Source: Pacificispira spongiicola (lineage in GTDB: Bacteria > Pseudomonadota > Alphaproteobacteria > UBA8366 > Aestuariispiraceae). Taken from it: a stretch of DNA of 64,000 nt. The notes under the pieces were generated by a model. That model was not told the origin of the DNA and ran no database searches. It worked only from the letters and a program-made list of their open reading frames with translations. Of this stretch, positions 1-64,000 are shown in pieces. The DNA lies in NCBI RefSeq assembly GCF_012926505.1, contig NZ_JABBNT010000004.1, forward strand, positions 186,001 through 250,000. Direction: 5' to 3'. The first letter of the stretch is position 1. Each line of letters starts with the position of its first letter. The position numbers and the translations under genes were made by a program.

Positions 1-2
1 TC

Positions 3-911
3 GGCTTCGGGTCCATTGGGGCCCGGCATGCCGATGTGCTAGGCGGTCTCGGTTTCAATGTTTCCGTGGTCAGCCGCCGTTCGATATCGGAGTATCCGCG
101 CTATTCGGATATCCGCAGCGCCATTGCCGATTATCCCGGTGCTTATATCGTCATCGCGACGGAAACGTCGGCTCATGGGGACGCGATCGCGGATCTTCAG
201 GGGGCGGGCCACACGGGACGCGTTATGATCGAAAAGCCATTGTTCGGGGCTTTGTCAGACCTGCGTGGGGACGTGTCCGACGATCTGCGCAAACGGATAG
301 CGGTCGGCTATAATCTGCGTTTTCATCCGCTGGTCGGGGCTTTGAAGGAACGATTGACCGGTCGCGCCGTGTTCCTCATCGAAGCGGCCGTTGGACAATA
401 CCTTCCCGATTGGCGTCCGCAACGCGACTATCGGTCCGGATATTCGGCACGTCGCGCTGGCGGCGGCGGGGTCTTGCGCGATTTGAGTCACGAGATCGAC
501 TATCTGCTGTGGCTGTTCGGCCCGTGGCGGCGCGTCGCCGCGCTGACGGGGACGACGGGTCAATTGGAAATCGATTCCGAGGATTATGCCTCAATTCTTG
601 TAAAAGGTCGCGATTTTCCGGCGGCGACATTGGCGCTGGACTACCTGGATCGCGCGGTGCGGCGTTACGTGACGGTCCAACATGATGGTGGGACGACATG
701 TCTGGACTTTGTCGCGGGGACGCTCACGGAAAACGGCGCCGTCGTGGCAGAGGCAAAGCCGGGCCGGAATGAAACCTATATCCGCCTCCATGAGGCGATG
801 CGGCGCGGCGAGGAATCGGCGTTGTGTTCCTTCGATGAAGGGATGGATGTCTTGCGTATTATCGAAGCGGTGGAACGTGCCGCATCCACGGAGAGTTGGG
901 CGACGGTATGA
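3..911 (+). CDS. Gfo/Idh/MocA family oxidoreductase (PtmF-like), 5' partial
   Basis: NAD(P)-dependent sugar oxidoreductase of the Gfo/Idh/MocA type, cut by the left edge of the window. The open frame extends from the GTG at 36 back to base 3 and reads a Rossmann glycine motif (GFGSIGARH), so the true start lies outside. The motif EKPL typical of the family follows near residue 76 of the GTG-started form. The stop overlaps the next start by 4 nt. With the following cytidylyltransferase and SDR genes it resembles the PtmF-PtmB-PtmA set of Campylobacter legionaminic-acid synthesis. The family is clear; the exact sugar substrate is inference. Confidence 0.85.
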   Translation, partial: GFGSIGARHADVLGGLGFNVSVVSRRSISEYPRYSDIRSAIADYPGAYIVIATETSAHGDAIADLQGAGHTGRVMIEKPLFGALSDLRGDVSDDLRKRIAVGYNLRFHPLVGALKERLTGRAVFLIEAAVGQYLPDWRPQRDYRSGYSARRAGGGGVLRDLSHEIDYLLWLFGPWRRVAALTGTTGQLEIDSEDYASILVKGRDFPAATLALDYLDRAVRRYVTVQHDGGTTCLDFVAGTLTENGAVVAEAKPGRNETYIRLHEAMRRGEESALCSFDEGMDVLRIIEAVERAASTESWATV

Positions 912-1609
912 AGCGGTTGTGTACGATTTGCGCCCGGGGAGGGTCGAAGGGCGTGCCCGGCAAGAATGTGCGGATGCTCCTGGGTAAACCGCTGATCGCG
1001 CATACTGTCGAACAGGCACGGGAAAGCGGGTTGTTCGACCATATAGCGGTCAGCAGCGATTCGGATGCGATCCTAAACGCGGCCCGCGATGCGGGTGCGG
1101 ACATACTGGTTCGGCGTCCGGACGAAATGGCTCTGGATACCTCCGCGAAGCTCCCGGCGATCCAGCATTGCGCGAAATCCGCGGAGGCGGAGACAGGGAT
1201 CGCCTACGACATTTTCTGTGACCTGGATGCCACCAGTCCGCTGCGCGATATCGCCGATATTCGTGGCGCGGTCGAGATGATGGAAGCCGGCGGTTGCGAT
1301 AACGTCATTACCGGTGCCCCGGCCCATCGCTCCCCCTATTTCAACTTGGTGGAGCGCGGATCCGACGGATTTGTCGGTGTCTGCAAGAAGCTGGACCGGG
1401 AATTGGTCCGCCGTCAGGACGCCCCGGCTTGCTTCGATTGCAACGCGTCGATCTATGTTTGGACGCGTCACAGCTTGTTTGAGGAGCCAAGCGTCCTGGG
1501 CGACCGAACCGCATTGTTCGAGATGCCGGAATCGCGATCGCGCGATATCGACAGCGAGTTGGACTTCGAAATCGTGGAATTTCTTATGCGCCGAAAGGAA
1601 CGGTCATGA
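908..1609 (+). CDS. acylneuraminate cytidylyltransferase family protein (CMP-nonulosonate synthetase)
   Basis: Predicted to activate a nonulosonic acid (sialic, legionaminic or pseudaminic type) with CTP to give the CMP-sugar used by glycosyltransferases. The N-terminus carries the nucleotide-binding signature (ICARGGSKGVPGKN, residues 7-20), and the DLDATSPLR segment matches the conserved metal/substrate region. About 233 aa, usual for NeuA/PseF/LegF. The ATG at 908 sits in an ATGA overlap with the preceding gene, which favours it over the in-frame TTG at 896. The neighbours favour a LegF/PtmB role, but PseF or NeuA specificity cannot be excluded. Confidence 0.85.
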   Translation: MKRLCTICARGGSKGVPGKNVRMLLGKPLIAHTVEQARESGLFDHIAVSSDSDAILNAARDAGADILVRRPDEMALDTSAKLPAIQHCAKSAEAETGIAYDIFCDLDATSPLRDIADIRGAVEMMEAGGCDNVITGAPAHRSPYFNLVERGSDGFVGVCKKLDRELVRRQDAPACFDCNASIYVWTRHSLFEEPSVLGDRTALFEMPESRSRDIDSELDFEIVEFLMRRKERS

Positions 1610-2430
1610 CCTTTTCCTATAAGGATCAGTTCGACCTAACGGGGAAGGTTGCGGTCGTCACCGGGGCGTGCGGCACTTTGGGGCCCGGCATGTGTGAAGG
1701 GCTGGCGGAACAAGGCGCCCATGTCGTGTTGAGCGATATCAAGGCAAAGGCGGCAACCGAATTGGCGGCGGCGCTGACCGACCGCTTCGGTGTGCAATGC
1801 ATCGGCGTGGAATGCGATGTAGCGGACGAAGCCTCGGTCGAGGCGATGACACGGGAGGCGGTCTCCGCATTCGGGCATGTCGATATCCTGCTGAACAATG
1901 CAGCGAACGCCACCCCCGATTTGGAAGCGTATTTCGCGCCGTTCGAAGCCTATTCGCTGGACGAATGGCGGCGAAACCTGACCGTCGATTTAGACGGAAT
2001 GTTCCTGGTTGCGAAGCATGTGGGGGCGGAGATTGCGAAGACCGGCCGCGGCGGATCGATCATTCAAACGGCCTCCATCTACGCCGCCTATGGGTCCGAC
2101 AACCGGATTTACGAAGGCGCGGAATACAAAGGCACCGCGATCAACAACCCCGCCGTCTATTCTTCCGGAAAGGCCGGGGTTCTGGGGCTGACGCGATGGC
2201 TTGCGACGCATTGGGCGAAAGACGGCGTGCGCGTCAACGCGCTGGTGCCGGGGGGTGTGCAAAGCGGTCAGAACGAGGAATTCGTGCGTCGATACGCGAA
2301 CCGGGTGCCGATGGCGCGCATGGGGCGTAAGGAGGAAGTCGTCGGTCCGATGCTGTGGCTGGCTTCCGATGCGTCGAGTTACGTGACCGGCCAGTTCATT
2401 TTCGTGGATGGTGGTCTCAGCGCATGGTGA
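1606..2430 (+). CDS. SDR family oxidoreductase (PtmA-like)
   Basis: Classical short-chain dehydrogenase of 274 aa. The cofactor site reads VTGACGTLGPG near residue 20. The LLNNAAN motif follows at about residue 97, and the catalytic Tyr-x-x-x-Lys appears as YSSGK near residue 185. The C-terminus carries the usual YVTGQ and VDGG segments. ATGA overlap with the cytidylyltransferase indicates translational coupling. PtmA, an SDR of the legionaminic-acid pathway, sits in the same context in Campylobacter; assigning that role here is inference from gene order. Confidence 0.82.
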   Translation: MTFSYKDQFDLTGKVAVVTGACGTLGPGMCEGLAEQGAHVVLSDIKAKAATELAAALTDRFGVQCIGVECDVADEASVEAMTREAVSAFGHVDILLNNAANATPDLEAYFAPFEAYSLDEWRRNLTVDLDGMFLVAKHVGAEIAKTGRGGSIIQTASIYAAYGSDNRIYEGAEYKGTAINNPAVYSSGKAGVLGLTRWLATHWAKDGVRVNALVPGGVQSGQNEEFVRRYANRVPMARMGRKEEVVGPMLWLASDASSYVTGQFIFVDGGLSAW

Positions 2431-4043
2431 AGGCCGCGGCCCAAAAACTTGATACCGACCGCGCCGTATTCTGGTATTTGGCGGAAGACGCCTCCGGCGA
2501 ACCCGGATGGCGCGACCGGCTCAGTTGGCCCGTGACGCCGACCCGGTTGCGGGAATTGGGCGAAGAAGCGTGTTTGCGGGTCCTCGACCTCGTTCGCGCG
2601 GAATCGGATCCGTTGCACCGCCAAATTCTCTCGGTCGGCTCGGGTCAGTTGATCAACGGGTTCATGGTGCTGACGGAATTGGCCTATGTCGCGTCGGCGG
2701 CGCGGTCGACCGGGGCGTCCGTGCGCACGCCACCGCCGGAATATGATGCGTTCTTCACCACCGGCGACGTCGCGTCGGTTACGGCGGATGCTTACCGTAA
2801 CAAGGGCGTTCAGGATGTTGCCGCGTCCAACTGGCCGTGGTTACGGTCCGTCGCCCGAACGCGCAGTTGGTCGGGGGCGGCGGGACTGCCTGCCGCCTTG
2901 CTTGGCGGGGACGGCATCGTGCTCAGCCACAATCGTATGGTTATCGACCATCTGCGCCGGAACGGTGTGAAAGCCCGTTTCCAGAACGCGGCGAATATCG
3001 TTGTCACGTGCCGCCGGGCCGGTGCCGGAGAACCGTGCCGGGACACGATACCCGTGTTGACGCAGGCGGTCGCGGCGCTGTGCGACCTGTGCACGGAATT
3101 GGACGACGCCACGCGCGTCCGGCTGGGAGAAATCCTGTTGGCACGTTTGCGGCAAAGTTTCGAAACAATTGCATCGGACGTGGCCGCCGTCCGGGCGCGG
3201 ACATCCCTGCCTAAGACTGTTTGGTCGGGAACGAACGGGTCGTATGCAACGCGCCTGATCGCTTCCGAGGTCCGTCGTCGTGGGGGGCGGGTCTATGTCT
3301 TCGATCATGGCGGTGTGACCGGCATATCCCAGATACTGCCCTTGACCGCGATCGTCGAAGGGATGTTTGCCACTACCTTCCATGTCGGTACGGATGCCTG
3401 GTGCGATCTGTTGCGTCGATCCGGTTTCGAAGCGCTTGTCGCGGGCATCAACGACGGGTTGGAGATTCGCGCCGGGGCAGGGGAGCCGACATTCCGACAG
3501 GCTTGTCTCGACCTGCCGCCGCCGCGAAAAGGCGCGCGCCGCCGGGCGATTTATGTCAGCCATCCCTATTATGGGCATCGGCAATTCGCCATCGCCGGCA
3601 TGCGCGATCCGATCTATATGGACTTTCAGATCGATTTGATCGAACGGTTGAAGGCTCACGATATCGATCTGATGTTGAAACCGCATCCAGAAGGCCATTT
3701 CGGGGACGATACCTACCCGTTGCAACATATGGCTGAAACCAGCTTCCGGCGGTTCGAAACGCATCTGCGCGATGCGGATGTCTTCATTTTCGACGCCCCG
3801 ACATCGACGACGTTTTGCGAGGCGCTTTGTACGAACCGTCCCGTAATTTTGATCGACCGCACGCAATATCCGACCAATCCGGTACTCGATGAACAGGTCG
3901 CGGCCCGCTGCCTCGTGGTCCGAACCGACTATGACGGCAATAACCGTCTCCGCGTCGATGCGCAGGGTCTTGATCGGACCATCGCGGCGCTGCCCGACGC
4001 TGCCGATCCGTCGTTCTTCCGAAATCTTTTGGTTGGGCACTAG
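2424..4043 (+). CDS. putative surface-carbohydrate transferase (GT-B-like)
   Basis: About 539 aa, probably a transferase of surface-polysaccharide synthesis. The C-terminal half has features of GT-B/CDP-glycerol-transferase-like proteins: a FDHGG segment after an SGTNGSY stretch, then HPYYGHR, a KPHPEGHF motif and a late DAPTSTTFCEA segment that resembles a donor-binding site. No membrane segment is evident. The ATG at 2424 overlaps the previous stop by 7 nt and is preferred over the upstream in-frame codon at 2355. It may belong to the LIC12162 transferase family. Acceptor and donor are unknown. Confidence 0.6.
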   Translation: MVKAAAQKLDTDRAVFWYLAEDASGEPGWRDRLSWPVTPTRLRELGEEACLRVLDLVRAESDPLHRQILSVGSGQLINGFMVLTELAYVASAARSTGASVRTPPPEYDAFFTTGDVASVTADAYRNKGVQDVAASNWPWLRSVARTRSWSGAAGLPAALLGGDGIVLSHNRMVIDHLRRNGVKARFQNAANIVVTCRRAGAGEPCRDTIPVLTQAVAALCDLCTELDDATRVRLGEILLARLRQSFETIASDVAAVRARTSLPKTVWSGTNGSYATRLIASEVRRRGGRVYVFDHGGVTGISQILPLTAIVEGMFATTFHVGTDAWCDLLRRSGFEALVAGINDGLEIRAGAGEPTFRQACLDLPPPRKGARRRAIYVSHPYYGHRQFAIAGMRDPIYMDFQIDLIERLKAHDIDLMLKPHPEGHFGDDTYPLQHMAETSFRRFETHLRDADVFIFDAPTSTTFCEALCTNRPVILIDRTQYPTNPVLDEQVAARCLVVRTDYDGNNRLRVDAQGLDRTIAALPDAADPSFFRNLLVGH

Positions 4044-4052
4044 CGGCAAACC

Positions 4053-5009
4053 ATGCAGACAGTCATTCACATCGGCTTTCCCAAAACGGCGACGAGCACG
4101 CTGCAGGAAGTATTCTTCCCGCATGTACCGGAAATCGGGTATCTCGCCGATCATGGGACCGCGGCCGGCAGCCTGGAGGACAATGCCCGGATTGCCGGTT
4201 TCGATGTGTTGCGGAAAGACGGCATCGATTTCGACCCGTCGGCCGTGTCCGCGGCATATGCGGCCTACCTCGATAAACTCGCCGCGGCGGGAAAACGGGT
4301 GGCGTTGTTGTCGCAGGAACGGTTCGCGGCGCCGGGGGCGGTGAACTGGCCGGGCGACCGTGCCGTGATCGCGGGACGCCTCCATGATCTGTTTCCCAAT
4401 GCGAAGATTTTCATTTCGATCCGAAATCAACGGTCGATGTTGCATTCCCAATATGTGAACCGAAACGCAAAGGGGATGATGTATCGAGAGTTGGAGGATT
4501 GGCTGCACAGCATGTTCGAGGACCCGCAGATCGGATATGCGTCGGAATTCCGCTATGACGGACTGATTGCCGCGTACCGCGCTTTGTTCGGCGCGGAAAA
4601 CGTCCATGTCGCGTTGTTTGAGGAATTCGTGCAAGAGCGATCGGCCTACCTGGACGCCTTGTCCCGTTTCCTGGGGATCCCCGAAGAACGGTTTCGGGCT
4701 CTTAATACAGAAAATAAGGATTCAAATCCGTCGAAGAGCGCACGAAGCTTACACTATGCGAAGTTCCGCAATCGTTTTTTCCCGGCGGTTGCGTTATCGT
4801 CGGTCGTGCCGGGACCTGTGGCGGACGCAGTTCGCAGGTTTATACAAGGCGGCGCCCGCGCGAAGGTTGAGTTCCCCGACGTCTGGCAGCAAAAAATCGC
4901 GGAATACTATGCGCCCGGCAATACCCGGTTGGCGTCCATGATCGGGGAAGATCGATTGCGGCGATATGGCTATCCGATGCAGAACGACGGAGAGGCTGCC
5001 GTGAAATGA
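4053..5009 (+). CDS. sulfotransferase family protein
   Basis: Predicted PAPS-dependent sulfotransferase of 318 aa, likely decorating a glycan made by this locus. The 5'-phosphosulfate loop is at the N-terminus (HIGFPKTATSTLQ, residues 6-18), and the 3'-phosphate-binding strand is recognisable as the segment FISIRNQRSMLHSQY near residue 130. It starts 9 nt after the preceding stop and its own stop overlaps the next start by 4 nt, so it is part of the same transcript. Whether the acceptor is a sugar or a protein cannot be told. Confidence 0.8.
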   Translation: MQTVIHIGFPKTATSTLQEVFFPHVPEIGYLADHGTAAGSLEDNARIAGFDVLRKDGIDFDPSAVSAAYAAYLDKLAAAGKRVALLSQERFAAPGAVNWPGDRAVIAGRLHDLFPNAKIFISIRNQRSMLHSQYVNRNAKGMMYRELEDWLHSMFEDPQIGYASEFRYDGLIAAYRALFGAENVHVALFEEFVQERSAYLDALSRFLGIPEERFRALNTENKDSNPSKSARSLHYAKFRNRFFPAVALSSVVPGPVADAVRRFIQGGARAKVEFPDVWQQKIAEYYAPGNTRLASMIGEDRLRRYGYPMQNDGEAAVK

Positions 5010-6667
5010 CGACAGGCGTCGGCACGTTTGATCGTCCGGGAAGTGGCTGGCGTTCCGTTTCAGTGGGTGCCGGAACGGTTTGGTATTGTGGCGCGATACA
5101 CCAAGATCGCGTGCGCGCCGTATTCGGCGCCCTTATGGACGGGGCTAGTTCGGCAAGCTTTGCCGCATCGGTTGCAAAACTGTCGGGCAGCTTCGCCATT
5201 GTCGCGCTGTTTCCTGGCTGGTGCGGGGCGGCAGTCGATCGGGTTCGCGCAATCCCGCTCGTCTGGCGTATTGTCAAGGCCGGACAAATGCATTTCGCAC
5301 AGGAAGGCCGCGACCTTACCCTGCCGTCGGATCGACCGACGGGGATTGATCGCAACCAGGCCCTGGCGGTCGCGCTGTCCGGTTACACGGTGGGGGCCGC
5401 GACCCTATACGAAGAAATCGGTGTGTTGACGCCCGGAAACACCGTCTTCCGCGATGGCAACGCGCCGCCGGTCGTGACCTCGTATCATCGGTTTCAACCC
5501 TGGCTCGCGGATCAGGCGCCGGGCGACGACGATGCGGAACGAAAGCGTCTGTGCGATCTGACGTTGGAAATTCTTCAAGATCTGATCGACGACGCGGATG
5601 GCCGTACGATTTCCGTTCCGCTCAGCGCCGGGTTGGATTCTCGGCTCATCGCTGCCGGTCTACGGCATCTGGGATATGAAAACGTCGTCTGCTTCGCCTA
5701 TGGCTTGAAAGGCAACCACGAAGCCGAAACCAGTAAGGCGATCGCGGCGAGGCTCGGTTATCCATGGCGCTTCGTACCGTATAGCAACCGGTCCATGGCC
5801 CGCGTCTATGCGTCGGAGTCCTACCAAGCGTACCGCCATTATGCCGACAGCCTGACCGGCGTGCATTTTCCGCAGGATTTCGCCGCGCTCGTGCCGTTAC
5901 TGGAAGATGGATATCTGCCACGAGATTGTATCCTCGTGAATGGGCAGTCCGGCGACTTTATCACCGGCAACCACGTTCCGGCGGCGCTGGCTGGTCCGGC
6001 CGACACATCGGATAGGGATGCGCGTATCGACCGTGTGATCGACGCACTGATCGCGAAGCACTACAAGCAATGGCGTTTCCTGATGCGCGGCGATTTATTG
6101 GCGACCGTGCGCGCGCTCATAAAGGCGGAAATTCTGCATCTGACGGAAGGCCGTCTGCCGGACGATTCCAGCGCCGATTACGGCATTTACGAAGCCTGCG
6201 AATTCGTTGACCGTCAGTCGAAATACGTCGTCAACGGCCAGCGTATTTACGAATTTCTGGGAATGGATTGGCGGCTGCCGTTATGGGACGATCGCTATCT
6301 GGATTATTGGGCCCAGCGACCGGCGGCGCAAAAGCTCGGTCAACGGCTGTATCGCGAGATGCTGATCGCCGAAAACTGGGGCGGTGTCTGGACCGATATT
6401 CCGGTGAACAAGAAGCGAATACGCCCGCGATGGATCATACCTTTCCGGCTTGCCTGTAAGGTCGCCCACGCGCCGCTGGGGGCGGCGAGGTGGCACCGGT
6501 TTGAACGGCGGGTCTTCGAATATGCCATGACATCTTTGTGTTCCTATGCCGTGCGGGGCTGGTCCGATATCGCATTCGACAGTCGCGGTCCCTGGACGGC
6601 AATCAGTCCACATATTGAGGACTATTTGGCCGATCACGGTGTCTCGCTGGAAAGTCTTTCGCGATGA
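5006..6667 (+). CDS. asparagine-synthase-related protein with degenerate glutaminase domain
   Basis: 553 aa. The middle of the protein carries the ATP-pyrophosphatase signature (SVPLSAGLDSRL, about residues 203-214) of asparagine synthase-type adenylating enzymes, followed by a FAYGLKGNHE segment. The N-terminal about 100 residues resemble the glutaminase fold in spacing (VAKLSGSFAIV), but the protein begins Met-Thr-Thr-Gly, so the Cys2 nucleophile needed to release ammonia from glutamine is absent. It probably forms an amide on a sugar or amino-acid substrate using free ammonia or another amine. It sits in a surface-glycan operon with ATGA overlaps on both sides. Confidence 0.75.
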   Translation: MTTGVGTFDRPGSGWRSVSVGAGTVWYCGAIHQDRVRAVFGALMDGASSASFAASVAKLSGSFAIVALFPGWCGAAVDRVRAIPLVWRIVKAGQMHFAQEGRDLTLPSDRPTGIDRNQALAVALSGYTVGAATLYEEIGVLTPGNTVFRDGNAPPVVTSYHRFQPWLADQAPGDDDAERKRLCDLTLEILQDLIDDADGRTISVPLSAGLDSRLIAAGLRHLGYENVVCFAYGLKGNHEAETSKAIAARLGYPWRFVPYSNRSMARVYASESYQAYRHYADSLTGVHFPQDFAALVPLLEDGYLPRDCILVNGQSGDFITGNHVPAALAGPADTSDRDARIDRVIDALIAKHYKQWRFLMRGDLLATVRALIKAEILHLTEGRLPDDSSADYGIYEACEFVDRQSKYVVNGQRIYEFLGMDWRLPLWDDRYLDYWAQRPAAQKLGQRLYREMLIAENWGGVWTDIPVNKKRIRPRWIIPFRLACKVAHAPLGAARWHRFERRVFEYAMTSLCSYAVRGWSDIAFDSRGPWTAISPHIEDYLADHGVSLESLSR

Positions 6668-7437
6668 CAGGGAACGCGCCGGATTTTACGCAGCCGGATT
6701 TTACCCGGGCGGCCTATCGCGATTTGTTAAGCGCGCTACTGGCGCGCGGATATCGCGGGACGTCCTTTAGCGGCGTCGTGCCGTCCCGGTCGGATTTGCT
6801 GCTGCGGCACGACATCGATCTTTGGCCGGAAATCGCCCTGGAACTGGCGCGAATCGAGTCCGATCTCGGTCTCTCGGCGGAATACTTCTTTTTGATGAAC
6901 AGTCCGCTATACGATCCGCAAGCGTCGGCGATTCGACAGGTGATGGTCGAACTGCGCGCGATGGGGCACGGCGTCGGCCTGCATTTCGATGCGGCGCTTT
7001 ACGACGACGATCCTGATGTCCTGGATCGTGAGGCCGCGCGGGAATGCCGGGACCTTGAAGCGTATAGCGAAGGGCCGGTCACGCTTGTCAGTTTTCATCG
7101 CCCGGCGCCGTCACTGCTGGGCCGACCGGAACCGATCGCCGGGCGGGCGCACAGCTATCAACCGCTGTATTTTTCCGACATCGGATATTGCAGCGACTCC
7201 CGCGGTGCCTGGCGACACGGTCACCCGTTGGATCATCCCGCTGTGGCGAAGGGACGCGCCATACAGCTCTTGACGCACCCGGTTTGGTGGGCGACCGACT
7301 GCGGCGGAGATCGCGATGCCGCGCTTGCCGCCTTTGTGGCCGCGCGCGGCGAATGGGTTAAGCCCGCCATTGCCGAAACGGTTACGGGCTATTCCGCCGA
7401 AATCGGCCGTATTATTGAAATCGAAGGTGAAAAATGA
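6664..7437 (+). CDS. polysaccharide deacetylase-like protein
   Basis: 257 aa protein of the carbohydrate esterase 4/NodB-like kind found in glycan clusters. The metal-binding region reads LLRHDIDLWPE near residue 47, with Asp and neighbouring His in the expected order. A second conserved segment (GVGLHFDAA) follows about residue 108, and a late SFHRPAPS stretch could supply a further ligand. No signal peptide is seen, so it probably acts in the cytoplasm on a precursor or nucleotide sugar. ATGA overlaps link it to both neighbours. Substrate unknown. Confidence 0.65.
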   Translation: MTGNAPDFTQPDFTRAAYRDLLSALLARGYRGTSFSGVVPSRSDLLLRHDIDLWPEIALELARIESDLGLSAEYFFLMNSPLYDPQASAIRQVMVELRAMGHGVGLHFDAALYDDDPDVLDREAARECRDLEAYSEGPVTLVSFHRPAPSLLGRPEPIAGRAHSYQPLYFSDIGYCSDSRGAWRHGHPLDHPAVAKGRAIQLLTHPVWWATDCGGDRDAALAAFVAARGEWVKPAIAETVTGYSAEIGRIIEIEGEK

Positions 7438-8423
7438 CCGTCAGAAGCGCCGTTGTTGGTACGGGATACTGGGGTAAAAACCTGTTGAGGAACTTGAACG
7501 GGTTGGGCGCGCTGTATGCGTTCTGCGATGCGGATAGCAAGGCATTGGCGACCTTCGCGGCGGAATATCCCGATGCGACGCCGTATCAAGACTATGAAGC
7601 GATGATTGCCGATCCCAAAATCGATGCCGTCGTTATCGCAACGCCTGCCGCGACCCATGGGGTGCTGGCGGAAAAGGCGCTGAACGCCGGAAAGCACGTC
7701 TTCGTCGAAAAACCTCTCTGCCTCGACGTCGATGAAGCGCGCCGCTTGGACGCCCTTGCCGGGGAACGCGAGTTGATCCTGATGGTCGGGCATCTGCTTT
7801 TGTATCACCCGGCCTTTGTCGCCCTGAAGGCTGCGGTCGGATCCGGCTTGCTGGGCGACTTGCGTTACATCCATTCGACCCGGGCGAGTCTGGGTAAGAT
7901 TCGGATGGAAGAAAACGCGCTCTGGTCCTTCGCGCCGCACGATATTTCTATGATCCTGTCCCTGGCCGGACGTCTGCCGAAACGTGTGACCTGCAACGGC
8001 GAAGCCTGGTTGAACAAGGAAGTCGCGGATTTGACGCTCAGTCATCTGGATTTCGGTTCGGGGTTGCAGGCGCATATCTTTGTGTCCTGGCTGCATCCCT
8101 ATAAGGATCACCGCCTTGTCGTAATCGGCGAAAGGGGGATGATCGTGTTCAACGATACCGTGCCGGGAGAGGAGAAGTTGATGCATTACCCCCATTCGGT
8201 TGGATGGGACGGAAATTTGCCCGTGCTCGACAAGGCGGAGGCCGTCCCTCTGCCTTATGGTACGGAAGAACCCCTTAAGTCCGAATGTGCGCATTTCCTG
8301 GATTGCGTCGGTACCGGGGTGACCCCGCGGTCGGACGCGAAGGAAGGCACGGCAGTGCTGTCCGTTCTGGATTGGTGCCAGCAGGCGTTGACGGCGAAAC
8401 AGCCGGTCGTCCTTGAAGATTGA
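7434..8423 (+). CDS. Gfo/Idh/MocA oxidoreductase, WbpB/WlbA type
   Basis: 329 aa NAD-dependent oxidase with the Rossmann motif GTGYWGKN at residues 8-15 and EKPL near residue 94. It is followed directly by an acyltransferase and a PLP aminotransferase, the order known from wbpB-wbpD-wbpE. On that basis it is predicted to oxidise C3 of UDP-GlcNAc-uronate in synthesis of UDP-2,3-diacetamido-2,3-dideoxy-glucuronate. The required UDP-GlcNAc 6-dehydrogenase (WbpA) is not in the window. The family is certain; the substrate follows from the cassette. Confidence 0.82.
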   Translation: MTVRSAVVGTGYWGKNLLRNLNGLGALYAFCDADSKALATFAAEYPDATPYQDYEAMIADPKIDAVVIATPAATHGVLAEKALNAGKHVFVEKPLCLDVDEARRLDALAGERELILMVGHLLLYHPAFVALKAAVGSGLLGDLRYIHSTRASLGKIRMEENALWSFAPHDISMILSLAGRLPKRVTCNGEAWLNKEVADLTLSHLDFGSGLQAHIFVSWLHPYKDHRLVVIGERGMIVFNDTVPGEEKLMHYPHSVGWDGNLPVLDKAEAVPLPYGTEEPLKSECAHFLDCVGTGVTPRSDAKEGTAVLSVLDWCQQALTAKQPVVLED

Positions 8424-8433
8424 GATACCGTAG

Positions 8434-9006
8434 ATGAGCCAAACCTATATTCACCCGACCGCCCTCGTCGACGAGGGTGTCGAGATCGGGGAAGGATCGA
8501 AAATATGGCATTTCGTCCATGTCCTGGCCGGAACGAAGGTCGGTCGTGGCGTGGTGATGGGCCAGAATGTCATGGCGGGGCCGTCGGTGACGATCGGCGA
8601 TCGCTGCAAGATCCAGAACAACGTGTCGCTCTATAAAGGGGTGACGTTGGAAGACGATGTGTTTTGCGGGCCGTCCTGTGTATTCACCAATGTGTTGACC
8701 CCGCGCGCCTTCGTCGAGCGGAAGGATGAATTCGCGGACACCTTGGTCAAGAAAGGCGCCACGATCGGGGCCAACGCGACCGTCGTTTGCGGAAACACGA
8801 TCGGTGCTTATGCGATGATCGGCGCGGGCGCCGTCGTCACCAAAGACGTTCCCGATCATGCGCTGGTGGTCGGAAATCCGTCGCGCCGGATTGGCTGGGT
8901 CAGCCGTTCCGGCGACCGGCTTGGCGACGATCTGGTGTGCCCGCGAACCGGCGAAACCTATACCGAAACAGCAACCGGACTGGTGTTGAACGAAAATGGC
9001 AATTGA
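8434..9006 (+). CDS. hexapeptide-repeat N-acetyltransferase, WbpD/WlbB type
   Basis: 190 aa left-handed beta-helix acyltransferase. Hexapeptide repeats are visible through residues 10-150 (HPTALVDEGVEIGEGSKIW, KVGRGVVMGQNV, TIGANATVVCG, TIGAYAMIGAG), ending with the VVGNPSRRIG cap typical of the family. Predicted to N-acetylate the 3-amino group of UDP-GlcNAc3N-uronate using acetyl-CoA. It lies 10 nt after the oxidoreductase and overlaps the aminotransferase start by 11 nt, consistent with one pathway cassette. Confidence 0.85.
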   Translation: MSQTYIHPTALVDEGVEIGEGSKIWHFVHVLAGTKVGRGVVMGQNVMAGPSVTIGDRCKIQNNVSLYKGVTLEDDVFCGPSCVFTNVLTPRAFVERKDEFADTLVKKGATIGANATVVCGNTIGAYAMIGAGAVVTKDVPDHALVVGNPSRRIGWVSRSGDRLGDDLVCPRTGETYTETATGLVLNENGN

Positions 9007-10144
9007 AGCTTCTTCTCCCGCGCCCTTGGCTTTCGTCGATCTTCAGGCGCAGTACGCGTCTTACAAGGATGAAATCGACGCCGCTATTCATCGCGTTCTC
9101 GACCATGGCAAATTCATCATGGGGCCGGAAGTCGGTGAACTCGAATCCGCTCTGGCGGACTTTTCGGGGGCGAAACATGTCGTCGGTTGTTCCAGTGGGA
9201 CCGATGCCTTGCTGATGATCCTGATGGCTGAAGGGATCGGTGCGGGTGACGCGGTCTTCGTCCCCAGTTTCACTTTCACCGCGACGGCGGAAGTCCTGTT
9301 GCTGTTGGGCGCGCAGCCGGTCTTCGTTGATGTCGACCCGGACGATTTCAACCTGTGCCTCGAAGATCTCGAACGTCGCATAGATGCGGTGAAGGCTTCG
9401 GGCGTCTATACGCCTCGCGGAATTCTGGCCGTCGACCTGTTCGGTCTGCCGGTAGATTATGCCGGGTTACAGGCCCTGGCGGACATGCATGGCCTTAAAG
9501 TTTGGGGGGATGCGGCGCAGAGTTTCGGCGGTTCCATCGGCGATCGAAAGGTCGGTGCGCTGGCCCGGGCGACGGCAACCAGCTTTTTTCCGGCGAAACC
9601 TTTCGGCTGCTATGGCGACGGCGGTGCGGTCTTCACCGACGACGATGTTATGGCGGACGTCATGCGGTCGATCCGCGCGCACGGAAAGGGCGGCGATAAA
9701 TACGACATTATCCGTGTCGGTCTGAACGCGCGTCTGGACACGATCCAGGCGGCGATCCTTCTGGCGAAGCTGCCGCATTTCGCTGGCGAGGTGGATCGGC
9801 GGGAGGCCGTGGCGCAGAAATATGATGCGCTGTTGTCGGGCAAGGTGCGGACACCGGTTCGCCGCCAGGGTCGGTCCAGCGCCTGGGCGCAATACACGAT
9901 CAAAGTGCCCGCGGATCGTCGCGACGCGATAAGCGCGGCCTTGAAACAATCCGGCGTGCCGTCGGCGGTGTACTATCCCCTGCCGATGCATTTGCAGACG
10001 GCCTATCGCGCGATGGGGGACGGTAAAGGCTCCCTCCCGGTCAGCGAGGCGTTGTCCGGCGAGGTTCTAAGCCTGCCGATGCATCCGTTCCTGACGGACG
10101 ATCAGATTGCGCAGGTCGCGGAGGCCCTTATCGGCGCGGTGTAG
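8996..10144 (+). CDS. DegT/DnrJ/EryC1/StrS aminotransferase, WbpE/WlbC type
   Basis: 382 aa PLP-dependent sugar-nucleotide aminotransferase. The cofactor lysine is in FFPAKPFGCYGDGG near residue 201, and the upstream GDAAQSFGG segment supplies the phosphate and ring contacts. A C-terminal YYPLPMHLQ motif is family-typical. It completes the oxidoreductase-acyltransferase-aminotransferase trio, so transamination at C3 of a UDP-hexuronate is the likely step. The 11-nt overlap with the acyltransferase supports co-translation. Confidence 0.88.
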   Translation: MAIEASSPAPLAFVDLQAQYASYKDEIDAAIHRVLDHGKFIMGPEVGELESALADFSGAKHVVGCSSGTDALLMILMAEGIGAGDAVFVPSFTFTATAEVLLLLGAQPVFVDVDPDDFNLCLEDLERRIDAVKASGVYTPRGILAVDLFGLPVDYAGLQALADMHGLKVWGDAAQSFGGSIGDRKVGALARATATSFFPAKPFGCYGDGGAVFTDDDVMADVMRSIRAHGKGGDKYDIIRVGLNARLDTIQAAILLAKLPHFAGEVDRREAVAQKYDALLSGKVRTPVRRQGRSSAWAQYTIKVPADRRDAISAALKQSGVPSAVYYPLPMHLQTAYRAMGDGKGSLPVSEALSGEVLSLPMHPFLTDDQIAQVAEALIGAV

Positions 10145-10180
10145 CTCATAAACCGGAATGATTGAGGCATCCCTATAGGC

Positions 10181-10966
10181 ATGCGCTTTCACTTGTATAC
10201 GACCGACGTTTCGGGGTTGACCTTGGCACGCAATCTGCCGGGCCCGGACAGCGTTGCCGCGGTCGTGGTTCCCGCCAACCGGATCGGGTCAGAGAAGGTC
10301 GAGGCAGTCTATCGGGACAGCCCGTGGCCGGTGCTTCTGCACAAGCCAGGGGAACTGTTGCCCGAAACCGCCGATGCATTCGTTTCCTGGCTTTATTCGC
10401 AGATCATTTCCGTCGACCAACTGAGCCGGTATTCGAAAGGTGGACTTAACATGCATGGTGGCCGGATTCCGGCCTATCGTGGCGCGAATGTTTTGAATTG
10501 GGCCATCGCGAATGGGGAATCCGAACTGGGCGTTACCTGGCATGAAGTCGTAGAGGAAGTCGATGCCGGAGGCATTCTTGCGGAATCCGCGATACCGATC
10601 GCCCCCGACGCGACGGCGATCGGTATGCGCGATGCAATGATCGCGGAAGGCATTCGTCTGTTCCCGGAGGCAGTAGAGCGTTTCCTGGGGGGCGGTCCGC
10701 CGGTACGGGTGCCTGATCTTTCCGAAGGAACGGTATGGCCGTCCAGACGCCCGGAGCACGGTCGAATTGAGCCGGGGTGGAGCCTTGATCGCGTGAAGGC
10801 GATGATCCGGGCGCAAACCGGCCCCTGGCCCGACGCTACGGTGCTTCATGAGGGAGTATGGTGCCCGGTGCGCGGTGTCAGCCTTTCGCGCGTTGCGAAG
10901 AGTGTTCCCTATACGACCGACGACGGACGGGAAATTTATCTTCTGATCGGGGAAAACGGTCTGTGA
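10181..10966 (+). CDS. sugar N-formyltransferase-like protein
   Basis: 261 aa with the formyltransferase fold of methionyl-tRNA formyltransferase and ArnA. The catalytic set is visible as LNMHGGRIPAYRG near residues 87-99 (Asn and His) and EEVDAGGI near residue 127 (Asp). It is too short for a tRNA formyltransferase with its C-terminal domain, and lies after an amino-sugar cassette. It probably transfers a formyl group from 10-formyl-THF to an amino sugar. The following gene starts on a GTG that overlaps its stop. Confidence 0.8.
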   Translation: MRFHLYTTDVSGLTLARNLPGPDSVAAVVVPANRIGSEKVEAVYRDSPWPVLLHKPGELLPETADAFVSWLYSQIISVDQLSRYSKGGLNMHGGRIPAYRGANVLNWAIANGESELGVTWHEVVEEVDAGGILAESAIPIAPDATAIGMRDAMIAEGIRLFPEAVERFLGGGPPVRVPDLSEGTVWPSRRPEHGRIEPGWSLDRVKAMIRAQTGPWPDATVLHEGVWCPVRGVSLSRVAKSVPYTTDDGREIYLLIGENGL

Positions 10967-11673
10967 TCGTCGGTATTCATCAACCCAACTATTTTCCCTG
11001 GCTCGGCTATTTTCGGAAAATCGCGCGGTCCGATCATTTCGTGTTCCTGGACGATACCGCGTTTTCCAAGGGAAGCGTCACGAACCGGGTGAAGATTTTG
11101 GACGGTGGTAAAGAATCCTGGTTAACGGTGCCCGCGAAACCGTCCCTAGGCACGGCGATATGCGATGTCACGACCGGCGACGAGGATTGGCCCGTCAAGC
11201 ATTTAAGCCGCCTGCGTAACGCGTATCGGAAGCGGCCGTTCTTTAAATCGGTATGGCCGGAACTGGAAGTACTGTTCAGTACCTTGCCATCGGCAAACCT
11301 GTCGGCAGCAAACCGGGCCATTATCGAATTTCTATGCCGCCGATTGGAATTGAATACAGTCCTGCATTCATCGGCGTCGATGGGGGTCTCGACGGATTTG
11401 CCGGCGGACGATCGTTTGATCGCGATTATTCGCGAAATACCGGGCGGCGAGGTATATCTGTCAGGACGCGGCGGGAAAAAATATCAAGACGAAGGCAAGT
11501 TCGCATCGGCGGGCATTCACCTGCAATACAACGACTATCAACCGCAACCTTACGATCAAGGTGCGGGCATCGACGGTTTCATTCCCGGCCTATCCGTTGC
11601 GGATGCTTTGTTTAACGTCGGTTGGCAAGGTACAGCCACGCTTGTTCGCGAACATGGGGTGGACGGCGCATGA
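10963..11673 (+). CDS. WbqC family protein
   Basis: 236 aa. The N-terminus reads VGIHQPNYFPWLGYF, the hallmark of the WbqC family found in many O-antigen and capsule clusters, followed by FVFLDDTAFSKGS. The biochemical role of the family is not firmly established. The GTG at 10963 overlaps the formyltransferase stop (GTGA) and places the conserved segment at the start; the upstream in-frame ATG at 10858 would add 35 unrelated residues. The stop overlaps the next ATG by 4 nt. Confidence 0.82.
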   Translation: MIVGIHQPNYFPWLGYFRKIARSDHFVFLDDTAFSKGSVTNRVKILDGGKESWLTVPAKPSLGTAICDVTTGDEDWPVKHLSRLRNAYRKRPFFKSVWPELEVLFSTLPSANLSAANRAIIEFLCRRLELNTVLHSSASMGVSTDLPADDRLIAIIREIPGGEVYLSGRGGKKYQDEGKFASAGIHLQYNDYQPQPYDQGAGIDGFIPGLSVADALFNVGWQGTATLVREHGVDGA

Positions 11674-12857
11674 AGGTTCTGTGCCTCGACATCGAAGGGG
11701 GACACGGCGGTTCGTCGCGAAGCCTGTACCAACTTCTGTCTGCGGTGGACCGGGATGTCGTCAGCCCTACTGTCTGGTGCCGCCTCGGTGGCGCGATAGA
11801 GGACGCGTATTCAAGCGTGGATATTCCCGTTGAGGTTCATCCGCAAATGCCGCGATTCACCGTGCTGGAACGTCCCAGCCGCAATCTGATCGATTTGGCC
11901 CGCTTCTTTATGAATCGATGGCCGAAATCGCGCTCCTTCCGGAAAGGTCTGCTGGCGGTTTGTGATCATGTTGATCTAGTTCATCTCAACCATATTTCTC
12001 TTTTTTGGGTGGCGCGCTGGTTGCGGAAGCGCCGCCCGAATTTGCCGATCACGATGCATATCCGAACCCGTCCACCGAAGAACGTCTTCGGACGCTGGCA
12101 AGCCCGCGTGGCATCCGCGTCCTGTGATAGCTTTGTGCATATCAGCGAAAACGAAGGCGATTGGTTTCGGTCCCTAGCAGCGGGGCGATGTGTTTCGGGG
12201 CGCGTTGTGCTAAACCCTGTGCATGTACTGGTCCACGAAGATGGGCCATCGGCACGGAATCAGGAAACTCTAATGGTGCTTTGCCTGTCGAATTATTCCT
12301 TCCCCAGGGGGATAGATAGGCTGATCGACGTTGCCGCCTGCCTCGACGCTATGGGTGATCGGGCCGTTCGTTTTGTGGTGGCGGGTGATATGCACCTTCC
12401 GGCCGGGTTGACGGGCGATTTGGGCGACGTCGCACGGCGCGGCGGTACATTGGCGGATGTCGCGGCGCGACGGGGCGTTGCGGATCGGTTCGATTTCCTG
12501 GGCCACGTATCGAAACCGGAGCAATGGTTGGGGCAGGCGGACGTTTTGGTGAAGCCGACACGCGAAGACAATCCCTGGGGACGCGACATCATTGAAGCGC
12601 TTGGGCACGGCGTACCGGTCGCGTCGGTCGGTACTTATGACAAATTTGTCGAGTCGCACCGGACCGGATTGTTGCAGAAGACATTCGACGCGGCGGAGCT
12701 GGCGGCATGGTTATGTGAACTTGCGGCCGACCGTGGGCGTTTGGATGTCATGCGTAAGGCTGCGGCCGAGCGGATCGCCGAGCTGTGCAATCCGGTCCGG
12801 CAAGCGGCGTCCGTCGTCGATCTCTGGCGGGACACAGTAGAGGCACGTCGGAGATGA
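11670..12857 (+). CDS. glycosyltransferase family 4-like protein
   Basis: 395 aa GT-B glycosyltransferase. The N-terminal domain begins MKVLCLDIEGGHGGSSRSL. The C-terminal donor-binding domain has FLGHVSKPEQW and VKPTREDNPWGRDIIEALGH, where the Glu of the ExEALxxG-like motif binds the nucleotide. It starts in an ATGA overlap with the WbqC gene and ends in another with the next glycosyltransferase. Donor and linkage cannot be deduced. Confidence 0.82.
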   Translation: MKVLCLDIEGGHGGSSRSLYQLLSAVDRDVVSPTVWCRLGGAIEDAYSSVDIPVEVHPQMPRFTVLERPSRNLIDLARFFMNRWPKSRSFRKGLLAVCDHVDLVHLNHISLFWVARWLRKRRPNLPITMHIRTRPPKNVFGRWQARVASASCDSFVHISENEGDWFRSLAAGRCVSGRVVLNPVHVLVHEDGPSARNQETLMVLCLSNYSFPRGIDRLIDVAACLDAMGDRAVRFVVAGDMHLPAGLTGDLGDVARRGGTLADVAARRGVADRFDFLGHVSKPEQWLGQADVLVKPTREDNPWGRDIIEALGHGVPVASVGTYDKFVESHRTGLLQKTFDAAELAAWLCELAADRGRLDVMRKAAAERIAELCNPVRQAASVVDLWRDTVEARRR

Positions 12858-13954
12858 GCGCGAAAAAGCTGGCTCTGATACTTCCCGACTTCAATGGTGG
12901 GGGGGCGGAACGCGTAATGCTGACGATCGCGCGTAATGTCGATCGTGCGCGGTTCAAGCCTGTCCTGATCGTCTTGCAGGAAAGGGGCGCGCTGCGCGAC
13001 CTCGTACCGGACGATGTGACGATCATCTGTCTGAAGACCCGGCGGTTGCGCCGTACCCTGCCGATGTTGATAGCCGCGCTGCGCCGGGAACGACCTGACA
13101 TCGTCTTGTCCACGATGGCTTATATGAATTTCGCGGTTTGCTTCTCGACACGCCTGGCTCTTGGAAAAAAGTGCCGTCTGGTTCTACGGGAGGCGAACAT
13201 GCCATCGGCGACCATCGCCCGAGTGAAACCGGCATGGTTGGTGCGCGTGTTGTATCGTCTGTTGTATCCTTGGGCGGATACGGTCGTGTGCAATGCCCGT
13301 CCCGTCGCGGACGAACTGCGGCAGGTCGGCGTCCCCGATTGGACTATCCATATCCTGCCGAACCCTGTCGATACGGACAGAATCCGGTTCGTCGCCGAGG
13401 TCGGCGAATGCGGCGATTTGGTACAAGTCCAGGATGGCGGACGCCTTTTCGTGGGTATCGGCCGGTTGATTGAACAAAAAGGTTTCGACCGCCTGATCGA
13501 ATGGTTTACGGCGATGCCCGCCTCTGATCGCCTTGTCATTTTTGGCGAGGGGCCGCTTCGCCGTATGTTGAACGATTCCATTATTCGTCTCGGTTTGAAG
13601 GATCGTGTCCTGCTTGCGGGATTCGTGAAGTCACCCTGGGCGTGTCTGAAGCAGGCCGATGCATTCGTTATGCCGTCCCGATGGGAAGGGCTTCCCAATG
13701 CGGCATTGGAGGCCTTGGCGCTCGGCACTCCGGTTATTGCGACATCGAATACCGGTGGACTGCCGGATATCGTGAACGAAGTTCGGAATGGTATGCTGGT
13801 GATTGCGGACGGAAAGGATGAGTTTGTATCCGCGATGGGCGCCGTTCGACCGCTAGGCGCCGATGGTTCGCGGGTGTCCGCTTTGCCGCACCGGTTTGCC
13901 GTTTCATCGGTCGTAATGGAATACGAATCCGTGCTGGATGGTGTCGACGGTTAA
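12854..13954 (+). CDS. glycosyltransferase family 4 protein
   Basis: 366 aa retaining GT-B glycosyltransferase. The N-terminal glycine loop is in LPDFNGGGAERVM. The C-terminal domain carries GRLIEQKGFDRLIEW, FGEGPLRRML and SRWEGLPNAALEALALG, the standard GT4 donor-site motif. ATGA overlap with the preceding glycosyltransferase; the next gene begins immediately after the stop (TAAATG). It likely adds one residue to the lipid-linked or protein-linked glycan made by this locus. Confidence 0.87.
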   Translation: MSAKKLALILPDFNGGGAERVMLTIARNVDRARFKPVLIVLQERGALRDLVPDDVTIICLKTRRLRRTLPMLIAALRRERPDIVLSTMAYMNFAVCFSTRLALGKKCRLVLREANMPSATIARVKPAWLVRVLYRLLYPWADTVVCNARPVADELRQVGVPDWTIHILPNPVDTDRIRFVAEVGECGDLVQVQDGGRLFVGIGRLIEQKGFDRLIEWFTAMPASDRLVIFGEGPLRRMLNDSIIRLGLKDRVLLAGFVKSPWACLKQADAFVMPSRWEGLPNAALEALALGTPVIATSNTGGLPDIVNEVRNGMLVIADGKDEFVSAMGAVRPLGADGSRVSALPHRFAVSSVVMEYESVLDGVDG

Positions 13955-15316
13955 ATGACGCGAATCAACTCCGCGGCGGTGATCGTGCTGGTGGCATTCG
14001 CACTGCGTGTCGCCTATGATCTTGTTTGCTATTCCCTGTTGGGGCCGGCTGGGCTTATGGGGCCGGATTCAGCAGCGTTTCTGCTCAATGCCCAATATCT
14101 GAGCGACGGCGGCAGCCTGATGACGGTGGCGGATAACGGTAAGTCCGGTTTCGCCTTGGATCTGATGCCGATTTCTCTGTTGCTGATGGCTGCCACTTTG
14201 ACCCCGGGACAACCGGCGGATCCGATTGGCTATGTTCTCGTCCAAGCGGGAATGGATGCGGTGACCTGTCTTCTGATCGGTCGCTTGGCGGAATTTCTGG
14301 AGCCCCGGTTGTTCGTTCCGGCGGCACTGCTGGCTGCGGTGAATCCAACGCAAATTGTTGTCGCCGGACTCGTGTATACGGACACGCCGTTTCTCTTCTT
14401 TTGTTGTCTCGGCCTCGTCTTGTTCTTGGAATGGCAGCGCACTGGGGCGCTGGCGATGGCGGTGCTTTCCGGTCTCGCTTGGGGCGGTGCGCTAATGACG
14501 CGTCAGTTTATTCAGTATTGGCTGTTCCTGCTGCCGGTGCTGGGGATGCTGGCTGCCGCATCGTCGCGTCCCTCGGTGCGGGACCTGTTCCGGCGGGCCT
14601 GTCACTTGGCCGTCATGGGGGGGCTGATTATCGCATTCGCCGCACCGATCGCGCTGCGCAACATGGATCAATTTGGTTCCCCGCGGTTAAGCGCACAGTC
14701 CGGGTCGCATTTCCTGTTTTGGGTCGTGCCGTTGGTTCGCGAATTCAACGATGGAACGCCGCGTTCGGACAGCAAGGCGCGCGGCGATATGCTTTTCCAA
14801 ACCTGGCAGGGAGAACCGCCGCCGGTGAATCCGTTCGACAGTTCCGATCGGATGATGGAAATCGCAAAACAGGAATTGCTGGATTTGGGGCCGGGGGCGG
14901 TCGTGGCGGCCTGGGTAAAGGGGGCTGCGTTGAATCTGGTGGCTCCGGCATCGACCATATCGCCGTTGGTATCTTCGCTGCCGCATGACGGGTTTTATGC
15001 AACGGCCGGTGATGGGTTGGGGCAGAAAATTTGGAACTTCCTGGTCCATAACAGTGGGAAAACGTTCGTTCTGATCCTTGTCGTTTCGGGCATTGGGATG
15101 CCGATATGGCTCGGACTGGGGATTACCGGTTTTGTGCGCGCGATCCGCCGTCCGGAATTTGCATGCGTCGTATTGTTTTTATGGGTGGGCTTCGTTCTGG
15201 CGCTGAATGGGCCGGTGGTCAGCCCAAAGTACCGTTTGCCGCTGGAACCGGCTTGGATCGCCTTCGCCGCGTTGGGCTGGAACACGGTGCGGCATCGCGT
15301 GAGGGTCGGCTTGTGA
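13955..15316 (+). CDS. GT-C membrane glycosyltransferase (PMT/ArnT-like, GT39 type)
   Basis: 453 aa polytopic membrane protein with roughly ten hydrophobic segments. An acidic residue in a GPDSAAF loop after the first segment is placed like the catalytic Asp of PMT/ArnT-type transferases that use polyprenyl-phosphate sugars. It follows the upstream glycosyltransferase with no spacer. It could add a sugar on the periplasmic side to lipid A, a glycan or a protein. The GT-C assignment rests on topology and that loop, so specificity is open. Confidence 0.7.
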   Translation: MTRINSAAVIVLVAFALRVAYDLVCYSLLGPAGLMGPDSAAFLLNAQYLSDGGSLMTVADNGKSGFALDLMPISLLLMAATLTPGQPADPIGYVLVQAGMDAVTCLLIGRLAEFLEPRLFVPAALLAAVNPTQIVVAGLVYTDTPFLFFCCLGLVLFLEWQRTGALAMAVLSGLAWGGALMTRQFIQYWLFLLPVLGMLAAASSRPSVRDLFRRACHLAVMGGLIIAFAAPIALRNMDQFGSPRLSAQSGSHFLFWVVPLVREFNDGTPRSDSKARGDMLFQTWQGEPPPVNPFDSSDRMMEIAKQELLDLGPGAVVAAWVKGAALNLVAPASTISPLVSSLPHDGFYATAGDGLGQKIWNFLVHNSGKTFVLILVVSGIGMPIWLGLGITGFVRAIRRPEFACVVLFLWVGFVLALNGPVVSPKYRLPLEPAWIAFAALGWNTVRHRVRVGL

Positions 15317-15399
15317 TAACGGTTGATAAGCGTCATAACCGCCCCGTTGTTCGGGTCGGAAGACCGGATTGAATTGGTATATGGCCGCTGGGAGGCATG

Positions 15400-16410
15400 A
15401 TGACTGACTATTCCGGAAAGCGCGTTCTTGTCACCGGAGCCGAAGGATTTATCGGGTCGCATCTGACCACCGATCTCGTTCGGCGCGGGGCACGGGTTAC
15501 GGCCCTCAGCCAATACAATTCGTTCGGAACCCTGGGTTGGTTGGACGACCTGCCCGACGATATTTTCCGGGAACTGAAAATCGTATCCGGCGACGTACGC
15601 GATCCGCATTTTGTCCGTCAGTTGACCGAAGAGCTTGATGTCGTGTTCCATCTCGCGGCGTTGATCGCCATTCCTTATTCCTATGTGGCGCCGCAATCTT
15701 ATGTCGACGTCAATGTCACCGGGACCCTGAATATTCTGGAAGCGTGCCGCTCCGGTAGCGTGGGGCGGATGATTCATACGTCGACTTCCGAAGTCTATGG
15801 GACCGCGTTGTTCACGCCGATTACGGAACAGCATCCGCTGCAAGGGCAATCGCCATATTCCGCGAGCAAAATTGCGGCGGATCATATGGTCGAAGCCTAT
15901 TGCCGATCCTTTGAGGTTCCGGCAGTCATTTTGCGCCCGTTCAATACATTCGGCCCAAGACAGAGCGAACGGGCGGTCATTCCGACCGTGATTCGGCAAA
16001 TGCTCGATCCGGCCTGCGACGACGTACGGATCGGCGATCTCGCGCCGGTGCGGGATTTCAACTATGTCGAGGATATTGCCGATGCCTTCTGTCGGATCGG
16101 ATTGGCGGATTCGCCGGAATTCGGGCGCGCATATAATGCCGGTTCCGGCCGCGCGGTGACGATCGGTGAGATGATCGATATCGTGCGCGGGATCGTCGGG
16201 TCGAACAAAGCGATCGTTGAGGAATCCCACCGCCGCCGTCCGTCCAAATCGGAAGTATTCGAACTGATTGCCGCCGCTGCTCGTATTGAAGAGGCGTGCA
16301 GTTGGAAATCTTCGGTCGGACTTGAGGCAGGATTGGCGCGGACCGTCGAGTGGTGGCGCGCGCGTCTCGCCGCCGGTCAAGTGCGCCGTGACGCCGGATA
16401 TCAGGTCTAA
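15400..16410 (+). CDS. NAD-dependent epimerase/dehydratase, LegB-like
   Basis: About 336 aa extended SDR. The cofactor motif VTGAEGFIGSH is near residue 12, and the catalytic YSASK near residue 153 follows a TSTSEVYG segment. The FNTFGPRQS and RAVIPTVIRQML stretches closely recall LegB, the 4,6-dehydratase that starts GDP-legionaminic-type synthesis. A GGAGG at 15391-15395 gives better spacing to the ATG at 15400 than to the adjacent ATG at 15397. It ends 4 nt into the convergent pseudouridine synthase gene. With the ptm-like genes at the left edge it supports a legionaminic-acid-like pathway. Confidence 0.83.
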   Translation: MTDYSGKRVLVTGAEGFIGSHLTTDLVRRGARVTALSQYNSFGTLGWLDDLPDDIFRELKIVSGDVRDPHFVRQLTEELDVVFHLAALIAIPYSYVAPQSYVDVNVTGTLNILEACRSGSVGRMIHTSTSEVYGTALFTPITEQHPLQGQSPYSASKIAADHMVEAYCRSFEVPAVILRPFNTFGPRQSERAVIPTVIRQMLDPACDDVRIGDLAPVRDFNYVEDIADAFCRIGLADSPEFGRAYNAGSGRAVTIGEMIDIVRGIVGSNKAIVEESHRRRPSKSEVFELIAAAARIEEACSWKSSVGLEAGLARTVEWWRARLAAGQVRRDAGYQV

Positions 16411-17138
16411 TCGACCTGGACCGCGTCTGGGCGCGCACTGCATAGATCGAAGGCTTCCCGCATGAAATCTGGAAGCGGTGCTTCGACCCGCACCGGTTCT
16501 TTGTGAGGGTAAATCGGCAATTCGATCGCCCTGGCGTGCAGATGTAACGGCACTTCACTATCGGGCAGCCTGTCTTCCGCCGTGCCGTACCAAGGATCAC
16601 CGTAAAGCGGAAAACCGCTTTGTGCGCAATGGACCCGGATTTGATGGGTCCTGCCTGTTTTCGGCCAGAGAGCCAACCAGGAGAGACCGTTCTCCCCGGT
16701 CCCCATCACCATATAATCGGTGATCGACTCCTGACCGTCCGGCGCGACGATCATGCGCCATCCCCCAGCCTTCGTGGATACTTTCTTCAGTGGAAAATCG
16801 ATCCGCCCGCGTTCTGCGGGCGGCAGACCGCGAACGATTGCCCAATAGGTTTTCTTCGCGCGCCCTTCTTGGAACAGTTTCCCCAATCGGCGCAGCGCCT
16901 TCGCATGTCGGCCCAGGACCAGGCATCCCGACGTATCCCTGTCCAGCCGATGCGCCAGGGACGGCGGTTTCGGCAGACCGAACCGCAATGCATCGAATGT
17001 GTCTTCCAACGAGGCGCCGCCGGACGGTCCGGCATGAACCGGGACACCGGCAGGCTTGTTGACTACGAGGATCAGCCCATCGCGATAAAGGATGTCCGGC
17101 ACGGCAACCGCGTCAGAAGTCTGTCGGGATTTCGTCAT
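16407..17138 (-). CDS. RluA-family pseudouridine synthase
   Basis: 243 aa. The catalytic motif HRLDRDTSG, whose Asp attacks the uridine C1', is near residue 64 after VVNKPAGVPVH. The KKTYWA and GRTHQIRVH segments are typical of the RluA family. No S4 domain is visible, so it is a short form modifying rRNA or tRNA uridine; the exact target cannot be assigned. It is transcribed against the glycan locus with a 4-nt 3' overlap. Confidence 0.88.
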   Translation of the reverse strand: MTKSRQTSDAVAVPDILYRDGLILVVNKPAGVPVHAGPSGGASLEDTFDALRFGLPKPPSLAHRLDRDTSGCLVLGRHAKALRRLGKLFQEGRAKKTYWAIVRGLPPAERGRIDFPLKKVSTKAGGWRMIVAPDGQESITDYMVMGTGENGLSWLALWPKTGRTHQIRVHCAQSGFPLYGDPWYGTAEDRLPDSEVPLHLHARAIELPIYPHKEPVRVEAPLPDFMREAFDLCSARPDAVQVD

Positions 17139-17234
17139 CTACCCGTATCTCCGAAAGGCCGATCTCGGTGATCGGCCCGAAACCGGAAAATACGGGTGTG
17201 ACTGCGCCGGTACAACAAATGTTGAGAATATTTT

Positions 17235-17247
17235 AACCTTGAAGGTT
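17235..17247. promoter_or_regulatory. 13-bp inverted repeat upstream of the chemoreceptor gene
   Basis: AACCTT-g-AAGGTT is a perfect 6-bp-arm dyad about 112 bp before the chemoreceptor ATG, in an AT-rich patch. It could be an operator or a short hairpin. Nothing else in the 221-bp gap 17139-17359 identifies it. Confidence 0.25.
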
Positions 17248-17359
17248 TATATTCTTCCCTTGGTGGTATTAATCTGCGCGCATCACAGCCTCAGCCTAAT
17301 CTCGAATGGCGGGGCGCGTCATTCGTGTTGGGTGTTTGGGGAGGTCACAGGAAGTCGTC

Positions 17360-19372
17360 ATGTTCATGCTCAAGAATATCCGAATTTCAACAAAGGTTTA
17401 TGGCGGCTTCGGGGCCGTCATAGGGTTTCTGCTAATTATCAGCGCGACCGCGTGGTGGAGCCTGAACGGCGCGGACAATAACAGTCAGCGCTATCGCATT
17501 CTCGCCGCCCAAACAACCGAGGTTGGAAAAGTAGAAAAGGCACTTCTGGAAACCGAGCTTCAGGTGAAAACGTTTCTGGGCAGCCCCAGTCCGGAAGTCG
17601 TTGCGCAGGTTGAGGCGTCCCGTAAGAACGTAACGCAACGTCTTCAGGCCCTGGCCGAGCTGCCACTGGATGACGCGGAACGCGCGACCTTGGATACGAT
17701 TTCGACAGATATCGCGGCCTATTTCGATGCATTTTCGGAAGTCAGCCGCTTGGAAGATCAGCGATCGGCAATCATCCGGGATGAGCTGACCGTCACCGGT
17801 CAAGCGATGGAAGACAATCTGACGAAGCTTATGCGCTCCGCCTTTGAAGAATACCTCGCCGACGTCGCCTATTTGGGCGGGGAAGTGATGCGCAGCGTTC
17901 TTCTGATGCGGATCGACGCCAACAAGTTTTATCTGAAGCCGGATCAAGCGGCGTTCGACGCACTAGTCGCGGAAAGCGCCGTTATGGACGAAAACCACGC
18001 GCGTCTGGTGGATTCTGTCTATGACGGCGGTCGGGTCGACCAGTCCAATGCGGTCATTGAGCTACACAAGACCTATTTGGACGCCGCCAAGCGCTTGTTC
18101 GATACGGTAAAGTCGCGGAACACCCTGGTTGACGAAACGCTGATGCAACTGGGGGCGAAAATCCTGTCGGATACGACGGCGCTGGCTCAGGAAAACGCTG
18201 AAAAGCAGCGGGTGCTCGGCGAACAGACGACATCGTCCAATCGGATTGCGATGACCATTGCCATGGTCGTTGCGGCGGTTAGCGTTGTCCTGGGCATTGC
18301 TCTTGCTTTCCTGATCGGAACGGGTATTTCGCGACCGATCCAGGCGATCACGCAGGCCATGACGGCGCTTGCGGGCGGCGACAAGCAAACGGAGATTCCC
18401 GGGCAGGATCACAAGGACGAGATCGGCGACATGGCTGCCGCCGTTCAGGTCTTCAAGGAAAACATGATAAAGGCCGATGAACTGACGGCCCAACAGTTGG
18501 AAGACACGCGTGTCCGCGAGGAGCGCGCGAAAAAGATTGAAAGCTTGACCCAGGATTTCGACCGGAAGGTTGCCGAATTGCTGGATGCGTTCGGGGAATC
18601 CGCGACGGAAACGGAATCGACGTCAACGGCGATGAACCGCATCGCGGAAGAAACCAACCATCGCGCGACGACGGTCGCCGCTGCGGCGGAACAGGCGACT
18701 GCCAATGTGCAGAGCGTCGCCGCCGCGACGGAAGAATTGTCCAACTCGTCGACCGAAATCGGCCGGCAGGTGACTCAATCCTCTGAAATCGCGTCCCGCG
18801 CTGTGGATCAGGCCCAGGATACAAACCGCACGGTTCAAGGCCTTGCTGAGGCGGCGAAGGAAATCGACGAGGTCGTCCAACTCATTTCCGATATTGCGGA
18901 GCAGACGAACCTGTTGGCGCTCAACGCTACCATCGAGGCGGCGCGGGCGGGCGATGCGGGTAAGGGCTTTGCGGTCGTCGCGAACGAGGTGAAAAGCCTG
19001 GCGACCCAAACCGCCCAGGCGACGGAAGATATCGGACGCCGTATCTCGGCGATTCAGGGCGAAACCGGGGCCGCCGTCGGCGCGATCCAGTCCATCGCAA
19101 AGACGGTGAACGAAATCAACGAGATCACCGCGGCGATCGCGGCGGCGGTCGAAGAACAGGTCGCCACGACGGGCGAAATCACGCGGAATATCGAACAAGC
19201 CGCCGCCGGGGCACAGGAAGTTTCCTCGAACATTGTCGAGGTCACTAAAGCGGCCGGAGAAACCGGTGCCGCGGCAGGTCAGATGACGACAGTATCCAGC
19301 CAGATGAAAACAAAGGCGGACGATCTGCGTCACGAAGTGGAAAACTTCCTGAAAGGTGTGCGCGTCGCGTAA
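17360..19372 (+). CDS. methyl-accepting chemotaxis protein
   Basis: About 670 aa membrane chemoreceptor. A first membrane segment lies at about residues 14-30 ([16 protein letters not shown]). A long helical periplasmic sensor region of roughly 270 residues follows, then a second membrane segment ([20 protein letters not shown]) leading into HAMP. The cytoplasmic tip carries the conserved hairpin ([19 protein letters not shown], then [13 protein letters not shown]) that binds CheA/CheW. The ATG at 17360 follows a CACAGGAAG ribosome site and is preferred to the upstream in-frame codon at 17306. The all-helical sensor resembles helical-bimodular types; the ligand is unknown. A terminator follows. 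Confidence 0.92.
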
Positions 19373-19406
19373 GCTTGACAGGATCACGCCAAACACTAGC
19401 CTTCCG

Positions 19407-19440
19407 CCGCGCGCCAAAGTTCTTGGCGCGCGGTTTTTCT
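19407..19440 (+). terminator. rho-independent terminator after the chemoreceptor gene
   Basis: Perfect 11-bp stem, CCGCGCGCCAA (19407-19417) paired with TTGGCGCGCGG (19423-19433), a 5-nt loop and a following T run. It lies 35 nt after the chemoreceptor stop. Confidence 0.9.
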
Positions 19441-19480
19441 TAACGAAACCGTACATTCCAGATGTTTCGAAAGTAGAGCT

Positions 19481-20338
19481 ATGGCTTGGACCGATATCAA
19501 AAAATCCTATTTGGCTATGAAGTCCGCGCTTGAGCGAGGAGAGTCCCCCAGCGATGTCTGGCTGGAATTCAAAGCGGTCGTAGAATCGGAACATAAAAAA
19601 AGCCCGCCCTATCATCTGATTCCCGTTCTTACGCAGATTGAACGCATGTCAGAAGGAAAGGCACGTTCCGAAATAGCGATTTTGGATCACGGTTGCGGTA
19701 GTGCCTTGACGTTATTGTATCTGGCTGCCGTGGGATATACCGATATTTGGGGCGTCGATATCGAGACGTCGGATTGTGAAATTTGGAATGCGCTGACAGG
19801 GCAGTGTTTCGGCCATGAGGGCCAACGCTTCTTCGCTTATGACGGGATGACGTTGCCTATAGCGGACGATACGATCGATTTCGTGATCAGCCAGGAAGTC
19901 TTGGAGCATGTTACCGCCGCGTGCCTCGATGCCTATTACGGCGAGGAAGCCCGCGTAATGCGACGGGGCGCCGCCGTTCTACACAGTGTTCCGCACCGTC
20001 TGGTGCCATATGAATCGCATACCAAGACCTGGCTGCTGCATATGGTGCTGCCACATTCGGTCTGGATCGCTCTCTTGAAGCTGTTCGGTCGCAGCAACAA
20101 CACCGCAGAAAATTACCTTTTTCTGCGGTGGCCATGGGACCATCGCCGAATGCTCAATCGGTATTTTACCGGCGCCGAGGACTTGACGCTCGAACGGTTG
20201 CGCGGTCTCGACGTGTCGGAATATTACGACGGGTCGTCTCGGCTGAGGCAAATCGTCTCCACGTTGTCACGGTATCCATTGATCGGACCGTTGCTGAGCA
20301 ATTTCGTCATGGCGGACACGTTGGCCTACAAAGCCTGA
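19481..20338 (+). CDS. class I SAM-dependent methyltransferase
   Basis: 285 aa. The SAM-binding glycine motif is ILDHGCGSALTL near residue 67, followed by the acidic residue ending strand 2 in GVDIET. A later QEVLEHV segment is typical of Methyltransf_11-type enzymes. It stands alone between a terminator and a convergent dehydrogenase gene. The end region (MLNRYFTGAEDLTLERL) has no obvious domain. The acceptor could be a glycan or a small molecule; there is no direct evidence. Confidence 0.72.
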   Translation: MAWTDIKKSYLAMKSALERGESPSDVWLEFKAVVESEHKKSPPYHLIPVLTQIERMSEGKARSEIAILDHGCGSALTLLYLAAVGYTDIWGVDIETSDCEIWNALTGQCFGHEGQRFFAYDGMTLPIADDTIDFVISQEVLEHVTAACLDAYYGEEARVMRRGAAVLHSVPHRLVPYESHTKTWLLHMVLPHSVWIALLKLFGRSNNTAENYLFLRWPWDHRRMLNRYFTGAEDLTLERLRGLDVSEYYDGSSRLRQIVSTLSRYPLIGPLLSNFVMADTLAYKA

Positions 20339-20358
20339 TACGCGTCGCCTTGCGTCGG

Positions 20359-21306
20359 CTAATAGCCCCGGTCGGGATCGAACAGCCCCCCCGGAGTGTC
20401 GCCGTCCAGCAATTTCCGGATCGATTCGGCCAAGGCCGCCGTACCGGATTCAACCCGCGTAATACTGCCGACATGGGGATAAACGGTTACCTTCGGATGC
20501 GTCCAGAATGGATGGTCGTCCGGCAGGGGCTCAACCCGGAACACATCCAACACCGCCCGCGACAGATGTCCGCGATCCAGGGCATTGATCAGATCCCCGT
20601 CGACGATGTGCTGACCGCGCCCGACATTGACCAGCGCTGCGCCTGCCCGCATTTTCGCGAAACTGGCGGCGTTCAGGATGTTTTCCGTCACCGGGGTGAG
20701 GGGCAGCAGGTTCACTAGTATTTCGCTGCGCGCCAGAATCTCGTCGAACCCGTCCGGCCCGGACAAGCAGTCGACGCCGTCGATCGACTTCCGGCTGCGT
20801 GCCCAGCCCAGAACGGGGAAGCCCGCTCGAACCAGCCCCTTGGCGACATTGCCGCCCATTTCGCCCAGCCCCAGAATGCCAACCGTTCGATCCCCCACCA
20901 GAGGTTCCAAACCGTAAGGCCCACGCATGGCATTGTTCCAGACTCGTCGCCGCGCATTATCCAGGAAGTCGTAATTCCCCAGATGCAGGTTCAGCACCTG
21001 TGACAAGACGAATTCAACCATGCCTAGGGTCAAACCGGGCTCTACCATGCGATAGATCGGGATATGGCGCGGCCAATCAGGGTCACAGGTTATGTGATCC
21101 ACCCCGGCCCAGAGCGACAGGATCGCTTTCAGATTGGGCAGGGATGCCAGCAGCCCCGGCGGCGGTTTGGCGACAACGGCGTATTCGACCGCATCGGGAT
21201 CGCCCATATCCGGCCAGACCTTCAATTGGAGCGGCAGGTCGTATTCACCAAGGGCTGCGGCCCAGTCTTTCGCGGAATCGGCGGTGCTGGCGAAAAGGAT
21301 CGACAT
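20359..21306 (-). CDS. D-2-hydroxyacid dehydrogenase, GhrA-like (glyoxylate/hydroxypyruvate reductase)
   Basis: 315 aa NAD(P)H-dependent 2-hydroxyacid dehydrogenase. The dinucleotide motif GILGLGEMGGNVA lies near residue 143. Catalytic Arg, Glu and His are expected in NVGRGQHIVDGDL, FRVEPLPDDHPFW and YPHVGS. Length and sequence fit GhrA. It is the last gene of the molybdenum-hydroxylase operon, 38 bp after the MoaD-like gene, with a GGAG ribosome site. The context suggests it reduces a 2-oxo acid formed in the same pathway, which is inference. Confidence 0.85.
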   Translation of the reverse strand: MSILFASTADSAKDWAAALGEYDLPLQLKVWPDMGDPDAVEYAVVAKPPPGLLASLPNLKAILSLWAGVDHITCDPDWPRHIPIYRMVEPGLTLGMVEFVLSQVLNLHLGNYDFLDNARRRVWNNAMRGPYGLEPLVGDRTVGILGLGEMGGNVAKGLVRAGFPVLGWARSRKSIDGVDCLSGPDGFDEILARSEILVNLLPLTPVTENILNAASFAKMRAGAALVNVGRGQHIVDGDLINALDRGHLSRAVLDVFRVEPLPDDHPFWTHPKVTVYPHVGSITRVESGTAALAESIRKLLDGDTPGGLFDPDRGY

Positions 21307-21344
21307 GGATACTCCAAGAAAAAACCGGGCGGAAACGCCGAAGG

Positions 21345-21590
21345 CTACCCGCCCGCCATTTTAGGCAGGATGAAGACCTCGCTATCCGGATCGATGGTCT
21401 TGAACCGGTCGAGGCGATAGAGCGTGCCGTCGATGGAGACGGTCACGCCCTTGTCCAGGATGGGTTTGAGCTTCGGCGCTTCGGACCCCAGGGCCGCCAG
21501 CATCCGACCGATATCGGGCGCGTCGATATCGAATTCCTTGCGCCCGTCGGCCAGACGGCTGAGCGATCCCCAGAGTACGACCTTGGCCAT
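21345..21590 (-). CDS. MoaD/ThiS-family small sulfur-carrier-like protein
   Basis: 81 aa. The sequence fits a beta-grasp fold and ends in Lys-Met-Ala-Gly-Gly; the C-terminal Gly-Gly is the group adenylated and thiocarboxylated in MoaD/ThiS proteins. It begins 6 nt after the large-subunit stop with an AGGAG site, within the molybdenum hydroxylase operon. It may supply sulfur for the molybdenum cofactor of this enzyme, or be a dedicated MoaD paralogue. No MoeB or MoaE partner is encoded nearby. Confidence 0.72.
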   Translation of the reverse strand: MAKVVLWGSLSRLADGRKEFDIDAPDIGRMLAALGSEAPKLKPILDKGVTVSIDGTLYRLDRFKTIDPDSEVFILPKMAGG

Positions 21591-21596
21591 GCGCTC

Positions 21597-23864
21597 CTAT
21601 TCAGCCGCCAGCGGCTGATCCTTCATCAGTTTCAGCAGGCGCGGCGGCGACACCGGCAGCTCCTGCGGGCGGGTTCCCGTCGCCGCAGCCACGGCATTGG
21701 CGACCGCGCCCAACGGCGGCACGATGGACGTTTCGCCGACACCGCGCACGCCGTAGGGGTGGCCCGGATTGGGGACCTCCACGATCTGTGTGTCGATCAT
21801 CGGCAGGTCCGACGCGACCGGGATGCGGTAATCCAGGAAGCCCGGATTTTCCAACAGTCCCTTATCGTTGTAGATATATTCTTCGTTCAGCGCCCAGCCG
21901 ATGCCCTGCACGGCGCCGCCCTGCATCTGGCCTTCGACATAGGTTGGGCTGACCGCCTTGCCCGCGTCCTGAACGATCAGATAGCGCAGGATGGTGATCC
22001 GGCCGGTTTCGCGGTCGACTTCGGCATCCACGATATGGGTGGCGAAGCTGGGACCCGCGCCATCGGCGCTGATCTCGTAGTGACCGGCGATCGGCCCGCC
22101 CGTTTCCCCGGCTTGGGCGGCCAGTTCCTTGATCGATAGCGGCGGAAATTCGCCGGCATTCGGTCCGGCGGGAATGGCGCAGCCGTCTTCCCATTTCACC
22201 GCGTCTTCCGGGATGCCCCAGATTTTGGCGGCGCGTGCGCACAGCACCTTCTTGGCGTTGCGGGCCGCCTCGATCGTCGCCAGACCGCTGGCGAAGGTCA
22301 CGCGGCTGCCGTCGGTGACGTCATTATAACCCAGGGACCCGGTATCGGCGATGATCGTCTGGACGTTCTCATACGGGATACCCAGTTCTTCCGCCGCCAT
22401 GGCGCACATGGACGCGCGGCTGCCGCCGATATCAGGCGTGCCGACCGACAGGGCGACCGACCCGTCGATATTGACGTTCAGCGACACCGCCGTCTGACCG
22501 CCGAAGTTGAACCAGAAGCCCGACGCCACGCCACGGCCCTGATTGGGGCCCAGCGGGATCGAATAGTTCGGATGCGCCTTCGCCGCTTCCAGGGTTTCGA
22601 CCAGACCGATATCGCTATAGGTCGGGCCGTAGGAAGATCGGCTGCCGGAGGTCGCGGCGTTTTTCAGGCGGAAGTCGATCGGGTCCATGCCAATCTTGGC
22701 CGCCAGTTCCGACACCACGCTTTCCACCGCGAAGGCCGCCATCGGCGCGCCCGGCGCGCGATAGGCCGCCTGTTTCGGACGGTTGGTGACGACGTCCCAG
22801 CCCAGGGCTTTCACTGCCTTCGGCTGATAGCAGGCAAAGGCCGTCATCGCGCCCATATCGGACGGGGCACCGGGGAAGGCGCCGCCCTGATAGTGCAGTT
22901 CCGCGTAGGCGGCGGTGATCACGCCGTCCTTGGTGCAGCCCATCTTGATATGGGTGGAACTGGACGCCGTCGGCCCGGTCGCCCGGAAGACTTCGTCGCG
23001 GGTCATGACCAGTTTCACCGGACGGCCCGTCTTGCGGGACAGGGCCAGCGCGACCGGTTCGATAAAGATGGTCGTCTTGCCGCCGAAGCCGCCGCCGATT
23101 TCCGACGCGGTCACGCGCAGCTTGGACACTTCCATGCCGCAAATCTGGGCACAGAAATCCCGGACCATGAAATGGCCCTGGGTGCAGCACCAGATTTCGC
23201 CCGACCCGTCGCCGGACACGTTGGCAAGACAGGCATGCGGTTCGATATAGCCCTGGTGGGCCGCACCGGCGGTAAAGGTGCGTTCGACGATAAAATCGGC
23301 TTCCTTGAACCCGGCATCGATATCGCCGTGACCGATTTCAATGGTCCGCGCCACGTTCGTCGGCTCATCGCCTTCGCCATTGGTGCGCAGATCTTCGTGC
23401 AGAATCGGGGCGCCCGGCGCCATGGCCAGTTCGACGTCGACGACATGGGGCAGGACCTCATAGTCGACCTCGATCAGCTTCAACGCCTGCCGGGCGACAC
23501 GCGGATTCACCGCCGCGACCGCGGCCACGGCGTGCCCGTCATACAGCACCTTGCCACGCGCCATGACGTTGTAGCGGATATTGACCAGTTCTTCATTCGC
23601 CAGCAGGTCCGGATTGTCCGGGAAATCCGCGGCGGTGACGACGGCCTTCACGCCGGGCAGGGCTTCCGCCTTCGACGTGTCGATGGACTTGATGCGGGCA
23701 TGGGCGTGCGGGCTGCGCAGGATTTTGGCGTGCAGCATGCCCGGTGCGAACATGTCGGCGCCGAATTTCGCGCGACCGGTTACCTTGTCGACACCGTCGG
23801 GACGGGTTTTGACATGGCCGACGACCTTGAAGTCCTTTTTGTCGGGATTGTGATCAAGCGGCAT
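21597..23864 (-). CDS. molybdenum hydroxylase large (molybdopterin-binding) subunit, xanthine dehydrogenase family
   Basis: 755 aa catalytic subunit of a CoxL/XdhB-type hydroxylase. The molybdopterin region includes GGFGGKT near residue 254. The active-site loop reads AYRAPGAPM, which is not the AYxCSFR loop of form I CO dehydrogenase. The catalytic Glu is in GVGETSIVPPLG near the C-terminus. It overlaps the 2Fe-2S subunit gene by 11 nt. The enzyme probably hydroxylates an aldehyde or N-heteroaromatic substrate using water; the substrate is not deducible. Confidence 0.9.
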   Translation of the reverse strand: MPLDHNPDKKDFKVVGHVKTRPDGVDKVTGRAKFGADMFAPGMLHAKILRSPHAHARIKSIDTSKAEALPGVKAVVTAADFPDNPDLLANEELVNIRYNVMARGKVLYDGHAVAAVAAVNPRVARQALKLIEVDYEVLPHVVDVELAMAPGAPILHEDLRTNGEGDEPTNVARTIEIGHGDIDAGFKEADFIVERTFTAGAAHQGYIEPHACLANVSGDGSGEIWCCTQGHFMVRDFCAQICGMEVSKLRVTASEIGGGFGGKTTIFIEPVALALSRKTGRPVKLVMTRDEVFRATGPTASSSTHIKMGCTKDGVITAAYAELHYQGGAFPGAPSDMGAMTAFACYQPKAVKALGWDVVTNRPKQAAYRAPGAPMAAFAVESVVSELAAKIGMDPIDFRLKNAATSGSRSSYGPTYSDIGLVETLEAAKAHPNYSIPLGPNQGRGVASGFWFNFGGQTAVSLNVNIDGSVALSVGTPDIGGSRASMCAMAAEELGIPYENVQTIIADTGSLGYNDVTDGSRVTFASGLATIEAARNAKKVLCARAAKIWGIPEDAVKWEDGCAIPAGPNAGEFPPLSIKELAAQAGETGGPIAGHYEISADGAGPSFATHIVDAEVDRETGRITILRYLIVQDAGKAVSPTYVEGQMQGGAVQGIGWALNEEYIYNDKGLLENPGFLDYRIPVASDLPMIDTQIVEVPNPGHPYGVRGVGETSIVPPLGAVANAVAAATGTRPQELPVSPPRLLKLMKDQPLAAE

Positions 23865-24342
23865 TGCTTTCCCCTCGCATTTCGGCGGCGGCGTTTTGGA
23901 CCGCGCGGATGATCTTGTCGTAACCGGTGCAACGGCACAGGTTTCCGGCCAACCAGTAGCGAATTTCGGTTTCGCTGGGATTCGGGTTCTTTTCCAAAAG
24001 CGCCCGGGCGGCGACCAGGATGCCCGGGGTGCAGATACCGCATTGCAGGGCGGCGCCTTCCAGGAAATGACGTTGCAGGGGGTGCAGTTCCTCCCCCTTC
24101 GCCATGCCTTCGATGGTGCGGATCGACCGGCCGTCGGCTTCCGCGCCCAGGACCAGACAGGAACAGACGATGCGTCCGTCCATTTCGACCGTACAGGCTC
24201 CGCAGTCGCCGGTGCCGCAGCCTTCTTTGGCGCCCGTCATGCCCAGCCGGTCGCGCAGCACGTCCAGTAGGGTTTCCTCCGCATCGCAAAGGTAGTCGAC
24301 GGTATCGCCGTTGATTGTTGTGGTGACGTGGGAATGGGTCAT
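23854..24342 (-). CDS. molybdenum hydroxylase small subunit, (2Fe-2S) protein
   Basis: 162 aa CoxS-type electron-transfer subunit with two [2Fe-2S] clusters. The plant-ferredoxin type cysteines are in CGTGDCGAC and the later single Cys in SCLVLG. The second helical cluster is in QCGICTPG and LCRCTGY. A strong GGGGGAC ribosome site precedes the ATG. It lies between the FAD subunit gene (10 nt upstream) and the large subunit gene (11-nt overlap). Confidence 0.94.
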   Translation of the reverse strand: MTHSHVTTTINGDTVDYLCDAEETLLDVLRDRLGMTGAKEGCGTGDCGACTVEMDGRIVCSCLVLGAEADGRSIRTIEGMAKGEELHPLQRHFLEGAALQCGICTPGILVAARALLEKNPNPSETEIRYWLAGNLCRCTGYDKIIRAVQNAAAEMRGESNAA

Positions 24343-24352
24343 GTCGTCCCCC

Positions 24353-25213
24353 TTAATTCTGTTGCGCGCGGGCCAGCGCGATCTTTGCGGCGCGACGCGC
24401 CAGCGTGCCTGCGATTTCGACGCGGAATTCGATCGTGCCGCGCTTGTCGTTGATCGGCGAGGCGGCGGCGGAACAGGCGGCGGCCAACGCGTCCAGTGCC
24501 GCGTCGTCCACTTTCGTCCCGATCAGGGCCTTGGCGGCGTCTTCGACCAGCAACACCGTCGCGGCCACCGCACCCAACCCGACCCGGGCATCAGTGCAAA
24601 TGCCGCTGTCGTCCAAGGTCAGGGAGATACCGACACCGACGACGGCGATGTCCATTTCCGTGCGCGGAATGAAACGCAGATAGGCCTCGCCGCTATGCGC
24701 CGGTTTGGTCGGTAGCAGGACGGATTCGATGATTTCGCCCTTCTTCAACGATGTACGGCCCGGCGCGGTCGGGATTTCCTCGACAGGGACGTCACGGGTG
24801 CCGTTCGGCCCGACGACCCGGGCAATAGCGCCGGCGGCGACCAAGGCCGGGACGCTGTCCGCGGCGGGGGACGCGTTACAGAGGTTGCCGACCATCGTAC
24901 AGCGACCCTGAACCTGGGTGGACCCGATCAGGCCCGTGGCTTCACAGACGCCCGGCCAACCGGCCAGCGCATCGGCATGTTCGTTCAGTTCCGCGCTGGG
25001 CACCGCGGCACCGACGCGAAGGCCGTCCGCTTCCTGCACGATCATGTGCAGGGCGTCGATGCGCTTCAGATCCACGATCAGGTCGGGTTCGACGAATCCG
25101 GACCGCAATCGGACCAAAAGGTCCGTGCCGCCGGCCATCGGATAGACCGTTCCGGTCGCTTCGTTCAAAAGGGTGACGGCTTCAGCAACCGTCGCCGGGC
25201 TTTCAAATCGCAT
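24353..25213 (-). CDS. molybdenum hydroxylase medium subunit, FAD-binding
   Basis: 286 aa CoxM-type flavoprotein. The FAD loops are visible as PMAGGTDLLVR near residue 25 and, further on, TMVGNLCNASPAAD near residue 106, both family-typical. It is the first gene of the leftward operon M-S-L-MoaD-GhrA. It passes electrons from the iron-sulfur clusters to the acceptor. A TGTGATCACA palindrome lies 23 bp before the start codon. Confidence 0.92.
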   Translation of the reverse strand: MRFESPATVAEAVTLLNEATGTVYPMAGGTDLLVRLRSGFVEPDLIVDLKRIDALHMIVQEADGLRVGAAVPSAELNEHADALAGWPGVCEATGLIGSTQVQGRCTMVGNLCNASPAADSVPALVAAGAIARVVGPNGTRDVPVEEIPTAPGRTSLKKGEIIESVLLPTKPAHSGEAYLRFIPRTEMDIAVVGVGISLTLDDSGICTDARVGLGAVAATVLLVEDAAKALIGTKVDDAALDALAAACSAAASPINDKRGTIEFRVEIAGTLARRAAKIALARAQQN

Positions 25214-25235
25214 TGGCTACCCCTGTTACGATTTT

Positions 25236-25245
25236 TGTGATCACA
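25236..25245. promoter_or_regulatory. palindrome TGTGATCACA, candidate operator of the molybdenum hydroxylase operon
   Basis: Perfect 10-bp palindrome within TTTTGTGATCACATCC, 23-32 bp upstream of the FAD-subunit start. Its form is like GntR/FadR-type sites and a half-spacing relative of CRP sites. No matching regulator gene is adjacent. The rest of the 299-bp gap 25214-25512 shows no further clear feature. Confidence 0.4.
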
Positions 25246-25512
25246 TCCGGGACAGACGTTCACGGATCGCGCGCCGCTTGTCAATTCACGGCGGACATTA
25301 TTCTCGTATCCTTAACACGGCGATGCTTTTCCTTTCGCGACGGGTTTTTGCACTTGCAAGCAAAAATCCCACTTTTCAGGTCAAATTCTATGCGGGATGG
25401 CATTGAAAGAATCTGGAGTACCGCAACCGGCTTCGACGGACTTTGGTTCGTTGGCGCGACACGACGTCATCGGGCACTGGAAATATTCCGGCGCCGGTGC
25501 CAGTGTACCGCC

Positions 25513-26250
25513 ATGTACCGCGCTCGTTTGTTTGCCGTCATCATTATTGCGTCGATTTCGTCGTGGGGCGGGTCCGTATCCGCCGCCGAAAAGATACGGC
25601 TCGTCTGCAACGAATTTCCTCCTCAAAAGATGGAGGCGTCGGAAGACGGAAAACCGGGCTTCGACATAGAATATCTGCAAGAGGCTTTTAGCCGTTTGGA
25701 CATTGCCTTGGAAATCGAGTTCAGACCCTGGCGCCGGGCCATGGAGGGGGTCGAGAATGGGGATTTCGAAGGGTTCTGTTCCTGTTCGCGCCGCGTGGAG
25801 CGTGACGACTGGCTGGCCTATTCGGACCCGATGGGAACCGTCGGGATCGGCGTCTTCCTGCGCAACGGTCCCAACCCGGCTAGCGTCACGACGTTGGAGG
25901 ACCTGAAATCCGTTACCACCGCCGTCGTGCGCGCCTATACCCTGCATGATGAACTGGTGGAGGCGGGTGTGTCCGCAATCCCCGTAACCGATGATTCCAA
26001 GGGGCTGCGGATGTTGCTGAACGGCAGGGTGCAGGCGTTTGTCACCTTCCGGGAAACGGGGTTCTATTTGTTGTCTCAATTGGGGCCGACCCGCGACGTC
26101 GACTACGTAGAATTCCGCGCGTCCCCGTATTTCATGTGCCTGCGGCGAAGCTATCCAGGCTATGAAGCATTGCTGGACCGGTTCAACAAAGTCTTCGCGG
26201 AAATGAAAGACGACGGTACGGTTGAAAGAATTTCCAGCCGCTACCGGTGA
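25513..26250 (+). CDS. transporter-type periplasmic substrate-binding protein (SBP family 3)
   Basis: 245 aa exported protein. A signal peptide (hydrophobic segment residues 7-17, then GGSVSA) is followed by a mature start at AEKIRLVCNEFPPQ, characteristic of amino-acid-type family 3 binding proteins. Further family features are GFDIEYLQEAF and an FRPWRRAMEGVENG stretch. The ATG at 25513 places the signal peptide correctly; longer in-frame starts add an implausible leader. No permease or ATPase lies nearby, and a histidine kinase gene starts 81 bp downstream, suggesting a sensing role. Confidence 0.78.
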   Translation: MYRARLFAVIIIASISSWGGSVSAAEKIRLVCNEFPPQKMEASEDGKPGFDIEYLQEAFSRLDIALEIEFRPWRRAMEGVENGDFEGFCSCSRRVERDDWLAYSDPMGTVGIGVFLRNGPNPASVTTLEDLKSVTTAVVRAYTLHDELVEAGVSAIPVTDDSKGLRMLLNGRVQAFVTFRETGFYLLSQLGPTRDVDYVEFRASPYFMCLRRSYPGYEALLDRFNKVFAEMKDDGTVERISSRYR

Positions 26251-26331
26251 CAAACCGTATGTTAACGTCTTACTAATCTATTTCGGTTTTTAGTTGTATG
26301 GCTCGAAGGCGCGGCGGGTCCAGAGAGAGTG

Positions 26332-28254
26332 ATGAAGCAAGGGAACACCAAGGTTACGTCCGGAATTGCCCGGCAACTTATTGCTGCGACCCTGCTTTTT
26401 GGGGTTGTGGCAACGGTTCTCGTCGCGGGCATCCTGTTGAAACTGGACTATGATCGGGCGATCCGGGCCATCGATCACACGATCGAACAGATCAAGACCG
26501 GACATCTGGAAGGGATCGCCAGCGCTGTTTGGGTTTATGAACAGGAACTCGTCCAGCTTCAGTTGAACGGCCTGCAGCAGATTCCGGAAATAGAATATCT
26601 GGAAGTACGGACCCGGGACGGCGATGTCTGGTCGGCGGGGGAGGCGGTCTCCAAGAATGCGATCACGTTCGAAACGCCGCTGATCTATTCCTACAACAAC
26701 AAGGATACCCAGATCGGTACGTTTTCGCTGCGCGCCAGTTTGGATGTCGTATACGACCGCCTGTTCGAAACCGCCCAGACGATGCTGGTTTATGTCGGGT
26801 TATGGATGTTCCTGGTCATCGGGTTCCTGTTCCTGATCTTCCAAAGCCTCGTCACGCGCCATTTGCATACGGTCGCGCAATATGCCGGTGATATGTCGTT
26901 GGATATCGGTGCGCCGCCGTTGAAATTGAACCGGCAGAAATGGCGCGAAGATCGCGTCGACGAATTGGACCTTGTCGTCCAGGCATTGAACACGATGCGC
27001 GATGAACTGGCCGGTACGCTGGACGAGGTTCGTAACAACGAACGCCGGTTCAAGGGCTTGTTCGATAACGCGGAAATCTCGATCTGGGATCAGGACTGGT
27101 CCGCGATCGCCAACGAACTCAGCTTGTTTAAGGATGCCGGCATTACGGATATCCGCACCTATGTGAGGGAACGCCCGGCCCTATTGCGGCAGCTATTTTC
27201 CAGACTTCGCTTTAACGGGGTCAATGAATCGTCGATCCGCCGCTTCGGGGCGAAAGACGAGCAGGAGTTGATCGACCATCTGCAGTCCTTCTTCCAGTCC
27301 GATAATTGCGCGCGCATGGACGGCGTCATCTTCGCCATATGGGACGGGGCGAAAGACTATCGCGGCGAAATCTCGTTCCCGACGGTACAGGGCGAACAGC
27401 TGACCGTGATCGTCACCTTCCAAATTCCCGATACGGCGGAAGATTTCAAAAGCATCCCGATCAGCGTTATCGACATTACCGAACGCAAGCATGCGGAAGA
27501 GGCGTTGCAGCGCGCATTGTGGGATCTGGAGCGTGCGAACCAGGCCAAATCCGAATTCATGGCGACGATGAGCCACGAATTCCGAACGCCGCTTAACGCC
27601 ATCCTGGGATTCAGCGAGATGCTTAAGACCCAGATTTTCGGGCCGTTGGGGGTCGATAATTACCGGGAATATGCGAACGACATCCACCAAAGCGGCGAAC
27701 TGATGTTGGATCTGGTCAACGATATTCTGGATATCTCAGCGATTGAGGCGGGACAGCGGCAAATGTCGAAGGAAGCGATCGACATGCGGGACATGCTTGC
27801 AAAATGTATCCGCAATGTCCGCAAGGCGGCGGATGACGGCGGTGTCGCGATCCGATTGACCGCGTCGGACGACATTCCGTTGCTTCATGCCGATCGGCGA
27901 TCGGTGACGCAGATTTTCCACAATTTGCTGTCGAATGCGGTGAAGTTCACGCGATCCGGCGGCAAGGTCATGGTTGATGTCGATCGGCATGCCGGATCGC
28001 TGCGGGTCCGGGTCGCGGATACCGGTATCGGTATCCCCGCGGACAAGATCGAACAGGTGACGGAACCGTTCATGCAAACACAGACGGATCCGCATATTGC
28101 GCAAAAGGGAACCGGCTTGGGCCTATCCATCGTCAAGTCCCTTGTGGAAGTTCATGAGGGGACATTGTCCATTGAAAGCGAGCTTGGTGTGGGCACGACC
28201 GTAACGGTCACCCTGCCACTGGCCGAAGAATTGGAAAGTGCGGTGCCGCGCTAA
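26332..28254 (+). CDS. membrane sensor histidine kinase with PAS-like domain
   Basis: About 640 aa. It has a first membrane segment near residues 13-34, a periplasmic domain (residues about 35-150, with [17 protein letters not shown]), a second membrane segment near 150-172, and a PAS-like region at about 235-385. The HisKA dimerisation segment ([17 protein letters not shown], phospho-His) follows near residue 420, then HATPase with [16 protein letters not shown] and GTGLGLSIV. It begins with adjacent GTG (26329) and ATG (26332) after an AGAG-rich site. No receiver gene is adjacent; the nearest are in the cluster from 31.7 kb. The upstream binding protein may present its ligand. Confidence 0.9.
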
Positions 28255-28383
28255 AGAGGGCCGATACGCAGATTTATCGGACTAGCCCTGCCCGTCGTCG
28301 CCGGTGCTATCGTTACCTTGTTTCTGCTGTCGTGCCTGGCGCCATCGGGGGAACGGTCTCGGCAGCCGTTATCGTCTCTATCT

Positions 28384-29553
28384 TCACGCTTCCAAAGGCG
28401 CAGGGCGGGGGTCAATGAACGCATCCCAGGCTTCCCAGCTTTCCGCGGAATAGTAACGGTGGGGGCCGTCTGCGGCGACGGCGTGAATCCTGTCAGCCAC
28501 ACCATAGGCCCGATAGATTTTGGATGCGCCACCGACGACTTTCTCGACGCCGGAAAACGGATAAATGTGGTCCTGTCGACCGCTGAGCCCGACGAATCGG
28601 CGCGGTGCGATCAAGCCGATCAGATCTTTCGTATCCAGCCATTTCAGGAGGCCCGGGACGATGCCGTCGCCACCCGATGCGCCGCGCATGCCGATGGATT
28701 CGCGAATGGGACCGACAGACCCGCTGGCCATGGCCCCCTGAATCCGGTCATCCAGGGCTGCCGCATATTGTGCCAGTGTCCCCCCGGCCGAATGCCCGAA
28801 CAGAAACAGCCGCGAAGGGTCGATCGAAACGGGGGCATCCTGACTGAGAATCCAGTCGATTGCCGAAGAAACATCGCTGGCGCTGTCGCCCATCAGTGTT
28901 CGACCTTGCAACAGCAGGTGGTTCGCGAGGTCTATCGTTCGATTCGGCGATTTCTTGCGCAGATGCCGTTCGGCGCGTTCTCCGTATCCGGCTTGTTCGA
29001 TGGCGACGGCCAGATAACCGCGTCGGGCCGCTTGCCGCGCCATATCCGCCCCGATGGACAGGCGTTGATGATCGATCGGGACACGGGCCGCGCCCCAGCC
29101 GAGATGCACCCCCGACGTCGATCCCGCGAGATGGAGAAAGACCGGCAGGGGGCCTGTGGCGTCGCGGTGGTGGATCAGATGAACCGGTAGATCGGTATCC
29201 GGTCGTATTTTCAGATAGAAGCTCCGTTTAACGATCGGGTCGTCAGAGCCGGTCCCGACGGATTCTGCCGCTCGTGACGCCGTCACCATTGGGGCGTCGC
29301 GATTCGTGTGATATCCGGTGATCTCGACCAGCTTTGCGTGGCCCCTGGCCCGCCATGTCGCGGGATCCGTGTCCGCGGCGGGGTCAAAGGAAAGTGCCGG
29401 GCGGCAGGCGTCGAAACCGGCGAGAGATCCCTGCGACGGGCTTAATGTCGTTCCGTCCGGGCGTGGTGGATAGGGGTCGTCGTTCACCCCCAGGGCACGC
29501 TTTATCTTTGCGAAAAGCGCGCTGCGATAGACTGAAAAAGGAATGCTCGGCAT
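28384..29553 (-). CDS. alpha/beta hydrolase (dienelactone hydrolase/acetyl xylan esterase-like)
   Basis: 389 aa hydrolase. The nucleophile elbow is FGHSAGGTLAQY near residue 263, where Ser is the expected nucleophile. A late RFVGLSGRQDHIYPFS segment probably supplies the catalytic Asp, and a C-terminal GPHRYYS the His. No signal peptide is evident. It stands alone between two histidine kinase genes and no pathway partner is seen, so the substrate is unknown. Confidence 0.72.
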   Translation of the reverse strand: MPSIPFSVYRSALFAKIKRALGVNDDPYPPRPDGTTLSPSQGSLAGFDACRPALSFDPAADTDPATWRARGHAKLVEITGYHTNRDAPMVTASRAAESVGTGSDDPIVKRSFYLKIRPDTDLPVHLIHHRDATGPLPVFLHLAGSTSGVHLGWGAARVPIDHQRLSIGADMARQAARRGYLAVAIEQAGYGERAERHLRKKSPNRTIDLANHLLLQGRTLMGDSASDVSSAIDWILSQDAPVSIDPSRLFLFGHSAGGTLAQYAAALDDRIQGAMASGSVGPIRESIGMRGASGGDGIVPGLLKWLDTKDLIGLIAPRRFVGLSGRQDHIYPFSGVEKVVGGASKIYRAYGVADRIHAVAADGPHRYYSAESWEAWDAFIDPRPAPLEA

Positions 29554-29608
29554 TTCCGCTCCGACCCGACGGTTTCGTGCCGGTAGGCTAGACGCTGGGT
29601 TTGGAAGG

Positions 29609-31078
29609 TCAATGCGGGAAAGAGGCCGCGTCGCATGCAGGCAGCGGCAACCGGATCACGAAACATCCCCCGTCATGGTCGGATCGGTCGATTCCGATGC
29701 TGCCCCCGAAGGTTGAGGCGACGATTTTGCGGCTGATCGCGAGACCTTGGCCGGAGCCGACTCCAACCGGTTTGGTCGTGAAGAACGGGTCGAAAATCTG
29801 GCTTTCGATCTCGACCGGGATGCCGGGTCCATTGTCGATCACCCGGATCGTCAGGCTATCGTTCTCGACGGCGGCGTTGACTTCGATCCGACCGTCGCCG
29901 GGAGGTAAGTAGCCGCTGGCGACTTTTTCCTCGATGGCCTGCGCGGCGTTGACGATCAAATTGATCAGCACCTGGTTCAACTCGTTTGTCCGGCCTGTCA
30001 CCTTCGGCAGGTTCTCAGGCACGTCCGATGTGACGGTCGCGACATGCTTGGTCTGGCTCGTCGTCAGGATCAGCGCGTTTTTGATTTCGCCGACAACATC
30101 GACCGGAACCTCACTGCCATCCTCGGTATGGGCGAAGTGGCGGATCGCCTTCACGATCTCCCCGATTCGACGCATGCCTTCGACCGACTGAGTCAGGGCG
30201 GCGGGCACTTCCTCGCGGTAATATCGGGTGTCTTCGTCATCCGCTTGCGTCGGATCGCTATCCTTCGGTTGAAGCGTATGGTCGAAGGCTTCGCGCAGGA
30301 ATTCCAGGTTGGACATAACGAATTGGGCCGGGGTATTGATTTCGTGCGCGACGCCCCCGGCCAAAGTCCCCAACGCCTGCAGTTTGTTACGTTCCGCTGT
30401 TTCTTCCAGGAACCGCCGTTCGCGTTCTTCCTGTTCCGCCTTGTAGTCGGATCGGTAAGCCTTCAGCATCTGTTGGAAGGCGAAGGTGAAGGCAACCATC
30501 ACGATCGTGACGTTCAGGATAAAGAGCGCCTCCATCCAGTTCAGCATCTGGGTGATTTTGGCATTGCGGCTCGTATTCCGGTTCGACGCGAAATGCAGCG
30601 TCGCGACGGATACCTGCTGCAGGCGCTCTTCGAATGGTGCCAGATCTTGGATTAGGCTTGCCGCAAGGGTCTGGGCATCCATATCGGGTTTGGCCGCAAG
30701 TTCCTTGTCAAGGCCCGCAATGGTTTCCATCAACTGGCCGATGGTTTCGGAAAACACCGCGATGTCGCGAAGGTCTTCGAACCCGGCGCCACGGTGGACC
30801 AAATCGATACGGCTGACGAAAATTTCGTAGGAAATTTCCAGATCGTCCATATGCACCAACTGCCCCGCCAAGGCCTTATCGGACAGTCGCAACGTGGTTT
30901 GCAGTTCCTTTTGTATCTGGAAAACAGCCCATAGCATGTTTTCGCGGAATTCGACGGCTTCCTGCTCCATCTGGTTCCGAAACCAGGTTGAAAAAGCCAG
31001 ATATCCGCCGGCGAGCAGCACTACGACGACCAGCAAGACAATGCGCAGGCGGGGCATGAACTGGGCGGCGGCGGACAT
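29609..31078 (-). CDS. membrane sensor histidine kinase
   Basis: 489 aa. The N-terminal membrane anchor is at about residues 10-29, followed by a helical periplasmic domain of about 140 residues, a second membrane segment near 185-205, and a short coiled-coil link without a clear HAMP. The phospho-acceptor segment is GVAHEINTPAQFV near residue 242. The ATPase has LINLIVNAAQAI, DNGPGIP and GQGLAISRKIV. It lies 37 bp after the periplasmic molybdopterin-fold gene in one leftward unit. It is the likely kinase for the response regulators encoded next to it, which is inference. Confidence 0.9.
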   Translation of the reverse strand: MSAAAQFMPRLRIVLLVVVVLLAGGYLAFSTWFRNQMEQEAVEFRENMLWAVFQIQKELQTTLRLSDKALAGQLVHMDDLEISYEIFVSRIDLVHRGAGFEDLRDIAVFSETIGQLMETIAGLDKELAAKPDMDAQTLAASLIQDLAPFEERLQQVSVATLHFASNRNTSRNAKITQMLNWMEALFILNVTIVMVAFTFAFQQMLKAYRSDYKAEQEERERRFLEETAERNKLQALGTLAGGVAHEINTPAQFVMSNLEFLREAFDHTLQPKDSDPTQADDEDTRYYREEVPAALTQSVEGMRRIGEIVKAIRHFAHTEDGSEVPVDVVGEIKNALILTTSQTKHVATVTSDVPENLPKVTGRTNELNQVLINLIVNAAQAIEEKVASGYLPPGDGRIEVNAAVENDSLTIRVIDNGPGIPVEIESQIFDPFFTTKPVGVGSGQGLAISRKIVASTFGGSIGIDRSDHDGGCFVIRLPLPACDAASFPH

Positions 31079-31115
31079 GATTGGACTGTTCCTGATTTCG
31101 GTAATGGGCGCTGGG

Positions 31116-31637
31116 TTATTCGATTGTAATCGATTTAACCTGCCAGACGGAAACCGACCAATAGGTTTCGGTGCGCAGGGCTTCGTCCGTGTTGAACGGG
31201 AAGATCACCCACAGCGGCCCCTTATCGCGAATGGACAGGCGTTCGCCGTTCATCTCATAGGCCAGAATCGCATGGGCGTCGGTCAGCAGCGAGGCTTCGG
31301 TCGTGGCGGCGTAATCGTTCAGCGCGGTGATCGTCAGGGTCTTGCCTTTCGCACCGACCGCGTGAAGCAGCGCGGTGATCGGAACACCCTGGAAGGTCAC
31401 ATTGCCTTCGGTCCAGGGCGTGTTCGTCGTGATGGTTGTCGGGGCGATCGACTTCAGCATGTCGAGGTCGAACATGGCCTGACCAGCGTTATTCGAATGT
31501 TCTATCGTGCCGGAAACGGTCAGGATCGCGCGGCCGGTCGGCATCGGCAATTCACCGGCAAGGGTGGGGGTGCCTTGGCCGATTACGGCGACGACGGTGA
31601 GGCAGGCGACTGCTGCCAGAGAACGGAAAAAGGTCAT
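31116..31637 (-). CDS. periplasmic molybdopterin-domain-like protein
   Basis: 173 aa with a signal peptide (hydrophobic residues about 8-22, cleavage near TLAGE). The mature part resembles the oxidoreductase molybdopterin-binding fold: LTVSGTIEH near the start, a FQGVPITALLHAVGA segment, and a C-terminal ETYWSVSVWQVKSI. The usual cofactor-binding Cys is not seen, so it may be a ligand-binding rather than a redox protein. A strong AAGGAGG site precedes the ATG. It heads the unit with the histidine kinase and could be its periplasmic partner. Confidence 0.68.
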   Translation of the reverse strand: MTFFRSLAAVACLTVVAVIGQGTPTLAGELPMPTGRAILTVSGTIEHSNNAGQAMFDLDMLKSIAPTTITTNTPWTEGNVTFQGVPITALLHAVGAKGKTLTITALNDYAATTEASLLTDAHAILAYEMNGERLSIRDKGPLWVIFPFNTDEALRTETYWSVSVWQVKSITIE

Positions 31638-31695
31638 GGGGGCCTCCTTGATTTCAACTTTATAGTGTTATAACCGGTAAAAAGCGGTATCGAAG

Positions 31696-31717
31696 TCCTC
31701 ATTTGAGGGTGATTTAA
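31696..31717. promoter_or_regulatory. shared 22-bp motif, copy A (upstream of the molybdopterin-domain protein/kinase unit)
   Basis: Contains CCTCA-TT-TGAGG followed by GTGATTTA. Its centre is about 69 bp before the start codon at 31637, and it overlaps the stop of the upstream regulator gene. On the minus strand a TATA-rich stretch lies 23-28 bp further on. It matches copies at 34160 and 37482 at the great majority of positions. Confidence 0.6.
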
Positions 31718-32874
31718 CCGAAGTACCGCGTGACGGGAACTGTGCCGGACAGTTCGGGGTATTTCGGGTCGTGCCGCAGTTTCACGATGTGGAATTCCGA
31801 CAATTCGCTTCCGGCAGATAGCAGTAGCGAGCCGTCCGGTGCCGTCAGATCTTCCTCCAGAATGTCGCCGGGCAGCAAACGCCCAACCTGAACCTCGATC
31901 ACCGTGACCGGCTCCTGCAAATCCGTTTCCCGGAATTCCTCCAGGACGCTGCGGGTCATCATCAGGACGACCGGATCGTAGACCCTTTCCGACTTTTCCA
32001 TCTTCTCCAATTGGGCGAGGGAAGGGCGGCGGGTCCGGTCCATCGGCGTCGCCGCGTTCAGAACCTTCAAGATACGACTGCCCAAGGGGATGTCTTCTTC
32101 GGCAAGAGCAATGCTCTCCGGCGCACCGGTACCGTCGAAGTTCTTGTTCTGGAAACGGATGATCCTGGCGACGCCTTCCAGTCGGGGAACTGACTTGATC
32201 AGTTCGTAGGCGACTTCCGGCTGACGATCGACAAGGATTTGTTCCTCCGGGCCCAAGGGGCGGTGACGGAACAGTTTTTCCAGGATCACTTCCGGGACGC
32301 TCATCCATCCGATGGCGGCCAGCATGGTTGCGATCTTGATTTCCCAGATATTGGGCGCGCCCAGGTCGGCGGCGATCCGAGCGGCCAGCGGCTGTAGCAG
32401 GTTGCTGCGGCTGTAGGCGATCGGATTGATCACGCGCAAGACGTCCAACAGGACCTTCACGCTGCCCGCCAGGGTCTTTTCCAAAAGGTCGCGTTCCATG
32501 CTGCGCAGTTTGAATTGAGTCAACGCGTTGTCGATGGCCGCAGTCATTACGGTGGTTTCACAGGGTTTGTTCAGGAAATTAAAGACGTGGCCGCGGTTTA
32601 CCGCGTCGATTGCCGTTTTCTGATCCGTATTCCCGGTCAGCATGATTCGGATCGCGTCCGGATGTTCCTGGGCGACGGTGGACAGAAATTCCACGCCGTC
32701 CATTTCCGGCATGCGCATATCGGACACGACGACGGCAAACGGACCGGCCGAGTGCAGCTTTTCCAGGGCGGCCTTGCCGCCGCCGGCAAAGTCGATGTCA
32801 TAGCGTCGTTGGAACTGACGCCGGATACCGGCCAGAAGATTAGGGTCATCGTCGACGAAAAGGACTTTACCCAT
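31714..32874 (-). CDS. response regulator with degenerate HD-GYP output domain
   Basis: 386 aa. The receiver occupies residues 1-120, with acidic pocket VDDDP, phospho-Asp D52 in SDMRMPEMDG, and the conserved Lys in NKPC. The C-terminal part has HD-GYP architecture, but the key metal ligands have changed: the HDIGKI-type motif reads AAIGWMS, and the HHxxxDGTGYP motif reads FQNKNFDGTGAPE. It therefore probably no longer hydrolyses cyclic di-GMP and may bind it or act through protein contacts. It begins 3 bp after the EAL gene stop, in one operon. Confidence 0.85.
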   Translation of the reverse strand: MGKVLFVDDDPNLLAGIRRQFQRRYDIDFAGGGKAALEKLHSAGPFAVVVSDMRMPEMDGVEFLSTVAQEHPDAIRIMLTGNTDQKTAIDAVNRGHVFNFLNKPCETTVMTAAIDNALTQFKLRSMERDLLEKTLAGSVKVLLDVLRVINPIAYSRSNLLQPLAARIAADLGAPNIWEIKIATMLAAIGWMSVPEVILEKLFRHRPLGPEEQILVDRQPEVAYELIKSVPRLEGVARIIRFQNKNFDGTGAPESIALAEEDIPLGSRILKVLNAATPMDRTRRPSLAQLEKMEKSERVYDPVVLMMTRSVLEEFRETDLQEPVTVIEVQVGRLLPGDILEEDLTAPDGSLLLSAGSELSEFHIVKLRHDPKYPELSGTVPVTRYFG

Positions 32875-32877
32875 TGG

Positions 32878-34095
32878 TCATCTCCCTGAAGTCAGTAGGA
32901 TTTTCGTCGGCGATGGTGCCATCAAATGGCCGCGTTCCTCCATCCAACCGATGTAAGTTTCGGGTGCCAGCGGTTTGGCAAACAGGTAGCCTTGCATTTC
33001 ATCGATGCCGACGGTCCGGACCAAGTCGTGGTGGCGGTCGTTTTCGATCCCCTCCGCGACGGTTTTCATGCCCAGTTCCCGCGCAAGGTTCCAAACGGCG
33101 GATAGGATCGCACGGTCACGGTCGTTGTCCGGCGCGTTGGTCACGAAGGATCTGTCAATCTTCACGCAATCGACGTCCAGGGATTGCAGATAGTTCATGG
33201 AGGCGAAACCGGTGCCGAAATCGTCGATCGACAATTTCACACCCAGGCTCCGAAGACCTTCCAGCGTTTCGCGAACCAGATGGCCGTCCTTCATTTCCAG
33301 GCCTTCGGTGATTTCCAGTTCCAGGCGCGACGGGTCCATCCCAGTGCGGGACAGGGCGCTGCGCACCATGCCGACAAGGTTCCCCTTTTCGAACAGGGCG
33401 GGGGAAATGTTCACCGACAGCGACAGGTCCAGGTTCCGGTCGTGTTTCCACGTTGTCCAGTTCCGGCAGGTCTTCAGCAGGACCCAGTTGGTGATTTCAC
33501 GGATCGAGCCGTCGGCTTCCGCGGCGGGAATAAAATCGATCGGGGAAATAAGGCCGCGATCCGGATGCGTCCAACGGATCAGGGCTTCGGCGGCATGGGG
33601 GAAACCGGTCAGCGTATCGACGCGCGGTTGGTAATGCACCGCGAATTCCGCATCGAAATCCGCCAGCGCTAGGGCGGCCTTGGTCCAATTCATTTCCGAT
33701 CCATCGGCATTCGCCGTCTGGAGCGCCACATTGTAGGCGATCGCACAATCGTCGAGACAGTTCATGAAATCGCGCGCGGAAGTCGGCTTTTGCAGGAACC
33801 GGAAAACCGATGCTCGGTTTATCGCCGATGTTGCGGTGTCGGCACAGGCATAGCCGGTGAACATCACGCGCGGTGTTTGCGGCGCGACGTGCCGCGCCTG
33901 CTCCAGGAAATCCAAACCGCTCATGCCCTGCATGTTCAAATCGCTGACAACGGCCATGAACGGTCCCTGCTCCCGAAGGCGCGTCAGGCCTTCTTCACCG
34001 CTGGACGCTACGACGACATCGTATCGGGAGCCGAGGATTCGGCGGATGCCTTCAAGCATGAACGGGTCGTCATCGACCACTAGAACGCGGCGCAT
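32878..34095 (-). CDS. response regulator with EAL cyclic-di-GMP phosphodiesterase domain
   Basis: About 405 aa. The receiver has VDDDP and phospho-Asp D52. The EAL domain follows from about residue 150: AAEALIRW, then LELEITE, SIDDFGTGFASM, VKIDRSFV and AEGIE, so the metal and general-base residues appear intact and activity is likely. The ATG at 34095 aligns the receiver with its paralogue (both D52) and sits 75 bp after the centre of shared motif copy C; an upstream in-frame start at 34176 would add 27 residues. First gene of a two-gene leftward unit. Confidence 0.88.
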   Translation of the reverse strand: MRRVLVVDDDPFMLEGIRRILGSRYDVVVASSGEEGLTRLREQGPFMAVVSDLNMQGMSGLDFLEQARHVAPQTPRVMFTGYACADTATSAINRASVFRFLQKPTSARDFMNCLDDCAIAYNVALQTANADGSEMNWTKAALALADFDAEFAVHYQPRVDTLTGFPHAAEALIRWTHPDRGLISPIDFIPAAEADGSIREITNWVLLKTCRNWTTWKHDRNLDLSLSVNISPALFEKGNLVGMVRSALSRTGMDPSRLELEITEGLEMKDGHLVRETLEGLRSLGVKLSIDDFGTGFASMNYLQSLDVDCVKIDRSFVTNAPDNDRDRAILSAVWNLARELGMKTVAEGIENDRHHDLVRTVGIDEMQGYLFAKPLAPETYIGWMEERGHLMAPSPTKILLTSGR

Positions 34096-34159
34096 GGAAG
34101 CTCTCTCTTTCTCGAACTGTGCTTCCTCTGCTATATGTCGAAAGCGATCGGGGGCTCTA

Positions 34160-34181
34160 TCCGCATTTGAGGACAATTTGC
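34160..34181. promoter_or_regulatory. shared 22-bp motif, copy C (between the EAL and LuxR-type regulator genes)
   Basis: Contains CCGCATTTGAGG followed by ATTT. The centre is 75 bp before the EAL regulator start at 34095 and about 40 bp before the LuxR-type regulator start at 34210, so it could act on both divergent promoters. A minus-strand TATAGC-like element lies about 23-28 bp from its edge. Confidence 0.6.
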
Positions 34182-34199
34182 GGAGCGGTTTGTTTTTTC

Positions 34200-34204
34200 G
34201 GAGG
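34200..34204 (+). promoter_or_regulatory. Shine-Dalgarno GGAGG that sets a TTG start
   Basis: GGAGG lies 5 nt before the TTG at 34210. No in-frame ATG occurs before the receiver domain, so this site decides the unusual start. Confidence 0.7.
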
Positions 34205-34209
34205 CCCCT

Positions 34210-35187
34210 TTGACCTCATCCAAGTCCATTGTTTTCGTCGATGACGAACCCCAGATGCTCGCCGCGTTGAAGCGTAGTTTGCGGTCGGCCGCCGCCGATT
34301 GGGATATGGCATTTTACGATGATCCGCTGGAGGCATTGAAAGCCATCGCCGCCAATCCACCGGATGTCGCCGTCATGGATATCCGCATGCCGAAGATGAG
34401 CGGTGTCGAACTCGCCCGCGCGATCAAGGCGGAAGTGCCGGAGGTCGTGTGTATGGTGCTGTCCGGGTCGACCGATTTCGAAGTCGCCGTCGATTCCATC
34501 AACAGCGGCCATGTCTTCCGCTATTTCGTGAAACCCTGCGCGACGGAAACCCTGGTTCAGGGGATTCAGGACGCGCTGGTCCTGCGCGCGGAATGGGACG
34601 ATGCTGTGGCGACCAAACATGCCGCGGCCCCCTCGCTGGCCGCTTTGGAGGTCATACCCTATGGCGTGGTCGTCGTAGGGGAAGACGGCCGCGCGCAATT
34701 CACCAATGCACGCGCAGGCGCCATGCTCGCCGCACCGGGCGGGCTGTCGCTCGATTCCGGGGGAATCTGTCGGGCCGTGAGGTTGGACGAAACCGAGAAG
34801 CTTCAATTGGCAATCGCCAGCGCAAGAGAAACGGGCGAGACGTCGGCGTTGAGCCTATCCGCGGAATCGGACCTGCCGATACGGGTCACGGTACAGCCGT
34901 ATCGTGTTGAAGGGCAGGATAAGACGCAATCCGTGTGTCTATTCCTGTTTTCGGATGAAATGGCGCGGGCCTTGAACCCGAAACTGCTGAATAGCATGTT
35001 CGGTCTGACCGTTGCGGAATCCCGGCTGGCGGCTGCCTTGGCGCAAGGTCTGTCCCTAGACGAGGCAGCCCAGGAATGCGGCGTTACGAAAAGTTCCGCG
35101 CGCACGTATCTGAAGAATATCTTTTCCAAGCTGGGCGTGACGCGTCAGGCGGAATTGGTGCGTACCATTCTGACGTCATTGGCGTGA
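34210..35187 (+). CDS. response regulator with C-terminal LuxR-type HTH domain
   Basis: 325 aa. The receiver has VDDEP, phospho-Asp D57 in MDIRMPKMSG, and Lys in VKPC. A PAS-like middle region (about residues 145-255) follows. The C-terminal about 60 residues form a LuxR/NarL-type helix-turn-helix (LTVAESRLAAALAQG, then ARTYLKNIFSKLGVTRQAELVR). It starts on TTG. It is the only gene of the cluster with a DNA-binding output, is divergent from the EAL gene across motif copy C, and is the natural candidate to bind copies A, B and C. Confidence 0.88.
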   Translation: MTSSKSIVFVDDEPQMLAALKRSLRSAAADWDMAFYDDPLEALKAIAANPPDVAVMDIRMPKMSGVELARAIKAEVPEVVCMVLSGSTDFEVAVDSINSGHVFRYFVKPCATETLVQGIQDALVLRAEWDDAVATKHAAAPSLAALEVIPYGVVVVGEDGRAQFTNARAGAMLAAPGGLSLDSGGICRAVRLDETEKLQLAIASARETGETSALSLSAESDLPIRVTVQPYRVEGQDKTQSVCLFLFSDEMARALNPKLLNSMFGLTVAESRLAAALAQGLSLDEAAQECGVTKSSARTYLKNIFSKLGVTRQAELVRTILTSLA

Positions 35188-35188
35188 G

Positions 35189-36469
35189 CTAGCCGTCTTC
35201 TTGGGCCTGCCCCAATTCCGCCCGTAACGGATCGCCCAGGCCGAGGGCATCCAGATAGTCCCAGTCCAGGACCGGTTCGTGGCCGTGATGCACGAACAGG
35301 GCGGCGTCTTCGCCGCCCGTGTCTGCCCCGGCCATAGCCTGCGCGACATGGACCGCGCAGAGGGCGCCGCGTTCCGGCGGCCCCGCCTTGGCCGGGTGGT
35401 GATGAAAGGCGATCGCTTCCACCACCGGGTCGGCAAATCCCCAGACGGCGACCAGATAGGCGCTCAATTCACTGTGCGTCGCCCCGAACATCGCGCGTTC
35501 GACGGCGCCGACGGACGTATCGTGCTGATCCAGATAGCGCATGGCGCGGGCATAACTGTTCGGTTCGTTGACCTGCAGAACGAGGCTGCCGATATGGGAC
35601 AGCAACCCGGCGGTGGCGGCATGGGTGACAATGTCCGGGTCCATACCGTGCCGTTGCGCGAATTTGCGGGCATACCCGCCGATACGCATCGATCGTTCCG
35701 CAAGTTTCTTACATTCGTCCGCCAGGGCCGAGGATAGCGGCGTCAGCAGGAAGAATTCGGCGACGGTCAACAGTGCCCGGATGGATTCCATGCCCAGCAT
35801 CTCGACCGCTTCCTGGGCGCGCGTCAGGCGTTTCGGCAGACCGAAATAGGCCGAATTGGAAAGGCGGAGGATTTGCGTGGTCAGGCCCAGATCTTCTTCC
35901 AGAACGGCCCCGACGGATTTGGCGGAAGCTGTCGGTGAATCCAATTGCTGCAATAGCGCGTAATAGGTATCCGACGGGACCGGCACGCTTTTCAGGCGTC
36001 CCATCAATTCGCGTAATGCTTCGGTCGGCAGCATGGTGCGCAGGGTCAGCGCTTTTTCGATGCTGGCCGCGATTTCGGCGGCGTCGCAGGGTTTGGCGAA
36101 AAACCTTTGGGCCGGACCCAGGGCCCGTAGAAGGTATTCCTTGTCGGCATATCCGGTCAGGATGTAGCGCAGGCTTTCCGGATGTTCGGTAGCCGCGGCC
36201 TCCAGCACTGCCGCGCCGTCGACATCCGGCATGCGCATGTCGGACACGATTACGTCGAACGGTCCGGCAGCGATGCGGTCCAGCGCGGCCTTGCCGCCTT
36301 CGATAAATTCCATATTCCAGAGGTTGCGGCGATGCCGCAGCGTCCGCCGCAGGCCGTCCAGAATGAACGGTTCGTCATCCACGAACAGAACCGTTGGGCG
36401 TGGCACCGATTCCGACGGAGCCGTGGCCGCGTCTGTGGTCTCATCGTTTCCGTCGGTTTGATCGCTCAT
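35189..36469 (-). CDS. response regulator with HDOD domain
   Basis: About 426 aa. After a 25-residue acidic/Thr-rich leader, the receiver has VDDEP, phospho-Asp in SDMRMPDVDG, and Lys in AKPC. The rest is an HDOD domain (VPSDTYYALLQQLDS, EEDLGLTTQILRLSNSAYFG, AVWGFADPVVEAIAFHH). HDOD proteins act in signalling without the full catalytic HD set. The ATG at 36469 follows an adjacent GTG at 36472. It lies 73 bp after the PhnD-like gene, probably in the same unit, and converges with the LuxR-type gene with a 1-nt gap. Confidence 0.88.
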   Translation of the reverse strand: MSDQTDGNDETTDAATAPSESVPRPTVLFVDDEPFILDGLRRTLRHRRNLWNMEFIEGGKAALDRIAAGPFDVIVSDMRMPDVDGAAVLEAAATEHPESLRYILTGYADKEYLLRALGPAQRFFAKPCDAAEIAASIEKALTLRTMLPTEALRELMGRLKSVPVPSDTYYALLQQLDSPTASAKSVGAVLEEDLGLTTQILRLSNSAYFGLPKRLTRAQEAVEMLGMESIRALLTVAEFFLLTPLSSALADECKKLAERSMRIGGYARKFAQRHGMDPDIVTHAATAGLLSHIGSLVLQVNEPNSYARAMRYLDQHDTSVGAVERAMFGATHSELSAYLVAVWGFADPVVEAIAFHHHPAKAGPPERGALCAVHVAQAMAGADTGGEDAALFVHHGHEPVLDWDYLDALGLGDPLRAELGQAQEDG

Positions 36470-36542
36470 CACATGAGTCCCATTGCCTCTATCTCAGTGT
36501 CGGCCCAAATGCCCGACTGCCGCAACCCTAACGCTATTTTCG

Positions 36543-37418
36543 TCAATTCGGGAACGGACACGGGGTCGTGTTCCCTCCTGGGGGATCAATCGCCAATGCC
36601 TTCAGGCTATCCCAATCGGCGTCTTGGGCGGGGACGATGGCGCTAATGCCCAATTCGCCCACCAAGTCCGGGGAATTGCTGTCGACCGATCCTAGAATAT
36701 CGGATAGGCCGTTTTCCAGGTTGTCCGGCAGGGCTTTGTGAACGGCGAAGGCGTTTGGAGCCACATCCTGCGTCCTATACAGCACCCGCAACGCCGCGCG
36801 TGTCGATTCATCCAGGGCCGCGAAGGAATCCGGCGTGCCGCCGCCGACCGCGACACCGCCTTGTGCGACGGCGTTATAAACCGCTGCCTGAGACTGGAAA
36901 TAGACAGGGGAAATTCGGACACCGGCGGTGCCGATCGCCGACCGCACCAGGATGCTGTCGGCGAAGGAATACAGTGTGGAGAACGCGGCGGTCCGACCGT
37001 TCAAATCGTCCAGCCTATGGATTTGGCTGTCATGGCGGACGACCAGCAGACCGCCGACCCGCGCCGTATCATCGCGTGCGATCGCCCGATAGCCGTCTCG
37101 ACTGTGTGCGGTGACATAGCGAAAGGGGTTCAAATAGACGATGTCGTAGAAACCCGATGCCAGGCAAGCGTCGAAGGATTGGATGTCCTGGACCGTTGCC
37201 AGTCGGATCGGAAGCCCCAGTTGCACGGATAAATGTTCGAGCAACGGCAGCCACACCATCGTCAGATCGCGTTCGGATCGGGTCGGCTCGACTCCAAAAA
37301 TCAACTCATGCCGCGAGTCTCGGTCGGCGGCGGCCTCCGTGGTGGCCGCTGTCGTGGCGACCGTAATTGTGAGGCATAACACCCCCGCCACCCTGGCTAG
37401 GATAGAACAACCGCGCAT
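36543..37418 (-). CDS. PhnD-type periplasmic substrate-binding protein
   Basis: About 291 aa exported protein. A signal peptide (hydrophobic stretch about residues 5-22) precedes RHELIFGVEPTRSE, the typical opening of phosphate/phosphonate-type PhnD proteins. A YDIVYLNPFRYV segment and an AFSTLYSFADS region also match. The ATG at 37418 has a GGAG site 8 nt upstream, and the shared motif copy B centred 74 bp before it. There is no ABC permease or ATPase nearby; the next gene is the HDOD regulator. It is more likely a sensor input than a transporter part. Confidence 0.8.
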   Translation of the reverse strand: MRGCSILARVAGVLCLTITVATTAATTEAAADRDSRHELIFGVEPTRSERDLTMVWLPLLEHLSVQLGLPIRLATVQDIQSFDACLASGFYDIVYLNPFRYVTAHSRDGYRAIARDDTARVGGLLVVRHDSQIHRLDDLNGRTAAFSTLYSFADSILVRSAIGTAGVRISPVYFQSQAAVYNAVAQGGVAVGGGTPDSFAALDESTRAALRVLYRTQDVAPNAFAVHKALPDNLENGLSDILGSVDSNSPDLVGELGISAIVPAQDADWDSLKALAIDPPGGNTTPCPFPN

Positions 37419-37481
37419 GCGAACAGCTCCCGACAGTCCAATGAATGGGAGCACGCTACGGCGGAGACGCTTTCGTCTCTA

Positions 37482-37503
37482 TCCCCATATAGGGGTGATT
37501 TAC
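37482..37503. promoter_or_regulatory. shared 22-bp motif, copy B (upstream of the PhnD-like gene)
   Basis: CCCC-ATATA-GGGG followed by GTGATTTA. Its centre is 74 bp before the PhnD-like start at 37418. The GGGTGATTTA half is identical to that of copy A, and the preceding CTCTATCC is shared with copy C. Confidence 0.6.
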
Positions 37504-37525
37504 TGTCGCGACGGGGATGGGCGCG

Positions 37526-38575
37526 TCAGCGGGCGTCCGGCAGCGATGGGCTGAACTGGATCAGGCTCAAGATTTCGAACAGCATCTGCGCGCCGGCATG
37601 GGCGGTGTTCGTGGTTGCGTCATAGGACGGGGCGACTTCCACCACATCGCCGCCGATGAAATTCAGACCCTTCAGGCCCCGGATGATGGCCATCGCTTCC
37701 CGCGTCGTCAGGCCGCCGATTTCCGGTGTACCCGTTCCCGGTGCGAAAGCCGGGTCCAACCCGTCGATATCGAAAGTAAAATAGGTCGGACCGTCGCCCA
37801 GCACTTCACGCGCCTTCGCGACAATGCCGTCCGTTCCCAGCGTGGCGACGTCTTTCGCTTCGATTACCGTCATGCCGGAAACTTCGGAAAATTCCCAGAT
37901 ATAGCCGGCGGCCCCCCGGATACCGATCTGAATACAGCGTTCGGGGTCGAGCACGCCGTCCATCACCGCGTTGCGGAAGGGACCGCCGTGATGGAATTTT
38001 TCTTCCTCATACGCGCCGCCCGTATCGCAATGGGCGTCGATATGGATCATGCCGACGGGGCGATCCTTGCCCAGGGCGCGCATGACGGCATGGGTCACGG
38101 AATGGTCGCCGCCGACGCCCATCGGAATGACGCCCGCCGCCGCGATCTTCGTGACATAGGCTTCGATGTCTTCCAGGCTTTTGTGCAAGTCGAAACGGCT
38201 GCGGAATGGGACGTCGCCGATATCTGCGACGGCCATCTGATGCAGCGGCGCGGTCTGATGGAAATCGTTATAGGGGCCGACGCGTTCCATCGTGCGCAGG
38301 GCGCGCGGCCCGAACCGCGCGCCGGTTCGATTGGTGACGCCCAGGTCCATCGGCATGCCGTACAGCGCGACCTGGAGCCCATCCAGATCGTCGGTGCCGG
38401 ACCGCGCCGGGGCGTCCAACAGGGTCGGGTGCCCGGCATAGGGCGCGGGGCGATTGCCGCCCTGGGAGAAGATGTAATCCGCGACTTCCTGATATTTCGG
38501 ATTGACCATGTCGCCCCCGGTCATGCTGTCGAATTTGGCGCGCAGGGCGTCGAGTTTTTCCTTATTCCAGGCCAT
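37526..38575 (-). CDS. ureohydrolase (agmatinase/guanidino-acid hydrolase family)
   Basis: About 349 aa manganese-dependent amidinohydrolase. The metal-binding motifs are GVGGDHSVTHA, IHIDAHCDT and FDIDGLDPAFAPGTGTPE. It releases urea from agmatine or a related guanidino compound; guanidinobutyrate or guanidinopropionate hydrolase is equally possible. The ATG at 38575 has a GGAG 9 nt upstream and is preferred over an in-frame TTG at 38596. It sits beside amine-linked regulator, transport and oxidation genes. Confidence 0.85.
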   Translation of the reverse strand: MAWNKEKLDALRAKFDSMTGGDMVNPKYQEVADYIFSQGGNRPAPYAGHPTLLDAPARSGTDDLDGLQVALYGMPMDLGVTNRTGARFGPRALRTMERVGPYNDFHQTAPLHQMAVADIGDVPFRSRFDLHKSLEDIEAYVTKIAAAGVIPMGVGGDHSVTHAVMRALGKDRPVGMIHIDAHCDTGGAYEEEKFHHGGPFRNAVMDGVLDPERCIQIGIRGAAGYIWEFSEVSGMTVIEAKDVATLGTDGIVAKAREVLGDGPTYFTFDIDGLDPAFAPGTGTPEIGGLTTREAMAIIRGLKGLNFIGGDVVEVAPSYDATTNTAHAGAQMLFEILSLIQFSPSLPDAR

Positions 38576-38721
38576 CCGGGGATACTCCAATATCAAGATT
38601 GCGGTGCCGCATTCTGCTGACCGGGAGCGGGGAGATCAAATCAGATTTCCGATCGGTACCTGTTATCCCAAGTCACGAATTGCGGTGGGGCAACCGATCC
38701 CGCGTGTCGGGCGGTCCGTCG

Positions 38722-39309
38722 TCATGTCGGCGGCGCGGACAGCTTGTCCCGTAGGAAGTCCATGGTCAGGTCATAGGCTTCATCGGCTGACAATTGAGTC
38801 TGCGGCTGCGCCAGTTCGATCCAAAGACCGTCCACCAGCGCCACTATGCCTCGTGCGATGGTTTGGGCTTTTTCTTTCGGATGTAGTTTTTTCAATTCGT
38901 GGACGAGGTTCTGTTTGAAACGACGTCGGTTGATCTGCTCCAACCGGGCAAGGGCCGGATCGTGCGGCGCTTGTGCCCAGAAATGCAGCCAAGTGAGGCA
39001 GATTTCGGGGCGGAAGACGGCGGGGTCGAAATTGCTGCGCAGGATCGCGGCGATCCGGTCCGCGGGCAATGCCGATGTCGTCAGGTTCGTTACCATGGTG
39101 CTGCGGATTTGCCGCAGCAGGCTGCGCATCGCTTCTTCCAGGAGGTTCTGCTTTCCCCCGAAATAGTAATGAATATTCCCGGTGGACAGGCCCGCTTCCG
39201 CACAGATTCGCGCAACCGTTGTTTCCTGATACCCGTATTGGTGAATGCATTTCAGGGTCGCGTCGACGATCTTCTGCCGCCTGTCCGCATCTATCGGTTT
39301 TCTACCCAT
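38722..39309 (-). CDS. TetR/AcrR-family regulator, BetI-like
   Basis: About 195 aa. The N-terminal helix-turn-helix (IVDATLKCIHQYGYQETTV, then GNIHYYFGGKQNLL) and the WLHFWAQA segment of the ligand domain resemble BetI, the choline-responsive repressor. The ATG at 39309 precedes GRKPIDADRR; in-frame codons further up extend into the promoter. It is divergent from the dehydrogenase gene, and two near-identical palindromes between them are likely its operators. Confidence 0.85.
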   Translation of the reverse strand: MGRKPIDADRRQKIVDATLKCIHQYGYQETTVARICAEAGLSTGNIHYYFGGKQNLLEEAMRSLLRQIRSTMVTNLTTSALPADRIAAILRSNFDPAVFRPEICLTWLHFWAQAPHDPALARLEQINRRRFKQNLVHELKKLHPKEKAQTIARGIVALVDGLWIELAQPQTQLSADEAYDLTMDFLRDKLSAPPT

Positions 39310-39400
39310 GTTCGGTCCACTGCCAATCGTCCGCTCAACCAATCGAACGTGCCTATAGCACAGTTCGCAGGATCGCATGATAACACCGCGTTAGAATTTA

Positions 39401-39416
39401 TTGCATGGTTATGCAA
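39401..39416. promoter_or_regulatory. operator candidate 1: TTGCAT-N4-ATGCAA
   Basis: Perfect 6-bp-arm inverted repeat, 16 bp, in the divergent promoter region between the BetI-like regulator and the dehydrogenase. Confidence 0.65.
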
Positions 39417-39425
39417 ACTTTATAA

Positions 39426-39441
39426 TTGCACAAGTATGCAA
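39426..39441. promoter_or_regulatory. operator candidate 2: TTGCAC-N4-ATGCAA
   Basis: Second copy of the same 16-bp element with one mismatch in the left arm, centred 25 bp from the first. It lies 47 bp before the dehydrogenase ATG. Confidence 0.65.
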
Positions 39442-39487
39442 TGACGATATCGTGCGATACGTCTTCACGGGTATAGGAACAAACGAC

Positions 39488-40399
39488 ATGCGTATCGGCT
39501 TTATCGGGTTGGGCACGATGGGCGGTCCCGCCTCCTTGAATTTGATCAAGGGCGGGCATGAATTGACGGTTTGCGATTTGGATCGCGGCCGGGCGGAAAA
39601 GCATTTGGCCCTGGGGGCGAAATGGGCATCCACACCGGCGGAAGCAGTACAGGGCGCCGACGTGATTTACACCATGGTTTTCGGTCCGAAGCAGATCGAT
39701 GCGGTGCTGCGTGGTGAGAACGGGGTTCTGTCGGCCATCGGTCCCGGACAGGTTTGGATCGATATGACGACGAACGAACCCGCCCTGACCCGCGCCCTGG
39801 CGGCGGATGTCCGTGCGAAAGGGGCGGAAGCGATCGATGCCCCGGTCACCGGGGCGGTGGACGGTGCGCGCAATGGCAACATGACGCAATTCGCCGGTGG
39901 CGATGAGGCGACGGTGGAACGGCTGCGCCCGATGATGGAGCTGATGGGGGCTGTTCATTATATGGGGCCGACCGGTACCGGGGTGATCACCAAATTGGCC
40001 AGCAACCAGCTTTGGGCCATCCACGCGACGGCGATGGGGGAGGCGCTGGTCATGGCGGTGAAATCCGGCGTCGAACTACCCCGCGCCTGGGAAGCGTTGA
40101 AGATCGGCGCGGCGGAAAGCTGGTGCATGCATCACGACGCCCCGTCCGTGTTTCAGGGGCATTACGATCCGTCTTTCACGCTGGACCTGTGCATGAAGGA
40201 TTTGGGTCTGATTGTCGGTGCCTGCGATGCGGCGGGTACGGAATCCAGTGTCACGCGTCTTGTTCGGGACCGATTCCAAAAAGCGCATGAAACCTATGGC
40301 GGCGACAAGGGCGAGTTGCATGTCGTTAGGTTGGAAGAGGATGCGGCGGGCGTATCCCTGCGCATGGACGGCGACTGGGTGCCGCATTGGGAAAAATAG
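39488..40399 (+). CDS. 3-hydroxyisobutyrate-dehydrogenase-like NAD(P)-dependent oxidoreductase
   Basis: 303 aa beta-hydroxyacid dehydrogenase. The dinucleotide motif is GFIGLGTMGGP at residues 4-14. The substrate-binding segment is DAPVTGAVDGARNG, and the catalytic Lys is in GVITKLASNQ near residue 172. The ATG at 39488 has an AGGA site and starts the Rossmann fold; the longer in-frame TTG falls inside the first operator. It is likely repressed by the divergent BetI-like protein. The substrate could be any 3-hydroxy acid of amine or betaine breakdown. Confidence 0.83.
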   Translation: MRIGFIGLGTMGGPASLNLIKGGHELTVCDLDRGRAEKHLALGAKWASTPAEAVQGADVIYTMVFGPKQIDAVLRGENGVLSAIGPGQVWIDMTTNEPALTRALAADVRAKGAEAIDAPVTGAVDGARNGNMTQFAGGDEATVERLRPMMELMGAVHYMGPTGTGVITKLASNQLWAIHATAMGEALVMAVKSGVELPRAWEALKIGAAESWCMHHDAPSVFQGHYDPSFTLDLCMKDLGLIVGACDAAGTESSVTRLVRDRFQKAHETYGGDKGELHVVRLEEDAAGVSLRMDGDWVPHWEK

Positions 40400-40421
40400 A
40401 TAGCGGTCGGGTGGGGCCGTT

Positions 40422-40461
40422 GGCGGGTCGGAACCGGATCGTAAGTCGGTTTCGGCCCGCC
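40422..40461. terminator. imperfect hairpin between convergent dehydrogenase and TetR genes
   Basis: GGCGGGTCGGAACC (40422-40435) pairs with GGTTTCGGCCCGCC (40448-40461) with two mismatches; CCTTT follows. It may terminate transcription from either side. Confidence 0.5.
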
Positions 40462-40473
40462 CCTTTGGCCTGA

Positions 40474-41106
40474 TCACGCAGGCGACATCAGTTGCGTGTC
40501 GATATAGTTGGTGCAGCACGCAATCGCTTCCTCGCGGGAGCTTAATTTCTCGTAAATCGACAGGGACAGCCAGTAGCCGTCGATCATGGTGATCAGGCCC
40601 ATGGCGGCCTGCCGGGCGTCGAGGCTGATACCTCGTTCCGCTGCGGCGGCGGCGAATAGTCTTTCTGTGTTTTCCAGATAGTTTCCGTAAACCTGCTGGT
40701 TCGCCTTACGGACCAGCGGGTTGAAACGGATTTCGTGCCAGAAGGTCAGAAAGGCGTTCCGATTCTGGGGCGTGTTCACCTTCGCGGAAAACACGGCGTT
40801 GGGGAGGGCGTGCAACTGGTCGACCGGGTCGTCCCCGGCCTGCGTCTGTTTCTTTGCAACATGGGATGCGACGGTTTGGTACAGGTGCCGGAACGCGATT
40901 TCCAGCAAGTGTTCCTTGCTGTCGAAATAATGGTTCATCAAGCCGCGCGAACTGTTCGCCTCCGAACAGATGGATCGGACGGTCGTGCCCGCAACGCCAT
41001 GCTCCGCCAAAGACCGAATGGTGCCTTCGATCAGGGTCTTGCGGCGGAACTCATTTATTTCCGGATGGGTCCGGGGCCGTTCGACGACCGCTTTCTTTCG
41101 CAGCAT
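40474..41106 (-). CDS. TetR/AcrR-family regulator, BetI-like
   Basis: About 210 aa. The helix-turn-helix is in LIEGTIRSLAEHGVAGTTV and RGLMNHYFDSKEHLLEIA. A FLTFWHEIRFNP segment resembles BetI-type ligand domains. The ATG at 41106 is preferred to an in-frame TTG at 41127. It is divergent from the polyamine-type transporter operon and probably controls it together with the PuuR-like protein encoded at the other end. It is a second BetI-like regulator within 2.4 kb. Confidence 0.83.
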   Translation of the reverse strand: MLRKKAVVERPRTHPEINEFRRKTLIEGTIRSLAEHGVAGTTVRSICSEANSSRGLMNHYFDSKEHLLEIAFRHLYQTVASHVAKKQTQAGDDPVDQLHALPNAVFSAKVNTPQNRNAFLTFWHEIRFNPLVRKANQQVYGNYLENTERLFAAAAAERGISLDARQAAMGLITMIDGYWLSLSIYEKLSSREEAIACCTNYIDTQLMSPA

Positions 41107-41303
41107 GAAACCCGCCTTAGCAACCAATACGATTGCCGCAACTTTTCAAGAACCGGGACAATTGTCAAAGTTTTTCAATAATTTCAGCGAATGATAGTGG
41201 TTCAAAAGCGCTGTTTCAGCGGAAGTCTCTCACTACGAAACGCTTGAGGGTTCTACGGATATGTCAGGGTTTACCGGGAAATTTATTTTTGCACGCTTGT
41301 TTA

Positions 41304-41314
41304 AATTTGTTGAA
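41304..41314 (+). promoter_or_regulatory. AATTTGTTGAA element, copy 1
   Basis: 11-nt element 62 bp before the binding-protein start. The same 11 nt occur on the opposite strand at 47062-47072, upstream of the dimethylglycine-dehydrogenase-like gene and its divergent PuuR-like regulator. The wider gap 41107-41375 also holds TTGA-N7-TCAA at 41311-41325 and a GAGGGAGG ribosome site, but no gene. Confidence 0.35.
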
Positions 41315-41375
41315 CATCCGTCAAATTTTTTGTTAGCGTTCTTTCCGGGATAGACACTGAGAGAGGGAGGTTTCG

Positions 41376-42482
41376 ATGAAAAACGGACTTGAACGCTGGT
41401 TGGTTGAGGAACTGGAATGTGGGCGCATCGACCGCCGCCGGTTGTTGAAGATGATGGGCGCCGCCGGTGTCGGCATGGCGGCGACCACATGGTCGGCCAG
41501 CGCTTTGGCGGAAAACAATCTGACGATCCTGTCCTGGTCGGGCTACGACATTCCGGAAATGGCACCGGCCTATTTCGATGCGCATCCCGCGCCCGATTTC
41601 ACGCTGATGGGCTCGGACGAAGAAGGGTTCCAGAAAGTTCATGCGGGCTTCCGACCCGATCTGGGCCATCACACCAGTTTTATCGTCGGAAAGTACCGGG
41701 ATGCCGGTCTGTTGAAGCCGATCGACCGGTCACGGCTGACCCATATCGACGACTTCTTCCCGGAATTGGAACAGATCGTCACCACCGACGGAAAATTGTG
41801 GGAAGCACCGCTCAGTTGGGGCAACTCGTCGGTGATCTATCGCCGCGACCAAGTGGAAGTGACGGACAGTTCCTGGGGCTTGCTGTGGGACGAACGCTAT
41901 AAGGGGCGGATCGCGTCGCGCGATTCCCTGGAAGGCCTGTTGATCGTCGGCGGTCTTTATACCGGCGCGGCCGATCCGTGGGAAATGACGGATGCCGAAC
42001 TGGAAAAGGCGAAAGACGCCTTGATCGCCCAGAAACCGCTGCTGCGGTTCTACTGGTCCAGCCAGACGGATCTGGAACAGGCCTTCGCGAATGGTGAAAT
42101 CGTCGCCGCCTATGGCTGGAATGCATCGGTTGCGATGCTGCGCAAGCAAGGCATCGATATGGCCCTGATGAAATGCAAGGAAGGCATCGTCACCTGGACG
42201 GACGGGTTGGTGATGATGTCCGGCGGCAGCGCCTCCGACGACCTCGCCTATGAATTTATCAACGCATACATGTCGCCGGAAGTCGGCGCCTTCCTGATCA
42301 ATTCCTACGGCTATGGCAGCGGGAATGCGAAGGCCTACGAATCGGTGACCGACGACCGCCTTGCCGAACTGGGGATCACGGATCCGGATGTCGTGATTTC
42401 GACCTCCAAGTTCCAACGCGAAATATCCGCGGAAACCCGGCAGCGGTATCAGGCCGTCTTCGACGAGGTGAAACTGTCGTGA
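41376..42482 (+). CDS. polyamine-type ABC transporter substrate-binding protein (PotD/PotF-like), Tat signal
   Basis: 368 aa periplasmic binding protein. The N-terminus carries a twin-arginine signal (DRRRLLKMMG, then a hydrophobic stretch ending SASALA), so it is exported folded. The mature start (NNLTILSWSGYD) and the ALSWGNSSVIYR-like region match the spermidine/putrescine group. GGGAGG lies before the ATG. It is the first gene of the operon SBP, oxygenase, permease, permease, ATPase. The ligand is a polyamine or related amine by family; not fixed by sequence. Confidence 0.85.
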   Translation: MKNGLERWLVEELECGRIDRRRLLKMMGAAGVGMAATTWSASALAENNLTILSWSGYDIPEMAPAYFDAHPAPDFTLMGSDEEGFQKVHAGFRPDLGHHTSFIVGKYRDAGLLKPIDRSRLTHIDDFFPELEQIVTTDGKLWEAPLSWGNSSVIYRRDQVEVTDSSWGLLWDERYKGRIASRDSLEGLLIVGGLYTGAADPWEMTDAELEKAKDALIAQKPLLRFYWSSQTDLEQAFANGEIVAAYGWNASVAMLRKQGIDMALMKCKEGIVTWTDGLVMMSGGSASDDLAYEFINAYMSPEVGAFLINSYGYGSGNAKAYESVTDDRLAELGITDPDVVISTSKFQREISAETRQRYQAVFDEVKLS

Positions 42483-42664
42483 CGTTCGGTCGACGGTAGT
42501 TTCCGGCCGCGTCGGCTCGGTCTCCCTCTCCCTGTTCCGGGAGGCGGGGCCGTCGCGGTCCATCGCTTGATATCTGAAACGGTTCGGGTCAAGGGGCGGT
42601 CGTGTACCCGGCCGTTCTCCCCGACCCCTGTCTTGACGCCACTATTTTTTGGAGAGGGACCATC

Positions 42665-43462
42665 ATGCGGCCCGAAGAAGTCGTTAACCTGGACGCCTAT
42701 CCGATCCTGGATCGGTCGTCGCCGAAGCGTGCGGAGCTGGTTGCCCGATTGAAGCGGGAACTCGATCAAAATCTATATGTCTCCTTGCCTGATTTCATTC
42801 GGCCGGCGGCGCGGGATCGGGCGGTCGCGGATGCGATGGCGGCCCATCCGAAGGCGTTCCACAACAAGTCCCGGCGCAATTGCTACCTGCAGCGCAAGGG
42901 GGATGAGACTCTGCCGGGCGATCACCCACGCAATATCCTGATGGATGCCAGCACGCGGATGATTGCCTATGACCTGATCCCCGGCGATTGCCCGGTGAAG
43001 ACGCTCTATCATTGGCAGCCGGTTCGCGATTTCGTCGCAGCAATCGTCGGCAGCGAAACGCTTTACGATAACGAAGACCCGCTGCAACCGGTCAATCTGC
43101 TGTGTTATGAACCCGGCGACCGGTCGGCATGGCACTTCGATTCCGTCAATGCCTTCACCATGACATTGATGCTCCAGGCACCGGAAAAGGGCGGCGATTT
43201 CCAACTCGTGCCGAATACGCGCTCCGATTCCGATCAGAACTACGATTATGTCGGGGCGATCGTGCGCGGCGAACGCCCGCAGGATGCGGTGTCCGTCGCG
43301 CGGGAAGCCGGGGCCTTGTGCATTTTCCGTGGGTGCAATTCCTTGCATCGCGTATCCCCGGTCGAAGGCGACAGGATGCGGATCATGGGGGTGTTCGTGT
43401 ATGAATCGGAACCCGGCGTGACCGGCGACCCGGAAGTGAATGCCACGGTCTACGGCCGATAA
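42665..43462 (+). CDS. Fe(II)/2-oxoglutarate-dependent oxygenase, HalD/BesD-like (hydroxylase form)
   Basis: 265 aa. The jelly-roll core shows the facial triad H157-x-D159 in WHFDS and the distal H228 in SLHRVSP, with Arg at 237/239 to bind 2-oxoglutarate. The surrounding PVNLLCYEPGDRSAW and EKGGDFQLVPNTRSD segments resemble the HalD/BesD amino-acid halogenase family from memory. Halogenases replace the Asp by Gly or Ala; here Asp is kept, so hydroxylation is predicted. The ATG at 42665 has GGAGAGGG before it; an upstream GTG at 42602 is less likely. It is embedded in a polyamine-type transporter operon, suggesting it acts on the imported amine or amino acid. Confidence 0.75.
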   Translation: MRPEEVVNLDAYPILDRSSPKRAELVARLKRELDQNLYVSLPDFIRPAARDRAVADAMAAHPKAFHNKSRRNCYLQRKGDETLPGDHPRNILMDASTRMIAYDLIPGDCPVKTLYHWQPVRDFVAAIVGSETLYDNEDPLQPVNLLCYEPGDRSAWHFDSVNAFTMTLMLQAPEKGGDFQLVPNTRSDSDQNYDYVGAIVRGERPQDAVSVAREAGALCIFRGCNSLHRVSPVEGDRMRIMGVFVYESEPGVTGDPEVNATVYGR

Positions 43463-43471
43463 GGCGGCATG

Positions 43472-43502
43472 GGACGGCGGGCGGATTACCGTCCCGCCGT
43501 CC
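43472..43502 (+). other. intergenic hairpin inside the transporter operon
   Basis: Perfect 10-bp stem GGACGGCGGG / CCCGCCGTCC with an 11-nt loop between the oxygenase and first permease genes. No T run follows, so it may attenuate or stabilise the mRNA rather than end it. Confidence 0.55.
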
Positions 43503-43549
43503 AGGTCCGCGACAGGCCCTGACGAGACAACGCGTGAGACGGAGACCGC

Positions 43550-44404
43550 ATGATACGCCCGGCGAATATTCCCAGACTGCTGCTTACGCCCGCGATTTTG
43601 ACGACGGTCGTCACCTTGGGCGTTTGTCTGGTCGTGCTGTTGGTTCTGTCCTTCGGGCGTCAGAACTACCTGGATATCGAATTGGGATTGTCGGCGCATA
43701 ACTTCGAACTGGCGCTGACCAAACCGCTGATCCTGAAGCTGATGGGGAAATCGGCCCTGATCGCGACCGGCGTGACGGCGCTGTCCCTGATCCTCGCCTA
43801 TCCGATCGCCTATCTGATCGCCTTCGATATTCACAAGAACAAGCTGCTGTGGCTGATCTTATTCACGCTGCCTTGCTGGATCAGCTATTTACTTCGGATT
43901 CTGTCTTGGAAGCTGATCTTGGGGTATCAGGGTGTCGTCAATTCGTCGCTGATGGGGTTGGGCCTCGTCGATCAGCCGATCGACGCGCTGCTCTATAATT
44001 CGAATTCGGTCGTCATCGCCCTGACCCATGCCTGGGCGCCCTTCGCGATCCTGCCCATCTATGTCAGCCTGGAGAAAATCGATAGGGCCTTGATGAAAGC
44101 GTCCGGCGATCTGGGCGATCCGCCGTACCGGACATTCCTGCGTGTCGTCCTGCCACTGTCCCTGCCGGGGGTCAGCGCGGCTTTCGTGCTGATCTTCATT
44201 CCGACATTCGGCGACTATGTGACGCCGCATTTGTTGGGCGGCCCCACGGGATTCATGGTCGGCAACTTCATCGCCATGCAATTCGGGGCTTCCAACAACT
44301 GGCCGCTGGGGGCGGCGGTCGCCCTGGTTTCCATGCTGACGGCGACCTTGCTGGTCTGCCTTTTTATCGCCGGTTCCAAACGGGCCGTGCGGGCGATCGG
44401 GTAG
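43550..44404 (+). CDS. ABC transporter permease (PotB-like)
   Basis: 284 aa inner-membrane permease with about six hydrophobic segments. The cytoplasmic EAA-type loop that contacts the ATPase reads ALMKASGDLGDPPYRTFLRVVLPLSLPG near residue 180-207. A GAGACGGAGA ribosome site precedes the ATG. It pairs with the next permease, 7 bp downstream, to form the channel. Confidence 0.9.
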   Translation: MIRPANIPRLLLTPAILTTVVTLGVCLVVLLVLSFGRQNYLDIELGLSAHNFELALTKPLILKLMGKSALIATGVTALSLILAYPIAYLIAFDIHKNKLLWLILFTLPCWISYLLRILSWKLILGYQGVVNSSLMGLGLVDQPIDALLYNSNSVVIALTHAWAPFAILPIYVSLEKIDRALMKASGDLGDPPYRTFLRVVLPLSLPGVSAAFVLIFIPTFGDYVTPHLLGGPTGFMVGNFIAMQFGASNNWPLGAAVALVSMLTATLLVCLFIAGSKRAVRAIG

Positions 44405-44411
44405 GGACACC

Positions 44412-45182
44412 ATGCGCACCGTCAGAAAACTCTACGCCGCCGTATACTTCTTCGTCCTGTATCTGCCGATCCTGCTGCTGATCGTCTTTTCCTTCAACGA
44501 TTCCGTCTACATCGCCTTTCCGCTGAAATCCTTCACGCTGAAATGGTACGAGGCGGCGATACAGAATGCGCAATTGCTGTCGGCGTTCTCCAACAGCCTG
44601 ATTATCGCGACCGTGACGTCGGTGACCGCGACATCGGTCGGTCTTCTGGGTGCGATGGCGACCACGCGTTATCATTTTCGGGGCAAGACGCTGGCGTCCG
44701 GGGCGTTGTTCGCGCCCTTGGCCCTGCCGACCGTCGTGACCGGTGTGGCGCTGCTGTCCATTTTCATGATGACGGGGATCGGTTTGTCGATCGGCACGGT
44801 CATCCTGGGGCATGTCATGATCTGCACCCCCTTTGCCTATGGCGTAATGGTGTCCCGGTTCGACGGGTTGAGCCCGGATTACGAAAGGGCATCGATGGAT
44901 TTGGGCGAGCCGCCGATCCGCACTTTCCTGCGGGTCACCCTGCCGCTGGCGATGCCCGGCGTCGTGTCCAGCCTGCTGCTGACCTTCACGATTTCCTTCG
45001 ACGAATTCATTCTGGCGTTCTTCCTGTCCAGCAATTCGCCGACGCTGCCGGTCTTCATGTGGAGTCAAATGCGCTTTCCCGACCGCCTGCCGCTCGTCCT
45101 CGCTCTGGCGACCGTCGTGATCGTCGTGTCCAGCGTTCTGATTATCGTTTCACAACTGCTGCGCCGTCGGCGCGACAGATAG
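44412..45182 (+). CDS. ABC transporter permease (PotC-like)
   Basis: 256 aa permease with about six membrane segments. The EAA loop reads YERASMDLGEPPIRTFL near residues 157-173. The N-terminal segment FVLYLPILLLIVFSFNDS is typical of PotC-type proteins. It lies between its partner permease and the ATPase gene. Confidence 0.9.
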   Translation: MRTVRKLYAAVYFFVLYLPILLLIVFSFNDSVYIAFPLKSFTLKWYEAAIQNAQLLSAFSNSLIIATVTSVTATSVGLLGAMATTRYHFRGKTLASGALFAPLALPTVVTGVALLSIFMMTGIGLSIGTVILGHVMICTPFAYGVMVSRFDGLSPDYERASMDLGEPPIRTFLRVTLPLAMPGVVSSLLLTFTISFDEFILAFFLSSNSPTLPVFMWSQMRFPDRLPLVLALATVVIVVSSVLIIVSQLLRRRRDR

Positions 45183-45212
45183 ATGTAAGTAGACAGGTTC
45201 GAGAGGCCGCCG

Positions 45213-46295
45213 ATGACTGACGATTTCATTTCCCTGCAATCGGTCCGTAAGACCTACGGTTCCGTCGTCGCCGTCGACAGTGTCGATCTGGATATCGCGA
45301 AGGGATCGTTCTTCTCGCTCCTTGGCCCGTCGGGGTGTGGCAAGACGACTCTCTTAAGCATGATGGGCGGTTTGGATTTTCCGACGTCGGGAAAGATCTT
45401 CATCGACGGCGCGGATGTGACGAAAACGCCGTCCTATCGCCGTCCGGCCAATATGGTGTTCCAAAGCTACGCGATCTTCCCGCATCTGAATGTCGCGGAA
45501 AATGTCGGCTACGGCTTGCAGCGCAGTGGCCTGTCGAAGGCGGACCTGAATCGGCAGGTGGAGGAGATGCTGGACCTCGTCCATCTGGGTGGCTACGGGA
45601 ACCGCAAGACGGATCAGTTGTCCGGCGGTCAGATGCAGCGCGTTGCCCTGGCGCGCGCCCTTGTCGTCAAACCGAAGGTGCTGTTGCTGGACGAACCGCT
45701 TTCCGCCCTGGACAAGCGCCTGCGCCAGAATATGCAGATCGAGTTGCGCGCCATTCAGCGGGAGGTCGGCATCACCTTCGTTTTCGTTACGCACGATCAG
45801 GAAGAAGCGCTGACGCTATCCGACAAGATCGCCGTGATGGCACGCGGGCAGGTCTTGCAATGCAGCTCGCCCGCGACGCTTTATGACCGGCCGCTGTCCC
45901 GGGAGGTGGCGGAATTCGTGGGGGAGATGAACCTGATTCCCGGCACGGTGAGGGACGTAACGACGACGGGTGTCAGCGTCGATATGCCGTGTTTCGGGAC
46001 GCGGCGTTTGCAGGCGGGAACGCGCCGCTTCCTGGTCGGCGATTCCGTCTGCGTCGCGGTGCGGCCGGAAAACTTCCATCTGTCCGAGGCGCCGGAAGCC
46101 GCATCGATGCGGGTGACGAACCGCGCCTATTTCGGGTCGCATATTCATCTCATTCTGACGACGGACGGGGTGGCGCCGATCTGTGCCGACGTGCCCGCCG
46201 CGACGGCGCGCCGACTCCGCGACATCGACGGCGAAGGCGTCGTTTCGGTGGATTTCGACGAGGATACGGCGGTGTTGCTTCCCGGCAAGGAATGA
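45213..46295 (+). CDS. ABC transporter ATP-binding protein (PotA-like)
   Basis: 360 aa. Walker A is GPSGCGKT near residue 39, the signature is LSGGQMQRVALARAL, Walker B is VLLLDEPLSALD, and the switch His is in FVTHDQEEAL. A C-terminal TOBE-type regulatory domain extends from about residue 240 to the end. Last gene of the operon, followed by tandem repeats and a convergent regulator. Confidence 0.92.
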   Translation: MTDDFISLQSVRKTYGSVVAVDSVDLDIAKGSFFSLLGPSGCGKTTLLSMMGGLDFPTSGKIFIDGADVTKTPSYRRPANMVFQSYAIFPHLNVAENVGYGLQRSGLSKADLNRQVEEMLDLVHLGGYGNRKTDQLSGGQMQRVALARALVVKPKVLLLDEPLSALDKRLRQNMQIELRAIQREVGITFVFVTHDQEEALTLSDKIAVMARGQVLQCSSPATLYDRPLSREVAEFVGEMNLIPGTVRDVTTTGVSVDMPCFGTRRLQAGTRRFLVGDSVCVAVRPENFHLSEAPEAASMRVTNRAYFGSHIHLILTTDGVAPICADVPAATARRLRDIDGEGVVSVDFDEDTAVLLPGKE

Positions 46296-46302
46296 CCGCC
46301 GC

Positions 46303-46355
46303 CCCTAATAACTGTTCCCAATAACTGGCCCTAATAACTGGCCCTAATAACTGGG
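46303..46355. repeat. 13-bp tandem repeat (about 4 copies)
   Basis: AATAACTG recurs at 46307, 46320, 46333 and 46346, an exact 13-bp period with a G/T-rich to CCCT link. The last copy contains the stop codon and final codons of the convergent regulator gene, so the array looks like repeated copying of that gene's 3' end. Confidence 0.85.
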
Positions 46356-46940
46356 AGGCGTGACGGCCCAGATGACGATGGTTTCCTCCTTCGACGGATT
46401 GTCGTAGCGGTGCGGTTTGTCGCTTTCGAAGGCGAAACTGTCCCCAGCCCGCAGCAATACTTCGTCTTCGTCGATCCAAAGGCGCAGCACGCCTGAAATT
46501 ACGATCCCGGCCTCTTCCCCCTGATGGAAATAGCTATCGTCGCCGCTGGCGGATCCCGGCGGAAAGACGCATCGCAGCAGTTCTATCTGCCGCCTTAGAT
46601 TTGGCGATAGCAACTCGTCGGTAATGCCGCTTTTGAAGGTCAGCGTCCGGCGGTTCCGTTTCCGAACTACGACGTCGCGCAGATGTTCCTCCTCCTCCGC
46701 CGCTGGAGAGAAAAACCAACTGATCGTGACGCCCAGGGAACGGCTGATGGCGTGGAGGGCCTTTACGGACGGGCTGGAAACGCCGCGTTCGATTTGGCTT
46801 AGGTAACCGACCGACAATCCGGTCGCGCCGCTGACATCGGTCAGCGTCATTCCCTTTGCTTTTCTGAGATCGCGGATTTCGAACCCCACCCGTTCGTCCG
46901 CCCCCAGAAGTTCCTCTACATCAACTGTCTGCCCCGTCAT
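46344..46940 (-). CDS. XRE-family regulator with cupin domain (PuuR-like)
   Basis: About 198 aa. The helix-turn-helix spans residues 22-75 (LRKAKGMTLTDVSGATGLS, VGYLSQIERGVSSPSVKAL). A C-terminal cupin follows (SYFHQGEEAGIVISGVLRLW, then GDSFAFESDKPHRYDN). This matches PuuR, the putrescine-responsive repressor. The ATG at 46940 is chosen over in-frame starts at 47003 and 47036, which add a basic leader. It probably controls the transporter operon it faces and the divergent flavoprotein gene. Confidence 0.87.
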   Translation of the reverse strand: MTGQTVDVEELLGADERVGFEIRDLRKAKGMTLTDVSGATGLSVGYLSQIERGVSSPSVKALHAISRSLGVTISWFFSPAAEEEEHLRDVVVRKRNRRTLTFKSGITDELLSPNLRRQIELLRCVFPPGSASGDDSYFHQGEEAGIVISGVLRLWIDEDEVLLRAGDSFAFESDKPHRYDNPSKEETIVIWAVTPPSY

Positions 46941-47061
46941 ATCCGCTAACCCTTCCCGATTGGATTGACGCCTGAGTCGGGGAAGGTCTGTGGGTGACTT
47001 CATATGTAAAATCCTCCTTCGCGCGGATTTTACCAACCATCGGTATGATCGCGTTAATCAA

Positions 47062-47072
47062 TTCAACAAATT
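47062..47072 (-). promoter_or_regulatory. AATTTGTTGAA element, copy 2
   Basis: Second copy of the element at 41304, here embedded in the dyad TTCAA-CAAA-TTGAA (47062-47075), 80 bp before the flavoprotein start and upstream of the PuuR-like gene. Confidence 0.35.
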
Positions 47073-47151
47073 GAAGGTATTTTTCTGTTGTGAAAAAATC
47101 GATTATAAATTTCATTTCCGGATAACAAGCTCTTAACCCAAGGAAAACCGC

Positions 47152-49602
47152 ATGACCCTGCCGTCTGAAACCGATGTTGTGATTATTGGGGGTGGCGTGG
47201 CGGGCTGCTCCATCGCTTATCACCTCACCAAGCTGGGGATCACGGATGTCGTTCTGTGCGAACGCAAGCAGCTGACCTGCGGCACGACCTGGCATGCGGC
47301 GGGGTTGGTGACGCAGTTGCGCGCGACCCGGAACATGACGGAACTGGCCAAATATACCGGGGAACTGTTTACGGGGCTGGAGGCCGAGACGGGCCAAGCG
47401 ACCGGATACAAGAAGAACGGGTCGCTCCGTATCGCGAAAACGCCGGCACGGCTGGAAGAACTGAAACGCGGCGCGTCCATGGCGCGGAATTTCGGTCTGG
47501 AAGCCCAGGTCGTGACGCCGGGGCAGGTCGCGGAACGCTGGCCGCTCGCTAAGGTCGACGATATCGAAGGGGCGATCTGGATGCCCAATGACGGGCAAGT
47601 GAATCCGGCGGACGTTACCCAGGCGATGGCGAAGGGCGCGCGCATGGGCGGCGCGAAAATCTTTGAACAGACGAAGGTGGAACGAATCCTGATCGAAAAC
47701 GGACGCGCCTGCGGCGTGGTCACGGACAAGGGTGAGATTCGCGCGAAAAATGTCGTTATCTGCGGCGGCATGTGGTCGCGCGATTTCGCGGCGGCGCATG
47801 GCGTGTCCCTGCCGCTGCATGCGGCGGAACATTTCTATATCGTGACCGAACCCATGCCGACTCTACAGGCCAATTTACCTGTCATGTTCGTCGCTGACGA
47901 ATGTTCCTACTATAAGGAAGACGCCGGGAAGTTGTTGTTGGGATGTTTCGAACCGAACGCGAAACCTTGGGGCCATCGCGGCATTCCGGATGATTTTTGC
48001 TTCGATTCCCTGCCGGAAGATTTCGATCACTTCGAACCGATTCTGGAAATGGCGGTGGAACGGGTTCCGGCCCTCGCGGAAACCGGCATTCAACTGTTCT
48101 TCAACGGGCCGGAAAGCTTCACGCCCGACGACCGCTATCTGTTGGGCGAAACGCCGGAGGTCGCGGGTCTGTTTTGCGCCTGCGGGTTCAATTCCGTGGG
48201 GATTCTGTCGTCCGGCGGCGTCGGGAAGGCCCTGGCCTCCTGGATTCGCGACGGGCACGCACCGATGGAACTGGCGGATGTCGATATACGCCGCATGCAT
48301 CCGTTCCAGTCGAACAAGCGCTATCTGCATGATCGCACGACCGAAACGTTGGGCGCGCTGTTCGACATGCATTGGCCCTATATGCAGTTCGAAACGGCGC
48401 GCGGCGTGCGGCGCAGCCCGTTCCACGACCGCCTGATCGATGCCGGTGCCTGCATGACGGAAGCGGTCGGCTATGAACGGCCCGGTTTCTTCGCCCGCGG
48501 CGATATTCCGGCGAAGATCGAATATTCCTACGGGCCGCAAAACTGGTTCGACGCTTGTGCCGCCGAATGCCTGAACACCCATCAAAAGGTCAGTATCTTC
48601 GACCAAAGCTGCTTCACCAAGTTCCGGGTCGAAGGCCGCGACGCCTGCGCTGTTCTGAACCGGATTTGCGCCGGGAATGTCGATGTTGCGGTGGGACGTC
48701 TTGTCTATACCCAGATGCTGAATGCACGCGGCGGGATAGAGGCGGACGTAACGGTCACCCGCCTGTCGGAAACGGAATTCATGGTCGTGTCCACCCTGGG
48801 GTCCCAGACACGGGATCTGTCCTGGTTGCGGCGGAACCTCCCGGAAGACGCCCATGCTATCGTCACCGACATTACCGCGGGCATGCCGATGCTGGCGATT
48901 ATGGGACCGGGTTCCCGCGCTTTGCTGGAAGCGGTCAGCGGAGAAGACTTCTCCAACGCCGCCTTCCCGTTTGGGACCAGCCGCGACATTCCCGTCGGTT
49001 ATGCCCAGGCGCGGGCCAGTCGCGTCACCTATGTCGGTGAATTGGGGTGGGAGCTTTATTGCTCCGCCGATATGGCCCAGCATGTCTTCGATACGCTGCT
49101 CCAGGCCGGGGCGGACCGCGGATTGGCGCATGGGGGCTATTTCGCGATCAATTCCCTGCGTATGGAAAAAGGCTACCGTCACTGGGGCCATGATATCGGG
49201 GAGGAGGATACTCCGATCGAGGCCGGGCTGGGCTTCGCCGTCGCCTATGACAAGCCGGGCGGCTTCATCGGGCAGGATGTCCTGCTGCGCCAGCGGGAGG
49301 CGGGGACACCGACCAAACGCCTGGTTCAGGTGCGATTGGATACGGAGGGCGTCGGGCCGCTGCTCTACCATAACGAACCGATCTGGCTGGACGGGCAAAT
49401 CGCCGGATCTGTGACTTCCGGAGCCTACGGCCATCGGATCAAGGCGTCCTTGGGAATGGGCTATCTGACCCATCCGGACGGTGTGGATAAAGCTTTGCTG
49501 GCGGGCGGGAAATTTGAAGTCGAAGTGGCCTGCGAACGGTATCCCGCGACGGTCCAACTGGCGCCCTTCTTCGATCCGAAGAGCGAGCGGGTGAAGGCCT
49601 GA
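47152..49602 (+). CDS. FAD-dependent dimethylglycine/sarcosine-dehydrogenase-like protein with GcvT domain
   Basis: 816 aa. The FAD dinucleotide motif is IIGGGVAGCSIAYHL near residue 10. The TTWHAAG segment near residue 46 carries the His to which FAD is covalently bound in the dimethylglycine dehydrogenase family. The second half (from about 430) is a GcvT-like aminomethyltransferase/THF-binding region with MGPGSRALLEAVSG and a SLRMEKGYRHWGHD segment. It probably oxidatively demethylates an N-methyl amine or amino acid and passes the one-carbon unit to THF. Divergent from the PuuR-like gene, 211 bp away. Confidence 0.87.
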   Translation: MTLPSETDVVIIGGGVAGCSIAYHLTKLGITDVVLCERKQLTCGTTWHAAGLVTQLRATRNMTELAKYTGELFTGLEAETGQATGYKKNGSLRIAKTPARLEELKRGASMARNFGLEAQVVTPGQVAERWPLAKVDDIEGAIWMPNDGQVNPADVTQAMAKGARMGGAKIFEQTKVERILIENGRACGVVTDKGEIRAKNVVICGGMWSRDFAAAHGVSLPLHAAEHFYIVTEPMPTLQANLPVMFVADECSYYKEDAGKLLLGCFEPNAKPWGHRGIPDDFCFDSLPEDFDHFEPILEMAVERVPALAETGIQLFFNGPESFTPDDRYLLGETPEVAGLFCACGFNSVGILSSGGVGKALASWIRDGHAPMELADVDIRRMHPFQSNKRYLHDRTTETLGALFDMHWPYMQFETARGVRRSPFHDRLIDAGACMTEAVGYERPGFFARGDIPAKIEYSYGPQNWFDACAAECLNTHQKVSIFDQSCFTKFRVEGRDACAVLNRICAGNVDVAVGRLVYTQMLNARGGIEADVTVTRLSETEFMVVSTLGSQTRDLSWLRRNLPEDAHAIVTDITAGMPMLAIMGPGSRALLEAVSGEDFSNAAFPFGTSRDIPVGYAQARASRVTYVGELGWELYCSADMAQHVFDTLLQAGADRGLAHGGYFAINSLRMEKGYRHWGHDIGEEDTPIEAGLGFAVAYDKPGGFIGQDVLLRQREAGTPTKRLVQVRLDTEGVGPLLYHNEPIWLDGQIAGSVTSGAYGHRIKASLGMGYLTHPDGVDKALLAGGKFEVEVACERYPATVQLAPFFDPKSERVKA

Positions 49603-49612
49603 CGCCTGAATC

Positions 49613-50515
49613 TTACGCCCGGTCCGGGTCGGTTTCGCGCAGCAGGTCCATCAGGACCTGCACGGCGCGGGTTCGATGCCGGTCCGGGTGTGTCAGGACG
49701 GCGAAGGGGCGGATCGGGCGGTCGGCCCAGGTGACGCGCCTTGCCGTCAGCCCCTGTCCCTGCGCGGCGCTGGTCGTTCGATAGGACATCATGGTGACGC
49801 ATCGGCTGGCGGCGACGGCGGCCAGCAAGGCCTCGTTCGACGGCAATTCCATTGCGATGTCGATATCGCCCGGCGACAGACCCATTCCGGCGAAATGCTG
49901 TTCGGCGGCGGACCGGGTACCCGACCCCGGTTCGCGCAAGAGCCATCGGAATCCGCGATAGTCCTTCTGGCTAAAGTTGACCATATCCGCCGCGGGATGA
50001 TCGCGCGGCATGACCAGGACCAGTTCGTCATAGGCGACGACCCGGCGTTTCAGGTCGCTGGGCGGTAGGTCGCCTTCGATGAAACCCATATCCGCCGCGC
50101 CGTCGCTGACGGCCTTTGATGCCTCCGCCGTATTGCCGATGCGCAGGGACACGTCGATTCCGGGATAGCGTTCCTTCAGCGCGATGAGTTTTGGCGGCAA
50201 CCAATAGCTCGCGACGGTCTGGCTGGCCTGAATGCGCAGATGCCCGCGCGGCGCCTTCGATAGGTCGTCCAGGATCAATACGGCGTTTTCCGCTCGTGCC
50301 AGAAGCGCCCGCGCTTCCTCCAGGAAGATCGCCCCTTCGTCCGTCAGGTCGATCCCGCGGCCAACCCGGTCGAAAAGCCTTACATCGTGTTGCGTTTCCA
50401 GGGCGGCAATCGCGGCGGATACGGCGGACTGGCTCAGGTTCAGCGCGTCCGCTGCCCTTGTCACATGCCGACGTTCCGCCACGGCAACGAAGATGCGCAA
50501 TTGATCGAGTGTCAT
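49613..50515 (-). CDS. LysR-family transcriptional regulator
   Basis: 300 aa. The N-terminal winged helix reads MTLDQLRIFVAVAERRHVT and AADALNLSQSAVSAAIAALE. The effector domain from about residue 92 includes LRIGNTAEASKAVSDGAADMGF. It is divergent from a YeiH-family transporter gene, the arrangement of yeiE/yeiH, and probably controls it. Convergent with the flavoprotein gene, 10 bp apart. Confidence 0.9.
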   Translation of the reverse strand: MTLDQLRIFVAVAERRHVTRAADALNLSQSAVSAAIAALETQHDVRLFDRVGRGIDLTDEGAIFLEEARALLARAENAVLILDDLSKAPRGHLRIQASQTVASYWLPPKLIALKERYPGIDVSLRIGNTAEASKAVSDGAADMGFIEGDLPPSDLKRRVVAYDELVLVMPRDHPAADMVNFSQKDYRGFRWLLREPGSGTRSAAEQHFAGMGLSPGDIDIAMELPSNEALLAAVAASRCVTMMSYRTTSAAQGQGLTARRVTWADRPIRPFAVLTHPDRHRTRAVQVLMDLLRETDPDRA

Positions 50516-50618
50516 GCCATATAATCAGAAAAATCGATTGGTTATACAATAATATTCAATTGGATCGAATGAATGTTAGCAGGCAGGGTCCCCGCATACA
50601 TTAGCGATGGGTGATGTC
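50516..50618. promoter_or_regulatory. divergent promoter region of the LysR/YeiH pair
   Basis: AT-rich relative to its surroundings. It holds a short dyad AATC-N9-GATT at 50523-50539 of the size expected for a LysR box, but no unambiguous promoter hexamers. Confidence 0.3.
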
Positions 50619-51635
50619 ATGTCCAATACCGATGCCGTCGGAAGCCGTGCGGTTCCTCAGTTTACAATCCGAAACCTTTTGCCGGGATTGGCGGCGGCGG
50701 GACTGCTCGCAGGTGTAGGAATTGCGGTTCGGGATTGGTGCGGTTCGCCGATGGTCAGTCCGATGGTCGTTGCCATGGTCCTGGGCATTGCGGTTCGCAA
50801 CAGTATCGGCGTGCCGACGGCGCTGAAGCCCGGTCTCGCAATTTCCCTGCGCCCGATCCTGCGATTGGGAATCGTCCTGCTCGGCTTTCGTCTGACCCTG
50901 GATCAGATCGGTGCTGTCGGACTGGCCGGGGGCGGTGTGATCGTGGCGACGCTTTGTGCGACCTTCCTGTTCACCAAGGCCTTAGGACGGGTGCTGGGCG
51001 TCGATGCGCGTCTGGCGGAACTGATCGCGGCAGGAACGTCGGTCTGCGGTGCATCGGCGGTTCTGGCGACCAACACGGTGACGCGCGGTAGCGACGAAGA
51101 TGTCGCCTATGCCATCGCCTGCGTGACGGTTTTCGGGTCCGTGTCGATGTTGTTGTTTCCGTTTCTAGCGGGACCGTTGGGCCTGTCAGCCCATGACTTC
51201 GGCCTATGGGCCGGGGCCAGTATTCATGAGGTGGCGCAGGTCGTCGGTGCGGGATTTGCCCAGGGCGACACAGCGGGCGAATTCGCGACGATCGCGAAGT
51301 TAAGCCGTGTCGTCCTGCTCGCGCCGCTTGTCCTATCGCTCGGCTTCGTGGCCCGGCGGCGGGGTGGGAATGCTGGGACGGCGCCGCCGAAGCCGTGGTT
51401 TGTCTTCGGTTTCGTTCTGGTCGTTGCCCTGAATTCTGCGATGGCAATCCCGACGGAAGCCCTGTCCGTGCTGAACGGGGTGTCGGGCCTCATGCTGACC
51501 ATGGCGTTGGGGGCGATGGGCTTGGAAACGGATATCGGTAAGCTTAGGCAGGAAGGGCTGCGCCCCCTTATCCTGGGGGCGGTCGCCTGGGTCTTCGTAT
51601 CCGGGACCGCGCTGGTGATGATCCGGTCAATATAG
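50619..51635 (+). CDS. YeiH-family putative sulfate exporter (UPF0324)
   Basis: About 338 aa membrane protein with roughly ten hydrophobic segments. Family features are VLGIAVRNSIG, ILRLGIVLLGFRLTLDQIG, AAGTSVCGASAVLAT and GASIHEVAQVVGAG. The group is called putative sulfate exporter; the substrate is not proven. The ATG at 50619 has GGTGA just upstream; an ATG at 50607 in frame adds four residues. Paired with the divergent LysR gene. Confidence 0.9.
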   Translation: MSNTDAVGSRAVPQFTIRNLLPGLAAAGLLAGVGIAVRDWCGSPMVSPMVVAMVLGIAVRNSIGVPTALKPGLAISLRPILRLGIVLLGFRLTLDQIGAVGLAGGGVIVATLCATFLFTKALGRVLGVDARLAELIAAGTSVCGASAVLATNTVTRGSDEDVAYAIACVTVFGSVSMLLFPFLAGPLGLSAHDFGLWAGASIHEVAQVVGAGFAQGDTAGEFATIAKLSRVVLLAPLVLSLGFVARRRGGNAGTAPPKPWFVFGFVLVVALNSAMAIPTEALSVLNGVSGLMLTMALGAMGLETDIGKLRQEGLRPLILGAVAWVFVSGTALVMIRSI

Positions 51636-51637
51636 AG

Positions 51638-53182
51638 TTACAGTGTCGCGATGGTCTTCAGCGCCCCGCCCAGGGCGTCGCCCTTTTCGTCCGACAGGGC
51701 AGCATCGCGTAACCGGCGCAGCCAATCCGCCGCGTCGCCCCGCCCGCGCAGGACGGGCAGGCCGGACAGGACACGCTGGAACTTGGAATGTCCCCGATCA
51801 TAGGTATCGGAATAGCCCTTGATCAGACGGCGGCATTTCAGGATTTCGACACCCAAAGCGTAATCCTGCTTCGCCTCCGCCAGGGCAAGGGTGAACCAGT
51901 CATCCAGGTGGGCGGTTTCCACTTCATGCCGCCGCATGCCGCGTCGCCAGCGGCGCAATCCGGCGACGATCCAAAGCATGCAGAATCCGGTCAACCGGTC
52001 CGTGCGGATGCGGCGTCCCTTGTTCACGCGCCGATCGAACCAGCCGAAGACGGCGGGATGATTTTCCATCCAGCGGCCCAGTCGGGCCGGCAGCAGGCCG
52101 CAGATTTCTTCCATTCGGGGATGGAAATATTCCGTGACCTGGACGATGCCGGTATCCGGAACGCCCTGTTCCCTGCGCAGGCGGGTCTCGCGGGTGCTGC
52201 GGGTCTTCAGGTCCGCGACCCGGACGATATCGTCATAGACCATGGCATTCGCGATATACTTCGCCGCCTCTATGGAAAAGGCGAAACCGTGATCCGCCGA
52301 ATCCATTGCGACAGCCTTGTCCAAACGATCCAGATAGGCCGCGCCATAGGCGATGTCCTGGAAGTCCACAACCTTGCGCAGGCCCAATTCAGCCATGGCC
52401 CGCACGGGGGGCGGCAGGGTGGCGATCCGATCTTCCAAGGTCCGCCATTGGATCATCAGTTTGGACGACCCCGAAACGTTGCCTTTGCTTTCCGTTTTCG
52501 CGTCGACAGCGGCCGGGATATCGCCTTGAACAGCACGATCGTAGGCGGCGGAAAAGGCGCGCAGGCTGGCTTCCACCCCACGACCGCTTGCCTTGACCGT
52601 GTCTTCGAAAGAGGTACGGTCGAAAGGCAGGGCACCGGATCCCGCGAGGGCGCCGAACAGGCTGGCGGAAATCACGCTGCCGTTTTCTATCGCCAGCTTT
52701 TCCATATCGAAACAGACCAGCTTATGCGATGCGTCTCGCGCCGCCTGCCAAACCCGATCCGTATCCGCACGGCCGTCGCCGGGCACGATTTTTTCCGATA
52801 CCGCCAACACGCGATGGGACGATGCGATCAGGACCGTCCGGTCGGGTGTACAGAATCCCCGCTGGATCGATCGGCCCGCCTCCATCATCTCAGCCGCAAT
52901 CATGATATCGACATCCCCGGCGGAGGGGCTAAGCGCGAAGACCGGTGCGCGGCCTGTATCCGGGGCCATCTCGACATAATAAATCGTGGCGCCGGTGCGT
53001 TGCGCGACCCCGGCGACGGAGGTCGACTGCGCACAATAGCCGTTGCGTTCGGCCACGGCGGTGATCCAGTCGGTCAGCACGCCGCCGCCTTGACCGCCGA
53101 CCGCCAGAATCGCCAGTTTGATGATGGATGCGGTCGCGTCGTCGCTGCGTTCCGGCAGGCCGGGCAGGGTTTCAATCGTCAT
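51638..53182 (-). CDS. indolepyruvate ferredoxin oxidoreductase beta subunit family protein with C-terminal extension
   Basis: 514 aa. The first about 200 residues match the pyruvate-ferredoxin-oxidoreductase gamma-type domain (LAVGGQGGGVLTDWI near residue 28, then QSTSVAGVAQRTGAT). The remaining about 300 residues are a separate helical domain, probably DUF6537. Such long beta subunits are known in Alphaproteobacteria. It works with the TPP subunit encoded 24 bp upstream to decarboxylate aryl pyruvates from aromatic amino acids to acyl-CoA. Its ribosome site (CGGGGAAT) lies in the duplicated 20-bp unit. Confidence 0.85.
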   Translation of the reverse strand: MTIETLPGLPERSDDATASIIKLAILAVGGQGGGVLTDWITAVAERNGYCAQSTSVAGVAQRTGATIYYVEMAPDTGRAPVFALSPSAGDVDIMIAAEMMEAGRSIQRGFCTPDRTVLIASSHRVLAVSEKIVPGDGRADTDRVWQAARDASHKLVCFDMEKLAIENGSVISASLFGALAGSGALPFDRTSFEDTVKASGRGVEASLRAFSAAYDRAVQGDIPAAVDAKTESKGNVSGSSKLMIQWRTLEDRIATLPPPVRAMAELGLRKVVDFQDIAYGAAYLDRLDKAVAMDSADHGFAFSIEAAKYIANAMVYDDIVRVADLKTRSTRETRLRREQGVPDTGIVQVTEYFHPRMEEICGLLPARLGRWMENHPAVFGWFDRRVNKGRRIRTDRLTGFCMLWIVAGLRRWRRGMRRHEVETAHLDDWFTLALAEAKQDYALGVEILKCRRLIKGYSDTYDRGHSKFQRVLSGLPVLRGRGDAADWLRRLRDAALSDEKGDALGGALKTIATL

Positions 53183-53183
53183 C

Positions 53184-53223
53184 TTATTATTCCCCGAAAC
53201 ACATTATTATTCCCCGAAACACA
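53184..53223. repeat. 20-bp tandem duplication at an operon junction
   Basis: TTATTATTCCCCGAAACACA occurs twice back to back (53184-53203 and 53204-53223). Read on the minus strand, one copy ends the alpha-subunit gene (last codons and TAA TAA) and the other supplies the spacer and ribosome site of the beta-subunit gene. Confidence 0.95.
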
Positions 53224-55357
53224 GGCGCGACGTTTCCCGACGCCGTTGCAGCCATCGCGTCACCGTTCGACGCAGGCGCTCCGCCCAGCGGTCCTTGGCG
53301 GTCGGGTTATGCACCACCTCTGCCTGATAGAAGGACGGACACAGGACGGCAGCGTCCGCGACTTCCCCACAATTGCCGCAACCGACGCAGCTTTGGTCGA
53401 TGCTGGCGACCGGGTCGTCGCGCAAGGGATCGTCCAGGGTCTTCACCGACAAGGACGGACATCCCGACAGGCGCATGCAGGCATGATCGCCGGTACAGAT
53501 ATCCTCATCCACGCCGAAGCGGGGTTTCAGGACGCGGCGGCCTTCCTTGATCGCCTTGTTCATCGCCGGGCGTTCGCGCCGTTGGCGGTTCAACATGCAT
53601 TCGGACGATGCGACGATGACCTTCGGTCCCTGCGCCGTCGTCGTCAGCGCTTCCTTCAGCGTGTCGCGCAGTTTTCCGACATCGTAGGTCCGGTCGATCT
53701 GGCGCACCCATTCGACACCGATTCCCTTCACGGCCTTCGCGATCGGGTGCTTGGTCGATTTCGATTTATTGTCTGCACGAGACGACAAGACGTCCTGTCC
53801 GCCTGTTGCGGCGGAGTAATAATTGTCGACGACGACGATGACATTGTCGTTCTTGTTGAACACCGCATTTCCGAAGGACGAGGTCAGCCCGTTGTGCCAA
53901 AACCCGCCGTCGCCGAGGAAGGAGATCGTGCGCCGTTTCGACTTCTTGTCGTTGAATGCGGCGGCGGAGGCAGGTCCGAGACCGAAGCCCATCGTCGTGC
54001 CGCCGATTTCGAACGGCTGATTGATGGAAAACAGGTGGCAGCCGATATCCGACGCGATGTGATGCGGACCCAGTTCCTGTTCGACCAGTTTCGTCGCGGC
54101 GAAGACCGGACGTTCCGGGCAGCCGGTACAGAATCCCGGCGGACGGATCGGCACGACCGTCGACAGGTCCTGGGCGATTTGCGATGGCGGCGGGGCGTTC
54201 GGCGCGCGCCCTTGGGACGGCAGCCATTCCGGCGCATGCGCCTCGAAAAACGCGCGGATACCGTCCATCATCACCGCGCCGGTATATTCCCCGGCCATGG
54301 GGAAAGGCCCCTTGCCGACCAGCTTCGTCTTGGCCCCGGCCTTGTGCAGCATCGCGCCGAAGGCCTGTTCGATATGATCGGGCTGGCCTTCCTCGACCAC
54401 TAGAACGGCGTTCTTACCCTCACAGAATTCCAGAAACTCCGCATCGATCAGGGGATAGGTCACGTTCAGGACATAAAGCGGAACCTTGGTGTCGCCGTAG
54501 ATATCGGCGAGGCCCAGGCGCTGTAGGCTGCGGACGACGGAATTATACATGCCGCCCTGCAGGACGATCCCGACCGTCGCATCGGTATCGCCGAAAAATT
54601 CGTTCAGCTTGTTCTTACGGATATAGTCGATCGCGGCGGGCAGGCGCTTGTCGATCTTTTCCTTCTCATGGACATAGGAATAGGGCGGCAAGACGATGCG
54701 TTCGGAATCGCGGCTGGGGTTTTCCATCGCGTCGCGCACGCTGAACGGCGGGCGGACATTGTCCTTGGCCGTGAAGCTGCCATAGACGTGACAGCCCCGG
54801 ATGCGCAACATCATCATGACCGGGGTGTTGGAAGCTTCCGACAATTCGAAGCCTTGGCCGACCGCCGTGGTGATGGACGGCAGGTTCGGGCGCGGATCCA
54901 ACACCCATAGCTGACTTTTCATCGCGAAGGCGTGGCTCCGTTCCTGCATGATGGAGGAACCTTCGCCGTAATCCTCCCCGACGATGACCAGCGCGCCGCC
55001 GGTGACCCCGCCGGATGACAGGTTGGCCAGCGCGTCCGACGCGACATTGACCCCGACCGGCCCCTTGAAGGTCACCGCACCCCGGATCGGATAATGAACG
55101 GAGGCCGCCAGCGTCGCCGCGGCGGCGGCTTCGGACGCGTTGGCTTCGAAATGGACGCCCAGTTCTTCAAGGATCTCCTGACCGTCGGCCAGCACATCCA
55201 TCAGATGGCTGATCGGCGCGCCCTGATACCCGCCGACATAGCCGACACCGTTTTCCAGCAATGCTTTGGTAATGGCGAGGATGCCTTCGCCGCGAAACGT
55301 CTCCCCGGCGCCGAGTCGGAGTTTCTGCACTTCCTTGGCAAACGATCTTTCGGCCAT
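53207..55357 (-). CDS. iorA: indolepyruvate ferredoxin oxidoreductase alpha subunit (TPP-dependent)
   Basis: 716 aa. N-terminal pyrimidine-binding region (GVGYVGGYQGAPISHLMDVL near residue 34), a central transketolase-C-like part, then the TPP domain (FCTGCPERPVF near residue 412, GDGGFWHNGLTSS). The C-terminal about 90 residues carry Cys clusters (CTGDHACMRLSGCPS, CVGCGNCGEVADAAVLC) for [4Fe-4S] centres. Uses ferredoxin as acceptor. First gene of a two-gene unit with the beta subunit. Confidence 0.92.
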   Translation of the reverse strand: MAERSFAKEVQKLRLGAGETFRGEGILAITKALLENGVGYVGGYQGAPISHLMDVLADGQEILEELGVHFEANASEAAAAATLAASVHYPIRGAVTFKGPVGVNVASDALANLSSGGVTGGALVIVGEDYGEGSSIMQERSHAFAMKSQLWVLDPRPNLPSITTAVGQGFELSEASNTPVMMMLRIRGCHVYGSFTAKDNVRPPFSVRDAMENPSRDSERIVLPPYSYVHEKEKIDKRLPAAIDYIRKNKLNEFFGDTDATVGIVLQGGMYNSVVRSLQRLGLADIYGDTKVPLYVLNVTYPLIDAEFLEFCEGKNAVLVVEEGQPDHIEQAFGAMLHKAGAKTKLVGKGPFPMAGEYTGAVMMDGIRAFFEAHAPEWLPSQGRAPNAPPPSQIAQDLSTVVPIRPPGFCTGCPERPVFAATKLVEQELGPHHIASDIGCHLFSINQPFEIGGTTMGFGLGPASAAAFNDKKSKRRTISFLGDGGFWHNGLTSSFGNAVFNKNDNVIVVVDNYYSAATGGQDVLSSRADNKSKSTKHPIAKAVKGIGVEWVRQIDRTYDVGKLRDTLKEALTTTAQGPKVIVASSECMLNRQRRERPAMNKAIKEGRRVLKPRFGVDEDICTGDHACMRLSGCPSLSVKTLDDPLRDDPVASIDQSCVGCGNCGEVADAAVLCPSFYQAEVVHNPTAKDRWAERLRRTVTRWLQRRRETSRLCFGE

Positions 55358-55390
55358 GCGGGCAGCCCTCCTCTCCCAGGGGTTTTTAGA

Positions 55391-55396
55391 ATTATA
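55391..55396 (-). promoter_or_regulatory. candidate -10 element (TATAAT) for the indolepyruvate oxidoreductase operon
   Basis: Perfect TATAAT on the minus strand 34 bp before the alpha-subunit ATG, in an AT-rich patch. The -35 region is weak. Confidence 0.4.
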
Positions 55397-55591
55397 TGCG
55401 TTTGCAAGTTATTTGTGATCCTGAACGCAGTCAAGCATGCTGCGCGTCAGTCGGGCTCGGGCATGCTTCCAGATTATCGCGAATTTTTGTTGAAATCCGC
55501 ATATTTAACCTAATTTCCAGCGCGGCGCTGTTGTATGATCGCCGGGGTATCCGGATGTGCCTTTGCCTCTCGCCTGTTGGAAACACGATTC

Positions 55592-57409
55592 ATGGACGTC
55601 ACGAATTCCCTTATCCTTTTCGGCGCGTTGCTGGTTTTCGTCAGCATCCTGGCCGGAATGGCGTCCGCGCGGTTCGGCGCGCCGTTGCTGTTGGTCTTTC
55701 TGACCCTGGGCATGCTGGCAGGGCAGGACGGGCCGGGCGGGATCGAATTCAACGATTACGGTGCGACCTATCTGGTCGGTAGTGTTGCCCTGGCAATTAT
55801 CCTGTTCGACGGCGGCTTGCGCACGCGTTGGCCGGATTTCAAATCGGTCGCCCTGCCGGCGGGATTGCTGGCGACGGTCGGTGTTCTGGTAACGGCAGGA
55901 CTGACTGGCACGGCGGCCTTTTTCGTCTTCGATATCGGCCCCATCGAGGCCTTGCTGGTCGGGGCCATCGTCGCCTCGACGGATGCGGCGGCGGTGTTCC
56001 TGATCCTGTCGGGACGCGGCATGCGCCTGCGCGACCGGGTGCGCAGCCTGCTGGAGGCCGAAGCCGGGCTGAACGATCCGATGGCGGTGCTGCTGACGAT
56101 CACATGCGTCACCCTGTTGGCGAATGGTGCCCCCGAAGATGTCGGAAACACAGCACTGGCGGTCTTTCGGCAGTTCTCCGTGCAGATGCTGGGCGGGTTT
56201 GTGGTCGGGGCGATCGGCGGTGCCTTGCTGCTGGTTGCGATCAACAGGCTGACCATTTCGTCGGGTCTTTATCCGGTCTTGGCGGCATCGGGTGCGGTCT
56301 TGTTGTTCGCCGCCGCGCAGCATGTCGGGGCCAGCGGCTTCCTGGCCGTCTATGTGGCGGGCATGATTCTGGGCAACAACCGGCACAAGGCGACCTTCCT
56401 TATCAGCCGCTTCCACGACGGGCTGGCCTGGCTGTGCCAAATCGTCATGTTTCTGGTTCTGGGGCTTCTGGTCACGCCCAGTACGTTGATCGACTTGCTT
56501 CTACCCGCCGGGGTTATCGCGCTGGTCCTGATCCTGATCGCACGACCGGTCGCGGTGGCGCTCTGTGCCCCGTTCAACGGTCTGTCGCGCAAGGAATCGG
56601 GCTTCGTCGCCTGGGTCGGTCTGCGCGGCGCGGTGCCGATTTTTCTGGCGACGATTCCGGTCCTGTCGGGCCTCGATCAGGGCGAACGTTATTTCGGTGT
56701 CGCCTATATCGTGGTGCTGGTCTCCCTGGTCGTTCAGGGCTGGAGCGCCGGACGCGTCGGCCGTTGGCTCGGCGTTTTGCTGCCGCCGCGTCCGGCCCTG
56801 CCCAGTCGGGTTGAAATCGACCTGCCGTCGGAAACCGGCCGGAACCTTGCCGCCTTTTCGGTGCAGTTAAAAAGCATGGCGACACGACGACCCTTTGCGC
56901 GGCTGCCCCTGCCAGGGGAGGCGATGGTGATATCCGTCATTCGCGACGGTAAAATCTACCCGCCGGGAACCCTGGAGACCCTGGCGGTGGGCGATGATGT
57001 CCTGGTGATGACGCACAGTGACTCGATCCCGACCCTGGATCGGATTTTCGGCGCGCGTCAGGGCGGTCGGGAAGACGTGCCGCTCGTCTTCCATTTTCCC
57101 GGATCGACCTATTTCGGGCCGGTGGCGGAAATGTACGATCTGCCCGTCCCGGCAGGGTGGGAGACACTGACGGTCGCCCAGGTTCTACGTGATACGATCC
57201 CCGGAAAGCTGAAAGTGGGACAGACAATCCGCTTCCCCAGCGCCGATCTGTCGGTAAAGGCGCTGGACGATACAGGTGTATCGGACGTCGCCTTGAATCT
57301 GGAACCGGATAATCCGGGGCCGATGCGCCGCTTTGCCTTGACGGGCTTGATCCTTCGCCGTGCCGTGTTGACGCGGTTGCGGTCTATTCGTTCACGGTCC
57401 GGGCGCTGA
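55592..57409 (+). CDS. potassium/proton antiporter (CPA1, CvrA/NhaP2-like)
   Basis: About 605 aa. Twelve to thirteen membrane segments fill residues 1-390, including LFDGGLRTRW, GAIVASTDAAAVF and LRGAVPIFLATIPVLSG, which are typical of CPA1 antiporters. Cytoplasmic TrkA-C-type regulatory parts follow (AMVISVIRDGKIYPPGTLETL). The ATG at 55592 has GGAAAC before it and starts the first membrane helix; an in-frame start at 55535 adds 19 residues. Its 3' end overlaps the convergent ABC exporter gene by 26 nt. Confidence 0.88.
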   Translation: MDVTNSLILFGALLVFVSILAGMASARFGAPLLLVFLTLGMLAGQDGPGGIEFNDYGATYLVGSVALAIILFDGGLRTRWPDFKSVALPAGLLATVGVLVTAGLTGTAAFFVFDIGPIEALLVGAIVASTDAAAVFLILSGRGMRLRDRVRSLLEAEAGLNDPMAVLLTITCVTLLANGAPEDVGNTALAVFRQFSVQMLGGFVVGAIGGALLLVAINRLTISSGLYPVLAASGAVLLFAAAQHVGASGFLAVYVAGMILGNNRHKATFLISRFHDGLAWLCQIVMFLVLGLLVTPSTLIDLLLPAGVIALVLILIARPVAVALCAPFNGLSRKESGFVAWVGLRGAVPIFLATIPVLSGLDQGERYFGVAYIVVLVSLVVQGWSAGRVGRWLGVLLPPRPALPSRVEIDLPSETGRNLAAFSVQLKSMATRRPFARLPLPGEAMVISVIRDGKIYPPGTLETLAVGDDVLVMTHSDSIPTLDRIFGARQGGREDVPLVFHFPGSTYFGPVAEMYDLPVPAGWETLTVAQVLRDTIPGKLKVGQTIRFPSADLSVKALDDTGVSDVALNLEPDNPGPMRRFALTGLILRRAVLTRLRSIRSRSGR

Positions 57410-59237
57410 CGGACGCCATTCCAGGTTGGGAAAATTGCAGTTCGGCCAGACGTGCGTAAAGCGGGCTCGAGTCGATCAGTTCCGCATGGGTGCCGGTCGC
57501 AACGATACGGCCCTGATCCATCACGGCAATCCGGTCCGCATTCACCACCGTGGCCAACCGGTGGGCAATGATCAGCGTTGTACGACCCGTCATCAGGCGT
57601 TCCAGGCCGATCTGCACCAGCCGTTCGTTTTCGGAATCCAGCGCGCTGGTCGCTTCGTCCAGCAGCAGGATCGACGGATCGCGCAGAACGGCCCGCGCAA
57701 TGGACAGGCGCTGACGCTGGCCGCCGGACAGGCGCGTCCCCTTTTCCCCCAGGAAGGTTTCGTATCCCTGGGGCAGGGATTCCAGGAAATCGTGGGCGAC
57801 GGCATCCTTGGCCGCGGCGACGACGGCGGCATCGTCGGCATCGGGACGGCCATAGCGGATGTTTTCCGACCCGCTGGCGCCAAAGATCACCGGGTCTTGC
57901 GGGACAAGGGCGAAACGACGGCGCAGGGCCTCCGGTTCCGCTTCCGCGATATCGACGCCATCGACCAGGATGCGGCCCGACTGCGGGTCGTAAAACCGTA
58001 GAAGCAACTGAAAAACTGTACTCTTCCCGGCGCCCGACGGGCCGACGAGAGCGACCGTTTCCCCCGGTTCGACCGAAAGGGTGAAGTCGTTCAAGGCGGG
58101 TAAGTCCGGGCGCGACGGATACCGGAAAGTGACCGATTCCATGGTCAACCGACCCTGTGCCGGTTCCGGCAAAGCCACGGGACGAACGGGCGGTTTGATC
58201 GCCGGTTCCGCCTCCAGCAATTCGATCAGGCGTTCGGTCGCCCCGGCGGCGCGCAACAGCTCGCCATAAACTTCAGATATAATACCGACGGAAAAGGCCA
58301 CGGTCGTGGCATAAAAGACGAAGGCCGCCAATTGCCCGCCGGTAATCGTGCCGCTCAACACATCATTGCCGCCGACCCACAGGATCACGCCAATCGATGC
58401 AAAGACCAGCAGGATCACGATGGCAGACAAGGCGCCGCGCAGCCGGGTGCGTCGGATCGCCGTGTCGAAGGCGTTGCCGACCTCCCCTCCGAACCGGCGG
58501 CGGTCCTCCGCTTCATGGGTGAAGGCCTGGACGGTACGGATTGCATTCAGGTTCTCTTCGGCATAGGCGCCGATATCGGCAACCCGATCCTGGCTGTCCC
58601 GCGACAATGTCCGCACTCGGCGTCCGATCAGCAGGATCGGCACGACGACGACCGGTACGACCAGCAGAACAAGGCCGGTCAGCTTCAGATTGGTCACGGC
58701 CATCATCGCCAGCCCGCCGACCAGGATCAGCGCATTGCGCAATGCCATGGAGGCGCTGGACCCGATGACGGATTGCAGCAGCGTCGTATCCGTGGTCAGG
58801 CGAGACAGGATTTCGCCCGTCTTGGTGACCTCGAAAAAGCCGGGATCCATGCGCAGAACCCGGTCGAAAACGGCGTTGCGCAAGTCGGCGACGACGCGTT
58901 CGCCCAGCCAGGTGACCAGATAGAATCGGCAATAAGTCCCGATCGCCATGACGAGGGACAGGCCCAGCAGCAATTCCAAGGCCCGGTCCAGGGCCGCCGG
59001 ATCGCCGGACCCGAAGCCCCCGTCGACCAAGCCGCGCAGACCTTGCCCCAGCCCCAGAACGGCACTGGCCGTGATCGTCAGGGCCAACAGGGCCAGCACG
59101 ACCCGTCCGGTATAGGGACGCAGGAAGGCCATGGCCTTGCGCAGCGCCTTTATATCGCGACCTTTCGGTCGGTCCGCCCCGGGACGGACAAATCCACCTG
59201 AACCACGCGCCACGCCGCTTCCTTTCGATCTTTCCAT
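57384..59237 (-). CDS. ABC exporter, fused permease-ATPase (MsbA/multidrug type)
   Basis: 617 aa half-transporter. Six membrane segments occupy about residues 40-330. The ATPase has Walker A GPSGAGKS near residue 400, signature LSGGQRQRLSIARAV, Walker B ILLLDEATSALD and a switch His in IIAHRLATV. It functions as a homodimer exporting lipids or hydrophobic compounds; lipid A flippase is possible but MsbA identity is not shown. Its 3' end overlaps the antiporter gene by 26 nt. Confidence 0.9.
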   Translation of the reverse strand: MERSKGSGVARGSGGFVRPGADRPKGRDIKALRKAMAFLRPYTGRVVLALLALTITASAVLGLGQGLRGLVDGGFGSGDPAALDRALELLLGLSLVMAIGTYCRFYLVTWLGERVVADLRNAVFDRVLRMDPGFFEVTKTGEILSRLTTDTTLLQSVIGSSASMALRNALILVGGLAMMAVTNLKLTGLVLLVVPVVVVPILLIGRRVRTLSRDSQDRVADIGAYAEENLNAIRTVQAFTHEAEDRRRFGGEVGNAFDTAIRRTRLRGALSAIVILLVFASIGVILWVGGNDVLSGTITGGQLAAFVFYATTVAFSVGIISEVYGELLRAAGATERLIELLEAEPAIKPPVRPVALPEPAQGRLTMESVTFRYPSRPDLPALNDFTLSVEPGETVALVGPSGAGKSTVFQLLLRFYDPQSGRILVDGVDIAEAEPEALRRRFALVPQDPVIFGASGSENIRYGRPDADDAAVVAAAKDAVAHDFLESLPQGYETFLGEKGTRLSGGQRQRLSIARAVLRDPSILLLDEATSALDSENERLVQIGLERLMTGRTTLIIAHRLATVVNADRIAVMDQGRIVATGTHAELIDSSPLYARLAELQFSQPGMASVSARTVNE

Positions 59238-59324
59238 TCAAGTATGGCGTAAGACGCGCAATTGAAAGGGGGCTTGCCGCTATTGCATAGTGTCGGCTCG
59301 TCTCGACACAACAAAGTTCCATCG

Positions 59325-60383
59325 ATGCTCAATCCGCATACCGCCGAAATAGACCTGCCCTGTTCCGAGATTCCGGAAACGTTGGCCTTCTTTCAGGACG
59401 ACCTCGGTTTCAGCCTGCACACAATCTATCCGGCGGACGACCCGGCGGTGGCGATACTATCGGGGCATGGTTTGCGCTTGCGTTTGGTGCGCGGTCTGGC
59501 GGGGCAGGCGGGACGGATACGTCTGCTGTCGCCCGATGCCGAACCGCGGGAGGTCCGTGCGCCGAATGGAACGGTGATCGAATTCGCTCCGTTAAACCCC
59601 TGGCCGGAGATTCCGGCGAATCGACCGAGCTTTGTTTATTGCGCGGCGCCAACCGAAAGGGAATGGGGAACGGGCCGTGCGGGCATGCAGTATCGCGATC
59701 TTATTCCCGACCGTTGGGGCGGGCGGTTCATCGCGTCCCATATCCGAATCCCGCAGGGTGGGCCGGTCCCGGATTATGTGCATTTCCACAAGGTCCGCTT
59801 CCAGATGATTTTCTGTTATCGGGGCTGGGTCCGGCTGGTTTACGAGGATCAGGGCGAGCCCTTTATATTACGGGCGGGCGATTGTGTGTTGCAGCCGCCG
59901 GAAATCCGCCATCGGGTATTGGAGGCTTCCGACAGGTTGGAAGTCGTGGAAATCGGCTGTCCCGCCGACCATCCCACCCATGTCGATCATATCCTGCCGC
60001 TTCCGACCTGCGCGATGCGGCCGGACCGCGATTTCCACGGTCAGCGCTTCGTGCGGCACGGTGCCGCAGACGCTCTCTGGGAAGACTGGGCATTACCCGC
60101 ATTTCGTCAGCGCGACCTGGGTATCGCAGCGGCGACCGATGGCTTGGCGCATGTCCGGGTCGTGGAACGTCTGTCGGATCGCCCCTTGCCGGTAGGCCAA
60201 GTGGTCGTGGCGGCGGAAGAGTTTCATTTCCTGTTCTGCACCGGCGGTTCCGCGCGGCTTACGGCGGAACCGGGCGGTGCCGCGACATTGGAAGCGGGGG
60301 CGTCCGTGGCACTGCCTCCGGGGACGCTTTGGTCTTTCTCCGAAACCTCTCCCGACCTGTCCTTTCTGGAGGTTTGTCTATAG
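59325..60383 (+). CDS. glyoxalase/VOC-like plus double-cupin fusion protein
   Basis: About 352 aa. Residues 1-85 look like a VOC/glyoxalase half (EIDLPCSEIPETLAFFQDD, then RLRLVRG). A first cupin follows about residues 140-230 (PDYVHFHKVRFQMIFCYRG, GDCVLQPPEIRHRV, with His and Gln/Glu metal-ligand candidates). A second, weaker cupin is at the C-terminus (EEFHFLFCTGG, VALPPGTLWSF). The ATG at 59325 is preferred over 59262. It lies upstream of the ATP synthase operon but separated by 274 bp. No function can be assigned. Confidence 0.65.
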   Translation: MLNPHTAEIDLPCSEIPETLAFFQDDLGFSLHTIYPADDPAVAILSGHGLRLRLVRGLAGQAGRIRLLSPDAEPREVRAPNGTVIEFAPLNPWPEIPANRPSFVYCAAPTEREWGTGRAGMQYRDLIPDRWGGRFIASHIRIPQGGPVPDYVHFHKVRFQMIFCYRGWVRLVYEDQGEPFILRAGDCVLQPPEIRHRVLEASDRLEVVEIGCPADHPTHVDHILPLPTCAMRPDRDFHGQRFVRHGAADALWEDWALPAFRQRDLGIAAATDGLAHVRVVERLSDRPLPVGQVVVAAEEFHFLFCTGGSARLTAEPGGAATLEAGASVALPPGTLWSFSETSPDLSFLEVCL

Positions 60384-60451
60384 CGTGCAGCCCTCGGAAA
60401 ACCGGGCTTCCAGACTTAATCGGGAGGGATTGCAACGGAAGGGGTCGAGTC

Positions 60452-60480
60452 TTGTTGCACCCCTCGAACCCTTATGCTAA
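60452..60480 (+). promoter_or_regulatory. candidate promoter of the ATP synthase operon
   Basis: TTGTTG (60452-60457) and TGCTAA (60475-60480) are spaced by 17 bp, about 178 bp before the atpH start. The rest of the gap 60384-60657 holds no gene and would form a long leader. Confidence 0.35.
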
Positions 60481-60657
60481 ACCCCGCGCGTCCTTGGGGG
60501 GCACGTTTACACAAGAATTCGTCGTTCAGGCGAAAACGAACGTGTCTTTAGGGACCCTCGTCGGGGGGCGGGCCGTGCGTGTCAGACGGCAATCACCAAA
60601 TTCCGACGACGGTAGTCAGACGCGACGGCAACGATCAAATCGAGGGGTCTCCCAACC

Positions 60658-61212
60658 GTGGCAGCCAAAGGTGGCGTGAACGAAATCGCCGGTCGATACG
60701 CGAAAGCGCTGTTCGATCTGGCCGATGAAGGCAAGAAGCTGGATGACGTGGCTGCGGACCTCCGCACGCTCGGCACCATTCTAGATGAATCAGACGATCT
60801 TCAGCGCGTCGTGCGCAGTCCGGTGATCAGCCGTGCCGATCAAGGCAAGGCGATGGCCGCTGTGCTGGACAAGTTGGACGTGAGCGACCTGACGAAGCGT
60901 TTCGTCGGTTATGTCGCCGCGAACCGCCGCTTGTTCGCGCTGAAAGCGATCACCAAGGCGTATCTCGCCACCTTGGCCGCGCGCCGGGGCGAGGTTACCG
61001 CCGAGGTCGCCTCCGCCAAGGCACTGAGCGAAGCTCAGATCGCCGCGGTCGAAGAGGCCCTGAAGAAAGCCGTGGGCGGCAAGGTTGCCGTCTCGCACAA
61101 AGTGGACCCGTCGTTGATCGGCGGTCTTATCGTCAAAGTCGGCAGCCGGATGATCGATAGCTCGGTCTCCACCCAGCTGCAGCGCCTAAAGCTTGCGATG
61201 AAGGGAGCTTAA
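60658..61212 (+). CDS. atpH: F1F0 ATP synthase delta subunit
   Basis: 184 aa stalk subunit that joins the F1 head to the F0 b-subunits. The N-terminal domain opens with EIAGRYAKALFDLADE, and the C-terminal VDPSLIGGLIVKVGSRMIDSS motif is diagnostic. It begins with GTG after a GAGGGG site at 10-nt spacing. First gene of the F1 operon; F0 genes lie elsewhere, as usual in Alphaproteobacteria. Confidence 0.95.
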   Translation: MAAKGGVNEIAGRYAKALFDLADEGKKLDDVAADLRTLGTILDESDDLQRVVRSPVISRADQGKAMAAVLDKLDVSDLTKRFVGYVAANRRLFALKAITKAYLATLAARRGEVTAEVASAKALSEAQIAAVEEALKKAVGGKVAVSHKVDPSLIGGLIVKVGSRMIDSSVSTQLQRLKLAMKGA

Positions 61213-61215
61213 GAG

Positions 61216-62745
<1,530 letters not shown>

Positions 62746-62800
62746 TCGGGACGGACGAACCACCGTATCGGAAACGTAAACGCTTCTATCGGGATAGGAC

Positions 62801-63694
62801 ATGGCGTCTCTTAAGGATCTAAAGACCCGCATTTCCAGCGTGCAGTCGACCCGCCGCATCACTTCAGCGATGAAGATGGTGGCCGCGGCGAAACTGAAGC
62901 GCGCGCAGGAAGCGGCGGAAGCCGCCCGGCCCTTTGCCGAGCGGATGGAACGGATGCTCGGCTCGCTGGCGGCCGGCGTGACCGGTGACGGTGCGCCCAA
63001 GCTGCTGGCCGGTACCGGCGACGACCAGACGCATCTGCTTGTCGTGGTGACGTCGGACCGCGGTCTGTGCGGTGGCTTCAACGGCTCCATCACCCGTGCG
63101 GTGAAGCGCCGGATCGAAGCGCTGACCAGCCAGGGCAAGACGGTGAAGGTGATCGCGATCGGCCGTAAGGGCGTCGCGGTGATGCGCCGCGAATACCGGG
63201 ACAAGCTCGTCGCTTCCTATGAGGAACTGATGAAGCCGGCCCCGGCCTTCGAACAGGCCGATGAAGTCGTCGCGAAGATCGTTTCGATGTTCGAAGCGGG
63301 CGAATTCGACGTCTGCACGCTGTACTACAACAAGTTCATTTCCGCGCTGACGCAGGAAGTGACACCGTTGCAGCTCATCCCGTTCTCCAATGTCGGCAGC
63401 GACGACAAAGGGGACGAGGGCGAAGTCAGCGAAAGCGGCGCGGCCTATGAGTTCGAACCGAACGAAGAAGAAATCCTGGAAGCCCTGCTGCCGAAGAACC
63501 TGTCCGTTCAGGTGTTCCGCAGCATGCTGGAAAGCTTCGCGTCGGAACAGGGCGCGCGGATGACCGCGATGGACAATGCGACGCGGAATGCGGGCGATAT
63601 GATCAACTCGCTCAGCATTACCTACAACCGCGCGCGTCAGGCCCAGATCACCAAAGAACTGATTGAAATCATCTCGGGCGCCGAGGCGCTCTAA
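62801..63694 (+). CDS. atpG: F1F0 ATP synthase gamma subunit
   Basis: 297 aa rotor shaft of F1. The N-terminal coiled coil contains [20 protein letters not shown], and the C-terminal one has [40 protein letters not shown] segment is typical. It lies 55 bp after atpA and 31 bp before atpD. Confidence 0.97.
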
Positions 63695-63725
63695 CAGACT
63701 TAAGTCCGAGACAGGAGCTATTGTC

Positions 63726-64000
63726 ATGAGCAACACTACCGGCAAGATCACGCAGGTCCTCGGCGCCGTCGTCGACGTTTCCTTCGACGGCGAACTGCCC
63801 GCGATCCTGAACGCCCTGCACACGAAGATCGGCGAACGCACGCTGGTTCTGGAAGTGGCGCAGCACCTCGGCGAGAACATGGTCCGTACCATCGCCATGG
63901 ATACGACCGAAGGTCTCGTCCGCGGTCAGGCCGTGTCCGACACGGGCGACGCGATCCAGGTTCCGGTCGGTCCGGAAACGCTGGGCCGCATCATGAACGT
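63726..64000 (+). CDS. atpD: F1F0 ATP synthase beta subunit, 3' partial
   Basis: The first 91 codons are present, cut by the right edge. The N-terminus reads [17 protein letters not shown], then [20 protein letters not shown], the conserved N-terminal beta barrel of the catalytic subunit. AGGAG precedes the ATG. The Walker A and catalytic residues lie beyond the window. Confidence 0.96.

Follow-up and report, generated by a model that had tools for sequence, protein, structure and literature searches.

An inverted-repeat site conserved at three promoters of an Hno-like c-di-GMP cluster in Pacificispira spongiicola, and its probable recognition by the cluster's LuxR/NarL-type regulator

In the Hno network of Shewanella, a kinase feeds an EAL protein, an HD-GYP protein with degenerate residues and a regulator that binds DNA and exerts feedback on the network (PMC6335343, PMC8738867). 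The latter regulator, HnoC, is a repressor of the hno regulon and is relieved by phosphorylation (PMC8738867). A LuxR-type response regulator is at work in the CrbS/R system of Pseudomonas. There, activation of the regulon requires the ACTU motif, an imperfect inverted repeat spanning -52 to -36 (PMC5715377).

The window studied here is a stretch of 64,000 nucleotides from the alphaproteobacterium Pacificispira spongiicola. It contains a signalling cluster that resembles the H-NOX/HnoK/HnoS-HnoB/HnoC/HnoD system of Shewanella oneidensis in combining kinases, a REC-EAL protein, a degenerate REC-HD-GYP protein and a putative DNA-binding feedback regulator. In contrast with the Hno network, a molybdopterin-fold protein (MoPT) is encoded beside the kinase, a PhnD-like protein is found in the cluster and a REC-HDOD protein is added. 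Moreover, the regulator is of the LuxR/NarL type with a PAS-like middle domain and may be matched to HnoC by role only. CrbS/R is more remote, with another motif (e.g. TACTACCATCGTCGAAT), targets in acetate metabolism and no c-di-GMP cluster. A first-pass annotation of this DNA had not recognised the regulon as one already described. It has a known relative in the Hno network, which that annotation did not name, but no such regulon was found in the open-access literature, where the letters of the palindrome gave only unrelated human work; confined to open-access sources, this search is weak evidence of novelty.

Genes of the cluster

The genes of the cluster are as follows.

29609-31078, - strand: HK1, a membrane histidine kinase adjoining MoPT, homologous to the kinases found beside PhnD, MoPT or H-NOX in the clusters of relatives
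31116-31637, - strand: MoPT, a small exported protein of the Oxidored_molyb fold, 173 aa, with its sole cysteine in the signal peptide
31714-32874, - strand: REC-HD-GYP response regulator, HnoD-like, with degenerate HD and GYP residues
32878-34095, - strand: REC-EAL response regulator, HnoB-like, a predicted c-di-GMP phosphodiesterase with intact EAL motifs
34210-35187, + strand: LuxR/NarL-type response regulator (REC, PAS-like middle domain, GerE HTH), the proposed binder of the three sites described below
35189-36472, - strand: REC-HDOD response regulator
36543-37418, - strand: PhnD-like periplasmic binding protein, a candidate sensor subunit

The output domain of the REC-EAL protein matches PF00563 with 226 bits and, by inspection, keeps the EAL, DDFG and other catalytic motifs. 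In the REC-HD-GYP family, the HD pair is missing in six orthologues and the GYP residues are missing in the window protein. The best NCBIfam match of the latter is NF053512 (nitric-oxide-linked c-di-GMP regulator, NosR family), with a score of 234 bits that is under the cut-off of 400; the same family is the best or a high NCBIfam match for all four REC proteins of the cluster. The molybdenum thiolate ligand of the Oxidored_molyb fold is usually a cysteine. Since mature MoPT has no cysteine in any of five orthologues, this usual ligand is missing. The PhnD-like gene adjoins an HK1-type kinase gene in several relatives. H-NOX (PF07700) is present inside the regulator's cluster in three relatives (G375, G490 and G439), and was found neither in the window's genome nor in the other regulator carriers searched. 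We read these arrangements as one network with exchangeable inputs, H-NOX, MoPT or PhnD.

The LuxR-type protein, about 325 aa long, is the only DNA-binding response regulator of the cluster, as the first-pass annotation had it. Its REC domain, which has the phosphoacceptor Asp, matches PF00072 with 70.6 bits, and residues D11, D12, D57 and K108 are invariant in eight orthologues. Its C-terminal GerE HTH matches PF00196 with 26.7 bits, for a cut-off of 23.5. An AlphaFold model built from eight sequences (mean pLDDT 81, pTM 0.44) predicts an extra mixed alpha/beta domain between REC and HTH. Whole-chain structural matches of the model include StyR, FixJ, LiaR and NarL, as well as the PAS-containing regulator VqmA; StyR and FixJ are the nearest solved folds. 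The protein shares with NarL, FixJ and StyR the association of REC and GerE HTH and, in its proposed target, an inverted 7-2-7 site near -42; it differs from them by the PAS-like domain inserted between REC and HTH and by the proposed half-site ATCCYCA.

A directional site at three promoters and in relatives

The sites are located upstream of the three leftward operons of the cluster.

Copy A, upstream of the MoPT/HK1 operon: 20-mer 31715-31696, - strand, AAATCACCCTCAAATGAGGA; inverted repeat 31695-31710, GTCCTCA-TT-TGAGGGT on the + strand, with the distal AAAT on the - strand
Copy B, upstream of the EAL/HD-GYP operon: 20-mer 34179-34160, - strand, AAATTGTCCTCAAATGCGGA; inverted repeat 34159-34174, ATCCGCA-TT-TGAGGAC
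Copy C, upstream of the PhnD/HDOD operon: 20-mer 37501-37482, - strand, AAATCACCCCTATATGGGGA; inverted repeat 37481-37496, ATCCCCA-TA-TAGGGGT

The three copies correspond to a single directional site, AAATNNNCCYYAWATGNGGATA, the core of which is a 7-2-7 inverted repeat of consensus ATCCYCA-WW-TGRGGAT. This spacing is the geometry of NarL-type sites, and the repeat found at the cluster promoters has the form expected for targets of a NarL/FixJ (LuxR-type) regulator. Copy A lies at the 3' end of the REC-HD-GYP gene. The copies had been reported at these three places by the first-pass annotation, and a check of the sequence finds all of them. The string given there as common to B and C, CTCTATCC, holds; the one given for A and B was wrong, GGGTGATTTA being common to A and C, whereas A and B share CATTTGAGG. 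Likewise, the regulator gene had been described as divergent from copy C, but it is copy B that lies upstream of it.

In the 4.2-Mb genome, AAATNNNCCNNNNATGNGGA has only three exact matches, which are copies A, B and C, all in the cluster. The reversed control has none, even with one mismatch allowed. Because AAATNNNCCNNNNATGNGGA was derived from the copies themselves, independent tests weigh more. With a matrix built from relatives only, the window's three best positions are the three copies, with 31.6, 30.7 and 21.7 bits. The fourth position reaches 12.1 bits, and 20 Mb of Markov sequence gives no score above 20.8 bits, a null above which copy A barely rises. A search with the short core pattern CCYYAWWYGNGGATA, whose design drew in part on these sites, covered ten genomes that carry the regulator and eight that lack it. 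It gave two to four matches each in six of the seven regulator carriers of the window's order, and zero or one per genome (two in total) in the eight relatives lacking the regulator. Counted from coordinates, 13 of the 18 matches in regulator-bearing genomes are inside the cluster. These genome scans were pattern searches completed by selected stretches, which weak sites may escape. A site-like sequence of G005 (L145:16946), which points into a copper ATPase gene from its end, was excluded as a probable chance match.

The regulator has orthologues in three genomes of the same genus (55-57% identity), in G008 (51%), in G007 (45%) and, outside the family, in G022 (42%); G419, G375 and G308, from further families, and others also carry one. 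The gene types surrounding them match those of the window, with HK1-like kinases, PhnD, MoPT and REC proteins with EAL, HD-GYP or HDOD outputs. In G001, G003, G005 and G008, the site is present upstream of MoPT, EAL, PhnD and HDOD genes, and the distance from the site to the start codon is 59-72 bp across these genomes and the window's copies. Identity with relatives is 57-96% within the site and 12-28%, which is the random level, in the 40 bp on each side. Copy B has 83-96% identity with its counterparts at the corresponding promoter of G001, G003 and G008, and copy C is 78% identical to the site of the G008 PhnD promoter. The first-pass annotation had held that absence of the motif from the promoters of relatives, or its random scattering, would speak against a regulon; instead, the motif is kept at these promoters and rare elsewhere. 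No site could be detected in G007, despite the 45% identity of its regulator, and no clear one was found in the G445 cluster.

The sites of relatives had initially been found with a pattern derived from the copies of the first-pass annotation, a dependence that unbiased motif discovery addresses. Applied to upstream regions of relatives from the window's family, the window being excluded, motif discovery recovered the site with an LLR of 217, as compared with 64-69 for shuffled sequences. Applied outside this family, it returned ATCCTCAAATGGGGAT, with an LLR of 170 versus 36-55, and the best sites were in the LuxR/PhnD, LuxR/EAL and LuxR/HDOD intergenic regions. Divergent genes enter one site twice, which inflates these LLRs and leaves the identity of the motifs unaffected. 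In the more distant genomes, the sites fit the palindrome without the AAAT flank, and they lie at more variable distances from the start codon. As discovery outside the family returns the palindrome, the latter would form the ancestral core of the site, the AAAT flank being specific to the window's family. On these comparisons, the three-copy element is real and evolutionarily conserved.

Two more strong sites are found elsewhere in the window's genome. One (C14:62600, 25.4 bits) is upstream of a dCache-HAMP-MCP chemoreceptor gene, with TAAAAG at the expected -10 offset. The other (C17:15617, 28.7 bits) is flanked by the genes of a DegP-like protease and of a small PAS protein; no -10 was found at the expected place, and no homologue of the PAS protein was found in ten relatives. 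The dCache chemoreceptor and the small PAS protein are probable further targets. In the distant genome G308, an outlying site is also located upstream of a chemoreceptor gene, of the PAS-MCP type. The targets of the regulator seem to be its own signalling network and few other genes of this genome. The idea of a compact, self-regulating regulon, put forward in the first-pass annotation, finds good support at the level of sequence in a site kept at the same promoters in orthologue carriers, rare elsewhere in their genomes and with the geometry fitting this class of regulator. The two sites elsewhere in the genome are probable additions.

Promoter geometry and mode of control

Measured from one reference base of the site, the start codons are 66 (A), 72 (B) and 71 bp (C) away. 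In 11 sites of the window's family, a -10-like hexamer is found at 43-44 bases, counted from the initial A of the 20-mer (rotation permutation, p = 0.0016). With this fixed offset, the inverted repeat is centred near -42.5, close to the value of about -45 expected by the first-pass annotation. The predicted -10 elements are the following.

31667-31672, - strand: TATAAC, MoPT/HK1 operon, with a predicted start near 31660
34130-34135, - strand: TATAGC, EAL/HD-GYP operon
37453-37458, - strand: TAGCGT, a weak element, PhnD/HDOD operon

The TATA-rich element previously noted in A and C is thus found in A, but C only has TAGCGT, and the clearer pair is A and B. At these promoters, nothing resembles a TTGACA -35 element, and a consensus scan of the region found no sigma-70 promoter. 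Promoters under class II activation have such an arrangement, with a site centred at about -42.5, a -10 and no -35, and NarL/FixJ-type regulators are mostly activators that bind at about -42. Placed near -42.5 and immediately before a -10 whose -35 partner is not recognisable, the three sites most likely serve to recruit RNA polymerase, and the leftward operons would be activated in the class II manner. On the opposite side of copy B, the centre of the repeat is about 43 bp before the TTG start of the regulator gene (about 25 to 83 bp in relatives). This proximity makes autoregulation likely.

Altogether, the sequence establishes the site, its conservation, its geometry within the promoters and its occurrence together with the regulator. 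We propose that the three copies are, with good probability, operators of the cluster's own LuxR/NarL-type regulator, within an Hno-like network showing class II activation and feedback. A phosphorylated dimer of the regulator would bind the 7-2-7 inverted repeat and recruit RNA polymerase to the MoPT-HK1 genes, to those of REC-EAL and of the degenerate REC-HD-GYP protein, and to those of PhnD and REC-HDOD. At copy B, the dimer would also autoregulate the regulator gene, perhaps by repression. One or a few related kinases would feed several REC proteins that set c-di-GMP, through the EAL phosphodiesterase and its degenerate HD-GYP partner as outputs. The LuxR-type protein would provide the transcriptional feedback loop of this network.

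The sign of control could be the opposite of the proposed activation, since HnoC, its analogue by role, is a repressor relieved by phosphorylation. In such a case, the LuxR-type regulator would still act through this operator, repressing the promoters in its unphosphorylated form and letting go upon phosphorylation. The parts list equals that of the Hno network, where unphosphorylated HnoC keeps the hno regulon repressed (PMC8738867); in addition, the site overlaps the -35 position in all three promoters and copy B is near the regulator's own start. However, the lack of a recognisable -35 is expected of activated rather than repressed promoters, and the general habit of NarL/FixJ-type regulators, mostly activating from about -42, also favours activation. 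We regard repression as rather unlikely.

Two other explanations do without the regulator. The site could be functional and conserved but bound by a transcription factor encoded elsewhere, the LuxR-type regulator having other targets. G007, which carries the regulator and no detectable site, fits this possibility, but exact matches follow the presence of this regulator and its cluster, and the geometry suits a dimer of the LuxR/NarL type, of which the cluster's only DNA-binding response regulator is a member; we give it little credence. Finally, the copies might result from chance likeness, or represent a small repeat or a terminator-like hairpin, with no regulatory role. On the + strand, the sequence of copy C indeed allows a terminator-like stem-loop; this reading was rejected, as there is no upstream + strand gene to terminate. 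The conservation of the site between random flanks, the fixed distance to the -10, the recurrence of the motif at promoters in other families and the scores of the relatives-only matrix all contradict chance, which is hardly credible here.

Returning to the proposed operators of the LuxR/NarL-type regulator, we lean towards a broader view. In it, a regulator that contains a PAS-like domain would run a narrow, self-feeding regulon through ATCCYCA-WW-TGRGGAT, a previously undescribed operator, and this regulon would form the transcriptional branch of an Hno-like c-di-GMP network. Among several families, the inputs would have been swapped (H-NOX, a cofactor-less molybdopterin-fold protein or a PhnD-like protein) and the operator kept, chemoreceptor genes having joined in at least two lineages. 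With this, an operator, its probable regulator and their targets can be named concretely for a c-di-GMP switch with multiple kinases and multiple response regulators, in a lineage for which we found no description. Because the operator recurs with H-NOX or with MoPT/PhnD, it offers a handle for finding networks that lack H-NOX and for asking what those sensors detect. It also bears on what is sensed by the second, non-NO input of the Hno network, represented by HnoS in Shewanella.

Operator-like sites outside the cluster

Beyond the three copies of the 7-2-7 palindrome in the cluster, the Pacificispira spongiicola genome (G000) carries two further strong operator-like sites.

G000:C14:62600 (stretches L024 and L215), fourth site, upstream of a dCache-HAMP-MCP chemoreceptor gene
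G000:C17:15617 (stretches L172 and L216), fifth site, with a gene for a DegP-like protease on one side and one for a small PAS protein on the other

A -10-like hexamer is found at the expected offset from the fourth site. Beside the fifth, a 16-codon open frame overlaps the start of the PAS gene, whose product had no homologue in the ten relatives searched.

In genus g266, exact or one-mismatch palindromes also occur at a second locus outside the cluster.

G375:C7:220450
G375:C7:215199
G490:C7:159356

In the relative G005, the site-like sequence at L145:16946 scores 26.6 bits. It points into a copper-ATPase gene from that gene's 3' end and is probably a chance match.

A second REC-EAL gene

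The relative G008 has a second REC-EAL gene (L146:8377-9549) with eroded catalytic motifs. A good operator precedes this gene, which perhaps encodes an inhibitory paralogue.

Putative sensory partners of the kinases

Three genomes carry H-NOX genes within the orthologous clusters, adjoined by HK1-like kinase genes.

L153:11894-12448, H-NOX
L182:7516-8061, H-NOX
L248, H-NOX

In the window, the kinase is paired with MoPT (31116-31637), an exported protein of the Oxidored_molyb fold. Sequence comparison of five orthologues revealed no cysteine in the mature protein. MoPT appears to be a sensory protein derived from the sulfite-oxidase fold and devoid of a cofactor.
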